Program-made: the position numbers and the translations under genes
The notes under the pieces: model-generated
What the model was told of the DNA's origin: nothing
Seen by the model: only the letters and a program-made list of their open reading frames with translations
Databases searched by the model: none
DNA from: a virus
Virus record (IMG/VR): IMGVR_UViG_3300044712_000587
Coordinates: 1 to 48,272 of that record
DNA length: 48,272 bases
Reading direction: 5' to 3' (one strand)
In this document: piece by piece, positions 1 through 48,272 of the stretch
How positions within the stretch are numbered: position 1 is the stretch's first letter
How the letters are laid out: each line of letters begins with the position of its first letter

Positions 1-127
1 GACCCCGAGCCCGCACGCGCGGACCAGCCGCCCAGACACGACCACGACTTCCCAGGATGCGCGCCGCCTCACTTCCGCCCCCGCAGCGCCGCGCGCAGCC
101 CTTCGAGCCACCAGCCCGCCAGGAACG
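1..127. repeat. Terminal direct repeat, left copy (circular overlap)
   Basis: These 127 bases are identical to the last 127 bases of the window (48146-48272). An exact overlap of 127 is the length expected when a de Bruijn assembler with k=127 closes a circular contig, so I read it as an assembly overlap and not as a biological terminal repeat. The unique genome is then about 48,145 bp, either circular or circularly permuted. A short physical terminal repeat remains possible. The copy contains the 5' end of the 53-aa gene listed at 48056 and most of the 22-aa ORF at 69-137. Confidence 0.93.
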
Positions 128-137
128 CCCCCACCAT
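69..137 (-). CDS. Very small hydrophobic peptide (22 aa)
   Basis: This ATG ORF encodes a 22-residue peptide that starts MVGAFLAGWWLEGL and ends in basic residues. A run of six or seven Gs lies five bases before the ATG and could act as a ribosome binding site. Its TGA stop overlaps the GTG start of the 53-aa gene (GTGA), the same coupling seen between many genes here. The aliphatic/Trp N-half and Arg/Lys C-end resemble a short membrane or amphipathic helix. It could equally be a leader that couples translation of the next gene. The function is unknown. Confidence 0.35.
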   Translation of the reverse strand: MVGAFLAGWWLEGLRAALRGRK

Positions 138-731
138 CAGCGCCCCCCCACGTCATCAGGTCGACCACCACACACCCCCTATTGTCTAGCAGCACCCGCG
201 AATCAGGTGCCAACCGTTAAACAGCAAATAAATAGAATAAGCCCATGCACAAGCCGAGCCAGGGGATAGACCCCCACAGAGCCAACCTTGCGCCCCTATT
301 ATGCGCTTCCCCTCTAGCTGTAACCCTTTGCAGGCGCAGGGGATAGGAGCGCGCCCCCGCTTGCAGCCGCTTTGCCGGCCGTTCGGCACTGGCGGAAACC
401 CGGCGCACAAGTCCGGCGCTTTGCCGACAATACGGTATCCAGACGCCGACTCTGTAGACACGCGCGCCCGAGCCCTGGAAGCACGAGCAGCAGCACGCCG
501 CAGCCCCACGCGCCCAGGTGAGCCAGCAGACGCAGCAGCACGCTTGAGCCCTGCCACGCTCCAGGCAGCACGCGCGCAGTATCCCCCCGCCGGCACGCAG
601 CAGCAGAGAGAGCAGCCCCCGCCCCATCCCAGGCGCAGAGGCAAGGACAGGCGCAGGAGCAGCAGCAGGACGCACACAGCACGCGCCCAGGCAGCGAACG
701 CAGAGCAGCACGAGCCCAGGCCCGTCCCTCT

Positions 732-824
732 GGCACGATGGTTAGCTGGCGGCGGCTGGCGGCGGCTGGCTGTCGGCACGCGGGTTAGCCAGGGGGGGAC
801 GCCCCGGCTGGCAGGATGGTTAGC
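732..824 (+). repeat. Three 15-bp direct repeats (GGCASGMKGGTTAGC)
   Basis: Near-identical words lie at 732-746, 775-789 and 810-824, each ending in GGTTAGC and starting in GGCA. The start-to-start spacings are 43 and 35 bp. Between the first two is a short GGCGGCTGGC tandem. The repeats lie upstream of the G-run hairpin. They could be protein-binding sites in the leader of the leftward operon. I know no matching family. Confidence 0.6.
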
Positions 825-825
825 C

Positions 826-861
826 GGGGTGGGGGTAGGGGGGTCCACCCCCGCAATTTTT
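826..861 (+). terminator. G-run hairpin followed by T5 (possible rightward terminator)
   Basis: Runs of 4, 5 and 6 Gs at 826-843 are followed by TCCA and CCCCC (848-852), giving a five-pair all-GC stem, then GCAA and five Ts (857-861). This looks like a weak intrinsic terminator for rightward transcription, isolating the late promoter from read-through. The G-run cluster could also fold otherwise. Confidence 0.4.
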
Positions 862-923
862 CATCTGGGGTGAGCCCTCACTTTCGCCTGACCTTCGATG
901 TTTTGCTTGTTTCATCAGGTAAC

Positions 924-954
924 AACAGTTGATACTCGCGGATTAACAGTTGAT
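924..954. repeat. Paired AACAGTTGAT site, 21-bp spacing (site 1)
   Basis: AACAGTTGAT occurs at 924-933 and again at 945-954, exactly 21 bp apart, that is two helical turns. The element between them, CTCGCGG, is shared with site 2. Because AACWGTT is itself nearly palindromic, the whole 28-bp unit is close to a palindrome with AACWGTT arms. It matches the unit inside the replication gene at 34847-34874. It is probably a binding site for a dimeric or tetrameric regulator or for the replication initiator. Confidence 0.7.
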
Positions 955-963
955 GCCTGAAAC

Positions 964-981
964 CTGCCTCGAAACAGGCAG
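964..981. other. Small inverted repeat CTGCCT/AGGCAG
   Basis: CTGCCT (964-969) and AGGCAG (976-981) form a six-pair stem with a six-base loop. The preceding TGCCTG (954-959) can pair with the same right arm, so two alternative stems are possible. It lies between repeat sites 1 and 2. Confidence 0.4.
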
Positions 982-1006
982 AAGTGCGAAGGGGAGGCGA
1001 AGATTG

Positions 1007-1031
1007 GGGCGTTCGAAGGGCGTTCGAAGGG
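1007..1031. repeat. Tandem 11-bp repeat containing TTCGAA
   Basis: GGGCGTTCGAA is present twice head to tail (period 11), and GGG follows the second copy. Each unit contains the palindrome TTCGAA. It lies between site 1 and site 2 in the control region, about one helical turn per unit, so adjacent protein-binding sites are plausible. Confidence 0.55.
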
Positions 1032-1047
1032 GCAAAGAGTCGGCAAC

Positions 1048-1078
1048 AACGGTTGCTGCTCGCGGGTTAACTGTTGAG
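1048..1078. repeat. Paired AACNGTTG site, 21-bp spacing (site 2)
   Basis: AACGGTTGCT (1048-1057) and AACTGTTGAG (1069-1078) are spaced 21 bp apart with CTCGCGG between, aligning with site 1 at a constant 124-bp offset over more than 30 bases with about six differences. It lies about 20 bp from the candidate leftward -10 element, where a bound protein would block or stimulate transcription. Confidence 0.7.
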
Positions 1079-1098
1079 GGCGCATCCGGTCGATATCT

Positions 1099-1127
1099 TG
1101 TATACCATCCCTTTCAGTACTTCGTAA
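1099..1127 (-). promoter_or_regulatory. Candidate leftward sigma70-type promoter
   Basis: On the minus strand, TTACGA (1122-1127) is followed after 17 bases by TATACA (1099-1104), preceded by TGG as in an extended -10. The -35 match is weak and the -10 is good. It would fire leftward across repeat sites 2 and 1 toward the AAA+ operon, whose first recognisable gene is about 1 kb downstream through the circular joint. Confidence 0.35.
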
Positions 1128-1228
1128 GAGACTAGATACATCCTGATAATAGTACCGCGCGCGTAGCAAGGGGCTTGCCAAGGTGTTCAGTGAAGTCTGT
1201 GAAGTTGAGTCGGCCGCGAGCGGGCCGA

Positions 1229-1263
1229 AACGGTTGACACCGGATTCCGGGCGGGTGTAGGCT
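1229..1263 (+). promoter_or_regulatory. Candidate late promoter with overlapping half-site
   Basis: TTGACA (1234-1239) is a perfect -35, followed after 18 bases by TAGGCT (1258-1263), a weak -10. The -35 overlaps AACGGTTGA (1229-1237), preceded by GGCCGAA exactly as in the replication-gene site at about 34841. A factor binding the AACRGTTGA word would therefore sit on this promoter. The predicted start point falls at or next to the ATG of the small terminase gene at 1271, so the mRNA may be leaderless. Confidence 0.4.
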
Positions 1264-1270
1264 GGCGCGC

Positions 1271-1843
1271 ATGGCGCTCGGGAAAGCTGACCAGTTCGAC
1301 GGACCCTACACGCCCAGGCCGAACGATGCCACGGACTACGTGGTGCCGGGCCTGGAGACGAACGGGACAGGACCGAGCGCGCGTGACCGGCTGCTTGTGG
1401 CCCTCCGGGATTCGGGGATGTCCTATCGGCAGATGGCAACCGCGCTCGGCCTCAGTTCCGCTGACGGCTTGCGCGTGTCCGTCTCGAAGGCCCGGAAGAA
1501 GCTCAAGGCGGTCGCGCTCACCTACCAGACGGCGTGTGACCGGCTCGACCAGGAGATTGTGCCGCTCGCGGTGGAGCGACTGGCGGGCATGGTGCAAGCC
1601 GGCGTGCCGGAGGCGGTGTTCCGCACGCTCGACGGGCGCGGCATCTTCCGCCAGCACCGCTCGGGCGATACCCAGGCGCCGCCCTCGCTCCCAAACCTCT
1701 CCATCACGTTCCAGACGGTTGCCAATTCGCCGACGATTGCGGCCGGAGCCATTGTCGGAACGCCCCGTCCCGCGTTGAATGCGCCGCCGGCTCCAAGCGC
1801 GGCCGCGCTGCCCGATCTCGTCATCGAATCCGCGAAAGGGTAA
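1271..1843 (+). CDS. terS: Terminase small subunit (probable)
   Basis: This 190-aa protein is the first gene of the late operon and lies about 0.6 kb before the large terminase subunit, the usual place for the DNA-recognition subunit. Residues about 38-85 form a helix-turn-helix region (RDRLLVALRDSGMSYRQMA followed by ALGLSS) and a basic recognition stretch KARKKLK. This fits sequence-specific binding of the packaging site. The C-terminal third is Pro/Ala-rich and probably flexible, for contact with TerL or portal. No good Shine-Dalgarno sequence precedes the ATG, in line with a possible leaderless mRNA. The assignment rests on position and the helix-turn-helix, so another DNA-binding role is possible. 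Confidence 0.65.
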   Translation: MALGKADQFDGPYTPRPNDATDYVVPGLETNGTGPSARDRLLVALRDSGMSYRQMATALGLSSADGLRVSVSKARKKLKAVALTYQTACDRLDQEIVPLAVERLAGMVQAGVPEAVFRTLDGRGIFRQHRSGDTQAPPSLPNLSITFQTVANSPTIAAGAIVGTPRPALNAPPAPSAAALPDLVIESAKG

Positions 1844-1847
1844 GCCG

Positions 1848-2165
1848 ATGGCTCAGGAATCGCTCGCGCTCGCCGCGTTGAAGGCCAAGACGAAGAAGCA
1901 GGAGGACGAGACGGAGCCGAGCGAGAAGCCCATGAGCCTCGGCGCACTCGCCGCCGCGCAGAAGAAGCCGCCGGCCGAACCCGCGAAGAAGTACACCATC
2001 CACGGCGACGGCAAGCCGGCGAAGGGCGAAGCCCCGAAGCCCGCCGAACCGAAGCATGGCGAGCGCGCGCCGAATCAGACCTACGACCTCGGCGACAAAA
2101 CGCACGTGTGGGACAGCGTGAAGCGCAAGTACGTCCCGAAGACGGAACTCACCCCCGTCAAGTAA
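1848..2165 (+). CDS. Lysine/proline-rich hypothetical protein (105 aa)
   Basis: The start is the ATG four bases after the terS stop. The product begins MAQESLALAALKAKTKKQED and is rich in Lys, Glu, Ala and Pro through residue 75, then has a short ordered-looking tail (TYDLGDKTHVWDSVKRKYVP). It is likely disordered in most of its length and may bind nucleic acid or a partner protein. Its place between the terminase genes suggests an accessory role in packaging, but no family is recognised. Confidence 0.7.
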   Translation: MAQESLALAALKAKTKKQEDETEPSEKPMSLGALAAAQKKPPAEPAKKYTIHGDGKPAKGEAPKPAEPKHGERAPNQTYDLGDKTHVWDSVKRKYVPKTELTPVK

Positions 2166-2179
2166 CCAGGAGGCGACAC

Positions 2180-2419
2180 ATGCCCGACCGTTCGCTCATC
2201 GACTGGCTCAAGATCGCGGCTGAAGTGAAGGCGAAGTACGACGCCTTCGATGCGTCCCTCGTCGACAAGCGCCTGACCCGCGCGCAGTTCGTAGACATGG
2301 CCCTGCCCGCCGCCGGAGACGTGCTGGACCTGCTCATCGAGCGCGGCGTCACCCTCGAAGAACTCTCCACGCTCGCCAAGACGGTTGGCCCGCTGCTCCC
2401 TCTGCTCACGAGACTGTAA
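2180..2419 (+). CDS. Small helical hypothetical protein (79 aa)
   Basis: The ATG at 2180 is chosen because AGGAGG lies seven bases upstream, the best ribosome binding site of the cluster. The product is mainly alpha-helical by composition (residues 6-75), with a hydrophobic C-terminal stretch around LSTLAKTVGPLLPLLTRL. It is followed after three bases by the large terminase gene. It could be an accessory packaging protein. No family is recognised. Confidence 0.7.
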   Translation: MPDRSLIDWLKIAAEVKAKYDAFDASLVDKRLTRAQFVDMALPAAGDVLDLLIERGVTLEELSTLAKTVGPLLPLLTRL

Positions 2420-2422
2420 CCC

Positions 2423-3874
2423 GTGGCGAAAGGCGCCATCGTCTCCGCGAACGCCTCGGGGCGGGTTGAACTGCTCTACAACCCGTACCAGCAAGCGTTC
2501 CTCGAAGCAAAGCGAGCGCGCACATCGGACGGCCGGCGCGCGTTCAACCGCCTCGGGATGTTCGCGGGACGACGTGGCGGCAAGACCCGCATCGGTGGCG
2601 TCGGCGTTGGCGAAGAACTGACGGTCCCCAACTCCCTCGGTTGGGCGTGCGCGCCGAGCTACCCCGAACTCCAGGACTACGTGATTCCCGCCGTGTTCCA
2701 GGTGGTCCCGAACGCCTGGATCAAGGACTGGAGCATCAGCAACCTCACGCTGACGTGTCACAACGGCGCGCGCGTCCAGTTCCGCTCTCTCGACGACCCC
2801 GAGCGTGCACGAGGACCGGGCCTCGATTGGGCGTGGATCGACGAGGCGCGGAAGATCCAGGAGAAGGCGTGGGACACGCTGCTCCCGGCGCTCATCGACA
2901 AGAAGGGCATCGCGTGGGTCACGACTTCGCCCAACGGCTTCGATTGGGTGTACAAGCGCTTCTACCTGCCGGCGTACGAGATGGAGCCCGGCTTCTGGGC
3001 CGCGCGCTACAAGACGCTCGACAACCCCTTCATCGACTCGTCCGAAGTGGCGGCGGCGAAGCGGCAACTCGACCCGCTGTTCTTCCAGCAGGAGTTCGAG
3101 GCTGACTTCGTGTCGTTCGCGGGCGCCGTCTACGGCACGCTCGTCGACGAGTCCGTGGTGCCGCGAGGAGGAATCCACTCACTCATCCCCGAGTGGCCGG
3201 AGATCGCGCCCTGGCGCCCGTGCATCGTCGGCCTCGACCCCGGCGCCGATCATCCGTTTGCGGGGCTCGTCATCGTCGAGACGGAAGCGGGGCTCGTCGT
3301 CGTCAGCGAATATCTCGCGCGACACAAGCCCGTTGCCGACCACGCGCTCGCGCTCCAGGCGCTCGTCGGCCGCTTGCGCCCCGAACAGTGGGCGTGCGAC
3401 CGCAGCCAGCGGCAGACGATCATCGAACTCCACCAGCACGGGATTTTCGCGCAGCCCGCGCCGAATGATGTCGTCGGCGGCATCACCCGCGTCGGCTCGT
3501 GGCTCCGCGCGCGCCGTTTGTGGCTGCCCGAGGAAACCTGCCCGAAGACCATCGAGCAGATGCGCGGCTATCGGTGGGATGAAAACGTAGACTCGTCGGG
3601 CGCGATGCGCCGCGAGCGCGTGATTAAGATCCAGGACGACCTGTGTGATGCGCTGCGGTACGCCATCATGCTCTGGCCGTTCCAACCGGGCGAAGCGCCG
3701 ATGCCCGAAGCGCAATCAGGACTCCGCGACCTCTCGAAACTCTCAGACGAGACGCGCTGGAGTCTCGAACGGCTCCGAGCGTGCGACAATCCAGTTGACG
3801 ATGACTCAGAAAATGCGGAGTATATGACGGAACCGGGAGAGGGCGACTCTCCACTCGGAGACTTCTGGAGGTAA
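2423..3874 (+). CDS. terL: Terminase large subunit (packaging ATPase-nuclease)
   Basis: This 483-aa protein drives ATP-dependent DNA packaging into the prohead and cuts the concatemer. The Walker A motif is GRRGGKT with Lys54. Walker B is WAWIDEA with Asp140-Glu141, followed by the coupling motif TTSPNG. The C-terminal nuclease domain shows IVGLDPGADH (Asp272), the CDRSQ segment and a final DDLCDALRYA acidic helix, as in RNase H-fold terminase nucleases. It starts at GTG three bases after the preceding gene. The length is normal for the family. It acts with the TerS candidate and the portal. Confidence 0.95.
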   Translation: MAKGAIVSANASGRVELLYNPYQQAFLEAKRARTSDGRRAFNRLGMFAGRRGGKTRIGGVGVGEELTVPNSLGWACAPSYPELQDYVIPAVFQVVPNAWIKDWSISNLTLTCHNGARVQFRSLDDPERARGPGLDWAWIDEARKIQEKAWDTLLPALIDKKGIAWVTTSPNGFDWVYKRFYLPAYEMEPGFWAARYKTLDNPFIDSSEVAAAKRQLDPLFFQQEFEADFVSFAGAVYGTLVDESVVPRGGIHSLIPEWPEIAPWRPCIVGLDPGADHPFAGLVIVETEAGLVVVSEYLARHKPVADHALALQALVGRLRPEQWACDRSQRQTIIELHQHGIFAQPAPNDVVGGITRVGSWLRARRLWLPEETCPKTIEQMRGYRWDENVDSSGAMRRERVIKIQDDLCDALRYAIMLWPFQPGEAPMPEAQSGLRDLSKLSDETRWSLERLRACDNPVDDDSENAEYMTEPGEGDSPLGDFWR

Positions 3875-3879
3875 GCAAC

Positions 3880-4275
3880 ATGTGGATCTCCGCCAAGCTG
3901 TTTCGTGAACTCCTGACGCACGCCGCCTCAGCGGAAGCGCGTGCCGCCGCGCTGCATCAGCAGTTGGCCGTCCAGCAGCAGAACTTCGATTGGCTGGCAA
4001 ACCACGTCAACCGCCTCGAAGTGGAACGCGCCGCGCTCACCGAGCGCATTCTGGGTGTCGGTGTCCAGGCGCCGCAGATCGAACGAGATCCGGTGGCAGC
4101 CGCACTCAATGTCGTCGGCGGCATCCCGGTCCAGGACAGGCCCGAGGGCGAAGACGTGGGCATGGCGCTCGCCGCGATGCAGGGCTCCAGCTTCGAGGAC
4201 ATGGGCGACAAGGCAGCGTCGTTGCTCGGCGTGACTCACGACCCGAAGACGGGCGCCGTGATCTACAACTCGTAG
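3880..4275 (+). CDS. Coiled-coil hypothetical protein (131 aa)
   Basis: The protein begins MWISAKLFRELLTHAAS and has a heptad-like helical region at about residues 18-60 (ALHQQLAVQQQNFDWLANHV), followed by an acidic, Gly/Ala-rich tail. It sits between terL and portal, where phages often keep small head-assembly factors. A coiled-coil connector or packaging accessory is a reasonable guess, but no family is recognised. Confidence 0.8.
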   Translation: MWISAKLFRELLTHAASAEARAAALHQQLAVQQQNFDWLANHVNRLEVERAALTERILGVGVQAPQIERDPVAAALNVVGGIPVQDRPEGEDVGMALAAMQGSSFEDMGDKAASLLGVTHDPKTGAVIYNS

Positions 4276-4285
4276 GAGCGCAGCC

Positions 4286-6652
4286 ATGATCGATCTCGGA
4301 CTCGGCACAGCCATCCAACCGCCGCCGATGGCTCCGCCTGAAGCGGGACCGCCCACCCCCGAGATCACCGAGAAGCTGTTTCAGCTACTCCGCACCGGGC
4401 AGATCGATCCGAAGAAGCAGCGCGATCCGTACAAGGACAACGAAGGTCTGATGAAGACCTTTAAGGAGATCAAGGCGGAAGTCCTCGACAACCGCTGGAT
4501 CTACGAGCGCTCGTGGTGGCGGAATCTGCTCTACCTGCTCGGCCGGCACTGGATCTACTACGACGCCACGCGCGGTCAGTGGATGGACAAACGGCTGGCG
4601 AAATGGATCCCGCGCCCGGTCACGAACAAGATCGCGGAAGTCCACCAGACCATCCTCTCGCTGTTCGAGTCCGTCGACCTCGTGGCGAAGGCGCGGCCGA
4701 CCGGCAACCAGCCGAAGGATATCAACGCCGCCGAGATCGCTGACAAACTGGAGCCCGCGATTCGAGCCGAACACGAGATGTCTCGCGTCCAGCGCAACGC
4801 GGACTTCTGGCTCATCGCAGTCGGCAACGTATTCCTCCATCCGTGGTGGGACAAGTTCGCCGAGGAAGCCTCGACGCTCCAGATGTTCTCGACGTGCCCG
4901 TACTGCCAGGGCAACACACCGAACGCCGAACTCATCGCTACCGGGAAGTGCGGCACGTGCGATATGCAGATGGACCTGCCCGACGAGATCAACTCGATGC
5001 TCGCCGGAGGCAAGGGCACAACGGACGTGTGCAGCCCGTGGGAGATCGCTCCGCCGCCTGGGTACTCCGATTTCAAGGAAGTGCCCTACCTCATGCGGCT
5101 CAGATGGCGTACGAAACCGTGGGTCGAGAAGCACTACCCCGAACTCGCCAAGAAGATCACCTTCGACAAGGGCTCCGACGAGCGCTCGCTTCAGCTTCTC
5201 CGCTCGCTCGCGTCACAGACGGACGTTGGCGGCAACCCGATGGCGCTGCTCTCTGGCGGAGGCATGGAACAGGGCGAAGGAATCGCCGAGTACGAACTGT
5301 GGATGAAGCCCACGCGCGACTACCCGAAAGGGCTCATGATGCGCGTCATGGGCGACAAGAGCCCCGTCATCGTCGAAGACGAGGGACAGAGCCTTCCGGG
5401 ACAGCTGCCCTACATCACGCCGCAGGGCATGGCAATCTGGCCCTGGATCCACATCCCCTACGAGCGCATCGGTGGCCGGATCTGGGGGCGCTCGCCCCTC
5501 GACGCCATCATTCAGAAGAACGACCAGTTGAACCAGCTTGATTCGCTCGTCCAACTCATCGTCCAGCGCTCATCGAACCCGATCTGGCTCGAACCGAAGG
5601 GCTCTGAGGTCAAGAAGTTCTCCGGCGAACCGGGCCTTGTGGTGAAGTACAACCCGAACATCGCCGCCGGCAACGCGAAACCCGAGCGTATCGAGGGATC
5701 GAACGTCCCCGCGAGCCTCAACAACCTCCGTATCCAGCTTCTCGAAGACATCAACCTGCTCGCGGGTGTCCAGGACGTGCTGAAGGGCGCGAAACCGGCC
5801 GGAGTCGAGGCGTTCTCCGCCATGCAACTGCTCGTCGAGCGGTCGCAGAGTCGCTTTGCGATGGTTCTGAGCGAGCGCGGAGAGGCGTACCGCGCGTGGT
5901 ACCAGTGCGCCATCGAACTCGAACGCACGTTCGGTCCCGAGCAGCGGTTCTTCTCTGTCGTCGGGCCGAACGGAACGTGGCAAGGCGAGTCCTTCCAGAA
6001 GGCCGACCTTTCCGGGGCGCTCCAGATCATCATCGAAGACGGATCGCAGGCGCCGAAGACGAATCTCGGCAAGCGCGCGGCGATTCAGCAGCTTCAGCAA
6101 CTCCAGTTGCTCAATCCGCAGGATCCCGACCAGCAGTACGCGATTCTCAGGACGTTCGGACAGCAGGAATTGCTGCCCTCGCTCGACGCAGACGTGAAAT
6201 CGGCGCTCCAGGAGCAGGATGCCTTCGAGCGATGGTCGATCAGCATGGAATCTAGGCCCGTTGCCGCTCCGGTGATGGACCCCATGAGTGGCGCGGTGGT
6301 CGGTCAGACCAACATGGTCCCGCCGAGCCCGTTCAAGCGCAAGCCGTGGCAGAACGACATGATCCACCTGTCGGAGCATCGAAAGTGGGCGCTCTCGGAC
6401 GCCGCGAGCGAGCTTTTCAAGGTGCGCCCGGACTTGGAACAGGTCTTCGTGCAGCACATGGCCGAGCATGAGGTCGGCGTGATGATGTCACAGTCCGGCC
6501 AGCCGCGATTCGCGCCTCCGATCCCCGTGCAGCCGCCCGCAGGCGGCGCCGGAGCGGGTCAGGCACTCAACAACTCCAACCGCGAGTCCGGCAATCCAGC
6601 CGACGCCGCGAGAGAGGCGGGCCAGGGGACGGAAGGCGCCCCGCCCGCGTAG
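4286..6652 (+). CDS. Portal protein with a zinc-ribbon-like insertion
   Basis: This 788-aa protein forms the dodecameric head vertex through which DNA passes. The size and the helical, Trp-rich N-terminal region (RWIYERSWWRNLLYLLGRHW) match large portals of podovirus-type phages. The portal core with long C-terminal helices is followed by a disordered Pro/Gly/Ala tail after about residue 740. Unusually, residues 204-225 contain two CxxC pairs (Cys204, Cys207, Cys222, Cys225) that look like a zinc ribbon. The gene lies next to terL and upstream of scaffold and capsid, the standard order. Confidence 0.88.
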   Translation: MIDLGLGTAIQPPPMAPPEAGPPTPEITEKLFQLLRTGQIDPKKQRDPYKDNEGLMKTFKEIKAEVLDNRWIYERSWWRNLLYLLGRHWIYYDATRGQWMDKRLAKWIPRPVTNKIAEVHQTILSLFESVDLVAKARPTGNQPKDINAAEIADKLEPAIRAEHEMSRVQRNADFWLIAVGNVFLHPWWDKFAEEASTLQMFSTCPYCQGNTPNAELIATGKCGTCDMQMDLPDEINSMLAGGKGTTDVCSPWEIAPPPGYSDFKEVPYLMRLRWRTKPWVEKHYPELAKKITFDKGSDERSLQLLRSLASQTDVGGNPMALLSGGGMEQGEGIAEYELWMKPTRDYPKGLMMRVMGDKSPVIVEDEGQSLPGQLPYITPQGMAIWPWIHIPYERIGGRIWGRSPLDAIIQKNDQLNQLDSLVQLIVQRSSNPIWLEPKGSEVKKFSGEPGLVVKYNPNIAAGNAKPERIEGSNVPASLNNLRIQLLEDINLLAGVQDVLKGAKPAGVEAFSAMQLLVERSQSRFAMVLSERGEAYRAWYQCAIELERTFGPEQRFFSVVGPNGTWQGESFQKADLSGALQIIIEDGSQAPKTNLGKRAAIQQLQQLQLLNPQDPDQQYAILRTFGQQELLPSLDADVKSALQEQDAFERWSISMESRPVAAPVMDPMSGAVVGQTNMVPPSPFKRKPWQNDMIHLSEHRKWALSDAASELFKVRPDLEQVFVQHMAEHEVGVMMSQSGQPRFAPPIPVQPPAGGAGAGQALNNSNRESGNPADAAREAGQGTEGAPPA

Positions 6653-6668
6653 TCAGCCTTCGGGCCAT

Positions 6669-6683
6669 CCCGTCCCCAACGGG
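6669..6683 (+). other. Short hairpin in the portal-scaffold gap
   Basis: CCCGT (6669-6673) and ACGGG (6679-6683) form a five-pair GC stem with a five-base loop just after the portal stop. There is no T-tract, so it is probably an RNA stability or attenuation element rather than a full terminator before the highly expressed scaffold and capsid genes. Confidence 0.35.
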
Positions 6684-6700
6684 TAGCGCGACATGAACCT

Positions 6701-6755
6701 CGCGGAACTGACCGCGCGACGAGCAAACCAAGGGTAATCGCGGAACCGACCGCGC
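6701..6755 (+). repeat. 17-bp direct repeat upstream of the scaffold gene
   Basis: CGCGGAACYGACCGCGC occurs at 6701-6717 and 6739-6755 with one mismatch and a 38-bp offset; weaker similarity continues beyond each copy. It fills the leader of the scaffold/capsid genes. It may be a regulatory or RNA-processing element, or a small duplication. Confidence 0.55.
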
Positions 6756-6783
6756 TCTCGTCGAAACAAAGGACAAAAGGGAC

Positions 6784-7662
6784 ATGGGAGCAGACGACAT
6801 CGACTTCGGCGTGAACTTCGAGACGGGCGAGATCACTCGGCCCGCCCCGGATCCGCCAGCGGGCGACACGGACACGGAGTTCAATGCGTTCGACGACGAA
6901 CCGGCCGGACAGGATCCGGCAGGCAAGCCGCCGGCCGCACCAAACACGCCGTCCGAAGAAACGATCCCGATGTATCGTTTCAACGAGGTCAATCAACGGC
7001 TTCAGCAGGCCGCAGAGCGCGAGAAGAAGATGCTCGCGTTCATCGAGAACCTGACGAGCCAGCGGCAGCCGCAACAGCCGCAGCAGCCAACCACACCACC
7101 GACTCCGCCCACGCCAGAGGAAGCCGCCAAAGAGCGTATCCGGCAGCAGCTTCTTTCGGTCATCCCGGAGTTCGGTGAGTTCCTGAAGATCCGCGACAAG
7201 ATCCCGCAACTGCTCAACGCGGCAGATGCGATCCCCAGGATCCAGTCCGACACGGAGCGGTACTGGGGCACCGTCGCAGACTCGGCGCTCAACGGCGTCG
7301 TCTCGAAGCTCGGAGAAACGCTCGGCCATGCCATCGAACCTCGCTCGATGCTCGGAAGGCTGGCTACGCAGGCATTCTTCGAGTTCGTCGCCACGAATCC
7401 TCAGACGCAGGCTCGGTACGAGGCCCAGGATCAGAGCCTCATCGCCGATTTCGTGACGATGTTCGACAAGGAACTCAATCCGGTCAGGGCGCGGCAGCAG
7501 CAGCAGCAGCGCGTCGAGCAGGTTCGCAAACTCCCGGTGGCTGGACGCACCAGCCCGCCGCCGAGCGCGCAGCCGCCGAAGCCCAACATGGATAACGAAG
7601 ACGAGGTGTTCGCCGCAGGGTGGAATGCCATCGTCTCCGGTCGTCAGGGTACGGGACAGTAG
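6784..7662 (+). CDS. Scaffolding protein (probable)
   Basis: This 292-aa protein lies between portal and major capsid protein. It has an acidic, Pro-rich N-terminus (FGVNFETGEITRPAPDP), a helical segment near residues 60-85, a Gln/Pro-rich linker (QPQQPQQPTTPP), and a helical C-terminal half that ends in a basic, Pro-rich tail. This layout, acidic flexible start and charged helical end, is usual for assembly scaffolds that nucleate prohead formation and then leave. The start ATG has AAAGGG just upstream. No protease motif is seen. Confidence 0.75.
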   Translation: MGADDIDFGVNFETGEITRPAPDPPAGDTDTEFNAFDDEPAGQDPAGKPPAAPNTPSEETIPMYRFNEVNQRLQQAAEREKKMLAFIENLTSQRQPQQPQQPTTPPTPPTPEEAAKERIRQQLLSVIPEFGEFLKIRDKIPQLLNAADAIPRIQSDTERYWGTVADSALNGVVSKLGETLGHAIEPRSMLGRLATQAFFEFVATNPQTQARYEAQDQSLIADFVTMFDKELNPVRARQQQQQRVEQVRKLPVAGRTSPPPSAQPPKPNMDNEDEVFAAGWNAIVSGRQGTGQ

Positions 7663-7698
7663 CGACGAGATCGCTCGCCCGCGCCCAGGAGAGAAACA

Positions 7699-9015
7699 AT
7701 GGGAGCCTATCCCGGTGGCACGGACACCCAGTTGATTCAGGGTGCCCTCAAGACGGTCTTCGAGGACTACGTTGCCGAACAGACCAACAACAAGTTCCCC
7801 CTGAAGGGACTGTTCAAGTGGGTTGGCGTGGAGTACGCAGGCCAGGAGGTCGTGTACGACGCCCACGTGTCCCGCAACACGTCGCCGATGTTCGTCGGCG
7901 AGGACGGCGCCTTCGCGGACGCCGGAGCGCAGCAGCACGTCAAGGTGCACATCGGCCAGAAGAAGCTCATGGCTCGTGTGCGGATGACCAGCGAATCGAT
8001 TTCCGACTCGCTGAAGAACGAGGGCGCGTTCGTCTCGACGAAGAAGGACGAGATGACGCGGCTCATCGACGACATCGCTCGCAAGGAGGAATACGCGCTC
8101 GGCTCGGATGGCCGAGGCGTGCTGGCCCTCGTGGACGACACCACGCCGTCCGGCGCAACGACGGTCACGGTCGACGCCCCCGGCGGCATCGTCGGCGACG
8201 ACTTCGGCAACCGCTTCATCACGCCCGGCATGTACGTCGCGTTCGTCAACCCCGCGACGGGCGCGCTCCGCACGGGCGTCCGCAAGGTGGTGTCCTGCTC
8301 GACCGATGGCACGAGCATCGTCCTCAACGCGACGTGTGATGCGTCCGTGGCCGACAACGACTACATCGTGCAGGCCGCGAACTCCAGCGTGACCGACGTG
8401 CTGGACACGTCGTACGAGCACGGCTTCTGGGGGCTCATGGCTCTCATCGACGACGGCACGTACCGGAACAACTACTTCAACATCGACCGGAGCCTCTGGC
8501 AGCAGTACCAGTCGTACGTGAAGGCGTCGACCGGAGCGCTCTCGCTCGACCTGTTCCAGCAGGTGTCCGACGTTCTCGACCAGAAGCTCGGCGCGGCCAT
8601 CGACCTCATGACCGCTCACCACAGCGTTCGGCGCCTCTACATCAAGATGACCGAGGCCGACCGTCGCTACTCCGGCGCGTCTCTGATGAAGCCGGACGGC
8701 GGGACCACCGCATTCAAGCAGGGCGACCTGACGATGGGCGAAGTCCCGATCAAGGCGATCCGCACCCACCCGCTCGGCACGATGATCATGCTCGACACGA
8801 AGGGCGTGGCCGCTGTCGAGTACGGCTCCGAAAAGGGCAAGTGGGTCGACGAGGACGGCCGGATCCTGGTGCGCGTCGGCACCGGCTCCAGCGCGCGCGA
8901 CTCGTTCGAGGCGTGGTACCGGAAGCGGAAGCAGTACCACATGCGGTATCCCGGCAAGGCAGCGCGGCTGGACGGGATCACCGGGCAGTCGTTGATCGTC
9001 GTCCGCGACTTCTAA
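7699..9015 (+). CDS. Major capsid protein
   Basis: This 438-aa protein is the main head shell subunit. It lies directly after the scaffold gene, and its length and Gly/Asp/Thr-rich beta composition fit the HK97-type fold of podovirus-type phages. The N-terminal region contains FPLKGLFKWVGVEYAGQ, followed by an extended segment (HVSRNTSPMF), typical of E-loop-forming capsid proteins. The C-terminal end is IVVRDF. A good ribosome binding site (AGGAGAG) precedes the ATG. The exact capsid subfamily is not assigned. Confidence 0.88.
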   Translation: MGAYPGGTDTQLIQGALKTVFEDYVAEQTNNKFPLKGLFKWVGVEYAGQEVVYDAHVSRNTSPMFVGEDGAFADAGAQQHVKVHIGQKKLMARVRMTSESISDSLKNEGAFVSTKKDEMTRLIDDIARKEEYALGSDGRGVLALVDDTTPSGATTVTVDAPGGIVGDDFGNRFITPGMYVAFVNPATGALRTGVRKVVSCSTDGTSIVLNATCDASVADNDYIVQAANSSVTDVLDTSYEHGFWGLMALIDDGTYRNNYFNIDRSLWQQYQSYVKASTGALSLDLFQQVSDVLDQKLGAAIDLMTAHHSVRRLYIKMTEADRRYSGASLMKPDGGTTAFKQGDLTMGEVPIKAIRTHPLGTMIMLDTKGVAAVEYGSEKGKWVDEDGRILVRVGTGSSARDSFEAWYRKRKQYHMRYPGKAARLDGITGQSLIVVRDF

Positions 9016-9065
9016 TCGCGGCGATACAACATTCGGCTGACTGACGCGCCAGCAGCCGAACAGGG

Positions 9066-9104
9066 CGGGCGGGAGTTCGAGTCGCCCCGGATTCCCCCCG
9101 CCCG
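9066..9104 (+). other. Stem-loop after the major capsid gene
   Basis: CGGGCGGG (9066-9073) can pair with CCCGCCCG (9097-9104), eight GC pairs with a 23-base loop. There is no T-tract. A hairpin directly after the capsid gene is often a partial terminator or RNA-stabilising element that keeps capsid mRNA abundant relative to downstream genes. Confidence 0.5.
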
Positions 9105-9118
9105 ATTCCAGAGGGCAC

Positions 9119-9493
9119 ATGGACATCGTTACGCTCGTCAATCGCACGTCGAAACCCATCGAGGGCACCTTCGACGGTCGCACCTACGTACTCGGCCCGC
9201 ACGAACGGAAACCGATGCTCGCCAACGCTGCGGAAAAGGTCATGGAACAGAATCCGCAGATGGGAAGCGAAGATCCCGTCGACCCCAGGAGCCCCGTGTT
9301 CCTGTGTGGCGTCCTGGAGTGGGGACACGACATCACCCCGCTCGAACAGAGCGATGCCATCGAACGCTTCGACCGCTCGCTCGTCGACAACGGCGGCGAC
9401 AAGGCGAGGCCGCTCGCGTTGAAAGGCAGCCGGGCTTCGCGCGTGAAAGTCGCGCTCGAAGACGACAACCCGGTTGGCATCCAGGCCCAATGA
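9119..9493 (+). CDS. Small structural protein after capsid (124 aa)
   Basis: The protein starts MDIVTLVNRTSKPIEGTFDGR and reads like a small beta-rich virion protein of the type often encoded next to the major capsid gene. It has a conserved-looking motif VLGPHERKPM and an acidic C-terminus. Its TGA overlaps the ATG of the next gene (ATGA), so the two are translationally coupled. The function may be head decoration or completion; no named family is certain. Confidence 0.75.
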   Translation: MDIVTLVNRTSKPIEGTFDGRTYVLGPHERKPMLANAAEKVMEQNPQMGSEDPVDPRSPVFLCGVLEWGHDITPLEQSDAIERFDRSLVDNGGDKARPLALKGSRASRVKVALEDDNPVGIQAQ

Positions 9494-10113
9494 GCAACTA
9501 CCTGGACGACACACCGAATCCGTTTGGACTGTCGGCGCCTCCGCCGCACTTCCTCTCGGACATGGAAACCTTCGACAAGGAACTCGTCTTGTTCCCGTCG
9601 CAGGAGGAAGCCGTATATCGCCTCGGCCGCAAGGTCAAGAACGCCGGGGATATCTGGCGCCTCGTCCGGTCGCTCACCCATCGCACGAAAGAGGACGGCC
9701 AATCCACCAAGGCCCGGCCGGACTCGAAGACGATGGCGCAACACGGGCTCGTGCCAGTCACGTCGATTCTTCCCTCTCCGCTGACCCATTGGGGGCCGAC
9801 AATCCTTCAGGATCTTGCCAGGATGGACGTTCAGCGCGCGGGCGGCGCCGATAAGTTCGTCGACACTCTGGAAGACGGAGAGCGCCGAGAGGAAGAACAC
9901 TCACAGCGCACGATACACGACGATCTTGACGCTCTCGCGCGTCAAGCGTACAGTGACATCGTTTGGAAGAAGGGAAGCCGGGTAGGAATCAACCTCCCGG
10001 AGCCCGTCTCCCCTGGAAGAAGCGCAGCCGGCGCGTTCACGGTGATTGACCGGCGACACGCTCGCGCGCAAGGAGAAGACGACAATGGCTCTCTCGACGG
10101 AACGCATCAATGA
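9490..10113 (+). CDS. Hypothetical protein, probable virion-associated (207 aa)
   Basis: The start is the ATG at 9490, which overlaps the previous stop. The N-half contains FDKELVLFPSQEEAVYRLGR and NAGDIWRLVRSLTH, charged helices; residues 85-115 hold a Pro-rich loop. The last nine or so codons overlap the next gene. It sits between capsid and tail genes, so a minor head or packaging role is likely. No family is recognised. Confidence 0.65.
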   Translation: MSNYLDDTPNPFGLSAPPPHFLSDMETFDKELVLFPSQEEAVYRLGRKVKNAGDIWRLVRSLTHRTKEDGQSTKARPDSKTMAQHGLVPVTSILPSPLTHWGPTILQDLARMDVQRAGGADKFVDTLEDGERREEEHSQRTIHDDLDALARQAYSDIVWKKGSRVGINLPEPVSPGRSAAGAFTVIDRRHARAQGEDDNGSLDGTHQ

Positions 10114-10549
10114 CGTGAAGCGGCGCTGCCGCATGGACGCCCGCAAGCCTGGCGTCACCGAATCCCTCCGCGCCCTGTGGAAGCACATGGAGCAGTTGGG
10201 CAATCCCGACCTCCAGCTTGTCGCCCTGGACTACTCGGGCGGCGCCGATCAGGTGGTCGCGGACGTGGCGTGCAAGCTGTACGCCCTCTACCTGAAGAAG
10301 CCGACCGCCTCGACGACGGACGCCTGGATCAAGTTCTCCGACCACGCGACCACGGCGGCGGCGAACGGCGATCTCGTGCAGAAGATGATCGGAACCGGCG
10401 GAGGCGCGCAGGAACACTGTGCCGTGTGGCCGGACGGTCTGAAGTTCGGCACGGGCCTGACCACGGCTTCCCACACCACCGTCAACGGCAACACCGACAG
10501 CGCGGCCGGCGATTCGTGCATCGGCTTCGCCATCATCGGCGCGGCGTAA
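10085..10549 (+). CDS. Capsid-region hypothetical protein (154 aa)
   Basis: The ATG is chosen at 10085 because AAGGAG lies nine bases upstream. The product begins MALSTERINDVKRRCRMDAR and has a helical N-half followed by a Gly/Thr-rich, beta-looking C-half ending GFAIIGAA. It resembles small virion proteins found near capsid genes, but I do not recognise a named family. Confidence 0.75.
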   Translation: MALSTERINDVKRRCRMDARKPGVTESLRALWKHMEQLGNPDLQLVALDYSGGADQVVADVACKLYALYLKKPTASTTDAWIKFSDHATTAAANGDLVQKMIGTGGGAQEHCAVWPDGLKFGTGLTTASHTTVNGNTDSAAGDSCIGFAIIGAA

Positions 10550-10639
10550 GACCCGCCCGACCCGCTCGCGGCAGCGAACAATACGAGGCTGTGGATGGTG
10601 GGGGCTCTGCCGGGCCTCCACCGGAGCAGGAGACTTCCA

Positions 10640-11290
10640 ATGGCCGCACGCTACGTCCACGCTTTCTCGGGCACCGGATTCCTCAAGGCGCTTCTCGGCG
10701 CAGTCGGCATTCAGTACGACTCCGCCGACGACAAGCTGAAGTTCATCGACGACAACGGCACGAACGTCCGCGCCGTCGTCACCGAGGATCAGGTCCAGAC
10801 CCTCAGCAACAAGACGTTCACCGCGCCCGCTGGCACTGGCCTCATGGTCACGAAGTCAGGCGTCCTGACCGAGAACGGGGCCGGCACGTCGTACACGCTC
10901 ACGATTCCCGTGCCCGCTGGCGCAGTCGTCCACTCCATCCAGGTCATCGCTCAGGCGCTCTGGAATGGCACATCGGCCGCGCTCGACGTGGGCGACACCG
11001 CCGATCCCAACGGCTACTTTGCGGCCGTCAACCTCAAGGCCACCGACCTACTCGTGGGCGAAGTCCTCGACCACGCGCACTCGGCTCTCTGGGGCGGAAA
11101 GGAAGGCGCCTACCTCGTCGCCGCGACAGGCCAGCGCGGACCAGCGGCCACGAACTTCGGCCGCTACTACGCCGCCGGATCGAACATCACGTTCGTCGTC
11201 ACACCGGGCGCAGCGGACGGAAGCCAGGGCCGAACCCTCTGCCTCGTGTCGTACTCCATCGGCGAAACCATCGCTCAGGTCGCGGCGTAA
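10640..11290 (+). CDS. Structural beta-rich protein (216 aa)
   Basis: The ATG at 10640 follows GGAG. Residues 20-60 contain phrases common in phage virion proteins (DKLKFIDDNGTNVRAVVTED, then LSNKTFTAP). The C-half is beta-rich and contains VPAGAVVHSIQVIA and NGYFAAVNLKATDLL. It probably is a decoration or fibre-type protein exposed on the particle. The family is uncertain. Confidence 0.7.
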   Translation: MAARYVHAFSGTGFLKALLGAVGIQYDSADDKLKFIDDNGTNVRAVVTEDQVQTLSNKTFTAPAGTGLMVTKSGVLTENGAGTSYTLTIPVPAGAVVHSIQVIAQALWNGTSAALDVGDTADPNGYFAAVNLKATDLLVGEVLDHAHSALWGGKEGAYLVAATGQRGPAATNFGRYYAAGSNITFVVTPGAADGSQGRTLCLVSYSIGETIAQVAA

Positions 11291-11317
11291 GCCGCAGCAC
11301 AGCGATAGAGGTTCAAC

Positions 11318-11728
11318 ATGGACATCGGACCCATCGGCTCGACCTCGCGCGAACAGTTCCTCCGCAAGTACCACCGCGACGTAGGAAAGTCGCTCCAGTT
11401 CGCAGCCGCATACACGGGATCGGATCCCTTCATCGCTACGCTCGGCGCGAAGTACACGACGCGCGTTCAGAAGGTGACGGTCAACATCACCACGAGCGCG
11501 GCCCAGACGCTCACCGTTCAGGATTCCTCCGGCCGGGTGTTCTGCACCGTGCCGAGCGGTCCAGGCGTGGGCGTGCTGGAGTTCGACTTCGGAGCCGAAG
11601 GCATGGCAGCCACGAAGGGCGCCGACATCGACATCGCAGTATCCGGGGCGGGGCTCGCCGGTTGGATCAACATCGAAGCCTACGCCCTCATCGAGCCGGA
11701 AACGGGCATCGTCCCGTCCGACCTGTAG
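11318..11728 (+). CDS. Small virion protein (136 aa)
   Basis: The protein starts MDIGPIGSTSREQFLRKYHRD, a short helical leader, then becomes beta-rich (VTVNITTSAAQTLTVQDSSG). It lies in a run of closely spaced structural genes. It may be a decoration or tail-associated protein; no family is recognised. Confidence 0.7.
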   Translation: MDIGPIGSTSREQFLRKYHRDVGKSLQFAAAYTGSDPFIATLGAKYTTRVQKVTVNITTSAAQTLTVQDSSGRVFCTVPSGPGVGVLEFDFGAEGMAATKGADIDIAVSGAGLAGWINIEAYALIEPETGIVPSDL

Positions 11729-11737
11729 AGGGACGCC

Positions 11738-12130
11738 ATGCGCGAACGCTTCCTGCTCGGACTCGTCATCGGATGCCTCATGGGGGCGCTCGTCGCGCCC
11801 CTCGTGGCGCAATCCTGGAATCGCCTCATGCTCACGCGGAAGGCCACGACGCCGACTGTGACCAGCATCACGCGCAGCGGCACCACGGCGACCGTGACGG
11901 CCACCGCGCACGCGCTCCTGACCGGAGACACGGTTACGATTGCCGGCGCCGACCAAGCCGAATACAACGGCTCCTTCGCCATCACGCGAACGGGCGCCGA
12001 CACCTTCACCTATACCGTGCCTGGAACTCCCGCAACGCCGGCCACGGGGGTTATCACCTGTTCCTACGGTGGAGGCACGCCAATCCCGCTCGCTGCGGGC
12101 TCTGGTGGAGCCGCCTCCATCGTCTTCTAG
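11738..12130 (+). CDS. Membrane-anchored or secreted virion-like protein (130 aa)
   Basis: Residues 5-24 form a hydrophobic helix (FLLGLVIGCLMGALVAPLVA) after MRER, a signal-peptide or membrane-anchor shape that is unusual among virion genes. It is followed by a beta-sandwich-like region with phrases common in phage tail proteins (HALLTGDTVTIAGAD and EYNGSFAITRTG). The protein may be displayed on the infected cell or ejected into the envelope. The ribosome binding site is weak. Confidence 0.65.
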   Translation: MRERFLLGLVIGCLMGALVAPLVAQSWNRLMLTRKATTPTVTSITRSGTTATVTATAHALLTGDTVTIAGADQAEYNGSFAITRTGADTFTYTVPGTPATPATGVITCSYGGGTPIPLAAGSGGAASIVF

Positions 12131-12138
12131 GGGGAGCC

Positions 12139-12684
12139 GTGGGCGTCCAGACGCACGGGGCCGTCATTCTGCACGACGAGTGGGACGACACTCAGCAGAT
12201 GGCGCTTGCTCTGCGCGATGTGGGCGCCAACGTCCCGAACCTCACGCAGTACGGAACGTCGGGGCTCTATTTCCCGCAGTTCGACATCGACGACCTCTTG
12301 TGCTTCTCGATTCAGCTTCCCCACGGGTACCGCGAAGGCACGAGCGTCGAACCACACGTCCATTGGTGCGGAGACACGGTTGATACGGACGTGGTGAAGT
12401 GGGAACTCAACTATCAGTGGCTCAACCCCGAGAGCGACGTGATCGCCGCAGCCGCAACAACCATCACGTGCCAGGAGGCGGTAAACACGGCGGGGATCAC
12501 GAAGCTGACCGGGTTCCCTACTGTCGCAAAAGCCGACGCGAAGATCAGTAGCATCTTCGCCGGCAACATCCGTCGAATTGCAAACGGCACGGGGACTGAG
12601 GCAGCGGGAAACATCTTCCTCCAGTTCTTCGACCTCCACTTCAGAAGGAACACCGCCGGCAGCCGCCAGGAGTACGTGAAATGA
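12139..12684 (+). CDS. Fibre or receptor-binding-region protein (181 aa)
   Basis: The start is GTG at 12139 with GGGGAG just upstream; an upstream extension of this frame is only a shadow frame. The sequence contains PHVHWCGDTVDTDVVKWEL and YQWLNPESD, phrases I associate with beta-rich phage tail or head fibre proteins. The stop overlaps the ATG of the next gene. It is likely a surface-exposed virion protein; the exact receptor role is not shown. Confidence 0.7.
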   Translation: MGVQTHGAVILHDEWDDTQQMALALRDVGANVPNLTQYGTSGLYFPQFDIDDLLCFSIQLPHGYREGTSVEPHVHWCGDTVDTDVVKWELNYQWLNPESDVIAAAATTITCQEAVNTAGITKLTGFPTVAKADAKISSIFAGNIRRIANGTGTEAAGNIFLQFFDLHFRRNTAGSRQEYVK

Positions 12685-13571
12685 GAACCAAGCGATTCGC
12701 CATCACCCTGCTCGGAGTCCTCATCGGACTCGCGCTCGTCACGTTCCTTGCGACTCCAACCTCGACGCAGACGATCTCGCGCATCTTCGGCACCTACAAC
12801 GGATCGCCGATTGCCCTGCTTGGAGACTCGTCAGGCGCGCTCCAGGTGACAGTCGCCGGAGGCGGAGGCGGAGGCACGGTCCCTGCGAGTTCTGGCGGCA
12901 CCGGACAGACCAGCTACACCAAGGGCGATCTGCTCGTCGCTTCGGCCGCGACGACGCTCACGAAGCTCGGCGTGGGCACCAACACCTACGTCCTCACCGC
13001 TGACTCTGGAGAGGCAACTGGCGTCAAATGGGCGGCATCAGCCGGCGGCATCACGACCTACGACGTGCCGATCTTCGGCCACTGTTCCAGCACGCCGATC
13101 CTCTGGACTGGCGCCAACGGATTCACCGCGCCGAGCCCTTCCGCCTACAACGTCGGCGGCGGCAAGCCATGTCTCCCGCGCAACACCTACACCGACGCCG
13201 GAGACGCCGCGCTCGAAGCGCAACTCTACCTTCCGACCAACTGGAACGGAGGAACCGTCAGCGTGCCAGCGTTCTACGTGTCATCGGCAATCGCCGACAA
13301 CACCAAGAACATGTATTGGACGATTGCCACGTCCTGCACCGACGACGGAGAGGCGACCGCAGCATTCACAGCCGGAGACGCCCTGACGATTGCCAACGTG
13401 GACACCGCCAATAAGCAACGCATCGTCTCACTCGCCGCGCTCGACATGACCGGCTGCTCCGCCGGAGACTTCGCCAAGATCCGAGTGGCGCGCTATCCCG
13501 GAAACGCCGCCGACACGCTCGGCGGAGACGCCTACTTCTTCGGGCTCGTGGTCCGATTCACCCTCCAGTAA
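12681..13571 (+). CDS. Fibre-like protein with N-terminal hydrophobic helix (296 aa)
   Basis: It begins MRTKRFAITLLGVLIGLALV, a classical signal or anchor helix, continues with a poly-Gly stretch around residues 56-61 and the phage fibre phrase SSGGTGQTSYTKGDLLVA (residues 65-82), which is common in tail fibre shafts. The C-terminal half is beta-rich and contains paired Cys residues. With the gene at 11738, it is one of two virion-type proteins here with a predicted export signal. Its stop is ten bases before the adaptor gene. Confidence 0.7.
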   Translation: MRTKRFAITLLGVLIGLALVTFLATPTSTQTISRIFGTYNGSPIALLGDSSGALQVTVAGGGGGGTVPASSGGTGQTSYTKGDLLVASAATTLTKLGVGTNTYVLTADSGEATGVKWAASAGGITTYDVPIFGHCSSTPILWTGANGFTAPSPSAYNVGGGKPCLPRNTYTDAGDAALEAQLYLPTNWNGGTVSVPAFYVSSAIADNTKNMYWTIATSCTDDGEATAAFTAGDALTIANVDTANKQRIVSLAALDMTGCSAGDFAKIRVARYPGNAADTLGGDAYFFGLVVRFTLQ

Positions 13572-13580
13572 GGGGGCATC

Positions 13581-14285
13581 GTGGCAACTCTACTCAGCGC
13601 CCTCGTCGCTCAAGCGAGAAAGCACCTGAACGAACCTACCGCGTCGTTCTGGACCGACCAGGAGATCGCCGACCATATGAACATGGCGATCAAAGACCTC
13701 TGGCGCGCACTGAACGACAACTATCAGGACTTCTTTCTCACGAACGACGCTACAAACGTCAGCCAAGCGGCCTCCGCGACGACTCTCTCTGGCGTGCCGG
13801 CAGACGTGGCGATTGTGCGCGGGCTCGAACCGCGCGACCTCCAGACGTACGGCGGGATCAAGTACGAAGCGCTGAACTACATGCACCCGCGCTTTCAGGC
13901 GGCGCGCTCGGAGTCAGCGGTTGACCCGCTCCAGGGCGGGAAGATCTACTTCTGGATCACCGGAGCCGGAGCGCCCATCGCTGCGCCGACGATCTACGTC
14001 GCGCCCGCCCTTTCAACCGCGCTCCCGCTCCGGCTCGTCTATGTGCCCACGCTCTCGGCCGTTGCGCTCGCCGGGGCGAACCCAATCCCAGGCGAATCGG
14101 ATCAGGCGCTCATCGCATGGGCGGTCGCTCACTCACTCGCCAAGCGCAAGGAATCCCAGGTGCCCGATGGCGACTGGCTCACCATCTACAGCACCGAGAA
14201 GGCGCACATCCTGACCTCGCTCACGCCACGGCAGACGCAAGACGAGGAAGTTGCCGAAGCGCTGTTCGAGGCGTGGTGGCAGTAG
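13581..14285 (+). CDS. Head-tail adaptor (probable)
   Basis: This 234-aa protein starts at GTG. The N-terminal region, with ARKHLNEPTASFWTDQEIAD and then MNMAIKDLWRALND, matches the helical start of adaptor proteins that bind below the portal (P22 gp4-like or T7 gp11-like role). The mid region is beta-rich, and the C-terminal helices (ALIAWAVAHSLAKRK) complete the fold. It lies just before the two nozzle-type genes, as expected for a connector. Confidence 0.75.
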   Translation: MATLLSALVAQARKHLNEPTASFWTDQEIADHMNMAIKDLWRALNDNYQDFFLTNDATNVSQAASATTLSGVPADVAIVRGLEPRDLQTYGGIKYEALNYMHPRFQAARSESAVDPLQGGKIYFWITGAGAPIAAPTIYVAPALSTALPLRLVYVPTLSAVALAGANPIPGESDQALIAWAVAHSLAKRKESQVPDGDWLTIYSTEKAHILTSLTPRQTQDEEVAEALFEAWWQ

Positions 14286-14294
14286 GAGCCCGCG

Positions 14295-15677
14295 ATGTCG
14301 ACGAAGCGGCTCAACATCTATAACCTCGCCGAGATCGGACTGGACCTTGCGGCCTCTCCGGTGCACCGGAAGTTCGGCACGCTGACCAAGGCCCAGAATT
14401 GCGTCATGCTGCCCAACGAGGGCGAGGGCGCCGTCGACAAGCGGGGCGGGCTGTCGAAACTCAACGCCATCGCACTCTCGGGACAGGTGCACGGGCTCAC
14501 GAACATCTCGCAGCAGCTTCAGTCGATTCAGCGTCTCTGGGTAGCGTACGAGAACCCCGTCACATCCGGCTACAACTGGACGTACAGCGAGGACGGGACC
14601 ACGTGGGTTGACTCGAACGCCGCCGGCCCGTGCATGAGGCGGTCGCGCCGCGCTCAGTACGCGCTGTATATGAATGCGGGCGGAGCGGCAATCCGGGACC
14701 GGATGCTCTACCCATCGAACGACTACATCATCTACAACACGGCGGGCCACTCAGCGCCACCCGTGCGCCTGTTCGATGGAACCAACGACTACCTGTTCGG
14801 CAAGGTGCCGTTCAACCAGCAGATCCAGATCGCCGCAGGCACGACCCTGACCAACTGCATCGAGGTCGGATTCCTAACGAAGTTCCAAGGGCTGTTCTAC
14901 TTCACATCCCTGGACGACTCGGCCACTCGACGCGGTACCGTGTGGAGCCTGGACCCGTTCTCGGGCCAGATGCGCCGCGTTGGAAACTCCTTCGCTGGCG
15001 CGACGTGGGCAACCGGCACCGAGTCCAATCGCGGAGCCCCGTGGTTCCTCGCCTCGTGGGGCAACAAGCTGTGGGCGATCACGAACGAGTACGCGGGCGC
15101 GAAGACGTGCGCGGTCTACCGCATTCGCCCAGGCGTTGATACGACCTGGATCAAGGACTTCGAGGTTGCTGGCGGCACGTATGGGATGGGGATCTGTGTT
15201 CACGCCGGATTCCTGTACGCGACCTTCATGTATGACTCGGGCGTGACGCCCAAGGCGATCTACCGCCGCTCGGCCGATGGCGTGTGGACAGCCGTTGACA
15301 CCATCGTTGCCGCCAACTATGCCGGCTACTTCAGGCCGTTCAGCTTCGACAGCAAGATCTTCGCGTTCCGCGCCAGCACGTCCGGCACGACCACCACGAC
15401 GATCCGTGCGTCCGCTGACGGCGGCACGACATGGGCCGACGACCTCTCGGATGCGAACCTCAACACGCTCATCGGCCGGCATCCGGACGGGTCGGAGATT
15501 ACAACGTGCGTCACGTTCAAGGGGAATCAGTACGTCATCGACACGGGCTCTGAGCCGACGCGCAACGGCAACATCCTGAAGCGCGTCCCCGGCGCCAGCC
15601 CCGGCACCTGGAGTGTCGTTAAGAGCGCAGCGGCCGGCTTCACTGGACAGGCGGCGATCATCACGACGGAGGAATAG
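14295..15677 (+). CDS. Tail protein with beta-propeller-like repeats (460 aa)
   Basis: The N-terminus (LNIYNLAEIGLDLAASPVHR, then KAQNCVMLPNEGEGAVDKRGG) resembles the beginning of podovirus nozzle or tail hub proteins, which read through a list of conserved Arg/Gly-rich turns. Later segments repeat the pattern of W-containing blades (DGVWTAVDTIVAA, SADGGTTWADDLS). The product likely forms part of the short tail tube or a propeller docked on it. It is followed immediately by the next nozzle gene. Confidence 0.7.
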   Translation: MSTKRLNIYNLAEIGLDLAASPVHRKFGTLTKAQNCVMLPNEGEGAVDKRGGLSKLNAIALSGQVHGLTNISQQLQSIQRLWVAYENPVTSGYNWTYSEDGTTWVDSNAAGPCMRRSRRAQYALYMNAGGAAIRDRMLYPSNDYIIYNTAGHSAPPVRLFDGTNDYLFGKVPFNQQIQIAAGTTLTNCIEVGFLTKFQGLFYFTSLDDSATRRGTVWSLDPFSGQMRRVGNSFAGATWATGTESNRGAPWFLASWGNKLWAITNEYAGAKTCAVYRIRPGVDTTWIKDFEVAGGTYGMGICVHAGFLYATFMYDSGVTPKAIYRRSADGVWTAVDTIVAANYAGYFRPFSFDSKIFAFRASTSGTTTTTIRASADGGTTWADDLSDANLNTLIGRHPDGSEITTCVTFKGNQYVIDTGSEPTRNGNILKRVPGASPGTWSVVKSAAAGFTGQAAIITTEE

Positions 15678-15678
15678 C

Positions 15679-17268
15679 GTGCCCTACTACCTCACACAAG
15701 GCGGCACGAGCCTCTACAAGCTCAACGCCGATGGGACGTGGAGCGCAATCACGATTCCCTCGACCGTAACGCTCGCCGCGCGCCGCGCCCGCTTCGCCAC
15801 CATCGGCAAGCAGACGATCATGGTGGGCTCTCCGACCAGAAACCTCTGGATCGACGAGACGCTGACCGTCCGCACCCAGGCACTCCGCCCGCCCGCCTAC
15901 GCGCCGATCCTCGACGCCTCTGGCTCGGGCCTGCTCAATGGCGCCTACAAGGTGAAGGTGTCGTACTACCTCGCCGACGCCGAAGGGAACATCATCAACG
16001 AATCGCCGCTCGGCCCGGAGTCTGAAGCCTCTGCCTCACTCAGCACCCAACAACTCCGCGCTCGCGCTATTCCCATCTCGGACGAGTCCATCACTGGACG
16101 CATTCTCTACCGCACCACATCCGGGCCGGGCGACGTGTACTACCCGTGGTACGTCATCGACAACAACACCGAGATCACCGTCATCGACGACTTGCCCGAC
16201 GCCTCGCTCTCGCTCGTCGCGGCGCCCCCGCTCCAGGGCAACCCTCCAGGCACGATGCCCGGCGAAACGTGCGAACTGATTACGTGCTGGAAGAACCGCC
16301 TGTTCCTTCGCGGCAATCAGCTTGTGGACCGTGTGTACTACGGCGAGGATGGAAGCTCCTACCAGTTCCCGGTTGGCAACTTCTTCGACGTGCCTCCGGT
16401 GAACTCTGACGAAATGGGCATGACCGCCTTCGCCACCAGACGCGACGAACTCGGCCTGCTCAAGCGTGACGTGTCCTGGAAACTCGTCGGCTCGAACCCC
16501 GACAACTGGAACATCATCAAATTCGCCGAGAACATCGGCTGTGTCGCGCAGGATACCGTTGTCGTCATCCGAGACGTGGCGTACTGGCTCGGAGAAGATG
16601 GCGTCTACTCGTGGGGGCCGGAGGGCGTGGTCTGCGTCAGCCGAGAACGCCTGCATCCGTACTTCACGACGAGCGACGTGTTCAACCGCTCGGAGTTTCC
16701 CAACGCCTTCGCCTCGTGGAACCCGCTGCTCGACACGTACGACCTGTTCTTGCCGGCAGCCGGCGGAAGCGTGGTCAATCGGTGGCTATCGTACTCGACG
16801 ACCAGGAAGACCTGGACCGGGCCGCACAAGACCGACGCCTTCACGCCCGCGTACGCCTCGTGGATCGAGGATACGAACGACCTGCTCGTGCCGATCATCT
16901 GCTCGACGGCCGGCTTCGTCTACAACCAGAATCAGGCGACCGCCTCGGACGACGGCACCGCCATCGACTTCGACGTGGATCTCGCGCATCTCCACATGGA
17001 CGCGCCCGACGATATCAAACTGTTCGGGGAACTCGCCATGCGCGCGCGCGTTGAAGCGGCCGGCACGCTCACAATCACGCCCTACGTCGGCGACATCGGC
17101 GCGTCGGCTGGCGCCGCCATCAGCTTCGACCTCACGAAAGGACGACTGCGCGGACGCATCCTCGGCACGGGGCGATTCCTGAAGCTCAACCTCCGCAACG
17201 CTGAGGCTGCACAGAAGGTGCGCGTCTACGGGCTCGAAGTCCCGTTCCATCCGGTCGGGAGGGACTAG
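15679..17268 (+). CDS. Tail nozzle protein (probable)
   Basis: This 529-aa protein starts at GTG with GGAGG about five bases upstream. It begins PYYLTQGGTSLYKLNADGTW and contains YKVKVSYYLADAEGNI, RILYRTTSGPGD and CWKNRLFLRGNQLVDRVYYG, all typical of the nozzle protein that closes the podovirus tail (T7 gp12-like role). A second half with WLGEDGVYSWGPEGV and a Trp-rich strand pattern supports a propeller-type fold. It is the largest tail component here. Confidence 0.75.
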   Translation: MPYYLTQGGTSLYKLNADGTWSAITIPSTVTLAARRARFATIGKQTIMVGSPTRNLWIDETLTVRTQALRPPAYAPILDASGSGLLNGAYKVKVSYYLADAEGNIINESPLGPESEASASLSTQQLRARAIPISDESITGRILYRTTSGPGDVYYPWYVIDNNTEITVIDDLPDASLSLVAAPPLQGNPPGTMPGETCELITCWKNRLFLRGNQLVDRVYYGEDGSSYQFPVGNFFDVPPVNSDEMGMTAFATRRDELGLLKRDVSWKLVGSNPDNWNIIKFAENIGCVAQDTVVVIRDVAYWLGEDGVYSWGPEGVVCVSRERLHPYFTTSDVFNRSEFPNAFASWNPLLDTYDLFLPAAGGSVVNRWLSYSTTRKTWTGPHKTDAFTPAYASWIEDTNDLLVPIICSTAGFVYNQNQATASDDGTAIDFDVDLAHLHMDAPDDIKLFGELAMRARVEAAGTLTITPYVGDIGASAGAAISFDLTKGRLRGRILGTGRFLKLNLRNAEAAQKVRVYGLEVPFHPVGRD

Positions 17269-17270
17269 CG

Positions 17271-18185
17271 ATGGCAAAACGCGCCCGCGCCAAGCTCTAC
17301 GACATCCAGTTCCCGCTGACCGCGCAGCAGATCGAGAACATCAACTCGAACTTCGACCGGCTGTTCGCCGATCTGCACGCGACGGAAGTATCGTCGTTCT
17401 TCACGGACGGCGTGCTTCAGGGCATCCACGGCGGAACGGACCAGGGCGCGGACCCCTTCACCATCGGCGACATGCTGTATGCCGACTCCGAAGAAACGTG
17501 GGCGCGTCTCGCCTCGGGAGTGGCTGGCTACGCGCTCATCTCCGGCGGGCCTGGAGCCGCGCCGCATTGGGGACAGCTACTCCACAACCTGCTTCAGTCC
17601 GACACCCACTCCGACACGCTCACCGGGACCGTCGTTCGTGGCGACGTGATTATCGGCAACTCGACGCCGAAGTGGAGCCGACTGGCGAAGGGATCGAACG
17701 GCTCGTTCCTCCGCTCCGGATCAACCGATGTGGCGTGGGGCACGGACGGATCCGCGCTCACGAATATCGTGGAGTCGGCCATCTCGGACGGAACGATCCT
17801 CGCTCGGGTAGCCGCCAACGAGTCCATCTCTGGCATCTACAACTTCACCAACGGCGCCACCGTCACGATTGCGTCGGTCGGGCAGATCAAGCTGTTCAAC
17901 ACCGGCTTCTCGCTCTTTGAGATCGACTGTAGCGCGTCGGCGTACTGGGCCGCGCGCATCAACAACTCGTCCTCGTCGGGACCGGGACTCAGGCTCGCAG
18001 CGGGATCGACCTCAGCACACGTCCACGTGCAGGGTTGGGACTATAATCTGACGAACATGCTCTGGCAGATCAAAGGCAACGGTGACACGTTTTTCAAGGG
18101 CATCGTGACTGCCAACATCAACGGCACGGCAACGACACTCTGGGCTCGGGCAATCATCGCTGGAGGCTTCGGGGTCAATGGCTGA
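17271..18185 (+). CDS. Tail fibre-like protein (304 aa)
   Basis: It begins MAKRARAKLYDIQFPLTAQQ and contains the repeated fibre-shaft phrase pattern (GDMLYADSEETWARLASG; GDVIIGNSTPKWSRLAKG), short Gly-rich repeats that build trimeric beta shafts. The C-terminal half is Ser/Gly-rich. It overlaps the next gene by eight bases. A receptor-contacting fibre is likely, though the host receptor is unknown. Confidence 0.75.
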   Translation: MAKRARAKLYDIQFPLTAQQIENINSNFDRLFADLHATEVSSFFTDGVLQGIHGGTDQGADPFTIGDMLYADSEETWARLASGVAGYALISGGPGAAPHWGQLLHNLLQSDTHSDTLTGTVVRGDVIIGNSTPKWSRLAKGSNGSFLRSGSTDVAWGTDGSALTNIVESAISDGTILARVAANESISGIYNFTNGATVTIASVGQIKLFNTGFSLFEIDCSASAYWAARINNSSSSGPGLRLAAGSTSAHVHVQGWDYNLTNMLWQIKGNGDTFFKGIVTANINGTATTLWARAIIAGGFGVNG

Positions 18186-18507
18186 CACGCTGAAGGTTCT
18201 CGGGCAACTCGACCCTGGCGCGACGACGCTCACCGACCTCTACACGGTGCCGGCGTCGACATCGGCGATGCTTTCGCATCTCGTCGTCTGCAACCGCAGC
18301 GCGACACCAACGACGTATCGCATTTCCGTCGCCGTAGCTGGCGCGGCCGACGCCACGAAACAGTACCTGTTCTACGACGTGCCAATCGGCGGGAACACGT
18401 CGCACACGTGGCACCTTGGCATTTCGCTCGCCACAACGGACAAGGTGCGCGTGTACGCCACGCTCGCCACGCTCTCATTCAACCTATTCGGGGTAGAGGT
18501 AACATGA
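18178..18507 (+). CDS. Small beta-sandwich fibre-associated protein (109 aa)
   Basis: The sequence (VLGQLDPGATTLTDLYTVP, then SHLVVCNRSATPTTYRISV and LFYDVPIGGNTSH) follows a pattern I know from many phage tail or fibre-tip proteins. Its position between fibre and internal virion genes supports a tip or adhesion role. The stop overlaps the ATG of the next gene. Confidence 0.75.
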   Translation: MADTLKVLGQLDPGATTLTDLYTVPASTSAMLSHLVVCNRSATPTTYRISVAVAGAADATKQYLFYDVPIGGNTSHTWHLGISLATTDKVRVYATLATLSFNLFGVEVT

Positions 18508-18707
18508 TCCTGGAGCCCTTGCAGTACTGGAAACTACGCGCCTTGATGCGCGAGCAGCAGATCGCGGAACTCCAGGCGCAGATCGCCCTGGAGCGAGCCA
18601 AGGCGGTCTATCAGCGGAGACTGGCCTTCGCCAAGGAACTCGGCTTGCAGGATGACTCGTCGGTGACGTTCAACGACACCACTTTCGAGGTCACAGAGGA
18701 AGGGTAA
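18504..18707 (+). CDS. Small coiled-coil protein (67 aa)
   Basis: The ATG at 18504 overlaps the previous stop (ATGA). Residues 10-50 are a charged helix (LRALMREQQIAELQAQIALE) likely to form a coiled coil, followed by a short acidic tail. It may be a small tail or ejection component, or a chaperone for fibre assembly. No family is recognised. Confidence 0.7.
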   Translation: MILEPLQYWKLRALMREQQIAELQAQIALERAKAVYQRRLAFAKELGLQDDSSVTFNDTTFEVTEEG

Positions 18708-18711
18708 CGCT

Positions 18712-19608
18712 ATGTCCTTCAGCTACGGACTCGGCACCTACAACCCGGCTCCGAAGCCGCCCCAGACCAGCGGGGCGACGACCGGCGTTGCCGTGGGCGC
18801 TCCCCAGAGCCAAACAGCCGTCGCCAACGGCACCACGCGCAGCCGCAACGAGACGTTCCCCGATGGCTCGTGGAACAAGCTCACCGAGCGCTACAACGCG
18901 CCCCTCGGATCGTGGGAAGTGGTGAACCGCGAGGAACACAAGTCTCCTTCCGTCGAGGAATCCGAGCGCCAGCGCGTTCTCGCGTCGGGCGGTCAGACGA
19001 CCGAGCAATTCCTGAACGCAGCGCCGGCCGGCGTGCGCGTCTCGTCGTCGTCGGGCGGAGGCTCTGGCACGATGTCCGACGCCGAGTGGCGCGACAAGAT
19101 GAATCTCGAATCCGAACTCGCGCTGAAGGCACTCAAGGAGAAGGCCGCGCTCGACGCCGCCGCGAGTGACAAGGCACGACAGGCCGCGCTCTCCGACCGC
19201 AGCGCGAACCAGCAGTACATCGACGCCACGCTCGGCAAGCTCGGCGTCACCGGCACGCCGGCTGCCACGCCCGGCTACACGTTCGACAAGACGGCATACG
19301 ACGCTGCCTTCGGCCGCGCGAAAGACCAGCAGGCCCGCACGATCTCTGCGGCGATGGAAGGACTCAAGAACGCCATGTCGTCTCGGGGGCTCCAGGGCTC
19401 AGGCATGGAAGCGACTGCACTCGCCGACATCATCGGAGGCGGGGCCGGGGGGCTCGGCGAGTTCACGAGGCAGCAGGCCACGGAAGAAGCTGGCGCGCGC
19501 ACGGCCGCTGACCAGTTCGGCGCGAACCTCGCTTCGTCGACGCGCGGACAGAACATCAATCTCGCGCTCTCGCTCTCGCAACTGCTCAACCAAGGGCTGA
19601 GGTACTAA
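18712..19608 (+). CDS. Internal virion protein candidate (298 aa)
   Basis: After a low-complexity N-terminus rich in Pro, Gly and Ser, residues 120-298 are helical and Ala-rich, with a motif (YDAAFGRAKDQQARTISAAM) and a Gly/Ser hinge (SSRGLQGSGMEATALADII). Such Ala-rich helical proteins after the tail genes are usually ejected internal core proteins in podovirus-type phages. The C-terminus ends NQGLRY. Confidence 0.65.
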   Translation: MSFSYGLGTYNPAPKPPQTSGATTGVAVGAPQSQTAVANGTTRSRNETFPDGSWNKLTERYNAPLGSWEVVNREEHKSPSVEESERQRVLASGGQTTEQFLNAAPAGVRVSSSSGGGSGTMSDAEWRDKMNLESELALKALKEKAALDAAASDKARQAALSDRSANQQYIDATLGKLGVTGTPAATPGYTFDKTAYDAAFGRAKDQQARTISAAMEGLKNAMSSRGLQGSGMEATALADIIGGGAGGLGEFTRQQATEEAGARTAADQFGANLASSTRGQNINLALSLSQLLNQGLRY

Positions 19609-19610
19609 TC

Positions 19611-20066
19611 ATGGCCGGCTACGTGATGCCGTCGTACACGTACGCGAAGGTGTCCCCGTGGGCGAACCTGTCGCAGCCCGTCCAGCCGGTGCAGACGCCG
19701 ACGCCAACACCGACCCCGACACCGACGCCAACACCGACGCCTCAACCTCAGCGCGCCCCCGAGCCAGAGCCGCAACCCGTCGCGCAGCCGGTCCCGATTC
19801 CGCAGCCGACGCCTCCGGCTCCTACGCCGGCCCCGGCTCCGGCGCCCGCGCCTGCCGCAACTCCCGCGCCGGCAACGACCACGGCTCCGGCAGCCACGCC
19901 GACGCCGCTCGCGGGAGCGACACAGACCGCAGCGCCATCGGGCACCGCATCCTCGACCGATGCCATCGTAGGCACCAAGGGCACGACCGGCGCCGCCTGG
20001 ATTGGCGCCCCCGCATCCGGCGGAAACCGGCAATCAATGGTGGCGCTCAGGAAGCGCTCGTACTAG
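19611..20066 (+). CDS. Proline-rich low-complexity virion protein (151 aa)
   Basis: Residues 29-44 are a run of Thr-Pro pairs, followed by Pro/Ala/Gln/Glu repeats to about residue 105. The short N-terminus (MAGYVMPSYTYAKVSPWANL) and the C-terminal segment look ordered. Such repeats form extended flexible linkers. The protein probably spans or fills space in the particle, like the neighbours on both sides. Repeat number may vary between relatives. Confidence 0.65.
   Translation: MAGYVMPSYTYAKVSPWANLSQPVQPVQTPTPTPTPTPTPTPTPQPQRAPEPEPQPVAQPVPIPQPTPPAPTPAPAPAPAPAATPAPATTTAPAATPTPLAGATQTAAPSGTASSTDAIVGTKGTTGAAWIGAPASGGNRQSMVALRKRSY
19694..19742 (+). repeat. Six-base tandem repeat coding Thr-Pro
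   Basis: An ACGCCG/ACACCG-type hexamer repeats about eight times with third-position variation, coding the Thr-Pro run of the 151-aa protein. Slipped-strand pairing could change the copy number without breaking the frame. Confidence 0.7.
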
Positions 20067-20074
20067 GAGCCAAC

Positions 20075-20461
20075 ATGGACCCGAAGGCCACGCAGACCGC
20101 GCCGGTTGGACCGCCCACCGGCAACCCGTCGTTCGACCCGATGAGCCTGTTCGCGGGCCTTCGCCAGATGCTCGCGCAGCGTCAGCAGGGCGCCGCGCCG
20201 CAACCGAAGCCGCCGGCCGCGCCGAGTGTGGCGAGCGTCACCCCGCAGACGCCGGCTCCGGCGAATCCGCAGATTATCGGCAGCGCCGCCCCCACTCCGC
20301 GCTATCCTTCCGCGTACGGAGTCGGCGAAGGCGCTCCCCAGGCCACCGAGATCGCCTCGTCGCTCCGCGACCTCGGACCCGCGTTGAAGGCGCTGCGCGG
20401 TCGGATGCACGGTGGCGGGGCTGGCGCTCCGGGCGCCGATGGCGGCTCGCTCGGCTTCTAA
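20075..20461 (+). CDS. Pro/Ala-rich small virion protein (128 aa)
   Basis: The ATG at 20075 follows TAGGAG. The sequence is Pro/Ala/Gln-rich, with a short helical segment (MSLFAGLRQMLAQRQQG) near residue 25 and another (TEIASSLRDLGPALKALRGR) near residue 95, and a Gly-rich end. It is grouped with the other core-type proteins. The function is unknown. Confidence 0.65.
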   Translation: MDPKATQTAPVGPPTGNPSFDPMSLFAGLRQMLAQRQQGAAPQPKPPAAPSVASVTPQTPAPANPQIIGSAAPTPRYPSAYGVGEGAPQATEIASSLRDLGPALKALRGRMHGGGAGAPGADGGSLGF

Positions 20462-20491
20462 CGATTCGCAGAGAGAACAGCAGGAGGGGTT

Positions 20492-21466
20492 ATGGCGACC
20501 CAAAGCCGCGCGACCAGCATGAGGATCCTCCAGAAGCGGCTCACCGAAGCCGAAGATCAGCGGCTCCAGGATCTCACCAACACGTCCGACCGTGGGCTCG
20601 ACAAGGGCTTCATGATGAACGGCGTCGGTTCGAGCGCCTGGAGAGCGTACGCGGACAAGATGAACCGCGAAGGCGAGATCGCGCGCCTCCGCGATGCCAT
20701 CGGCGGCGGCTCCGGGCAACTCGATCTCCGCGCCGGCACGAGCCGCGTCATCGACTCGCCAGAGCCGGCGGCGGGCGCCTCTCCCGCTGTCCAGCAACTC
20801 GGACAAAAGGCGTTCACGGTGCTGCGCGGCGAAGACGAGTACCGCGACCGAGCGCTCTCGAAGGCATTGTTCGAGAAGGCGATGGCCGAGGCTGGAGCCG
20901 GACGCGAACGCGCCGAAGCCGCGCGCCGAGATGCGGTGATCTCGCAAGACCCGCGCGAGGGCTTCATCGGCGACCAGTACCAGCGCGGACAGGCGACCGA
21001 AGACATGCTCGCCAAGGGACGCGCCGCGCAGCAGTTGGGCCGCGAAGGACTCCCGCTCGAACGCGACCAGATCCTCAACCGTGGCCGCGCGGAATGGGAT
21101 CTCGAAGCCGAACAGTGGCAGGATCCGATTGCCGCAGACATGCGGCAGTACAAGCGCCGACTCGCCGAGGCGCCGGCACAGGCGCGCGCGCAGGGTCAGG
21201 TTGACGTCGCCGCCATCAACCGCGATGCGAAAATCCAGGCCGCGCTGCTTCAGATCAAAGATCCCGTGGCACAAGAGAACATTCGCGGGCTGCATCGGAC
21301 GCTCCAGGGGCTCGACCAGATGAACCCCAACTATGACAACCTTCGCCAGTACTACGAGGCAAAGATCAACGAAGCGCTCGCCGCTCACTACGGCAACCCG
21401 ACCGCCGGCGCGGGCGGTGCCGCGATTCGCCAGGGGCTCATCGACAAGGGCTACGCTGTGCGGTAG
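20492..21466 (+). CDS. Internal virion protein, coiled-coil (324 aa)
   Basis: It is mostly alpha-helical and highly charged, with repeated Arg/Glu/Ala helices (MRILQKRLTEAEDQRLQDL; EGEIARLRDAIGGG; GRERAEAARRDAVI). The size and position before the 1861-aa protein match the inner core proteins that are ejected with DNA. AGGAGGGG is present seven bases before the ATG. Confidence 0.65.
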   Translation: MATQSRATSMRILQKRLTEAEDQRLQDLTNTSDRGLDKGFMMNGVGSSAWRAYADKMNREGEIARLRDAIGGGSGQLDLRAGTSRVIDSPEPAAGASPAVQQLGQKAFTVLRGEDEYRDRALSKALFEKAMAEAGAGRERAEAARRDAVISQDPREGFIGDQYQRGQATEDMLAKGRAAQQLGREGLPLERDQILNRGRAEWDLEAEQWQDPIAADMRQYKRRLAEAPAQARAQGQVDVAAINRDAKIQAALLQIKDPVAQENIRGLHRTLQGLDQMNPNYDNLRQYYEAKINEALAAHYGNPTAGAGGAAIRQGLIDKGYAVR

Positions 21467-21474
21467 GTGCGATC

Positions 21475-24400
21475 ATGGCAGACCTCAACGACCTGACGCT
21501 CGGGGCTGACCAGCCGCCGGTTCGCAAGAGCCGACTGCGGCTCACTCGGCGCCCCGATGGTTCGATCTCCAGCACCGAACTCGAAATGGCGATGCTGGAG
21601 AATCCCGATCTCACGATGCAGGACATCGACGAGTGGGAGCAGGACAATCAGGCCGAAGATCTGTGGAAGCAACAGCACAGTAGCGCCGGCCCAGACTGGA
21701 TTGCGACGGGCCTTCGTGTAGTGCCATCGGTACTCGGCACCTACATCGGCGGAGGGATCGGCGCCGCTGGAGCCGGCGTCGGCGCCGTGCCTGGAGCGGC
21801 TATCGGCGGAGGACTCGGATCGGCCGGCGGCGAAGTTCTCGCGCAGTTGTATGAGCGTGCGATGGGACAGCGCGACAGCTTCTCGCCGTCGAGCGTGTTC
21901 CTCCAGGCGGGGCTCGGCGCCATCCCCGGATATGGAGGCAAGGCGCTCCAGCGCTTCTCTCCCGCAGTCCAGGCGCTCGGCCGCACCGTCATCAACACCG
22001 GCATCGGCGGCGCTCAGGGCGCAGTTGGAGCCGTGACCAGCGGCATCGCAGAGCGCTACGACCAGGAAGGCTCGTTCCTCGACGCGCTCCCGTCACCAGA
22101 ACAGGCGCTCGAAGAAGCAAAGCAGGGCGGGAAGTACGGGTTGGCCTTCGGCGCGGGCGGCTCCGTGATCGGAGAGGCAGCCGCAGCGCTCCGCGCGCGT
22201 CCGCAGCGCTTCGCCATCGAGGGCGAGCGCCCGCCGGATGACTACACGCCGGACCCGCGCTTCGCGCCGACCGACGCCACCAAGCTCCAGCCGTGGGAGA
22301 TCGAAGACGCCATCGGGCCGAACCGTCGCACGTGGCCCCCGACTCGGACCCCCGCCGACGAGTGGTACGGCGGCATCCGGAAGAACCTCTACGAAGGCCC
22401 GTCGCCAGAACCACCGCCCCCACCGAGCGACCTGTCTCCGGAGGATCTTGCTCTGTTCGGCGGCGAACGACCGCCCGCGCCCGAACTGCCGCCGACGCCG
22501 CTCGATTCCCCGGCGGAGCGCGCTGCCTTCGCCGATCTCGAACGCCTGCTCGCTGGCGGAGCCGATCCCGCCAGCATCCGATTCAAGTACGACGAGACTG
22601 GCGCCGGCCGCGCGGAAATGACGCCCGAAGATCCCCGCGCACGCATGGCGCGGTACCAGGAGCGCGTTGCCGCTGAAGAAGCCGCCGCGAAGCAGGCCGC
22701 AGAAGAAGCGCGTCTCGCGCGTCAGGCGGAGTTCGAGCAGCGCCGCGCGGCCGAAGAACAGGCGGCAGCCGACGAAGCGGCCGCGTACGAGCAGACGTGG
22801 AGCGGAGGCCCATTCGAGCGCGGTACCATCGTCCGTCCGGCCGAGCCCGGAGCCTGGGGAGCCATCCCGCCCGGCTCCCAGATCGTCGGCAGCAACCCCA
22901 CGACCAGCCGCGTGCTCATCCAGGGCGTGAAGGGCGCTTCGGAGGCGCGGTACATCGAAGTCCCGAACGAGCAGATCGCCGTCGACGCGCCGAAGTCCGT
23001 CTTCGAGCCGCCCGTGAAGAACACGCGCGACATGACGCCCGAAGAATGGGCGTCCCTCACCCCAGAAGACCAGAATCGCCGACTCGGGATGATGACCGGC
23101 GAGGAACGTCTTGCGTTCTACCAGAAACAGCAGGGAGCGACCAATGCTGACCCGCTCGGCGCTATTCTCGGAAATGAAACGGTTGATGGACTCGGGAACC
23201 CCCGCGCCCCAGGCGATGCGGGAGTCACTGGCGAAGTTCGGCCTGGACAAGCTGCCGAATCGCCTGACTACGGGCGGCACGGAAGTCAGGCTCGACAGGA
23301 CGGCTTCACCGGAACGGACGCCGAGCTTCAGGCTGCCCTCGACGAACTGACGCCGACCGCCCGCGAGTGGCAGGCCGAGTTCGAGGCCGAAACCGGCTAC
23401 CGCCCGCCGCTCAACGACGTGCTGGAAATGATGGGCGTCCGACCGGGCAACCAGTGGTGGATTCAGGACGCCTCCGCCCTCGGATTCGACCCCGCCGACC
23501 TCGATGCGGCTGCCCCGCCACCCCCGGCTACTCCCGCGAGCCTCACGGACTTGCTCAACCCGCCCGAAACCGGGCAGCCGGCCGCGCCAGCGCCTCAGCC
23601 TGCCGCGAACGCCGCCCCGGACGTGCCTCCGGTGCCCCCCTCGCTCGCATCGCTCCTGGAGCCGCCTACGCCGCCGGCCGCAGCGGTCCCGGATGACGTG
23701 GTGCCCGTGGGCTACCGGAAGAAGACGCCGGCCAAGCAAGCCGACCTCGGCCAGTATCTCGCCCCGGCTGACAAGGATTACGCTTTTGTCGAACTGACGA
23801 AGGAAAACGCGACCCCCGAAGTACGGAAGGCGCTCACCGACGCCGGTTACAAGTACCGGGGGAGCCAGAAGCGTTGGTTCAAGAATCTCATCGACGAAGA
23901 CGGCAACGTGTTGATGACGCCGGCAGAGGCCGAAGCCGAAGCCGCCGCCCTGCTCACCCGCTCGGAGCCGGCGCCTCTCTCTGGGGAGCCAGCGGCAGGC
24001 CCGCCGCCGGTTGAGCCGGCGCAGACTCCGGGCGGGGCTCGTCCCCTCAAGCCGACCGGAACCGTCGCCACGGTTGGAGACTTCGAGTTTTCCGTGCTGC
24101 CCGATGGCCGAATCAGCATGGTCAAGAACTCCAAGTCAGGGAAGCAAGGCACGTACGTCCGCGCCATCACTCCGGGTGAGTCGTCGAACCTCGACGCCAT
24201 CATTCCCGAAGACCTGTACGCCACGAGCCCCGAGCGCGACCTCGAAGGACTCCTTGTGCCGCCACAGGAGCCGCCCGCTCCGGCGCCTCCGTCTCCCGAA
24301 GTCGCCCAGGCTCAGGCCGACATCGAGGTGCTTCTGCGCGGAGAACTGACCGACAACCTCCAGCGGCGCACGGTGGAACAGAACACGCGCGCCGCCGACC

Positions 24401-27060
24401 GTCGCGGCCGGCTACTCGCCCAGGCTCGCGCACTCGGCGCCACCCCGGATCAGGTGCGCGCGATGCAGGAAGCGCTGGAGACTGAGGGCGGCGAACGTGT
24501 GGCCGCAGCGAAGGCCAAAGATGTTCGAGTCAACGTGGACGTGCCGAAGGTCGGAGCCGAACTGCCCGCCGACGTGCGCGCCAAGCTGACCGCAGACTTG
24601 CCCGAGCCCGGCGTCACCGCCGACGCGCCGCCACGTCCCGCGACAGAGGCTCCGGCGCCACTCGCGCGCCGCACCGAAGAAGGCCGTATCGGTTGGGCGA
24701 AGAACAAGCTCGACTCGATCCTCGGAAACCGCGTGCGCGAACTGGCCGCGCGTGGAGACTTCGGCGAAGTGTTGCCGCCCGCGCGCGAATCGTGGAAAGA
24801 CGCGCGCACCAACGTCCCCATCGACGCCGACTACATCGAAGCGCTCGACGAGATCAACGCCGCCGCGCAGAAGGGCGACCGCGAAGCCCTGCTATACCTC
24901 TCGGCGCACGAACAGACCGCCGCCGAGCGATGGCAGAACCGCGCGCTCAAGAAGGGCACGCGGGGCGAAGCCGCTCAGGGTGACGAGTTCGTGGAGCCGC
25001 CGCGCGAGACGCCCGGAGGCACGACGCTCTACTCGACGCCGCTGCCTCACGTCATCGTCGACAAGATCCTGGAGTCGCTGTTCACCAACAAGGACGATCT
25101 GCGGTATCTCCTGTTCCACCGGCTCGGCTACGCCGCGACCGGAGGACTCGCCGGATTCGCCACCGCGCAGGGCGATCCGAACGATGAGCGCGATTGGGCC
25201 TGGATCCTCTCCGGCATGGCCGCAGGCGCGTTCGCTCCTGAACTGAAGAATCTCGCGCGCCTCGGACTCCGCAGCGCCAAGAAAGCCGCAGGCAACGTCT
25301 TCGAGATGCAGCCGCCGAAGCCCGACAAGCGGAAGATCGAGCCGGGCCGCACGCCGCCGACCGCTCCGAAGGGCACCGCCGAAGTCTTCGCCTCGAAGCA
25401 GGGCAAGGATCTCACCCTGCTCGAAGACATGTTCGGCACGGTCCAGCGCAACCTGCCGGAGTATCGCCGTGAACTCGACAAGGCGCAGCGGGGCTTCTCC
25501 GCCGAGATCCACAACAAGGGATTCAAGGGCACGCCCCAGGAACTCGACGCCGCACGCAAGCGCCACTTCGGGTCGATCTGGAAGAAGCTCGACACCGACG
25601 CCAAGACCGCTCCGCAGATGAAGGCGAAGTTCATGCGCGCGCTCGCCGCCGATCTGCGCGGCGACATGACCCAGGCCGAAGAAGCGCTCGCCGGTCGAGT
25701 GCCACTCGGCACGCTGAAGAAGATCTCGCGTGGCGTCACGAGCCTGACCTATCGCACGCTCGTCGGCTTCGGCGTGGACACGGCTGCCCAGAACCTCACA
25801 CAGCCGATCCTCGCCCTGTCGCACGTCCCGCCGAAGTTCCTGCACCGGGGATTCAAGATGCTCGTCGACGAGGCGAGCCAGGAACTCCGACGCTCGACGC
25901 GGGGCACCGCGAAGAACTGGCGCCGGTCGGACGTGGTGCAACTCGACAAGCCGCTCGACCTCACGGAAGAAATCACGTACAAGGGCACTCGGTTCAAGAA
26001 CCCGAAGCTCCAGAAGGCAGCCGAACACTTCCAGAACCTCAAGGACAAGGGCATCGACCCGATGGCGCTGCTCAGGGGCACCGACTCCTGGAATCGCCGG
26101 GGCGTCTTCCTCGGCGCGGCCGAATACGCGATGTCCAAGGGCGCCACCGAAGCGGCAGCCTTCGATTGGGCGATGGATGTCGTCAACAAGACGCAGGGCG
26201 CTACCGGGATGCTCGGCTCGAACCCGCACTGGCGCGGGCCTGTCGCGCAACTCCTTCGTCCGTTCATGAAGTACCCGACGCTGTTCCTCGAACACATGAC
26301 GGACGTGTTGACGAAGCCGGGCAACTCCGAAGGCAAGGCTCGTCTGCTCGGCACGATTGCCGGGCTCATCGGCGCCGGCAGTCTCGCGGGCATCTCGACG
26401 GAAAACCTGCTCATCGGTGGCGCGCGTCCACTCGGGCTCGACATCAACCCGATGAATTGGGACAAGAACCTCTCGAAGATCGCAGGCGCCGAAGCGGGAG
26501 ACGTGTTCCCCGTGGTGCGTGGTGTGAAGCGCGGCCTGGAGGTCGCTACCGGACGCTCGGAAACGCCAGTGGCCCCAGATCTCGCGGCGATGGTCTTCGG
26601 CCGCTACCCGATCAAGGCGCTCGACACGCTGAACGAGATGCGAGGCGCAGCGGAACAGGGTAAACTGACGGGCGTGCACGTGCGACACACTCCCTCGGGA
26701 ACCGCCGTACCGCACACGCTCCCGGAAGACCTCATGAGTCTGCTTGGGCTGAAGTCAACTCGACAGGTCGAACTCCAGCGAGTGTACGACTCGCTTCAGG
26801 GCGACTACGCCAGGGATACCGCGCGCCAGAAACGCACGGTCGGAGCCGTCAAGCAGGACGTGTTCAAGGCACTGGACGCTGGCGACGTGGAGGAAGCGCG
26901 CCGGCTCTCGATGCAACTGACCAAGCGCCAGCGGCGCGCGCTCTGGAGCGGGAAGAATCGGACCCGATTCCAGAAGCTCGTGAGCGGGATGGATCCCAAG
27001 AGCCGCAAGGCGTACGAGGATGCCTACGGCGCCAAAGTGCGAGAACTCGAAATGAGGTAG
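21475..27060 (+). CDS. Very large internal virion protein (1861 aa)
   Basis: This is the largest protein of the genome. The N-terminal part (residues 80-180) has Gly/Ala-rich hydrophobic stretches (IGGGIGAAGAGVGAVPGAAI) that could form membrane-crossing or channel-forming helices. Residues 220-900 are Pro/Glu-rich with several short ordered modules. Residues about 1190-1260 contain another Gly/Ala hydrophobic region, and the C-terminal 600 residues are helical and basic. This modular layout fits podovirus ejection proteins or phage polyvalent proteins that enter the cell with DNA. No lysozyme or transglycosylase motif is clear. At 23144-23290 the codon bias favours another frame (see nested ORF). 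Confidence 0.75.
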   Translation: MADLNDLTLGADQPPVRKSRLRLTRRPDGSISSTELEMAMLENPDLTMQDIDEWEQDNQAEDLWKQQHSSAGPDWIATGLRVVPSVLGTYIGGGIGAAGAGVGAVPGAAIGGGLGSAGGEVLAQLYERAMGQRDSFSPSSVFLQAGLGAIPGYGGKALQRFSPAVQALGRTVINTGIGGAQGAVGAVTSGIAERYDQEGSFLDALPSPEQALEEAKQGGKYGLAFGAGGSVIGEAAAALRARPQRFAIEGERPPDDYTPDPRFAPTDATKLQPWEIEDAIGPNRRTWPPTRTPADEWYGGIRKNLYEGPSPEPPPPPSDLSPEDLALFGGERPPAPELPPTPLDSPAERAAFADLERLLAGGADPASIRFKYDETGAGRAEMTPEDPRARMARYQERVAAEEAAAKQAAEEARLARQAEFEQRRAAEEQAAADEAAAYEQTWSGGPFERGTIVRPAEPGAWGAIPPGSQIVGSNPTTSRVLIQGVKGASEARYIEVPNEQIAVDAPKSVFEPPVKNTRDMTPEEWASLTPEDQNRRLGMMTGEERLAFYQKQQGATNADPLGAILGNETVDGLGNPRAPGDAGVTGEVRPGQAAESPDYGRHGSQARQDGFTGTDAELQAALDELTPTAREWQAEFEAETGYRPPLNDVLEMMGVRPGNQWWIQDASALGFDPADLDAAAPPPPATPASLTDLLNPPETGQPAAPAPQPAANAAPDVPPVPPSLASLLEPPTPPAAAVPDDVVPVGYRKKTPAKQADLGQYLAPADKDYAFVELTKENATPEVRKALTDAGYKYRGSQKRWFKNLIDEDGNVLMTPAEAEAEAAALLTRSEPAPLSGEPAAGPPPVEPAQTPGGARPLKPTGTVATVGDFEFSVLPDGRISMVKNSKSGKQGTYVRAITPGESSNLDAIIPEDLYATSPERDLEGLLVPPQEPPAPAPPSPEVAQAQADIEVLLRGELTDNLQRRTVEQNTRAADRRGRLLAQARALGATPDQVRAMQEALETEGGERVAAAKAKDVRVNVDVPKVGAELPADVRAKLTADLPEPGVTADAPPRPATEAPAPLARRTEEGRIGWAKNKLDSILGNRVRELAARGDFGEVLPPARESWKDARTNVPIDADYIEALDEINAAAQKGDREALLYLSAHEQTAAERWQNRALKKGTRGEAAQGDEFVEPPRETPGGTTLYSTPLPHVIVDKILESLFTNKDDLRYLLFHRLGYAATGGLAGFATAQGDPNDERDWAWILSGMAAGAFAPELKNLARLGLRSAKKAAGNVFEMQPPKPDKRKIEPGRTPPTAPKGTAEVFASKQGKDLTLLEDMFGTVQRNLPEYRRELDKAQRGFSAEIHNKGFKGTPQELDAARKRHFGSIWKKLDTDAKTAPQMKAKFMRALAADLRGDMTQAEEALAGRVPLGTLKKISRGVTSLTYRTLVGFGVDTAAQNLTQPILALSHVPPKFLHRGFKMLVDEASQELRRSTRGTAKNWRRSDVVQLDKPLDLTEEITYKGTRFKNPKLQKAAEHFQNLKDKGIDPMALLRGTDSWNRRGVFLGAAEYAMSKGATEAAAFDWAMDVVNKTQGATGMLGSNPHWRGPVAQLLRPFMKYPTLFLEHMTDVLTKPGNSEGKARLLGTIAGLIGAGSLAGISTENLLIGGARPLGLDINPMNWDKNLSKIAGAEAGDVFPVVRGVKRGLEVATGRSETPVAPDLAAMVFGRYPIKALDTLNEMRGAAEQGKLTGVHVRHTPSGTAVPHTLPEDLMSLLGLKSTRQVELQRVYDSLQGDYARDTARQKRTVGAVKQDVFKALDAGDVEEARRLSMQLTKRQRRALWSGKNRTRFQKLVSGMDPKSRKAYEDAYGAKVRELEMR
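23144..23350 (+). CDS. Nested ORF inside the 1861-aa gene (68 aa)
   Basis: In a shifted frame within the large virion gene, an ATG six bases after GGGAG opens a 68-codon frame: MLTRSALFSEMKRLMDSGTP, then QAMRESLAKFGLDKLPNRL. Through about 23290 this frame has the strong G/C third-position bias of real genes here, while the long frame loses it (many A/T-ending codons). The first 45 residues read as a natural helical protein. Either a small overlapping gene is present, or the large protein carries two compensating frameshifts here. Confidence 0.45.
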   Translation: MLTRSALFSEMKRLMDSGTPAPQAMRESLAKFGLDKLPNRLTTGGTEVRLDRTASPERTPSFRLPSTN

Positions 27061-27063
27061 GCG

Positions 27064-27510
27064 ATGGCGAAGAAGCCCGCCAAGGACCAAGGCGTGTGGG
27101 ACTACGACGCCGAGAGCGGCGATCTGGTACCCGCGCCTCAGTTTCAACTGCCGCCACCGGACGATGACGACATGAAACAGGAAGCCAACGGCAACGGCAA
27201 CGGGAACGGCAACTCGGCGTGGGCCGGCATTCCCGTGTGGGCGAGAGTCGCCTTTTTGCTTGGCGTGCCATCGCTCATCGCACTCGGAACCGTCTACAAT
27301 TCCGAGGTCAACCTGAAGGCCACCGCAGCGGCCAACACCGCGCAGTTGTCGCAGGTACTACAAAATCAGTCGTCGCATAACGCGGCGACAATGGAAAAGC
27401 TGGCCGAGAATATCGCCATCGGCAAGGAAACGAATCGCCTGCTCAGGATGATCTGCGTCTCGCAGCAATCCACCGAGCAAGGAAGGGCAGCCTGTCAAGG
27501 CAAGGAGTAA
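27064..27510 (+). CDS. Single-span membrane protein, lysis region (148 aa)
   Basis: Residues 57-77 form one transmembrane helix (VWARVAFLLGVPSLIALGTV) between an acidic N-terminus with an Asn-Gly repeat (residues 42-50) and a helical C-terminal part (AANTAQLSQVLQNQ). It is placed directly before the endolysin, so a holin, antiholin or spanin-type role is plausible. The topology, one span with a long C-terminal coil, resembles inner-membrane spanins more than classical holins. This is inference from position and topology. Confidence 0.65.
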   Translation: MAKKPAKDQGVWDYDAESGDLVPAPQFQLPPPDDDDMKQEANGNGNGNGNSAWAGIPVWARVAFLLGVPSLIALGTVYNSEVNLKATAAANTAQLSQVLQNQSSHNAATMEKLAENIAIGKETNRLLRMICVSQQSTEQGRAACQGKE

Positions 27511-27513
27511 CCC

Positions 27514-27861
27514 ATGCGCGTTCTGGCGACGGACGCGGTACGCTTTACGGAACTGACCCCCGCTCTCGTTCGGATGTTCGGCGCGGTCTACGATGTGGCC
27601 TCACGCTGGCCCTCACCGCAGCCCGCCGAGATCTACATCACCGCCATCCTCAACGGCAAGCACTCGAAGAACTCCCGCCACTACAAGAACGAAGCGCTCG
27701 ACCTCTACACCGCGCACTCGGATGTCTTTGTCGGCGTGGAACGATTCGCCTCTGAACTCCGCACGGTTCTCGGCGAGCGCTGGACCGTCCTGCACGAAGA
27801 CCCCGGCACCCCCAACGCGCATCTCCACATCCAGCCGAAGAAGGGAACCACCTACCCATGA
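27514..27861 (+). CDS. M15-type peptidase endolysin (probable)
   Basis: This short 115-aa protein has the zinc-binding pattern of VanX/M15 D,D-peptidases: SRHYKNEALD, with His56 and Asp63 seven residues apart, and a later NAHLHIQ with His103/His105. These enzymes cut the peptide stems of peptidoglycan, here at lysis. It starts three bases after the stop of the single-span membrane protein and overlaps the next gene by four bases. At 115 aa it is a single minimal catalytic domain without a wall-binding module. It could also be a tail-associated cell-wall enzyme. Confidence 0.65.
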   Translation: MRVLATDAVRFTELTPALVRMFGAVYDVASRWPSPQPAEIYITAILNGKHSKNSRHYKNEALDLYTAHSDVFVGVERFASELRTVLGERWTVLHEDPGTPNAHLHIQPKKGTTYP

Positions 27862-29135
27862 CCGACCGACTGCGCTCACAAGACGGACGATACGAACTCG
27901 TCATGCAGAATGACGGCAACCTCGTGGTGTACGGGGCCAACGGGCGCCCTGTCTGGGCGTCAGGCGTCGACCAGAACCCCGACCAGCCCCAGGTGCCCGA
28001 CCCGCCGACGACGCCTCCGGGGGCCAACCTAGCGCCCCTGACCATCGACGGCATCACGTTCCGCGAGGACGGCCGGCTTTGGAAGTACCGCTGCACGTCG
28101 GCGTTCCTGCTGTACTTCCAGTGGCTCAACGGACTGGCAGCCGCCGAGCAGTTCGTGAAGTGGGCGCTCTCCAACGGATTCAACACCGTGCGCGTGTTCG
28201 GGATGATCAACTGGCCCGACGTGAGGTTCGGCCCAGGCCCGCGCTCGGCGTGGGACACCTACATCCGGCAGATCGAGGCGTTCCTGAAGTGGACGAACAG
28301 TTGGGGGCTCCGCGTCGAGTGGACGAATCTCGCCGACGCGAAGGCGCTCATGCCCGATCAGTACGACCAGATCGCCTATACCCGCGACGTGGCTGACATG
28401 ATGCGCGGCTTCGGCTTGCGGAACTTCATGGAGGCGTGCAACGAGCCCTTCCACGCCGTCAACCAGATCGACGCCAACGCGATCACCCCGCACTCTGACG
28501 TAGTGCACCTAGCGCTCGGAGACTACCAGTTCCGCATCAACGGCGACGAGGGCTTCTACTACCACCGCAACTACTTCACGCTGCACGCGCCCCGCGATGC
28601 CGAGTGGATGCGGAAGGGCGGCAAGGATCTTCTGGAGATCACGCGCCTCGGGTACACGAAGGATCCGAACAACCCGGAGACGGCAAACATGAAGCCGATT
28701 CCGATGCCGGCGCTCAATGACGAGCCAATGGGGATCGGCGTCGAGGAACCGGGACGCCGCAGCATGGATCCGAAGGCGCACGCCGAGCAGCAAGCCGCCG
28801 CCATGCTGTTCGCCGCCGGCTCGACCGTCCACGGCGATTACGGGCTCAGGACGCGCGTGCCCGAAGGCTTCGAGCAGGAATGCGTCTGGGCCATTGTGAA
28901 GGCGTGGGACGCCGTGCCCGTCGACATGTACCTCGTCGGCCGCTACACGCGCTCGGGGATGGCCGACTGCCCGCTGAAGTGGAAGAACGACGCGCTCCGG
29001 GTGTACGCGATGATTGCCGGCGAACACGCAACCGCCGTCGTCATTCAGCCGAATCGCTCGGAAGACTTCGAGCCGGCGAGCGGCTGGCAGGTTGAGTCCC
29101 GCGTCGGCCCGGTCTACAATCTCATGCGCCGATAA
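27858..29135 (+). CDS. Bulb-lectin domain fused to a glycoside hydrolase (425 aa)
   Basis: Residues 5-38 carry one bulb-type lectin repeat (QNDGNLVVYGANGRPVW), the QxDxNxVxY mannose-binding signature, with Gly in place of one residue. After a Pro-rich linker, residues 60-425 look like a TIM-barrel hydrolase of clan GH-A: GFNTVRVFGMINW near residue 110 and ACNEPFH with the probable acid/base Glu196; DEPMGIG near residue 295 may hold the nucleophile. The enzyme could degrade host capsule, slime or wall polysaccharide. It is located in the lysis block, not beside the fibres, so the timing is unclear. Confidence 0.7.
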   Translation: MTDRLRSQDGRYELVMQNDGNLVVYGANGRPVWASGVDQNPDQPQVPDPPTTPPGANLAPLTIDGITFREDGRLWKYRCTSAFLLYFQWLNGLAAAEQFVKWALSNGFNTVRVFGMINWPDVRFGPGPRSAWDTYIRQIEAFLKWTNSWGLRVEWTNLADAKALMPDQYDQIAYTRDVADMMRGFGLRNFMEACNEPFHAVNQIDANAITPHSDVVHLALGDYQFRINGDEGFYYHRNYFTLHAPRDAEWMRKGGKDLLEITRLGYTKDPNNPETANMKPIPMPALNDEPMGIGVEEPGRRSMDPKAHAEQQAAAMLFAAGSTVHGDYGLRTRVPEGFEQECVWAIVKAWDAVPVDMYLVGRYTRSGMADCPLKWKNDALRVYAMIAGEHATAVVIQPNRSEDFEPASGWQVESRVGPVYNLMRR

Positions 29136-29149
29136 CCAGGAGGGCATAC

Positions 29150-29779
29150 ATGACGCGCGATTCGATTCTGCTCATTGTTGGCGTGCTGGCCGGACTCGTG
29201 CTGTTCCTCACCGGAACCAAGCCGTTCATGGAATGGGGGTACTACGACTGGCTGGCGGCTGCCGGCTACGTCCTATCTGTCGTCTCAGCGCAACTCGGCT
29301 CGTCGCCGCTGAAGGGCAAGACGAAGCCCGATTCCATCGCTGACCCGAATCGCCTGGGGATTGGCGTCTTCCTCGCCGTGTTCCTGCTCGCGGGACAGAC
29401 GGGATGCGCCAGCGCGGGCGGGCCGAAGCACGTCCTAACGACCGCCGATACCGCGCTCTACGAGAGCATCAAAGCAATCTCCGCCGCCGAGATCACGCTG
29501 ACGAGCGCGGGCGTCCTGTCGCCGGACCAGAGCCGCGAGATCAACAAGAAGCTCCTGCCCGTGGCGCGCACCGGCAAGGAACTGAACGACGTTCTTTCGA
29601 CCTGGAATGGCAAGGCGCCGTTGCCGAAGGAGATTCCGAAGCTCGTCAAGGAACTGAGCGATCTCCTGCTCACGGTGTCAGCGGTCATACCCGATAGCCC
29701 GGCGAAAGCCTCGCTCGTGGAAGCTATCGCGCGGGCTCAACAGGCGGCGCTCGCACTCACGCTACTGATTGGAGGGTGA
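29150..29779 (+). CDS. Membrane protein with internal lipobox-like site (209 aa)
   Basis: Two N-terminal transmembrane helices (residues 5-22 and 33-50) are followed by a third hydrophobic stretch (FLAVFLLAGQTGC) ending in Cys86, a lipoprotein-processing-like site, and then a soluble helical domain of about 120 residues. The layout looks like a two-span holin fused to an outer-membrane-spanin-type lipoprotein. It lies in the lysis block with GGAGGG before the ATG. Alternatively it is one polytopic protein of unknown role. Confidence 0.6.
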   Translation: MTRDSILLIVGVLAGLVLFLTGTKPFMEWGYYDWLAAAGYVLSVVSAQLGSSPLKGKTKPDSIADPNRLGIGVFLAVFLLAGQTGCASAGGPKHVLTTADTALYESIKAISAAEITLTSAGVLSPDQSREINKKLLPVARTGKELNDVLSTWNGKAPLPKEIPKLVKELSDLLLTVSAVIPDSPAKASLVEAIARAQQAALALTLLIGG

Positions 29780-29783
29780 CGCC

Positions 29784-29993
29784 GTGGCCGTTGATCCCGC
29801 GAAGGTCGAACTCTACGTGAAGCTCGGTTCAGCACTGTTCTCGACCGGCTTCGCCGCCATCGGAGACATCATCGCGTTCGCGCGCTCGAACGGCGCTGAC
29901 GACGCGAAGATCGAAGAACTGAAGGGGAAGTACGACAGCCTCATCGAGACTATCGCCGAGCGTGCCGGGGAGTCCAACAACGGACAAGGGTAA
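29784..29993 (+). CDS. Small hypothetical protein (69 aa)
   Basis: It starts at GTG four bases after the previous stop (GGAGGG precedes it by several bases). A hydrophobic helix (YVKLGSALFSTGFAAIGDII) is followed by a charged helix (DAKIEELKGKYDSLIETIAE). It is the last gene of the late operon. A small holin-like or regulatory membrane peptide is possible; no family is recognised. Confidence 0.65.
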   Translation: MAVDPAKVELYVKLGSALFSTGFAAIGDIIAFARSNGADDAKIEELKGKYDSLIETIAERAGESNNGQG

Positions 29994-30033
29994 CAAGACC
30001 AACACACACCCAGACATACCCCGGATGGAAGGA

Positions 30034-30057
30034 GGCCCGCCCAACAGCGGGCCTTTT
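30034..30057 (+). terminator. Rho-independent terminator of the late operon
   Basis: GGCCCGC (30034-30040), the loop CCAACA and GCGGGCC (30047-30053) form a perfect seven-pair GC stem directly followed by TTTT. It lies 41 bases after the last late gene. The minus-strand early operon ends at 30087 and faces it, so it may also stop part of the leftward transcription, although the T-tract favours the rightward direction. Confidence 0.9.
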
Positions 30058-30086
30058 CCACGTGTGCCACAAGATGCTCACGCTCA

Positions 30087-30275
30087 TCAGTACGCGTTGA
30101 TGATGATCTTCATCGAACCAACGCCCTCGATGATCGTACGCAGGGCTTCTCGGGCCTTCCGCTTCCTGGCGTACGACTCGCTCACCGCAAGCACCTTGCC
30201 GTTGCCGGCGATAAACCGAAAGCGGTACCGCCCCTTGCTGGCTGGCACCACGTCAGCCCTGATTGGTCGCACCAT
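30087..30275 (-). CDS. DUF1508 (YegP-like) domain protein (62 aa)
   Basis: The sequence GRYRFRFIAGNGKVLAVSES and the following basic helix (ARKRKAREALRTIIEGV) match the short beta-beta-alpha DUF1508/YegP module. The family has no established function. The ATG at 30275 is preferred over the GTG one codon earlier because AGGAGG is six bases before it. It is the last gene of the early operon and lies in front of the terminator. Confidence 0.8.
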   Translation of the reverse strand: MVRPIRADVVPASKGRYRFRFIAGNGKVLAVSESYARKRKAREALRTIIEGVGSMKIIINAY

Positions 30276-30510
30276 CACTCGCCTCCTTTTCCGCGCGCTG
30301 CGCGCAGCCGCGCTCGTACGCCTCTTTCCAGATCGACTCCAGGATCATCCGAACGCCATCGGTCACGCCCGGATAGTGCCCCTCGTACGGGTTTCGTGGA
30401 GCGTAGCGGCCGACGAAGCTGCGCCCCGCGTCGAGCCCGCTCTGCCACGCCGCGCCCTTGAGCCCAGGCGTAGCTTCAGTGGCGATATGCTGACTCTTTG
30501 CCTTGCTCAC
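30253..30510 (-). CDS. Hypothetical protein (85 aa)
   Basis: It starts at GTG and overlaps the DUF1508 gene by about 23 bases. The middle (GLDAGRSFVGRYAPRNPYEG, then VTDGVRMILESIWKEAYERG) looks like an ordered helical domain; the ends are charged. No family is recognised. It is translationally coupled inside the early operon. Confidence 0.75.
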   Translation of the reverse strand: MSKAKSQHIATEATPGLKGAAWQSGLDAGRSFVGRYAPRNPYEGHYPGVTDGVRMILESIWKEAYERGCAQRAEKEASDGATNQG

Positions 30511-30772
30511 TGATATCCTCCATGTCCTTCAGGATGCTCTCGCAGGTAGCCTTGAGGACGGCTCCCATGCACCCGTCGCAGAGCAGCATCGGTTCGCCTT
30601 CGCTTCGGAACACGCCCACCTGGAGCGTCACGATCCCAGGCACCCTGCCCGGCTGAGTCCCGCCCTCCAACTCGAAGGACGTGGCGTACGCAATCCCCTT
30701 CGCATCGGGATTACGCTGGACGATCTGGCCGCAGTTCGCGCACGAGTGGCCGATGATGGGTACGACGCTCAC
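30476..30772 (-). CDS. Zinc-ribbon hypothetical protein (98 aa)
   Basis: Two CxxC pairs (CANC near residue 11 and CDGC near residue 65) can bind one zinc. The region between is beta-rich (GIVTLQVGVFRSEGEPMLLC). It starts at a GTG that overlaps the previous TGA (GTGA). It is one of many small zinc-type proteins of this operon. A nucleic-acid or host-protein binding role is possible but not shown. Confidence 0.75.
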   Translation of the reverse strand: MSVVPIIGHSCANCGQIVQRNPDAKGIAYATSFELEGGTQPGRVPGIVTLQVGVFRSEGEPMLLCDGCMGAVLKATCESILKDMEDISEQGKESAYRH

Positions 30773-31107
30773 AGGTCCGACCTCAGCTTCGCCTTCAGCG
30801 CTTCGATCTCGCGGTCGAGCCGTTGTTCCTCGGTCTTCGCGGTGATCGCCCGCGTGCGAATCTCCGCTTCGCGCTCGCGGATGGCGCCCTGGATGGCTTC
30901 CCGTGGCGTCTCGCCCACGCGCAAGCGCAAGTGCCGCTCGTCATACGTGGTGCGGTCGAGCCGCGAGTGATAACCGAACGCCTCCAGCCTCTCGGAGAAG
31001 CTGACCGTCCGCGCGGTCACGGTGTACTCGACCTGGACGACGTGGGGAACCCCGCCGTGCCCGATGCCCGCCGCGTAGCCGAGATGCTTGCCTTTCTCGA
31101 AATTCAT
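30769..31107 (-). CDS. Hypothetical protein with C-terminal coiled coil (112 aa)
   Basis: The start MNFEKGKHLGYAAGIGHG is chosen at the ATG after GAGAGGCG. The N-half is beta-rich (VVQVEYTVTARTVSFSERLE); the last 50 residues form a charged coil (REREAEIRTRAITAKTEEQR). The stop overlaps the next GTG. The function is unknown. Confidence 0.72.
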   Translation of the reverse strand: MNFEKGKHLGYAAGIGHGGVPHVVQVEYTVTARTVSFSERLEAFGYHSRLDRTTYDERHLRLRVGETPREAIQGAIREREAEIRTRAITAKTEEQRLDREIEALKAKLRSDL

Positions 31108-31118
31108 CGTGTCGCCTC

Positions 31119-31826
31119 TCAATCCAGAAAGAACTTCCGCTTTCCGTCTTCCTCAATCGCCGGCCGCGCTGCGATAGGCGCCGGCTTCTGAGCCTCCGGG
31201 ATGCTACGCACCACGCCCACCTTCGACGGGCGAGTGGTGTAAAGCCTGTCGGCCCGAATCAGCTTTTCCGCCTCCAATTCGATCAACCGCTGAAGCCGCT
31301 CTGCTTCCGCTCGCCGCTTCGCGTCCATCTCTCGACGCTCGCGCTCGGCCCGTTCGACCTCCGACTTCATCGAATCCCGCAGCGAGGCGATCTGCTTCTT
31401 GAACGCCTCATCAACAATGCCGAACTTCGCGGCTTCCTCGACGCTGCGAACCGTGCGCCCCGCCCGAGGCGAAAACGCCGGACGCTCGCTACGCTCCACG
31501 TCCCTCCAGGCGGCATCGACCGCCTGATTCATTTGCTGCTGGCGTTCCTTCCAGCGTTCCTGCTCGGCCCGCGCCGTCGCCAGATACTTGTCACGCACGA
31601 GATCCAGGACTTCCTGCGGCTTGTCGGCCGCTGCCCGGATATCGACCATCGACAGCCGCACCCGCCGGCCGTTGATCAGGAACTCCACGTCGTCCGAGTT
31701 ACCAACGCGCGCGTACGTCACCGCCGCCGGAGCCATGATCTTTCCGTCGACACTCCGGCCGACAGCCACGCCCGAGGCGTACCGCAGCGCGTCCGCGACC
31801 AGTTGGATCAACTCCTGTTCCGTCAT
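31119..31826 (-). CDS. Coiled-coil hypothetical protein (235 aa)
   Basis: The start MTEQELIQLVADALRYASG is preferred; the frame upstream runs into the next gene. Residues 20-75 are a small beta domain (KIMAPAAVTYARVGNSDDVE). Residues 85-200 are long Arg/Glu-rich helices that should form a coiled coil. The C-terminus is basic (EEDGKRKFFLD). It could bridge nucleic acid and protein. No family is recognised. Confidence 0.72.
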   Translation of the reverse strand: MTEQELIQLVADALRYASGVAVGRSVDGKIMAPAAVTYARVGNSDDVEFLINGRRVRLSMVDIRAAADKPQEVLDLVRDKYLATARAEQERWKERQQQMNQAVDAAWRDVERSERPAFSPRAGRTVRSVEEAAKFGIVDEAFKKQIASLRDSMKSEVERAERERREMDAKRRAEAERLQRLIELEAEKLIRADRLYTTRPSKVGVVRSIPEAQKPAPIAARPAIEEDGKRKFFLD

Positions 31827-31827
31827 A

Positions 31828-32274
31828 CTAGACTTCCCGGATCGAGATCCGCTCCTGAATCTCAAGATGCCGCCGCTTCCAAAGATAGAGGTCTTCCCGG
31901 CGCCGCTGTCCTTTGACATCCTCGACAACCCGCGCCCCGCTTTCGGTGTATACGAAATCCGCCGAGTATACCCCAATTCGCACCTTCACACCATCGGGAC
32001 CGACCGCATAGAGAGGAAACCGAACCTGCCGCTCCAGCCCCGCAATCGCCCCGATATCCTGGAGACGCCGAAGCTCGACGTAGCGCTTCGCCTCTTTCGT
32101 CGAGTGGAAGAACGTGCCCTCGACACCGAACGCCTTGGCCTGCTCTTGTGAGATTACCGTCAGGTTCTCGTCAACAATCGCCGGCTTCGCGTGCATCCGA
32201 GCCCCGCGCGACAGCTTCTTTCCGGGGGCGTCCGCGCTTCCTCCGGCGAAGTTCTCCCAACCCTTCCAGCCCAT
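31828..32274 (-). CDS. DUF1064 nuclease-fold protein (148 aa)
   Basis: The C-terminal 90 residues follow the DUF1064 pattern: FHSTKEAKRYVELRRLQDIG, then YSADFVYTESGARVVEDVKG and a final basic helix. Glu in the first segment, Asp of ADF and the ExK-like EDVK form a PD-(D/E)xK-type active site, so a structure-selective DNA endonuclease in replication or recombination is likely. The ATG at 32274 overlaps the preceding gene by about 104 bases; third-position bias supports this frame from that start. Confidence 0.8.
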   Translation of the reverse strand: MGWKGWENFAGGSADAPGKKLSRGARMHAKPAIVDENLTVISQEQAKAFGVEGTFFHSTKEAKRYVELRRLQDIGAIAGLERQVRFPLYAVGPDGVKVRIGVYSADFVYTESGARVVEDVKGQRRREDLYLWKRRHLEIQERISIREV

Positions 32275-32587
32275 GATCGGCCCCCATCTTCGCCCGAGCC
32301 GCAGCGAAGGCGTCAGCGACGTGCGCGCCACAGTACCCGGCGTTGCCCACCAGCCGAAGGATCTTCGGCGACCCGCAGACCGCACACCCGCTCCGCTTCG
32401 CCGCGCGCTCGGCCCGCTGAATCGTGTCGCCTGGAATCGCGCAGTACTCAAGCATCTGTGGCGTCTGTCTCATCTTCGCCCTCACCGCCGCCAATAGCCG
32501 GCGCGACCGCTTCTTCACCAGCCGGAGATCGCCCAGAGCATTCTCCCGAACAAACACCAGCGATTCGCTCGCTAGATCGCCTCTCAT
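32171..32587 (-). CDS. Cys-containing hypothetical protein (138 aa)
   Basis: The ATG at 32587 overlaps the stop of the gene before it (ATGA). The protein has a helical N-half (LVKKRSRRLLAAVRAKMRQ) and a possible zinc site CAVCG...CGAH around residues 70-86. The C-terminal 35 residues lie in the overlap with the DUF1064 gene and look shadow-like with weaker codon bias, so the true protein may be shorter or this tail may be unconstrained. Confidence 0.6.
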   Translation of the reverse strand: MRGDLASESLVFVRENALGDLRLVKKRSRRLLAAVRAKMRQTPQMLEYCAIPGDTIQRAERAAKRSGCAVCGSPKILRLVGNAGYCGAHVADAFAAARAKMGADHGLEGLGELRRRKRGRPRKEAVARGSDAREAGDC

Positions 32588-32817
32588 TGGAGAACAGGCC
32601 CACCGATGGCGCCACGCCCGGTTATTGGGATCAGCAACTCCGTAAACACACGTGGCGTGCATCCAGGACTCGTCGCCTTGTGATCGGCTACCAGAACCGG
32701 AGTAACCCGGTCCATCCAGGCCAGCACATTCTCCAAGTCCTCTCGCTCGGGCACGTCCACGTCTCGCCGATGAATGCCACAAGCTCCACAGGAATACTTC
32801 ACCGTGATCGTGTTCAT
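32584..32817 (-). CDS. Small Cys-containing protein (77 aa)
   Basis: It starts at the ATG (MNTITVKYSCGACGIHRRDV) that overlaps the stop of the preceding gene (ATGA). CGAC near residue 10 plus one further Cys and His residues suggest a partial zinc site. The rest is an ordered-looking alpha/beta sequence (EDLENVLAWMDRVTPVLVA). The family is unknown. Confidence 0.72.
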   Translation of the reverse strand: MNTITVKYSCGACGIHRRDVDVPEREDLENVLAWMDRVTPVLVADHKATSPGCTPRVFTELLIPITGRGAIGGPVLQ

Positions 32818-33062
32818 CGATCCCTCTTGAATCGGCCGCGCTCCGGGCACGTGGCCCAATGAGACTGAGACGCATAGAACAGCCCGGCCGACTGGCCGTT
32901 ATCCCACGTCTCCGGCTGGATCATCGTAGCTCCGGCGTTCATGGGCATTCGACGCCCGGCCGGAGTCTCGTACCATTCGATAGGCGCCCCGCACCCGGAA
33001 CACAGCCCCGCGCCCTTCGCCGGCACGAACAGAACGAGCCGCTGTTCGGTATCGCCCTTCAC
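32814..33062 (-). CDS. Small zinc-ribbon protein (82 aa)
   Basis: The GTG at 33062 overlaps the previous TGA (GTGA), the operon's usual coupling, so it is preferred to the upstream GTG. CSGCGAPIEWYETPAG and later WATCPERGRFK give a CxxC plus Cys/His site of rubredoxin or ribbon type. It is probably a nucleic-acid or host-factor binding module; no family is named. Confidence 0.72.
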   Translation of the reverse strand: MKGDTEQRLVLFVPAKGAGLCSGCGAPIEWYETPAGRRMPMNAGATMIQPETWDNGQSAGLFYASQSHWATCPERGRFKRDR

Positions 33063-33595
33063 CGCTTCCACTCCGAAAGCTCGTCGTCCGCGAACCGCTT
33101 CGGCTTGATCGGATTGAGCCGCTGATAGACCGGATTCGTCGCGCGACAGTTACACCGCCGGACCCAGGCGTGCGGAGGATGCGGTTTGTCCCGCCCGCAC
33201 TCCTTCAGTTCGTACTTGTGATCGTTGTCATGCTCCAGCTTCTCAACCGGGATCCCGTGGTCGCGGCCGACGCACCAGAACGGCTCCCAACCCGTGTCCT
33301 GACACACCCCGCACCACTCGACCGCTTCGGCCTCCGGGCTGCCCGAAGGCAAGCTCCGCCGCTCCACGATGGCGCGGGCTTCGTCGGCGTACCGCAACAC
33401 CGTCGAGATCACCGGCAACGCGCGCTCGCGCTCGCACGCCATGATGACGGCCTTGCGGAACACGGCAATCGGCACCGACCGCCGCTTGAAGATCTGAAAC
33501 CACATCTCCGCGTTGTCGACAGACATCTTCTTCCGGTAGGCGTTGTGCATTTGCCGGAGAACCGCGAAGAACTCGTCGCGCTCGTTCTCGTTCAT
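33059..33595 (-). CDS. Helicase-loader-like replication protein (178 aa)
   Basis: The N-terminal 75 residues (FFAVLRQMHNAYRKKMSVDN then WFQIFKRRSVPIAVFRKAV and a ST.LRYADEA end) resemble the helical domain of phage helicase loaders of the G39P/replisome-organizer type. The C-terminal half has CGVCQDTGW and RCNCRAT, a probable zinc site. With the initiator protein three genes upstream it would deliver the host DnaB-type helicase. The N-domain similarity is by pattern only. Confidence 0.55.
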   Translation of the reverse strand: MNENERDEFFAVLRQMHNAYRKKMSVDNAEMWFQIFKRRSVPIAVFRKAVIMACERERALPVISTVLRYADEARAIVERRSLPSGSPEAEAVEWCGVCQDTGWEPFWCVGRDHGIPVEKLEHDNDHKYELKECGRDKPHPPHAWVRRCNCRATNPVYQRLNPIKPKRFADDELSEWKR

Positions 33596-33816
33596 ACGGC
33601 CCGCCGCCTCGCGTCGATCTCCTGCGACTTGCGCCGGAGATAGGCGTGCGCCACCAGCCGCGCCTGCCGCGCCATCGCATTGAACTCGGAGACGGCGCCC
33701 GCCACTATCTTCGACTGGAGATCCGGCGTCTCACTCTTGAAGTCGTTGGATTCCGTCACGTCAGCGATCTCGCCGTCCGCGTAGTAGAACACCGTGAACG
33801 CTCTCATTCGTCCCAT
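33592..33816 (-). CDS. Small hypothetical protein (74 aa)
   Basis: It begins MGRMRAFTVFYYADGEIADV and is followed by a helical half (AVSEFNAMARQARLVAHAYL). GGAGGG precedes the ATG. The stop overlaps the loader start. It may be a small partner of the replication proteins on either side. No family is recognised. Confidence 0.72.
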   Translation of the reverse strand: MGRMRAFTVFYYADGEIADVTESNDFKSETPDLQSKIVAGAVSEFNAMARQARLVAHAYLRRKSQEIDARRRAV

Positions 33817-33831
33817 CGTCGCCCTCCAGCG

Positions 33832-34002
33832 TCACCTGGACGCCTTGATGCAAGCCTGCCCGCCGCCGGCCAGCACGACCGCTGCGGCGAACCAGAGACA
33901 CGCTGCCCACCCTGACGGGTCCGTGAAGATCTGGCTCGCGCAGATGAAGCTGCCGAAGATCATCAGCACGCCGAACACGAAGAATCCGACGCGCGCCAGC
34001 AT
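33832..34002 (-). CDS. Two-span small membrane protein (56 aa)
   Basis: This gene of 56 codons encodes two hydrophobic helices (FFVFGVLMIFGSFICAS and AACLWFAAAVVLAGGG) separated by a short Asp/Pro-containing loop. Third-position bias and tight fit between neighbours support it as real. It may be a superinfection-exclusion or membrane-remodelling protein, but nothing specific shows the role. Confidence 0.7.
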   Translation of the reverse strand: MLARVGFFVFGVLMIFGSFICASQIFTDPSGWAACLWFAAAVVLAGGGQACIKASR

Positions 34003-34003
34003 G

Positions 34004-34321
34004 TCAGATCTCCAATTCGGAGATCAAAACGTTGATGTGGCCGGTCGCTTCGTCGATGCGTCGGGTCATGGAGTCGATGCCGCGCGTCAGCGGAGCGGCC
34101 CCGTGGCCGGGGCTCTGCTGCCCTTCGGAGCGCACCTGTGGCGTGCTGTTCGACACCGGACCCAGACGCTCGGACAGCAGGCTCAGGCGCTCCTGCAAGC
34201 GGTTGATCGAATTGTCCAGTTCGTTCATGGCCGTGCCCATCGACGAGCCCACGGGTCGCGGAGGTTCGACCGCCTTGCAGATCAGCCCCTCGGGATTCCT
34301 CAACGAGTCGAAATGTGCCAT
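34004..34321 (-). CDS. Hypothetical protein with coiled-coil segments (105 aa)
   Basis: It starts MAHFDSLRNPEGLICKAVEP. Two heptad-like segments (MNELDNSINRLQERLSLLSE; MTRRIDEATGHINVLISELE) are separated by a flexible linker with Ser/Pro/Gly. It may be a dimerising accessory to the replication initiator encoded just upstream. No family is recognised. Confidence 0.72.
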   Translation of the reverse strand: MAHFDSLRNPEGLICKAVEPPRPVGSSMGTAMNELDNSINRLQERLSLLSERLGPVSNSTPQVRSEGQQSPGHGAAPLTRGIDSMTRRIDEATGHINVLISELEI

Positions 34322-34342
34322 CTTCGCCCTCTCTTTCGTGGC

Positions 34343-35260
34343 TCAGTCCTCGAAGTCCTCAGAGCGCAAGCGTGAGCCCGCGCCGCGCCTGAGTTCCAGG
34401 TGTTCCGAGATTTCTTCCTCGGTCCTGAAGGGAATCGGCGTCTCGGCATCATGCCAGCGACCTCGCTGGAGCCAGCGCGCCGGATAGACCACCATGCGCC
34501 GCGCGTTCGCATGGGTGTACGGATTGTCGGCGAAGCGTTGCGCGCCCGCGATGATGTCTTCGACCTCCGCCGGGCTCGGGTCAATCGCCAGCCACACGCC
34601 GTACGCCTCTTGCTTCTCCACGGGCCTCGGGTAGACCGACCAGAAGCGCTCGAACTCGGGCGGATACACCACCCGGCCCCGCATCACGTAGTAGTCACCC
34701 TTGACCCCGTGCACCAGTCGAGCGCCCTCGGGAAGCGGGAAGTTCCTCGCCGCCAGCACCATGCCCCGCCGCCCACTAGGTACTTCTTCTCCGTTACTTG
34801 GTACTAGATCGAAGATTGGAGTACTGACTACCTCTCGCGCGGCCGAAACAGTTGATCCGCGCGCAACAACTGTTAATGCCGACTCGGGCAACGCTCCCGC
34901 AGAGCGCGCGATAGAGACGGCACGCTCCCCTGACTCGCCCCACATCACCGCGTACTGGCGCACGAGCCGCGCCACCACATCGGGCTCGACCCCCTTCAGC
35001 CGATTGCCGAGTTCGATGATCCAGTGCTGCCGCACGTTCGGATTCGGCGGCTTCAGCGGCCATGTCGGGATCTGAAGCACGCCGCGCTCGTACGGCCAAC
35101 CGAGCTTGGTAGCGACCGCTTCGATAGCCTTCGGCACCACGGCGACACCGAACGGGTCACAGAGCGTCAGCGCGTCAAGCGCCATCAGCCGCTCCGCCGG
35201 CTTCAGCGGCCTCACCAACTCGGATGCGAACCTCAACGAGATGCCGCCCAGGAGCCCCAT
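34343..35260 (-). CDS. Replication initiator / origin-binding protein (305 aa)
   Basis: The C-terminal part (FERFWSVYPRPVEKQEAYGV, later YPARWLQRGRWHD) is the hallmark of phage replication proteins that recruit helicase (lambda O or loader type). The N-terminal 110 residues are helical and basic, as expected for a winged-helix DNA-binding domain. The middle (residues about 115-165) is a linker whose DNA carries the phased repeats at 34779-34874. This is the arrangement of lambda O, where the origin lies inside the initiator gene between its two domains. The start MGLLGGISLRF lies right after the stop of the gene before it. Confidence 0.75.
   Translation of the reverse strand: MGLLGGISLRFASELVRPLKPAERLMALDALTLCDPFGVAVVPKAIEAVATKLGWPYERGVLQIPTWPLKPPNPNVRQHWIIELGNRLKGVEPDVVARLVRQYAVMWGESGERAVSIARSAGALPESALTVVARGSTVSAAREVVSTPIFDLVPSNGEEVPSGRRGMVLAARNFPLPEGARLVHGVKGDYYVMRGRVVYPPEFERFWSVYPRPVEKQEAYGVWLAIDPSPAEVEDIIAGAQRFADNPYTHANARRMVVYPARWLQRGRWHDAETPIPFRTEEEISEHLELRRGAGSRLRSEDFED
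34779..34825. repeat. Three GGTACT-type repeats at about 21-bp spacing (AT-richer)
   Basis: GGTACT (34779-34784), GGTACT (34800-34805) and AGTACT (34820-34825) are spaced 21 and 20 bp, that is two helical turns, in the AT-richest stretch of this gene. AGTACT (1116-1121) and the reverse complement of GGTACT (1151-1156) also occur beside repeat site 2 in the control region. They are candidate initiator binding sites next to a DNA-unwinding element. Confidence 0.6.
34847..34874. repeat. Near-palindromic AACAGTTG/CAACTGTT unit (site 3, putative origin)
   Basis: AACAGTTG (34847-34854) and CAACTGTT (34867-34874) are inverted arms of a 28-bp near-palindrome with a GC-rich centre; arm spacing is 21 bp as in sites 1 and 2 at 924 and 1048. 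It lies inside the initiator gene, 22 bp from the GGTACT array, and is preceded by GGCCGAAA as at the late-promoter half-site at 1229. This is a good candidate for the replication origin or an autoregulatory operator. Confidence 0.6.
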
Positions 35261-35261
35261 G

Positions 35262-35519
35262 TCACGAGTCCATCTTCACTAGCAGGGGAAATCGAGCGTG
35301 CGCGTCTCGAAGATCGGCACGAGTGAATCCGAAACGGTCATGCTGACCGGCCTGGACATCGGCCTCGAACTCCGCCAGGAGACGCAGCGTTTCCGCGTGA
35401 CAGCCCGCACAGTGGTCCTCACCAGACCACTCTGGATCGATGACGGGACGCCCAAACTGGCACAGCGGCTCGGACTCGGGCGCCTCGTCAGACTCAGCCT
35501 CAGCCTTGCGCCGAGACAC
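35262..35519 (-). CDS. Small Cys-containing protein (85 aa)
   Basis: The protein has an acidic start (SRRKAEAESDEAPESEPL) and a region with CQFG and CAGC (residues 20-40) that could bind zinc, followed by a helix (ETLRLLAEFEADVQAGQH). It lies between recT and the initiator gene, so it may be a small replication or recombination partner. No family is recognised. Confidence 0.72.
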   Translation of the reverse strand: MSRRKAEAESDEAPESEPLCQFGRPVIDPEWSGEDHCAGCHAETLRLLAEFEADVQAGQHDRFGFTRADLRDAHARFPLLVKMDS

Positions 35520-35521
35520 CG

Positions 35522-36535
35522 CTAGTCCTCGAACAGCCCGCGCACCACATCCGAGCCCTCACCGTCCGGCGACGGGCTCGAAGAAGCGCCTGGAGCGTCC
35601 TGCGGGGGTGTTGCAGGAGCCCCAGGCGCCGGGGACGGCGGCATGGCTTCCGCCGGGGCTGTGGCGGCAGGGGCGCCGCCAGAGAGCTTGTCCTTCAGGG
35701 CTTCGAGCGCCGGCTTCTGCTCGGCCGGCGGAAGGTCGAACACCTGGACGCCAATCTTCGCCGGATCGAAGTCCCCCCACTGACCGTCACCACGATCCGC
35801 CCTGTCGTCGAGTTCGAGCGCGCGCGACAGCAGTTGCATGGCCTCCGATGCCTTCGGCAGATACTTCGCCGCCACCCGCACGACGGTCTTCAGTGCCATC
35901 GGGCCGAAGTCAGTCACCCACGGGCCGGAGTCCTTCGCGCGCGAGCGGTTCCGGTGCGCCTCGATATCGGTGCGCGGCAGGAGCGTCAGTTGCTTGCCGC
36001 CCCCGCGAAGGTGCGCCATGACGTAGGCAGCCACCACATCTCCGGGCTCGGCCGCGCCGCAGAGCCACCAGGGACGGTGAATGAGCTTCTGTTCCGACAG
36101 TTCCGCCTCGAAGTAGTCGTTCTGGTAGACCAGTTGAGGCTGCATGTCCATGACGGACTTCGCACGGTCGATCAGGTTGCGGTACCCCTGATACCCGACC
36201 ATGAAGGTTGCCTCCATCTGGTACCCGCCGTTCGGCTGTTTCACGTTGAACGGCACCAGCCACGCCTCTTGCATCGGACCGCCGAGCGCCAACCCGAGCT
36301 TCAGGGATTCCATGACGCCAGCCAGGAGGCTCTTGTGTGTGCACTTCCTCAGCTTCTCGTCATAGAAGATCGTGTTGAACGCGATACGGATCAGCCGGGC
36401 CGGATCCCCGACGTTGCGCGGTGCGGCCTTCGCCATCGCCGGCATGTTGACCTTGAACAGCGTCTCGATACTCTGCGCTTGCTGCGCTGGAGCGACAATC
36501 TGCGTCGACTCCGCCGCCTCGTTCCTTTTCGCCAT
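35522..36535 (-). CDS. recT: RecT single-strand annealing protein
   Basis: This 337-aa protein is of the RecT family, which anneals complementary single strands during recombination. Recognisable blocks are LLAGVMESLKLGLALGGPMQ (the conserved RecT core with E...L.LG), FMVGYQGYRNLIDRAKSVMD and the C-terminal core WVTDFGPMALKTVVRVAAKY. The last 90 residues are Pro/Ala/Ser-rich and end in an acidic GLFED tip. A strong promoter lies just upstream. It works with the YqaJ exonuclease encoded in the same operon. Confidence 0.93.
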   Translation of the reverse strand: MAKRNEAAESTQIVAPAQQAQSIETLFKVNMPAMAKAAPRNVGDPARLIRIAFNTIFYDEKLRKCTHKSLLAGVMESLKLGLALGGPMQEAWLVPFNVKQPNGGYQMEATFMVGYQGYRNLIDRAKSVMDMQPQLVYQNDYFEAELSEQKLIHRPWWLCGAAEPGDVVAAYVMAHLRGGGKQLTLLPRTDIEAHRNRSRAKDSGPWVTDFGPMALKTVVRVAAKYLPKASEAMQLLSRALELDDRADRGDGQWGDFDPAKIGVQVFDLPPAEQKPALEALKDKLSGGAPAATAPAEAMPPSPAPGAPATPPQDAPGASSSPSPDGEGSDVVRGLFED

Positions 36536-36576
36536 GTCACCGCCCCCACTTGGAAGGTTTCGAGTTAAACGAGCCG

Positions 36577-36605
36577 ATACTACGCGCCCCGGAATCGGAT
36601 GTCAA
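36577..36605 (-). promoter_or_regulatory. Sigma70-type promoter of recT
   Basis: On the minus strand TTGACA (36600-36605) is a perfect -35, followed after exactly 17 bases by TAGTAT (36577-36582), a four-of-six -10. It lies about 42 bases before the recT ATG in one of the few real gaps of the early operon. It gives the initiator, RecT and downstream genes a promoter of their own. Confidence 0.7.
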
Positions 36606-36620
36606 GTGAAATGCGGGGCG

Positions 36621-36890
36621 CTAATCGTGAATCTCTCCGGTCCCCGAACAGTCGGTGCAGAGCCCGTCTCCATCGCAGGTTACGCACTCGTGCCCACAGT
36701 GCGGGCAGTCTCCCTCACCCTTGCACGCGGGGCAGTCTCCAGTCCCCCCGCAGGTCGAACAGGAACTTCCCGGCTTCGCCGGCTTGACTTCCTCGCCGGG
36801 ATGGAACGTCGGGTTCTTCTTGTGTACGGCGCAGTACGCCTCAGTGTCAGCCGCGAGCGCCACGCACCACTTCACCGCACAGGTAGGCAT
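36621..36890 (-). CDS. Stand-alone DnaJ-type zinc-finger protein (89 aa)
   Basis: The C-terminal half contains five CxxC units, mostly of the CxxCxGxG form (Cys44/47, 53/56, 62/65, 69/72, 78/81), the pattern of the DnaJ cysteine-rich domain that binds two zincs. No J-domain or client-binding domain is present. The N-terminal part adds a Cys/His cluster (CAVKWC...CAVH). It may act as a small zinc chaperone or protein-interaction module. The ATG at 36890 is just after the preceding gene. Confidence 0.8.
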   Translation of the reverse strand: MPTCAVKWCVALAADTEAYCAVHKKNPTFHPGEEVKPAKPGSSCSTCGGTGDCPACKGEGDCPHCGHECVTCDGDGLCTDCSGTGEIHD

Positions 36891-36894
36891 CGGC

Positions 36895-37470
36895 TTACTC
36901 CGACAACCAGCACCCAGGATCCGCGCACGGCGGCATCGGGTGATCCCCGTCGCACTTCGCCACCTGCTCCACGGGTGGAGGCGCATAGTTGACGTTCCGC
37001 GTGAAGTGGTCAATTCCTTCGAGCAACCCCTTCACGGCATGGGCCGTCGTCCAGACCTCAAGCCCGTCCAGTCGCTTGTCCGTCACCAGCCGGATCTTCA
37101 CCCCGACCCGTCCGGGAACAGCGCTCTCTCCGTTGGCTTCGAGCGTCAACGCATCTCCGCTGTCGTTACGGATCGAATGCGAGATCCGCTTGATAACCTT
37201 GTCGGTCCTGTCAGCCCGCAGGCTGTGTTCCTGGAACTCCGCGCCGTAGAGCGCGCGCTGAAGCTCAGACAACGCTTCCGCCTCGAAGCGGCACGACATG
37301 GCCTGCTCGCTGCTCAGGTAGTTCGCCCGCACGGTCACGTCGAACAGCCCCTCGTACTCGAACGACGGGCCGATCTGGATCTCAGCCGTTTTCGTGACTA
37401 TCGCGCGCCGCTCAACTTGAGCCTGAATCGCGCGAGGATTGAAAAACCTCGCTTCCCACTCGTGATCCAT
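36895..37470 (-). CDS. Hypothetical protein (191 aa)
   Basis: The N-terminal half is beta-rich (AEIQIGPSFEYEGLFDVTVR), the middle helical (FEAEALSELQRALYGAEF), and the C-terminus contains two Cys (CDGDHPMPPCADPGC). It looks like a well-folded soluble protein. It lies between the methyltransferase-like gene and the zinc-finger gene. No family is recognised. Confidence 0.75.
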   Translation of the reverse strand: MDHEWEARFFNPRAIQAQVERRAIVTKTAEIQIGPSFEYEGLFDVTVRANYLSSEQAMSCRFEAEALSELQRALYGAEFQEHSLRADRTDKVIKRISHSIRNDSGDALTLEANGESAVPGRVGVKIRLVTDKRLDGLEVWTTAHAVKGLLEGIDHFTRNVNYAPPPVEQVAKCDGDHPMPPCADPGCWLSE

Positions 37471-37481
37471 CGTCGCCCTTT

Positions 37482-38051
37482 CTATAGGCCAAGCTCGTCA
37501 CTCAGCCATGAATCCATGAAGCCACCCTTCGCCAGCCGGCGGCGATAGCGCTTGTGAAGCGCCCGCATCTCAGGCACGTTCGCGTGCGTGATCTCGGGCC
37601 AGATATCGAAGTAGATCGTTCCGAACCGCGCGCCCCTCGGAGGCTCCCAGGTGAAGATGTCACCACGCACCACCTTGAGGATGCCGCGCTCATCCAGCCG
37701 CTTCAGATGGGGCTCGACCAGATCGATCACGCCTGGAGACTTCTCGACGACAGTAACGCTAGTGACCCGCGCTTTCTTGAGCAGCGGCACGACAATCATG
37801 CCGAGCCCCAGGCCGGCAATCAGTACGTCACCCTTGGCGCGCAGCACGAACAGGGCGTTCGTGTTCTTCTCGTGCTGAGTGTCGCTCATCACCAGCGCGC
37901 CGCCGACGCGAAGCTGCGCGTACCGCCCGTTGGGAGTCCCCATGCCCCGGATGATGGAGTGGATACCCCCGCCGTCCGTGATATCGAAGTGGACGACAGA
38001 GGCATCCCCACTCACGCCCTCCGGCACGATCTGAGCCATCGGGGAGAACAT
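37482..38051 (-). CDS. Methyltransferase- or spermidine-synthase-like protein (189 aa)
   Basis: The glycine motif DVLIAGLGLGMIVVPLL followed after about 14 residues by VTVVEKSPGVIDLVEPHLK is the Rossmann-fold nucleotide site of class I methyltransferases, most like spermidine-synthase-type members. TIYFDIWPE matches motif IV. A DNA/protein methylase or a polyamine-type enzyme acting in host takeover is possible. The ATG at 38051 is preferred over the GTG just before it. Confidence 0.72.
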   Translation of the reverse strand: MFSPMAQIVPEGVSGDASVVHFDITDGGGIHSIIRGMGTPNGRYAQLRVGGALVMSDTQHEKNTNALFVLRAKGDVLIAGLGLGMIVVPLLKKARVTSVTVVEKSPGVIDLVEPHLKRLDERGILKVVRGDIFTWEPPRGARFGTIYFDIWPEITHANVPEMRALHKRYRRRLAKGGFMDSWLSDELGL

Positions 38052-38055
38052 CACG

Positions 38056-38355
38056 CTATCCGCCGATGATCCGGCTCGCCTCGTCCAGCGTGATCGGCGC
38101 CGGCTCGGTCGCCACCGTCTTCGGCTTGCGCGGCTTCCGCACCTTCGGCGCGTCCGTCGTCGCCGCCGCCGACGTGTCGTACTTCGTCAGGAACGTGCGC
38201 GTGTTCTCCAACTGCCCGAGCATCGTGTCGGCGAGACTCCGCGCGTCCTCGATGGTCCCCGCCTTGCCCAGAAACGCCTGGAAGGTCTTGACTTCCACGA
38301 TGCGCGCCTCGACATCCGAGAGCGCCTTCACCAGACCCGTCTTCCGCTTGCTCAT
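38056..38355 (-). CDS. Small helical hypothetical protein (99 aa)
   Basis: It begins MSKRKTGLVKALSDVEARIV and is helical to about residue 60, then basic and flexible (KVRKPRKPK) with a short C-terminal segment. The Lys/Arg linker suggests nucleic-acid contact. It stands between the YqaJ exonuclease and the methyltransferase-like gene. No family is recognised. Confidence 0.72.
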   Translation of the reverse strand: MSKRKTGLVKALSDVEARIVEVKTFQAFLGKAGTIEDARSLADTMLGQLENTRTFLTKYDTSAAATTDAPKVRKPRKPKTVATEPAPITLDEASRIIGG

Positions 38356-38383
38356 GCTGTCCTGCCCTTTCGTTTGGCTGAGG

Positions 38384-39322
38384 TTACTTCTTCCCCGCGC
38401 TCCGCCTCAGCACACGGAACTCGGACTCCTTCACCACGTACTCGTCGCGGTGTTGCCACTTGTGAGAGTAGGACACGCCGTTCGGCAGCCGGCCGATAGA
38501 GGCGTCCCCAATCGCCGCCCGGAACTGGTTGTCCATCAGGCTCACGATCTTCTCGCCCTCGTCGATCAGCGCCTTGCCCCTCACGCGCTCGGCGTCCCAC
38601 TCCATCGACTCCGGCGGCAACGCGATGACCGCGCCTGTGTCCTTCGGGTAGAGCTTCCTGAGAAACGCCTTCGTTTCCTCGGAGCCGTCGATGTTCGGCG
38701 GGATGCGCGTCTCCAGCCGGTACAGGAACTCCAACTCCGACCGCCGCATCAACTCGATGAAGGCGGAGTCCCGCATCACCTTCGCCCAACGGAACTGATT
38801 GCCACCGACCAGGGCCGCGAGATAGGCGTGCGGAGCGCCAGTAACCATCATTTGGTGCTGGCACTGAACCACGTAGTAGATCGGCGGTTCGTTCTCCCAC
38901 TCGTCCGCGAAGTACGCCGAGACGTTCTTCACTTCGAGCGGCACCGGCACGCCCTCGTCGACGGCAATCGCGTCCAGGGACGCCGCCAGCCTCGGATCCT
39001 CGCGCCAGACATGCACCGTGATCGGCTTCTCCCGGCTGACCGGCATCCCCGTCACCTTGCCGAACCGCTCAACGATGACGGGCTCCAGGCTCTTGCCCCA
39101 ATAGAGCGCTTCGTTCAGCCGCTCGGCCGCTTCGCGGTCTTCCTCGACCGAGCCGACTTTCTTGTGGTACAGCGTGAACGGAGACTCGAAGCGCGAGACA
39201 CCACAGATGATCGGAGCGTCCGAAGCCCCGATGCGCGTTGCGCGATTCGCCAGCCACGTCGCCTCGTCCTCGACGACCGAAACGCTCTGCTCGACGAAGA
39301 ACTCCGGGAAGAACTCAGCCAC
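38384..39322 (-). CDS. YqaJ-type viral recombinase/exonuclease
   Basis: This 312-aa protein matches the YqaJ/lambda-exonuclease family: RIGASDAPIICGVSRFESPF at the start, LAASLDAIAV and PLEVKNVSA giving the Asp and Glu-x-Lys of the PD-(D/E)xK site, and VQCQHQMMVTGAPH. It degrades one strand of duplex DNA to give the single strand that RecT anneals. It starts at GTG overlapping the previous stop by eight bases. The length is normal for the family. Confidence 0.92.
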   Translation of the reverse strand: MAEFFPEFFVEQSVSVVEDEATWLANRATRIGASDAPIICGVSRFESPFTLYHKKVGSVEEDREAAERLNEALYWGKSLEPVIVERFGKVTGMPVSREKPITVHVWREDPRLAASLDAIAVDEGVPVPLEVKNVSAYFADEWENEPPIYYVVQCQHQMMVTGAPHAYLAALVGGNQFRWAKVMRDSAFIELMRRSELEFLYRLETRIPPNIDGSEETKAFLRKLYPKDTGAVIALPPESMEWDAERVRGKALIDEGEKIVSLMDNQFRAAIGDASIGRLPNGVSYSHKWQHRDEYVVKESEFRVLRRSAGKK

Positions 39323-39623
39323 GTCCTACCGCCTTTCTCGCTCGCGCCGCGCGCACCCGAGCCTTGCGGTCTTCCTCCAGGGCATCGACCAGGATCCGAT
39401 GAGCCTCGGCCGGCGTCCAGCCCCACACGCGCACCGTCAGTTTCGAGTGCCGGCCAACCTCGCCCGTCTCCGGCGAGTACGACCAGAACTCGATACGCAC
39501 CGCACGCTGGCGAAGCTGGCGCCCACGGAACACCACGGTACCGGCTATCACCTGACGAGACAGCCGCTTCTTCTGCGCCTCGTCGCGCTCGATACGCGCC
39601 GAGATATCTTCACGATTCGCCAT
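39315..39623 (-). CDS. Small hypothetical protein (102 aa)
   Basis: The start MANREDISARIERDEAQKKR is the ATG with GGAGG upstream; an upstream extension is shadow. The middle is beta-rich (RAVRIEFWSYSPETGEVGRH), and the ends are charged helices. It overlaps the exonuclease gene. No family is recognised. Confidence 0.72.
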   Translation of the reverse strand: MANREDISARIERDEAQKKRLSRQVIAGTVVFRGRQLRQRAVRIEFWSYSPETGEVGRHSKLTVRVWGWTPAEAHRILVDALEEDRKARVRAARARKAVGRG

Positions 39624-39664
39624 CGTCTTACCTCCGGCCCATCCTGCCGAAAAGTCGCTTTCCA

Positions 39665-40066
39665 TCACCAACGCCGAGTCGGATTCGAGCCGCCGGCCAC
39701 ATGCTCGCCATCGTGCCCAGGCTTCAGCGTGCACACATAGCCGTCGCAGTCAGTCTCGCAACACGCCACATCGACAAGCTGACACGACTGAGAGTACGCG
39801 ATGTACTTGTGAACCTTGGCACGCTTCGCGCGGAGCGCCGCAGGATCGACGTGCAGGAGCGTGGTGTCACCGACGACCTTGACAATGCCGGCCATGTCCA
39901 GCACGGCAATCAGATCCGCAACCTCTCCGCGAATCCGCTGAAGGTTATCGCTGGCCTGCCCAGGCTCGCACTCGTCCAGTCCGAACCGCAACGCTTTCGA
40001 GATTCGCGCGGCGACCTCCGCGCATTCCTCCATCGCCTGCACGTACAGCAACTCCTGGATCGTCAT
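39665..40066 (-). CDS. MazG-like NTP pyrophosphohydrolase (probable, 133 aa)
   Basis: The N-terminal 65 residues carry the MazG-type metal motif: EECAEVAARISKALRFG (E-x2-E-like) and RGEVADLIAVLDMAGI (E-x2-D). Such all-alpha enzymes hydrolyse nucleoside triphosphates to monophosphates. They are common in phages, where they may alter nucleotide or alarmone pools. The C-terminal half has Cys pairs (CCETDCDGYVC) that could bind zinc. Confidence 0.68.
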   Translation of the reverse strand: MTIQELLYVQAMEECAEVAARISKALRFGLDECEPGQASDNLQRIRGEVADLIAVLDMAGIVKVVGDTTLLHVDPAALRAKRAKVHKYIAYSQSCQLVDVACCETDCDGYVCTLKPGHDGEHVAGGSNPTRRW

Positions 40067-40073
40067 GCTCCCC

Positions 40074-40490
40074 TCACTCCCCCTCCCTGACCTTCAGAAT
40101 CTCTCTCAGCCGCGCGTTGTCTTCTTGGTACACCGACACCATGCGAAGCAGGGCAGAGATCATCTCAGGTGCACCGGCTATAAGAGTAGCGTCGGGATGT
40201 TCGATGCGCTCGATGTCGCCGCGATACTCGCGTTCCTTGACCGCCAGCCCTTCGTCGATGCGAGTCATGACTCCGAAGCCGTCTTCGCCGCGAACCTGAA
40301 AGCGTGGGGACGCGCCAGCCATCCCCCACCGCACGAAGTCCATAACGTAGGGACGGCCCTTTGCCATCGCGACGAGATAGACCTCCTTCGTGTTCAGATT
40401 GCCGTCCCACTTCCACGGCCCCGGCGTAGCAGCGTTCAGTTTCGCCTCGATATCGGCCAACACAACCGCGAACTCAGAACGGGATGTCAT
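40074..40490 (-). CDS. Ea22-like phage protein (138 aa)
   Basis: The start MTSRSEFAVVLADIEAKLNA overlaps the end of the previous gene by 17 bases. AATPGPWKW near residue 19 followed by short beta units, HPDATLIAGAPEMISALLRM and a final helix is the pattern of Ea22/Ead-like phage proteins, which are common in early regions and of unknown function. Its presence supports an early operon. Confidence 0.72.
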   Translation of the reverse strand: MTSRSEFAVVLADIEAKLNAATPGPWKWDGNLNTKEVYLVAMAKGRPYVMDFVRWGMAGASPRFQVRGEDGFGVMTRIDEGLAVKEREYRGDIERIEHPDATLIAGAPEMISALLRMVSVYQEDNARLREILKVREGE

Positions 40491-40836
40491 CAGAACCCCC
40501 GCTTCCCTGCTCCCACGGTGCCGGCTCAGACGCCGAAGCGGGCCGCTCCGAAGATTCGGACGAGCGCGGCCTTGATGCTTGCGTGCCACCGTCGAACCCG
40601 CTCGATCTCGCCGGATAGCGCGGCTGCGCGGCCGGCTGCCCGCTCGACTGCTGCGCTTGGTCCCGGTTGTCCGGCGACAGGTAGATCGTGTAGTCGGGGT
40701 CCGTGTCCTTCGTCTTCCTGTCGTTCTTGAAGACCCAGACCATCGCTCGGCCGAGCTTGCCGCGCAGGTACTTCGTGCCTCTCGCCGATGTCTGCTCGTA
40801 CAGCCCCATCAGCGGTACTCGGTTGTCGTTTGCCAT
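40474..40836 (-). CDS. SSB-tailed single-strand-binding-like protein (120 aa)
   Basis: The N-terminal 55 residues (LYEQTSARGTKYLRGKLGRA, then KTKDTDPDYTIYLSPD) resemble a small DUF736-like beta-barrel. Residues 60-110 are flexible Gln/Ser/Pro, and the C-terminus is DDIPF, the acidic tip used by bacterial SSB proteins to bind partner enzymes. With RecT, exonuclease and initiator nearby, an SSB role on phage replication intermediates is likely. The OB-fold itself is not proven from the sequence. Confidence 0.65.
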   Translation of the reverse strand: MANDNRVPLMGLYEQTSARGTKYLRGKLGRAMVWVFKNDRKTKDTDPDYTIYLSPDNRDQAQQSSGQPAAQPRYPARSSGFDGGTQASRPRSSESSERPASASEPAPWEQGSGGSDDIPF

Positions 40837-41020
40837 GAGTGTTTTTCCCGATGCCGATGCGGTTGGAACCGGCGTTGCACAGCGGACACCGCGCCCGTTT
40901 CAACACCAGTCCGAAGCGAGCCGTGTCCATCGGCAACTGGCACACGACCCAGGAGTGATCGCACTCGAAGCACGTCACCCAGAGATCCGACGCTCCGCCC
41001 CTGATAGAGATCGTGCCCAT
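40526..41020 (-). CDS. Zinc-ribbon protein with a long overlapping tail (164 aa)
   Basis: The first 60 residues (GGASDLWVTCFECDHSWVVC, then RARCPLCNAGSNRIGIG) form a clear zinc ribbon with two CxxC pairs. After residue 61 the frame runs through the SSB-like gene in another frame for about 310 bases, and its sequence there looks like shadow (Arg/Ala/Gly-rich). The authentic protein is probably the first 60-70 residues, whose own stop may have been lost. The ATG overlaps the previous stop (TGATG). Confidence 0.5.
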   Translation of the reverse strand: MGTISIRGGASDLWVTCFECDHSWVVCQLPMDTARFGLVLKRARCPLCNAGSNRIGIGKNTHGKRQPSTADGAVRADIGERHEVPARQARPSDGLGLQERQEDEGHGPRLHDLPVAGQPGPSAAVERAAGRAAALSGEIERVRRWHASIKAALVRIFGAARFGV

Positions 41021-41436
41021 CAGTGAACCTTGCCGCTCTCGGGCGCCATCGGCACCGCTGGCCCGCGCGCGATCATTCCAAGTTTCTCGACCAGCGAGAC
41101 GACAGACTGTGCCTGCAACTCTCGCATCACGTTGTCCCGGTCCTCGCCCGTGCGCTGCACCCGGAAGTCAACGTACTCGTTGATGAGCTTCGAGCAAAGC
41201 CGCTCGGGAGGGAAGTTCAGCATGTCCGCAACTGCGGCGACGTACGACATCAGCAAATCCATGAGACACGGATTCACCGGAGCGCCTTTCTTCGGAACCT
41301 GCCACTTGTCCAGGAACTCGTTGAACGCCTGCCGGATCCCCGTGCAGTCGTCGCAGTCCGCTCCAGGCCCGGCATACATCCGAACCTCGTGGACTTCCAC
41401 CATCTTGCCGTCCCCGACCTTGTTTTCGTCAGCCAT
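41020..41436 (-). CDS. Hypothetical protein (138 aa)
   Basis: The start MADENKVGDGKMVEVHEVRM follows AGGGGGCGAG. It has CDDC (residues 27-30) and further Cys; the rest is helical (CLMDLLMSYVAAVADMLNFP; EDRDNVMRELQAQSVVSLVE). It may bind a metal. It is coupled to the zinc-ribbon gene downstream. No family is recognised. Confidence 0.72.
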   Translation of the reverse strand: MADENKVGDGKMVEVHEVRMYAGPGADCDDCTGIRQAFNEFLDKWQVPKKGAPVNPCLMDLLMSYVAAVADMLNFPPERLCSKLINEYVDFRVQRTGEDRDNVMRELQAQSVVSLVEKLGMIARGPAVPMAPESGKVH

Positions 41437-41449
41437 CTCGCCCCCTTGA

Positions 41450-41641
41450 TTACCCAGGAAGCCGCTTCGACGAGGCGAAGCGGTACACCGGCTTGCCGTC
41501 TCTGACCTCGTGCGTCCGGTAGTAGTTCCGCACGACGACATCCTTGCCTTCGCGCCCGATCAACTGAATCTCGGGGCTCGGTCCAGGCAACACCATCTCT
41601 TGAAGCGTGCCGTCGACATCAACGAGAACCGTCGTCTCCAT
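41450..41641 (-). CDS. Small beta-rich protein (63 aa)
   Basis: It begins METTVLVDVDGTLQEMVLPG and continues as short strands with GREGKDVVVRNYYRTHEVRD. It is short and self-contained and sits inside the early operon with a slight overlap with the gene before it. The function is unknown. Confidence 0.68.
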   Translation of the reverse strand: METTVLVDVDGTLQEMVLPGPSPEIQLIGREGKDVVVRNYYRTHEVRDGKPVYRFASSKRLPG

Positions 41642-41909
41642 CTCGGGCCTCCGCCGTCTCGATACCGAAGCCAACATCCAACTGCGCGTCCGAAGGCCAG
41701 GAGCCCGCCACGTCCTCAACAGCCTTCACCACGGCAGCCCAGAGCGCGGCCACCTGTTCCGGCGTGTCGACGCTCACCCGCGCGTGACGCTTCGGAATCG
41801 GACGGTACTGCCGGATATCAAAGTCGTAGATGTGGAGCGACACCCGGACGTTTCCAGGCAAAAACCCCTTCATCAGCGATACGGCGTTCACTTCAGCTTT
41901 GCGCGGCAT
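41619..41909 (-). CDS. Small hypothetical protein (96 aa)
   Basis: An N-terminal region (PRKAEVNAVSLMKGFLPGNV then SLHIYDFDI) is beta-rich; a helix (EQVAALWAAVVKAVEDVAG) and an acidic tail follow. It could be a host-directed early protein. No family is recognised. Confidence 0.7.
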   Translation of the reverse strand: MPRKAEVNAVSLMKGFLPGNVRVSLHIYDFDIRQYRPIPKRHARVSVDTPEQVAALWAAVVKAVEDVAGSWPSDAQLDVGFGIETAEARDGDDGSR

Positions 41910-42129
41910 CAGAATCCTTCCCCGCCTTCGATTCCCGAGCGTCCCACTCGGCTTGACGCTGGCGATTCACCGTGGAGTCTTCCCAATCCGCCTTGTCGCA
42001 GCATTCCTCGCACGCGCGACACGGAAGCCGACACGGTACGGGATGAAAACTTGACCAGCAGTACCGATTCGGGCGATTGCTGGCGCAGGAACAACCGCGT
42101 TCTTCGCGGCACACCCGACAGGAGTTCAT
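41893..42129 (-). CDS. Cysteine-rich small protein (78 aa)
   Basis: Within the first 45 residues are ten or more Cys (CRVCREERGCSC; CWSSFHPVPCRLPCRACEECC), enough for two or three zinc sites. The rest is charged. It resembles small phage zinc proteins that bind host factors, though the partner is unknown. The start is the ATG at 42129. Confidence 0.72.
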   Translation of the reverse strand: MNSCRVCREERGCSCASNRPNRYCWSSFHPVPCRLPCRACEECCDKADWEDSTVNRQRQAEWDARESKAGKDSDAAQS

Positions 42130-42335
42130 GTCTTCCTCTCGCGCTCCCACCGCATCTTTTTCAGGATGTGGCGGGTCTTCCAACGACGATGCTCACCGCG
42201 AGCAATCTCGACTCGACACTCAGGGCAACCCACGTCAGCCGCGCGGCTCGTCCATCCGAAGCCCTGATTCGCAGCGTCCAGGCCGCACAGGGTTTGCCAC
42301 CACCCGGAACGGCTGAAGCAGCAGCGATTCTTCAT
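42126..42335 (-). CDS. Small Cys-containing basic protein (69 aa)
   Basis: It begins MKNRCCFSRSGWWQTLCGLD and contains a CPEC pair near residue 37, then a strongly basic C-terminus. The basic end and the zinc-type pair suggest nucleic-acid contact. The ATG overlaps the stop of the preceding gene by four bases. Confidence 0.68.
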   Translation of the reverse strand: MKNRCCFSRSGWWQTLCGLDAANQGFGWTSRAADVGCPECRVEIARGEHRRWKTRHILKKMRWERERKT

Positions 42336-42607
42336 ACCGAATCCTTCGCAACGTCGGCGTCGTCCTGATAGCCATTCGCCGCCAGCACGCTCGCCAGGAG
42401 TTCTACCGCGTGCACAGCCCAGGTGCGGCCGCGCCACTCGACGATGATCCACGGCGACCCACAGCCCGCGCCCGTGAGTACCCCGCCGTGTTCGCAGGTA
42501 ACGTGATTCGTTCGGAACCCAAGCTCGATGGATTGGGTCTTGTTGCACTCCCGCACCGGCACCTGGAGAAGCGCCGGCACGACCTCACGCAACGGCTTTC
42601 GAGTCAT
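42332..42607 (-). CDS. Hypothetical protein (91 aa)
   Basis: It starts MTRKPLREVVPALLQVPVRE and contains three Cys/His residues (CNKTQ; CEHGG; GCGS) and a helical end (AVELLASVLAANGY). It is probably a small soluble early protein. No family is recognised. Confidence 0.7.
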   Translation of the reverse strand: MTRKPLREVVPALLQVPVRECNKTQSIELGFRTNHVTCEHGGVLTGAGCGSPWIIVEWRGRTWAVHAVELLASVLAANGYQDDADVAKDSV

Positions 42608-42855
42608 CAGACATTCACCCGGATCAGGTTCCGCCGCCCTTCCTCCAACTTGACCAACTCACCGAAGCCGGGATCGTCCCACTCGCCCAGAGGATCCCGA
42701 GGGAACCCGACGACGACGGATGCCCGGCAGGTCGGACATGCGAACTCGTCACCCGACCACACCTGATAGACATTCCCCCCGGAGACGAGTCCCACCCGGC
42801 GCCCCGTCTTGTGACAGTGCATCTCGACACCGCACTTCGCGCAAATCGGGCTCAT
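42607..42855 (-). CDS. Zinc-ribbon protein, first gene of the early operon (82 aa)
   Basis: It has CAKCGVEMHCH near the N-terminus and CPTC near residue 40, a four-Cys zinc ribbon, followed by an alpha/beta C-half. GAAGGGATGG lies upstream of the ATG. Being first in the operon, it should be made very early and in quantity, fitting a host transcription- or replication-modifying role, which is inference only. Confidence 0.72.
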   Translation of the reverse strand: MSPICAKCGVEMHCHKTGRRVGLVSGGNVYQVWSGDEFACPTCRASVVVGFPRDPLGEWDDPGFGELVKLEEGRRNLIRVNV

Positions 42856-42892
42856 TTCGCCATCCCTTCGATAGTTACGCGCTGTATTGCCC

Positions 42893-42908
42893 TGTCAACA
42901 TGTCAACA
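42893..42908 (-). promoter_or_regulatory. Tandem TGTTGACA operator-like repeat
   Basis: On the minus strand TGTTGACA occurs twice without a gap (42901-42908, then 42893-42900), right at the predicted transcription start of the early promoter. A repressor or activator bound to the tandem word would control the whole early operon. It also contains a -35-like TTGACA. Confidence 0.5.
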
Positions 42909-42936
42909 TCCTAGCACCGCCAACATATAAACGCAA
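42908..42936 (-). promoter_or_regulatory. Candidate early promoter
   Basis: TTGCGT (42931-42936) and TAGGAT (42908-42913) are separated by 17 bases on the minus strand. Transcription would begin near 42901, 46 bases before the first early ATG, leaving a normal leader with its ribosome binding site. The -35 is weak, which fits regulation through the adjacent tandem repeat. Confidence 0.45.
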
Positions 42937-42988
42937 GCCCTATTCCCGGTTTTTTGCCGGATGGCCGGCAGCCTCGACCGAAGGCATG

Positions 42989-43067
42989 GCAGGAGTTCTA
43001 CCTACCCACGCAACCACCCACCCCCAACGCTCAGATCGCGCGCGTGTGCAGGGGTTCTCCCTACCCA
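42989..43067. repeat. Two 20-bp direct repeats (GCAGGRGTTCTMCCTACCCA)
   Basis: Copies at 42989-43008 and 43048-43067 differ at two positions, offset 59 bp. They lie upstream of the early promoter. They may be activator sites, remnants of a duplication, or RNA elements at the end of the AAA+ transcript. Confidence 0.65.
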
Positions 43068-43074
43068 GAAATGA

Positions 43075-43108
43075 GGACAGTTCCGGGCGGAGGGGCAGGG
43101 AAGTGTCC
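43075..43108 (-). terminator. Imperfect stem-loop, possible end of the AAA+ operon
   Basis: GGACAGTTCC and GGGAAGTGTCC are complementary over nine of ten pairs with a GC-rich loop of about 13. On the minus strand it is followed by TCATTTCT, a weak T-rich tail. It could terminate the AAA+ operon, whose last gene ends at 43372, before the early promoter. Confidence 0.4.
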
Positions 43109-43371
43109 CTAAACGAGGCGCGTGCCTAGCTAACGAACATGCTCAGGAATCGCGCGCCCGGAGCCTGGAAGACTCACGACGCGCGCGCCCCAGGCCAGGG
43201 AAACGCCCCAGGCCGGCACCGCTCAGGACTAGCGCGCCAGGAGAAACCCCCGCCGATCAGGTTTGCGTGTATGACGGCCCGCCGGCAGGCCCGCCGGGAA
43301 CCCGCCGAGCGTACAGACGAAGGCGCACGCCCCGAGCAGGAACGCGCGCCACCTGGAGAAGCCTAGAGAGC

Positions 43372-43944
43372 CTAAAACGGCAGCCGTTCAGCCGACAGGA
43401 CGCAGCCGGCCGGACCAGGAAACCACCGCACGATTGAGCCCGCATCCTTGACCGAGAGCCCGCGCCACGCGCCCCGAGGCGAAGGCACGATCTCCCCTTC
43501 GAGAGTCGCCCCGACCCACCCAACCAGCAGCCCGCCGCCCCGCCTGGACTGTCGGCGCCGGCAGGAGATCCCCCACTGGCGCACCGGCACATCGGATGCC
43601 CCCGTAGGAATCACCGTTTCAACATCGACCGAAAGCCCATCGAGCAGCACCGCACGCGCGACCGAATCGGACGCCAGGACGAGCGACCGAGCCCGCGCCG
43701 CCGAGCCCGGCGAGAGCCAGCACGCGCGGTAGTAGGCATCGCAGACGAACCCGCCGCAGCCCAGGAGCCACCCGAGCCCGAGCCATCGCACGCGGTCCCC
43801 AGGCGCGCGAAACGCCACCGACCAGAGATCCGCGAAATCCCCGCCGGCCGTTCGCCGATGATGCCCCGGCGCATGAGTGAAGACGATAGCCCGTTCGAGC
43901 GACCAGCACCCGCCCGGCACCTGGACATCAGCAGGCGTTACCAC
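43372..43944 (-). CDS. Hypothetical protein, last gene of the AAA+ operon (190 aa)
   Basis: The GTG at 43944 overlaps the TAA of the gene before it, so I prefer it to the ATG at 44031. The protein has a Trp/Gly-rich hydrophobic stretch (WLGLGWLLGCGGFVCDAYY) that may be membrane-associated, then beta-rich segments (GLSVDVETVIPTGASDVPVR and GATLEGEIVPSPRGAWRGL) and several Cys. The family is unknown. Confidence 0.65.
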   Translation of the reverse strand: MVTPADVQVPGGCWSLERAIVFTHAPGHHRRTAGGDFADLWSVAFRAPGDRVRWLGLGWLLGCGGFVCDAYYRACWLSPGSAARARSLVLASDSVARAVLLDGLSVDVETVIPTGASDVPVRQWGISCRRRQSRRGGGLLVGWVGATLEGEIVPSPRGAWRGLSVKDAGSIVRWFPGPAGCVLSAERLPF

Positions 43945-44102
43945 CTGGACACCGCGCGAGCCTGGACAGCCGCACGCCCCACGAGCAGCACGACGCGCCA
44001 GGAGAAGAACCGCAGCCCGAACCCCCACCACCCACGAGACGGCGCCGCCGACGCACGAGGCGCGCGCGCCACGCTGTCACCATCAGCCCAGACGAGCGAC
44101 AT
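43938..44102 (-). CDS. Small membrane protein (54 aa)
   Basis: It begins MSLVWADGDSVARAPRAS, followed by a hydrophobic, Trp/Phe-rich helix (GWWGFGLRFFSWRVVLLVG) and a basic end. GGGGGTG precedes the ATG. Third codon positions are about 80% G/C, as in real genes here. It may act in the membrane with the AAA+ system. The role is unknown. Confidence 0.5.
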   Translation of the reverse strand: MSLVWADGDSVARAPRASAAPSRGWWGFGLRFFSWRVVLLVGRAAVQARAVSRW

Positions 44103-44159
44103 ACCCACCCCCAAGAGAAACGCGCCCAGAGCCCCGGAGAGCCCCAGGCGCGCGCGTTG

Positions 44160-44312
44160 TCAGCCTTGATCGGCCGCAGCATCTACCAAGCCGGTCAGCC
44201 CGTGGATCAGAGGAACGCAGCCCCAGAGCCAGCCCAGGAGCAGAGCCCCGGCACCGAACGCCAGGAGCAGGAACGACAGACGTGCCACCCGGAGACGACG
44301 ATCCGCCGCCAT
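44160..44312 (-). CDS. Single-span membrane protein (50 aa)
   Basis: The ATG overlaps the TGA of the DUF3150-type gene (TGATG), so the two are made together. After a basic start (AADRRLRVARL) comes one transmembrane helix (FLLLAFGAGALLLGWLWG) and a short tail. It could anchor or recruit the ATPase complex at the membrane. Confidence 0.65.
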   Translation of the reverse strand: MAADRRLRVARLSFLLLAFGAGALLLGWLWGCVPLIHGLTGLVDAAADQG

Positions 44313-45268
44313 CAGGCCACCGCCGCAGGTTCGGCAGCCGGCACCACGTCATCGGCGAAGAAGGCCCGCACGGGCGCATCCGAGAGCAGCCCATCGAGCG
44401 CGGCCCGCACACCCACGAGCGCGCCCGTTACCTCGCGCCGAGTGAACGCCGAGCCCCGGAGATCTTCCGCCGACACACCCGCGAGCGCGCGCCGGATCTT
44501 GTCGACTTCGCCCGCGAGCGCGTCATCGTCCGCGAGGTTGCGCGCGTTGAAGGTATCGCACCATTCGACCAACTTTTCGACCGTCGACGACTCGAAACGC
44601 TTGCGCCGACCATCGGCGCCAGGAGAGAGCCGATCCAGCAGATGATCGACCATGCCGGCGCACATCACCCGCAGAGCCTGCCTTGCCTCATCGAGTGCCG
44701 CGCTGAACTCCGCCGCCATCCGTTCGCGTTCACGCTTGAAGATATCCGCCCGGATCCCTTCAAGTTGCCCAGGTGCGCCGAGAGTGAACCAGCCCCACGA
44801 CAACGAGAAGGCCCGCCGCACGATCTCCGCCGGAGGATACGCCGCCGGATCCGCGAGCGCGCCCAGAGCCAACCGACCTTGACGCGCGGCCGGCTCATAC
44901 ACCGCGAGGAAATCATCGACGAGCCGATCCCGCTGCGGGGAACGCGCGGTAAGGTAGGCGTCCAACTCATCGACGACCGCCAACGGCATCACGTAGACAC
45001 CGGGCGCCACGAGCGACACCGGGAGAGCGCGCGTCATCAGGAAGCGGCGCGTTGCCCCGTCGAAGGAGTACACCGCATCGAGTTCTTTCGACTCCAGAAG
45101 CTCAGCCGCGATATACAGCCGCCCCTTATCCGTTCCGTTGCCGTCCGCGTCAGCATCGACCTTGATCGGGTTGAGGTTCGACACCTTGCGCCGCACCGAA
45201 AAGCGGCCCGTCGACACCTGGAGAAGCACCGCACGCGAGAGAAGATCCGAGCCGGTAAACTCTGCCAT
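44312..45268 (-). CDS. DUF3150-like protein (318 aa)
   Basis: The C-terminal block (residues about 220-290: STVEKLVEWCDTFNARNLAD, then DKIRRALAGVSAEDLRGS) follows the DUF3150 pattern, a family of unknown function found near AAA+ ATPases of phages and bacteria. The N-terminal part is alpha/beta with VSNLNPIKVDADADGNG and YFAVSDELDAYL-type segments. The start MAEFTGSDLLSRAVL at 45268 has AGGGGG upstream; an earlier ATG is less good. It lies after the DUF2997-like gene with a 13-base gap. Confidence 0.7.
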   Translation of the reverse strand: MAEFTGSDLLSRAVLLQVSTGRFSVRRKVSNLNPIKVDADADGNGTDKGRLYIAAELLESKELDAVYSFDGATRRFLMTRALPVSLVAPGVYVMPLAVVDELDAYLTARSPQRDRLVDDFLAVYEPAARQGRLALGALADPAAYPPAEIVRRAFSLSWGWFTLGAPGQLEGIRADIFKRERERMAAEFSAALDEARQALRVMCAGMVDHLLDRLSPGADGRRKRFESSTVEKLVEWCDTFNARNLADDDALAGEVDKIRRALAGVSAEDLRGSAFTRREVTGALVGVRAALDGLLSDAPVRAFFADDVVPAAEPAAVA

Positions 45269-45281
45269 GATTCGCCCCCTG

Positions 45282-45506
45282 CTATTGTTCCTGACTGTGA
45301 TCGTGATCGTGGACGTGGATCGCCGCCTGGACATCGACGCGCCGCGTACGCGCGACAGGTTCGCCCAGGAGATCCCCTAGCACCTTGAAGAACTCCGCCG
45401 CCTGGACATGCACCGCAGCCCCGACAGCACCCGTGATGACCTTGATTCGGCCATCCTGCAAGATCTCAATATCCAGATGATCCGCGCCACCGTTCGCCGC
45501 ACACAT
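45282..45506 (-). CDS. DUF2997-like small protein (74 aa)
   Basis: The core DHLDIEILQDGRIKVITGAV and the helix FFKVLGDLLGEP match the short beta-beta-alpha DUF2997 pattern (a pDGR turn, vtG turn, and helix), though the Cys common in relatives is replaced. The C-terminus is His/Asp-rich (HVHDHDHSQEQ) and could bind a metal. The ATG overlaps the stop of the Ycf35-like gene (TGATG). Confidence 0.65.
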   Translation of the reverse strand: MCAANGGADHLDIEILQDGRIKVITGAVGAAVHVQAAEFFKVLGDLLGEPVARTRRVDVQAAIHVHDHDHSQEQ

Positions 45507-45880
45507 CACCGCACCCCCTGGACACGAGAGATCCGCGCCGTTGTCGGCCCGGTCGATTGAACGCGAAGACCCGCAGCACGCGCCGCAGCCGCTACGGATT
45601 GAACCGCCACCGAACGCCGGATCGCGTTGACGAGCCCCGCGCGCCCGTCGTCGCTTGTGATATCGAAACGCGCGCCGCCCCACATCACACCAGCCCGAGC
45701 GCTTTCGACATCGGCCCGACCATCAGCCGAGACGACCATACGCCACGCGCCGCCCTGGACAATGATCGACTCACCGCGCCGCGTGACCGTCACCCCCTCC
45801 GCGTTGCCGGCAGCCGCCAACATCACGGGATTGACTTTGCCCAGGTTCACGGACGCTTGAAGCACAGACCAGCACGGCAT
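45506..45880 (-). CDS. Ycf35/DUF1257-like protein (124 aa)
   Basis: The length and layout match Ycf35/DUF1257: an N-terminal region VLQASVNLGKVNPVMLAAAG, strands EGVTVTRRGESIIVQGGAWR, and the family-type C-terminal helix then strand (NAIRRSVAVQSVAAAARAAG, LRVQSTGPTTARISRVQ). In cyanobacteria, plastids and phages this family is found with a Ycf46 ATPase. The ATG overlaps the ATPase stop (TGATG), so the two are coupled. Confidence 0.65.
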   Translation of the reverse strand: MPCWSVLQASVNLGKVNPVMLAAAGNAEGVTVTRRGESIIVQGGAWRMVVSADGRADVESARAGVMWGGARFDITSDDGRAGLVNAIRRSVAVQSVAAAARAAGLRVQSTGPTTARISRVQGVR

Positions 45881-47523
45881 CAGGCACCCCCCGTGAACGA
45901 GCGCCCTTTATCAGCGCTCAGAAGGCCCGCCCCGCTTTCGATTGACGCGGTTTCGATAATGCCCGCGCCAGGACCGTCGACCGCGCCAGGATAGAGCCCA
46001 GGCGCCGCCGCGTTGAGGTAGCGCCCGCGCGCATCCTTGCGGAGTGTGGCGATTGTTGAGGCGTCCGAGATATACAACGGAGTGATCAGGGACGCCGCAT
46101 CCCCCCATGAGATCCCGTAGTCACGGACGAGCGCGCACAGGTTCCGCAACTCCGCGCCCGAGTAGGGACGCTTGAGCAGTTCCGCCGGGAACGTCGACGG
46201 ATCCAGCCCGTGCGCTTTGGCTTGCTTTGCCAGGATGACCGGACGATCCGCCGGAGTGGGAAGATCGAAGAACCAGATACCCGCGCGGAAACGACGCAGC
46301 AGCGGCCCCGGCAGATTGATCAACGAATTGCACGACGCCACGACGAACACCCGATCATCGGACATGGCCGCAATCTGATCCACCACCAGCCGGATCCGTT
46401 CTTCGGAATCGCCGACGTAGCGCGAGCGCATCGCGCCCAGGTCGACCCGATAGCACGGCAGGTTGTACGACGCGCCGAGCGCTTTCGAGAATCCAGACTT
46501 ACCCGAGCCCCCAGGCCCGAGCGCGACCATCCCCGACCACCCCCGATCCTCGAATGCCTGGAGAAGCACGGCGAGCGCGTCAGACTGGACCCCCGACGAA
46601 TCAGTACCCGCCGCCCCGATGACCTTTTCGAGTTCTTCGATACGCGCGACCAACGACGGACGCGCCGCCGACCGCATGATCGAATCGGCCCACCATGCCG
46701 CCCGATCTTGCCCGCCCAGGTCCGCGAAGGTTTCACGCCCCCACTCAGGCAGCAGCCCGCGCGCCGACTTCAGAACGCCGATCTTCTGTTCATACACCGC
46801 GCGAGGATCGAGCGCGCGCCGCTCAGAAATCGCCACGCTTGCGGCTTGCTCCGCCGCAAACCTGGAGAGCCCGCGCGCCGCATCGACCGCCGCCGGCACC
46901 GCATCCGACCAGCCCGCCGCCACCATGCCGGCAGACTCCGCCGCTTGCGCCGTCTCTGTGATGATCGCGCGCAACTCATCGGCACGCGGTAGCGCGTCCG
47001 AGAGGTAATAGCAATCTTGCCCGAGACGGCTGGAGAGGTTCGAGAAGGACGCGCCGAGCAGCACGAGCAGCTTACCCGACGACTTGAACGAGTCCCGCAC
47101 GTTGCAGACCGCGCGCACCGCCGGCAGCGCTTGCGCGTCACCCGTCAGCAAGAGATCCGCATCATACAGACACCAGACGATCCGCCCCTGATAGACCGTA
47201 GTGACGATCTCCGCCGCTTCAGGAATCGACACGCCAATCGGCCCAGGCGCCGCAATCGGCCCGAAGTCCCCGCCGCCCGCTTGCGCTTTGGCGCCCTGGA
47301 CTTGTGCCAGGAAATCCGCGCCCGCTTTGTTGACACCGACGAGCCCCCGCACGCTATCCGACAGCACCACGGGCGCCGACTCACCCACGAGCCCCGCAAT
47401 CGACTTGACCGACGACCACGGATCCGACGTGGAGAGCGCGACAATCGGCACCGCCGCCGACCGCGCCGCTTTGAGAGACGCCACCCAACCGGGCGCCCCG
47501 TTGCCGTTCGCGTTCTCTGCCAT
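45880..47523 (-). CDS. Ycf46-like AAA+ ATPase with reduced core (547 aa)
   Basis: The N-domain (residues about 120-240) has the Ycf46-type pattern with SRLGQDCYYLSDALPRADEL and GLSRFAAEQAASVAI. TFADLGGQDRAAWW (about residue 268) leads into the AAA+ core. Walker A is GPGGSGKS with Lys342, second strand YRVDLGAM, then VGDSEERIRLVVDQIAAM and sensor-1 FVVASCN (Asn399). Only 57 residues separate Lys342 and Asn399, so the usual Walker B strand and DE motif appear absent. An arginine-finger-type LLRRFRAGIW follows. The ATG at 47523 has GGGGGTG upstream. Confidence 0.8.
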   Translation of the reverse strand: MAENANGNGAPGWVASLKAARSAAVPIVALSTSDPWSSVKSIAGLVGESAPVVLSDSVRGLVGVNKAGADFLAQVQGAKAQAGGGDFGPIAAPGPIGVSIPEAAEIVTTVYQGRIVWCLYDADLLLTGDAQALPAVRAVCNVRDSFKSSGKLLVLLGASFSNLSSRLGQDCYYLSDALPRADELRAIITETAQAAESAGMVAAGWSDAVPAAVDAARGLSRFAAEQAASVAISERRALDPRAVYEQKIGVLKSARGLLPEWGRETFADLGGQDRAAWWADSIMRSAARPSLVARIEELEKVIGAAGTDSSGVQSDALAVLLQAFEDRGWSGMVALGPGGSGKSGFSKALGASYNLPCYRVDLGAMRSRYVGDSEERIRLVVDQIAAMSDDRVFVVASCNSLINLPGPLLRRFRAGIWFFDLPTPADRPVILAKQAKAHGLDPSTFPAELLKRPYSGAELRNLCALVRDYGISWGDAASLITPLYISDASTIATLRKDARGRYLNAAAPGLYPGAVDGPGAGIIETASIESGAGLLSADKGRSFTGGA

Positions 47524-47583
47524 GACACCCCCAAGAAGAAGCACGCGCGCCCAGATGAACCCGAACGCGCGCGCCCCGATTGA

Positions 47584-48051
47584 CTACAGCTTCCGAACCG
47601 ACACCATGCAGGATGACGAGTGCACCAGCTTTGCGCCGCCGACGATGCCGCCCTGGTTCCCCGCCGCATCGAGCAACGCGAAGACATCCCGCGCCACCGC
47701 GCCCGACACGAACGCGAGATCCCCCGCGTTGTCAGCCGACAGGCCCGCCACCGTGTCAGCCGTCGCCCCCGCGCCGCCGACGACACCCGCGCCCAGGTTG
47801 CCGACCTCCACATCGAAGTACACCATGAGCCCCACGCGCGCGAGTTCCGCATCCGGCAGCCGCCGCACGTGCACGTTGACCTTGACCCCGTTGCCAGCGT
47901 TCAGCACGCACTCCCAACCGCCCCCAACGATGACCGAATCGACCAGGACCGCATCAGCCCCCGCCCGCACCAGGAACGAACCCGGCGCCGCCGCCGCCAC
48001 CAATTCGCCATTGGCTTTCGTCACCTTGAACCGCTTGCAATCGTTCGCCAT
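47584..48051 (-). CDS. Beta-rich hypothetical protein (155 aa)
   Basis: It begins MANDCKRFKVTKANGELVAA and is composed almost wholly of short Val/Gly/Ala strands (VLVDSVIVGGGWECVLNAG; VGLMVYFDVEVGNLGAG) with a Ser/Cys end (VHSSSCMVSVRKL). It looks like a compact beta protein, perhaps a substrate, adaptor or structural partner for the ATPase made just after it. AAGGGGTG precedes the ATG. No family is recognised. Confidence 0.7.
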   Translation of the reverse strand: MANDCKRFKVTKANGELVAAAAPGSFLVRAGADAVLVDSVIVGGGWECVLNAGNGVKVNVHVRRLPDAELARVGLMVYFDVEVGNLGAGVVGGAGATADTVAGLSADNAGDLAFVSGAVARDVFALLDAAGNQGGIVGGAKLVHSSSCMVSVRKL

Positions 48052-48055
48052 GCTG

Positions 48056-48217
48056 TCACCCCTTGAGAAAATGCACGTCTACGAACCACCGCGCGCCCAT
48101 CAGGGACACGCGAAACCCCCGACACACGAACGCGCGCCGCACCTGGACCCCGAGCCCGCACGCGCGGACCAGCCGCCCAGACACGACCACGACTTCCCAG
48201 GATGCGCGCCGCCTCAC
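48056..48217 (-). CDS. Small beta-rich protein (53 aa) across the contig joint
   Basis: The GTG start at 48217 overlaps the TGA of the 22-aa ORF (GTGA). The product reads WEVVVVSGRLVRACGLGVQV then RRAFVCRGFRVSLMGARW, a compact strand-rich peptide. Longer starts in the same frame exist (48256 and, across the circular joint, near 160). The 5' end is repeated at positions 1-72. The function is unknown. Confidence 0.5.
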   Translation of the reverse strand: MRRRASWEVVVVSGRLVRACGLGVQVRRAFVCRGFRVSLMGARWFVDVHFLKG

Positions 48218-48272
48218 TTCCGCCCCCGCAGCGCCGCGCGCAGCCCTTCGAGCCACCAGCCCGCCAGGAACG
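48146..48272. repeat. Terminal direct repeat, right copy (circular overlap)
   Basis: This is the exact second copy of bases 1-127. It shows that the contig closes on itself and that the AAA+ operon continues across the joint into the control region at the left end. Confidence 0.93.

Follow-up and report, generated by a model that had tools for sequence, protein, structure and literature searches.

A candidate replication origin within the linker-coding DNA of a phage initiator gene and a related module in the early/late control region

Does the DNA in the middle of a phage initiator gene also serve as the replication origin of that phage? The question is raised by an initiator-like gene in the stretch of DNA analysed here (the window, an IMG/VR virus record with a length of 48,272 bases), in which short phased words lie beside AT-rich DNA (Table 1). 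The record carries an identical 127-bp direct repeat at both ends (1-127 and 48146-48272) and is therefore probably a complete genome, either with a circular map of about 48,145 bp or with terminal redundancy. The late genes run rightward from ~1.27 kb and the recognisable replication and recombination genes run leftward, from about 30 to 48 kb. Near the start of the leftward operon a 554-aa protein (45880-47544, minus strand) contains an AAA-family ATPase domain (PF00004, E 5e-9; phrog_8638, unknown function). The region 430-850, between two divergent gene blocks, is of low complexity, rich in CAG/CAGCAC and looks non-coding, and within it GGCTGGC/GGTTAGC words recur near 740-825; a similar stretch is found in L004, a related phage contig with a 76% identical terminase.

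Table 1. Coordinates of the features discussed in the text (positions in the window; for the protein, residues).
Feature	Position	Strand	Basis or remark
Initiator-like gene, 305 aa	34343..35260	-	phrog_270 replication initiation protein
Protein layout	helical N-domain ~9-130; disordered linker 131-170; C-domain ~181-300		AlphaFold2 model
Candidate embedded origin, codons 128-162, in disordered linker	34775..34879	-	codon score; pLDDT
AT-rich DNA, candidate unwinding element	34776..34835	.	genome's second least stable 60 bp (nearest-neighbour scan)
AGTACT word 1	34821..34826	-	sequence; 21 bp from word 2
AGTACC word 2	34800..34805	-	sequence; 21 bp from word 3
AGTACC word 3	34779..34784	-	sequence
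AACWGTT pair, 28-bp near-palindrome AACAGTTGATCCGCGCGCAACAACTGTT	34847..34874	.	sequence
Intergenic pair copy AACGGTTGCTGCTCGCGGGTTAACTGTT	1048..1075	.	sequence
Second intergenic pair copy AACAGTTGATACTCGCGGATTAACAGTT	924..951	.	sequence
Genome's least stable 60 bp	1093..1152	.	~18 bp after the 1048-1075 pair; AGTACT 1116, start of AGTACC 1151
Single AACGGTT arm overlapping TTGACA-like hexamer	1229..1235	+	before the gene at 1271
RecT annealing protein	35522-36535	leftward
YqaJ-type exonuclease	38384-39322	leftward

The match of the initiator to phrog_270 (E 7e-9) is confined to residues 197-273. In the AlphaFold2 model, based on an alignment of 33 sequences, the linker residues have pLDDT values below 50 and are flanked by better-ordered domains. 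The initial annotation had placed the site in DNA encoding the linker between two domains, and codons 128-162 do coincide with the predicted disordered residues 131-170. No match to any known DNA-binding family was found for the N-domain, and a search for Phage_rep_O (PF04492) gave no Pfam match in the initiator at E values up to 10; the initiator of Geobacillus phage GBK2, taken as reference, matches this family at 3.6e-29. The earlier description of the initiator as "lambda-O-like" is therefore kept for its architecture and C-terminal domain, in the sense of being built like lambda O, and does not extend to homology of the DNA-binding domain. A fold search gave no relative in PDB and weak matches in a viral library, replisome organizers among others (best E 1.1e-3). 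Downstream of the initiator lies a 178-aa gene (33059-33595, minus strand) that is 30% identical to the gene beside the initiator of a related record, G010; its product showed no match to a loader family and is a candidate helicase loader.

All 22-codon windows of the likely-gene set were scored with the codon usage of the genome itself as the standard, and among the 11,213 windows the lowest and most deviant score (z = -7.1) belonged to codons 142-163 of the initiator gene. The next-lowest were mostly situated in ORFs with arginine- and proline-rich translations, suggesting a wrong frame, and the lowest window free of this appearance reached z = -4.3. The deviating codons are mainly GTA, AGT and CTA, each accounting for 2-4% of its family in the genome. 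The stretch is under nucleotide-level constraint: in the linker, predicted to be disordered, nearly any protein sequence seems acceptable, whereas the DNA deviates from what is usual in the genome. The AT-rich DNA reported beside the repeats was also recovered: the 60 bp at 34776-34835 have a GC content of 0.43 against 0.65, enclose the AGTACY words and are exceeded in instability only by the intergenic 1093-1152.

Read along the sense strand, the triple consists of AGTACT (34826-34821), AGTACC (34805-34800) and AGTACC (34784-34779). The three phased words were present where they had been described but at spacings of 21 and 21 bp, not 21 and 20, because the third word had been counted one base early. 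The AACWGTT arms at 21 bp (AACAGTT, 34847-34853, and AACTGTT, 34868-34874) are as described, and the words of both sets are all short dyads or nearly so. The two sets lie 26.5 bp apart centre to centre, about 2.5 helical turns, so that each is phased in itself but out of phase with the other, and the proposed protein array on one face of the DNA holds for the triple and for the pair taken singly, but not for the two together.

In 20,000 trials of synonymous re-coding according to the genome's codon usage the AGTAC trio never arose, nor did the AACWGTT pair, for words that were picked post hoc. In a word-blind test for phased triples, 10 out of 200 synonymous shuffles of the gene equalled the real one (~5%), and lambda O, with its known iterons, scores no higher in the same test; the spacing of the three AGTACY copies is on its own weak evidence. 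This near-chance result would fit a stretch that is not an origin at all, being either an internal promoter or regulatory site, or foreign AT-rich linker DNA present in the initiator gene by chance. A disordered linker tolerates inserts, and the cumulative GC skew that had been proposed as a check of the origin is silent, with no sign change at 34.8 kb and an uninformative course, both of which are compatible with such a reading. It is nevertheless considered unlikely, as a consensus scan revealed no promoter- or terminator-like site in 34300-35300, a 28-bp dyad found again in the control region would be surprising in a foreign patch, and the position matches that of arrays in related initiator genes.

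The C-terminal domain of the initiator is widespread, with at least 298 matching stretches in viral contigs, of which 80 were examined. An array was defined as a 9-mer present at least three times, with 18-25 bp from each copy to the next. Of the 63 non-redundant genes that encode this C-terminal domain (the gene of the window being one of them), 24 contained such an array, compared to 3.5 expected from synonymous-codon shuffles. Among other genes of the same loci 7 of 231 contained an array, mostly with 18-bp periods resembling protein repeats. The array ended 25-172 nt upstream of the C-domain match, i.e. in the linker, in all but one of the initiator genes concerned (23/24), and spacings like 22-22-22 or 23-22-22, not being multiples of three, indicate DNA periods and not protein repeats. 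Examples are the arrays of L242, GGTCGGAAA, and L211, CCCGGACAC. Among the initiator genes L169-L248 each phage uses its own repeat word, and the initiators are distantly related. On this comparison of sequences, an origin in the initiator linker would be the expected anatomy. The gene of the window represents a low-copy, short-word case that the 9-mer definition does not pick up, and the same is true for lambda O. The initiator gene of G010 showed no array by this definition either, so linker arrays are not universal.

Close relatives of the initiator were found neither in viral contigs nor in genome contigs among the matches listed, and none of RecT and the exonuclease in viral contigs. A search with the initiator over 17 records with related terminases gave a single distant match, G010, and in none of the relatives among the matches listed did the same words occur inside the initiator gene.

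The AACWGTT pair is not specific to the candidate origin. The 28-bp arrangement AACWGTT-N14-AACWGTT has two further, non-coding copies upstream of the terminase genes, and the copies keep several spacer positions in common. A BLAST search with the element against the genome (E 5e-4) was discounted since random 105-bp stretches reach an equally good score in 8.5% of cases, and shuffles of the AACNGTT pairs were relied upon instead. Pairs of AACNGTT arms 20-22 bp apart occur three times in the genome and never in 300 dinucleotide shuffles, AGTACY-type pairs within 40 bp three times against 0.03 expected, and combinations of the two kinds of pair within 120 bp three times, with none in the shuffles. 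On the sense strand the second least stable 60 bp, which hold one AGTACT and AGTACC twice, begin ~12 bp beyond the pair inside the gene, and the module at 1048-1156 has the same word order and the same polarity; the two are ~14 kb apart on the circular map.

In L004 the intergenic region at 570-903, upstream of the late genes, contains nine AACNGTT arms, with AT-rich DNA after the arms and four GTAC words within 32 bp. Two pairs of these arms flank CCTAGG-centred palindromes, and the exact palindromes were found in no other viral contig. When contigs were searched with a loose operator pattern, the result was mostly apparent chance matches in AT-rich contigs; stricter patterns gave L004 only, or nothing.

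The intergenic copies make it possible, with a probability that we place at roughly one in three, that AACWGTT is the operator of a phage transcription regulator with its main sites in the intergenic early/late control region. The copy in the initiator gene would then let this regulator influence the origin, or transcription that passes through it, co-switching replication and expression, and AGTACY words with AT-rich DNA would alone make up the origin. The two pair copies and the single arm in the control region are in line with an operator, the single arm lying across a TTGACA-like hexamer ahead of the gene at 1271 (a promoter identified by eye and not called by the consensus scan), and so are the nine arms in the control region of L004. 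In addition, no distant second copy of the linker array was found in seven long relatives and in Arthrobacter phage Abidatro, which argues that origin iterons are not normally shared and that sharing with the control region may be peculiar to the present group. On the other hand, the intergenic copy too precedes very unstable DNA with AGTACY words, which suggests a single composite module, none of the genes scanned was recognised as a regulator, and consensus promoters were not found. The region 1048-1156 is most economically regarded, by analogy with oriR of SPP1, as another region that the same protein would bind, although with less certainty than the origin itself. A single protein-binding module, a 28-bp AACWGTT dyad with one of the genome's two least stable stretches and its AGTACY words behind it, may be used at two places, inside the initiator gene and in the region that controls early and late genes. 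One protein would then read nearly identical DNA both to fire the origin and to operate the early/late switch, and the two sites would be either twin origins or an origin coupled to an operator; we put this forward tentatively and rate its chances at somewhat less than even.

That 34775-34879 form a replication origin inside the initiator gene is the reading with the best support, and we consider it probable. It draws on the codon deviation, the instability of the DNA, the position in the disordered linker, the arrays in 24 of 63 related genes, the anatomy of lambda and GBK2, and the intergenic module. Set against it are the triple that lies near chance, relatives lacking the same words, the arrayless G010, a silent skew and an N-domain that matches no known DNA-binding family. 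The stretch would be a theta-type origin within the phage's own initiator coding sequence. The N-domain, presumed to be DNA-binding, would let the initiator bind the AGTACY words and the AACWGTT pair and bend or wrap the DNA, upon which the AT-rich 34776-34835 could open and the C-domain would help to load the helicase. Initiator binding to the words, the start of replication here and all later steps are what we infer from this arrangement. The analysis narrows a candidate origin to ~100 bp in phages for which the searches turned up no close relative in culture. Phased repeats in the linker appear to be frequent in a wide family of initiators (24 of the 63 genes examined), so that for many uncultured phages the initiator gene alone could reveal where the origin lies. 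The AACWGTT element common to gene and control region suggests either that replication is tied directly to the transcription switch or that the phage has two origins, as SPP1 does.

Several known systems show similar arrangements. The lambda origin sits in gene O and consists of four iterons and an AT-rich region (PMC7466680, PMC5043065). The iterons are spaced 20, 24 and 23 bp and are found in the corresponding place of O; in both phages the repeats lie in the middle of the initiator gene beside its AT-rich part, as dyads about two helical turns apart. Lambda has four 18-bp iterons while the words here are of two kinds and 6-7 bp long, and unlike in lambda O the N-domain has no Phage_rep_O match and the control region too contains part of the element. 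Among Arthrobacter phages, Abidatro, Marchesin and Renna12 share the C-terminal domain (35-43% identical) and RecE/RecT neighbours, but their N-domains and repeat words differ from those of the window. In Abidatro the linker array, TGGGGTGAA, has spacings of 30, 22, 22 and 22 and, unlike the pair of the window, occurs once in its genome. In Geobacillus phage GBK2, which shares homologous replication genes with SPP1 (PMC6316719), the linker of the initiator contains seven iterons; used as a comparison control, this phage shows the in-gene array but no distant second copy. The gp38 protein of Bacillus phage SPP1 binds both oriL, in gene 38, and oriR, which is intergenic, ~13 kb apart (PMC6316719). 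By this published description the plan resembles the present one, with one module in the initiator gene and one intergenic ~13-14 kb apart on a circular map, repeats and AT-rich DNA in both, and genes for an exonuclease and an annealing protein; the second, intergenic module of such a plan is present at 1048-1156 with its AACNGTT pair, least stable DNA, AGTACT and AGTACC. A point of difference from SPP1 is that no match to the gp39/gp38 families was detectable in the window. An origin inside an initiator gene is of a kind already known, and the sharing of the pair with the control region is the new detail.
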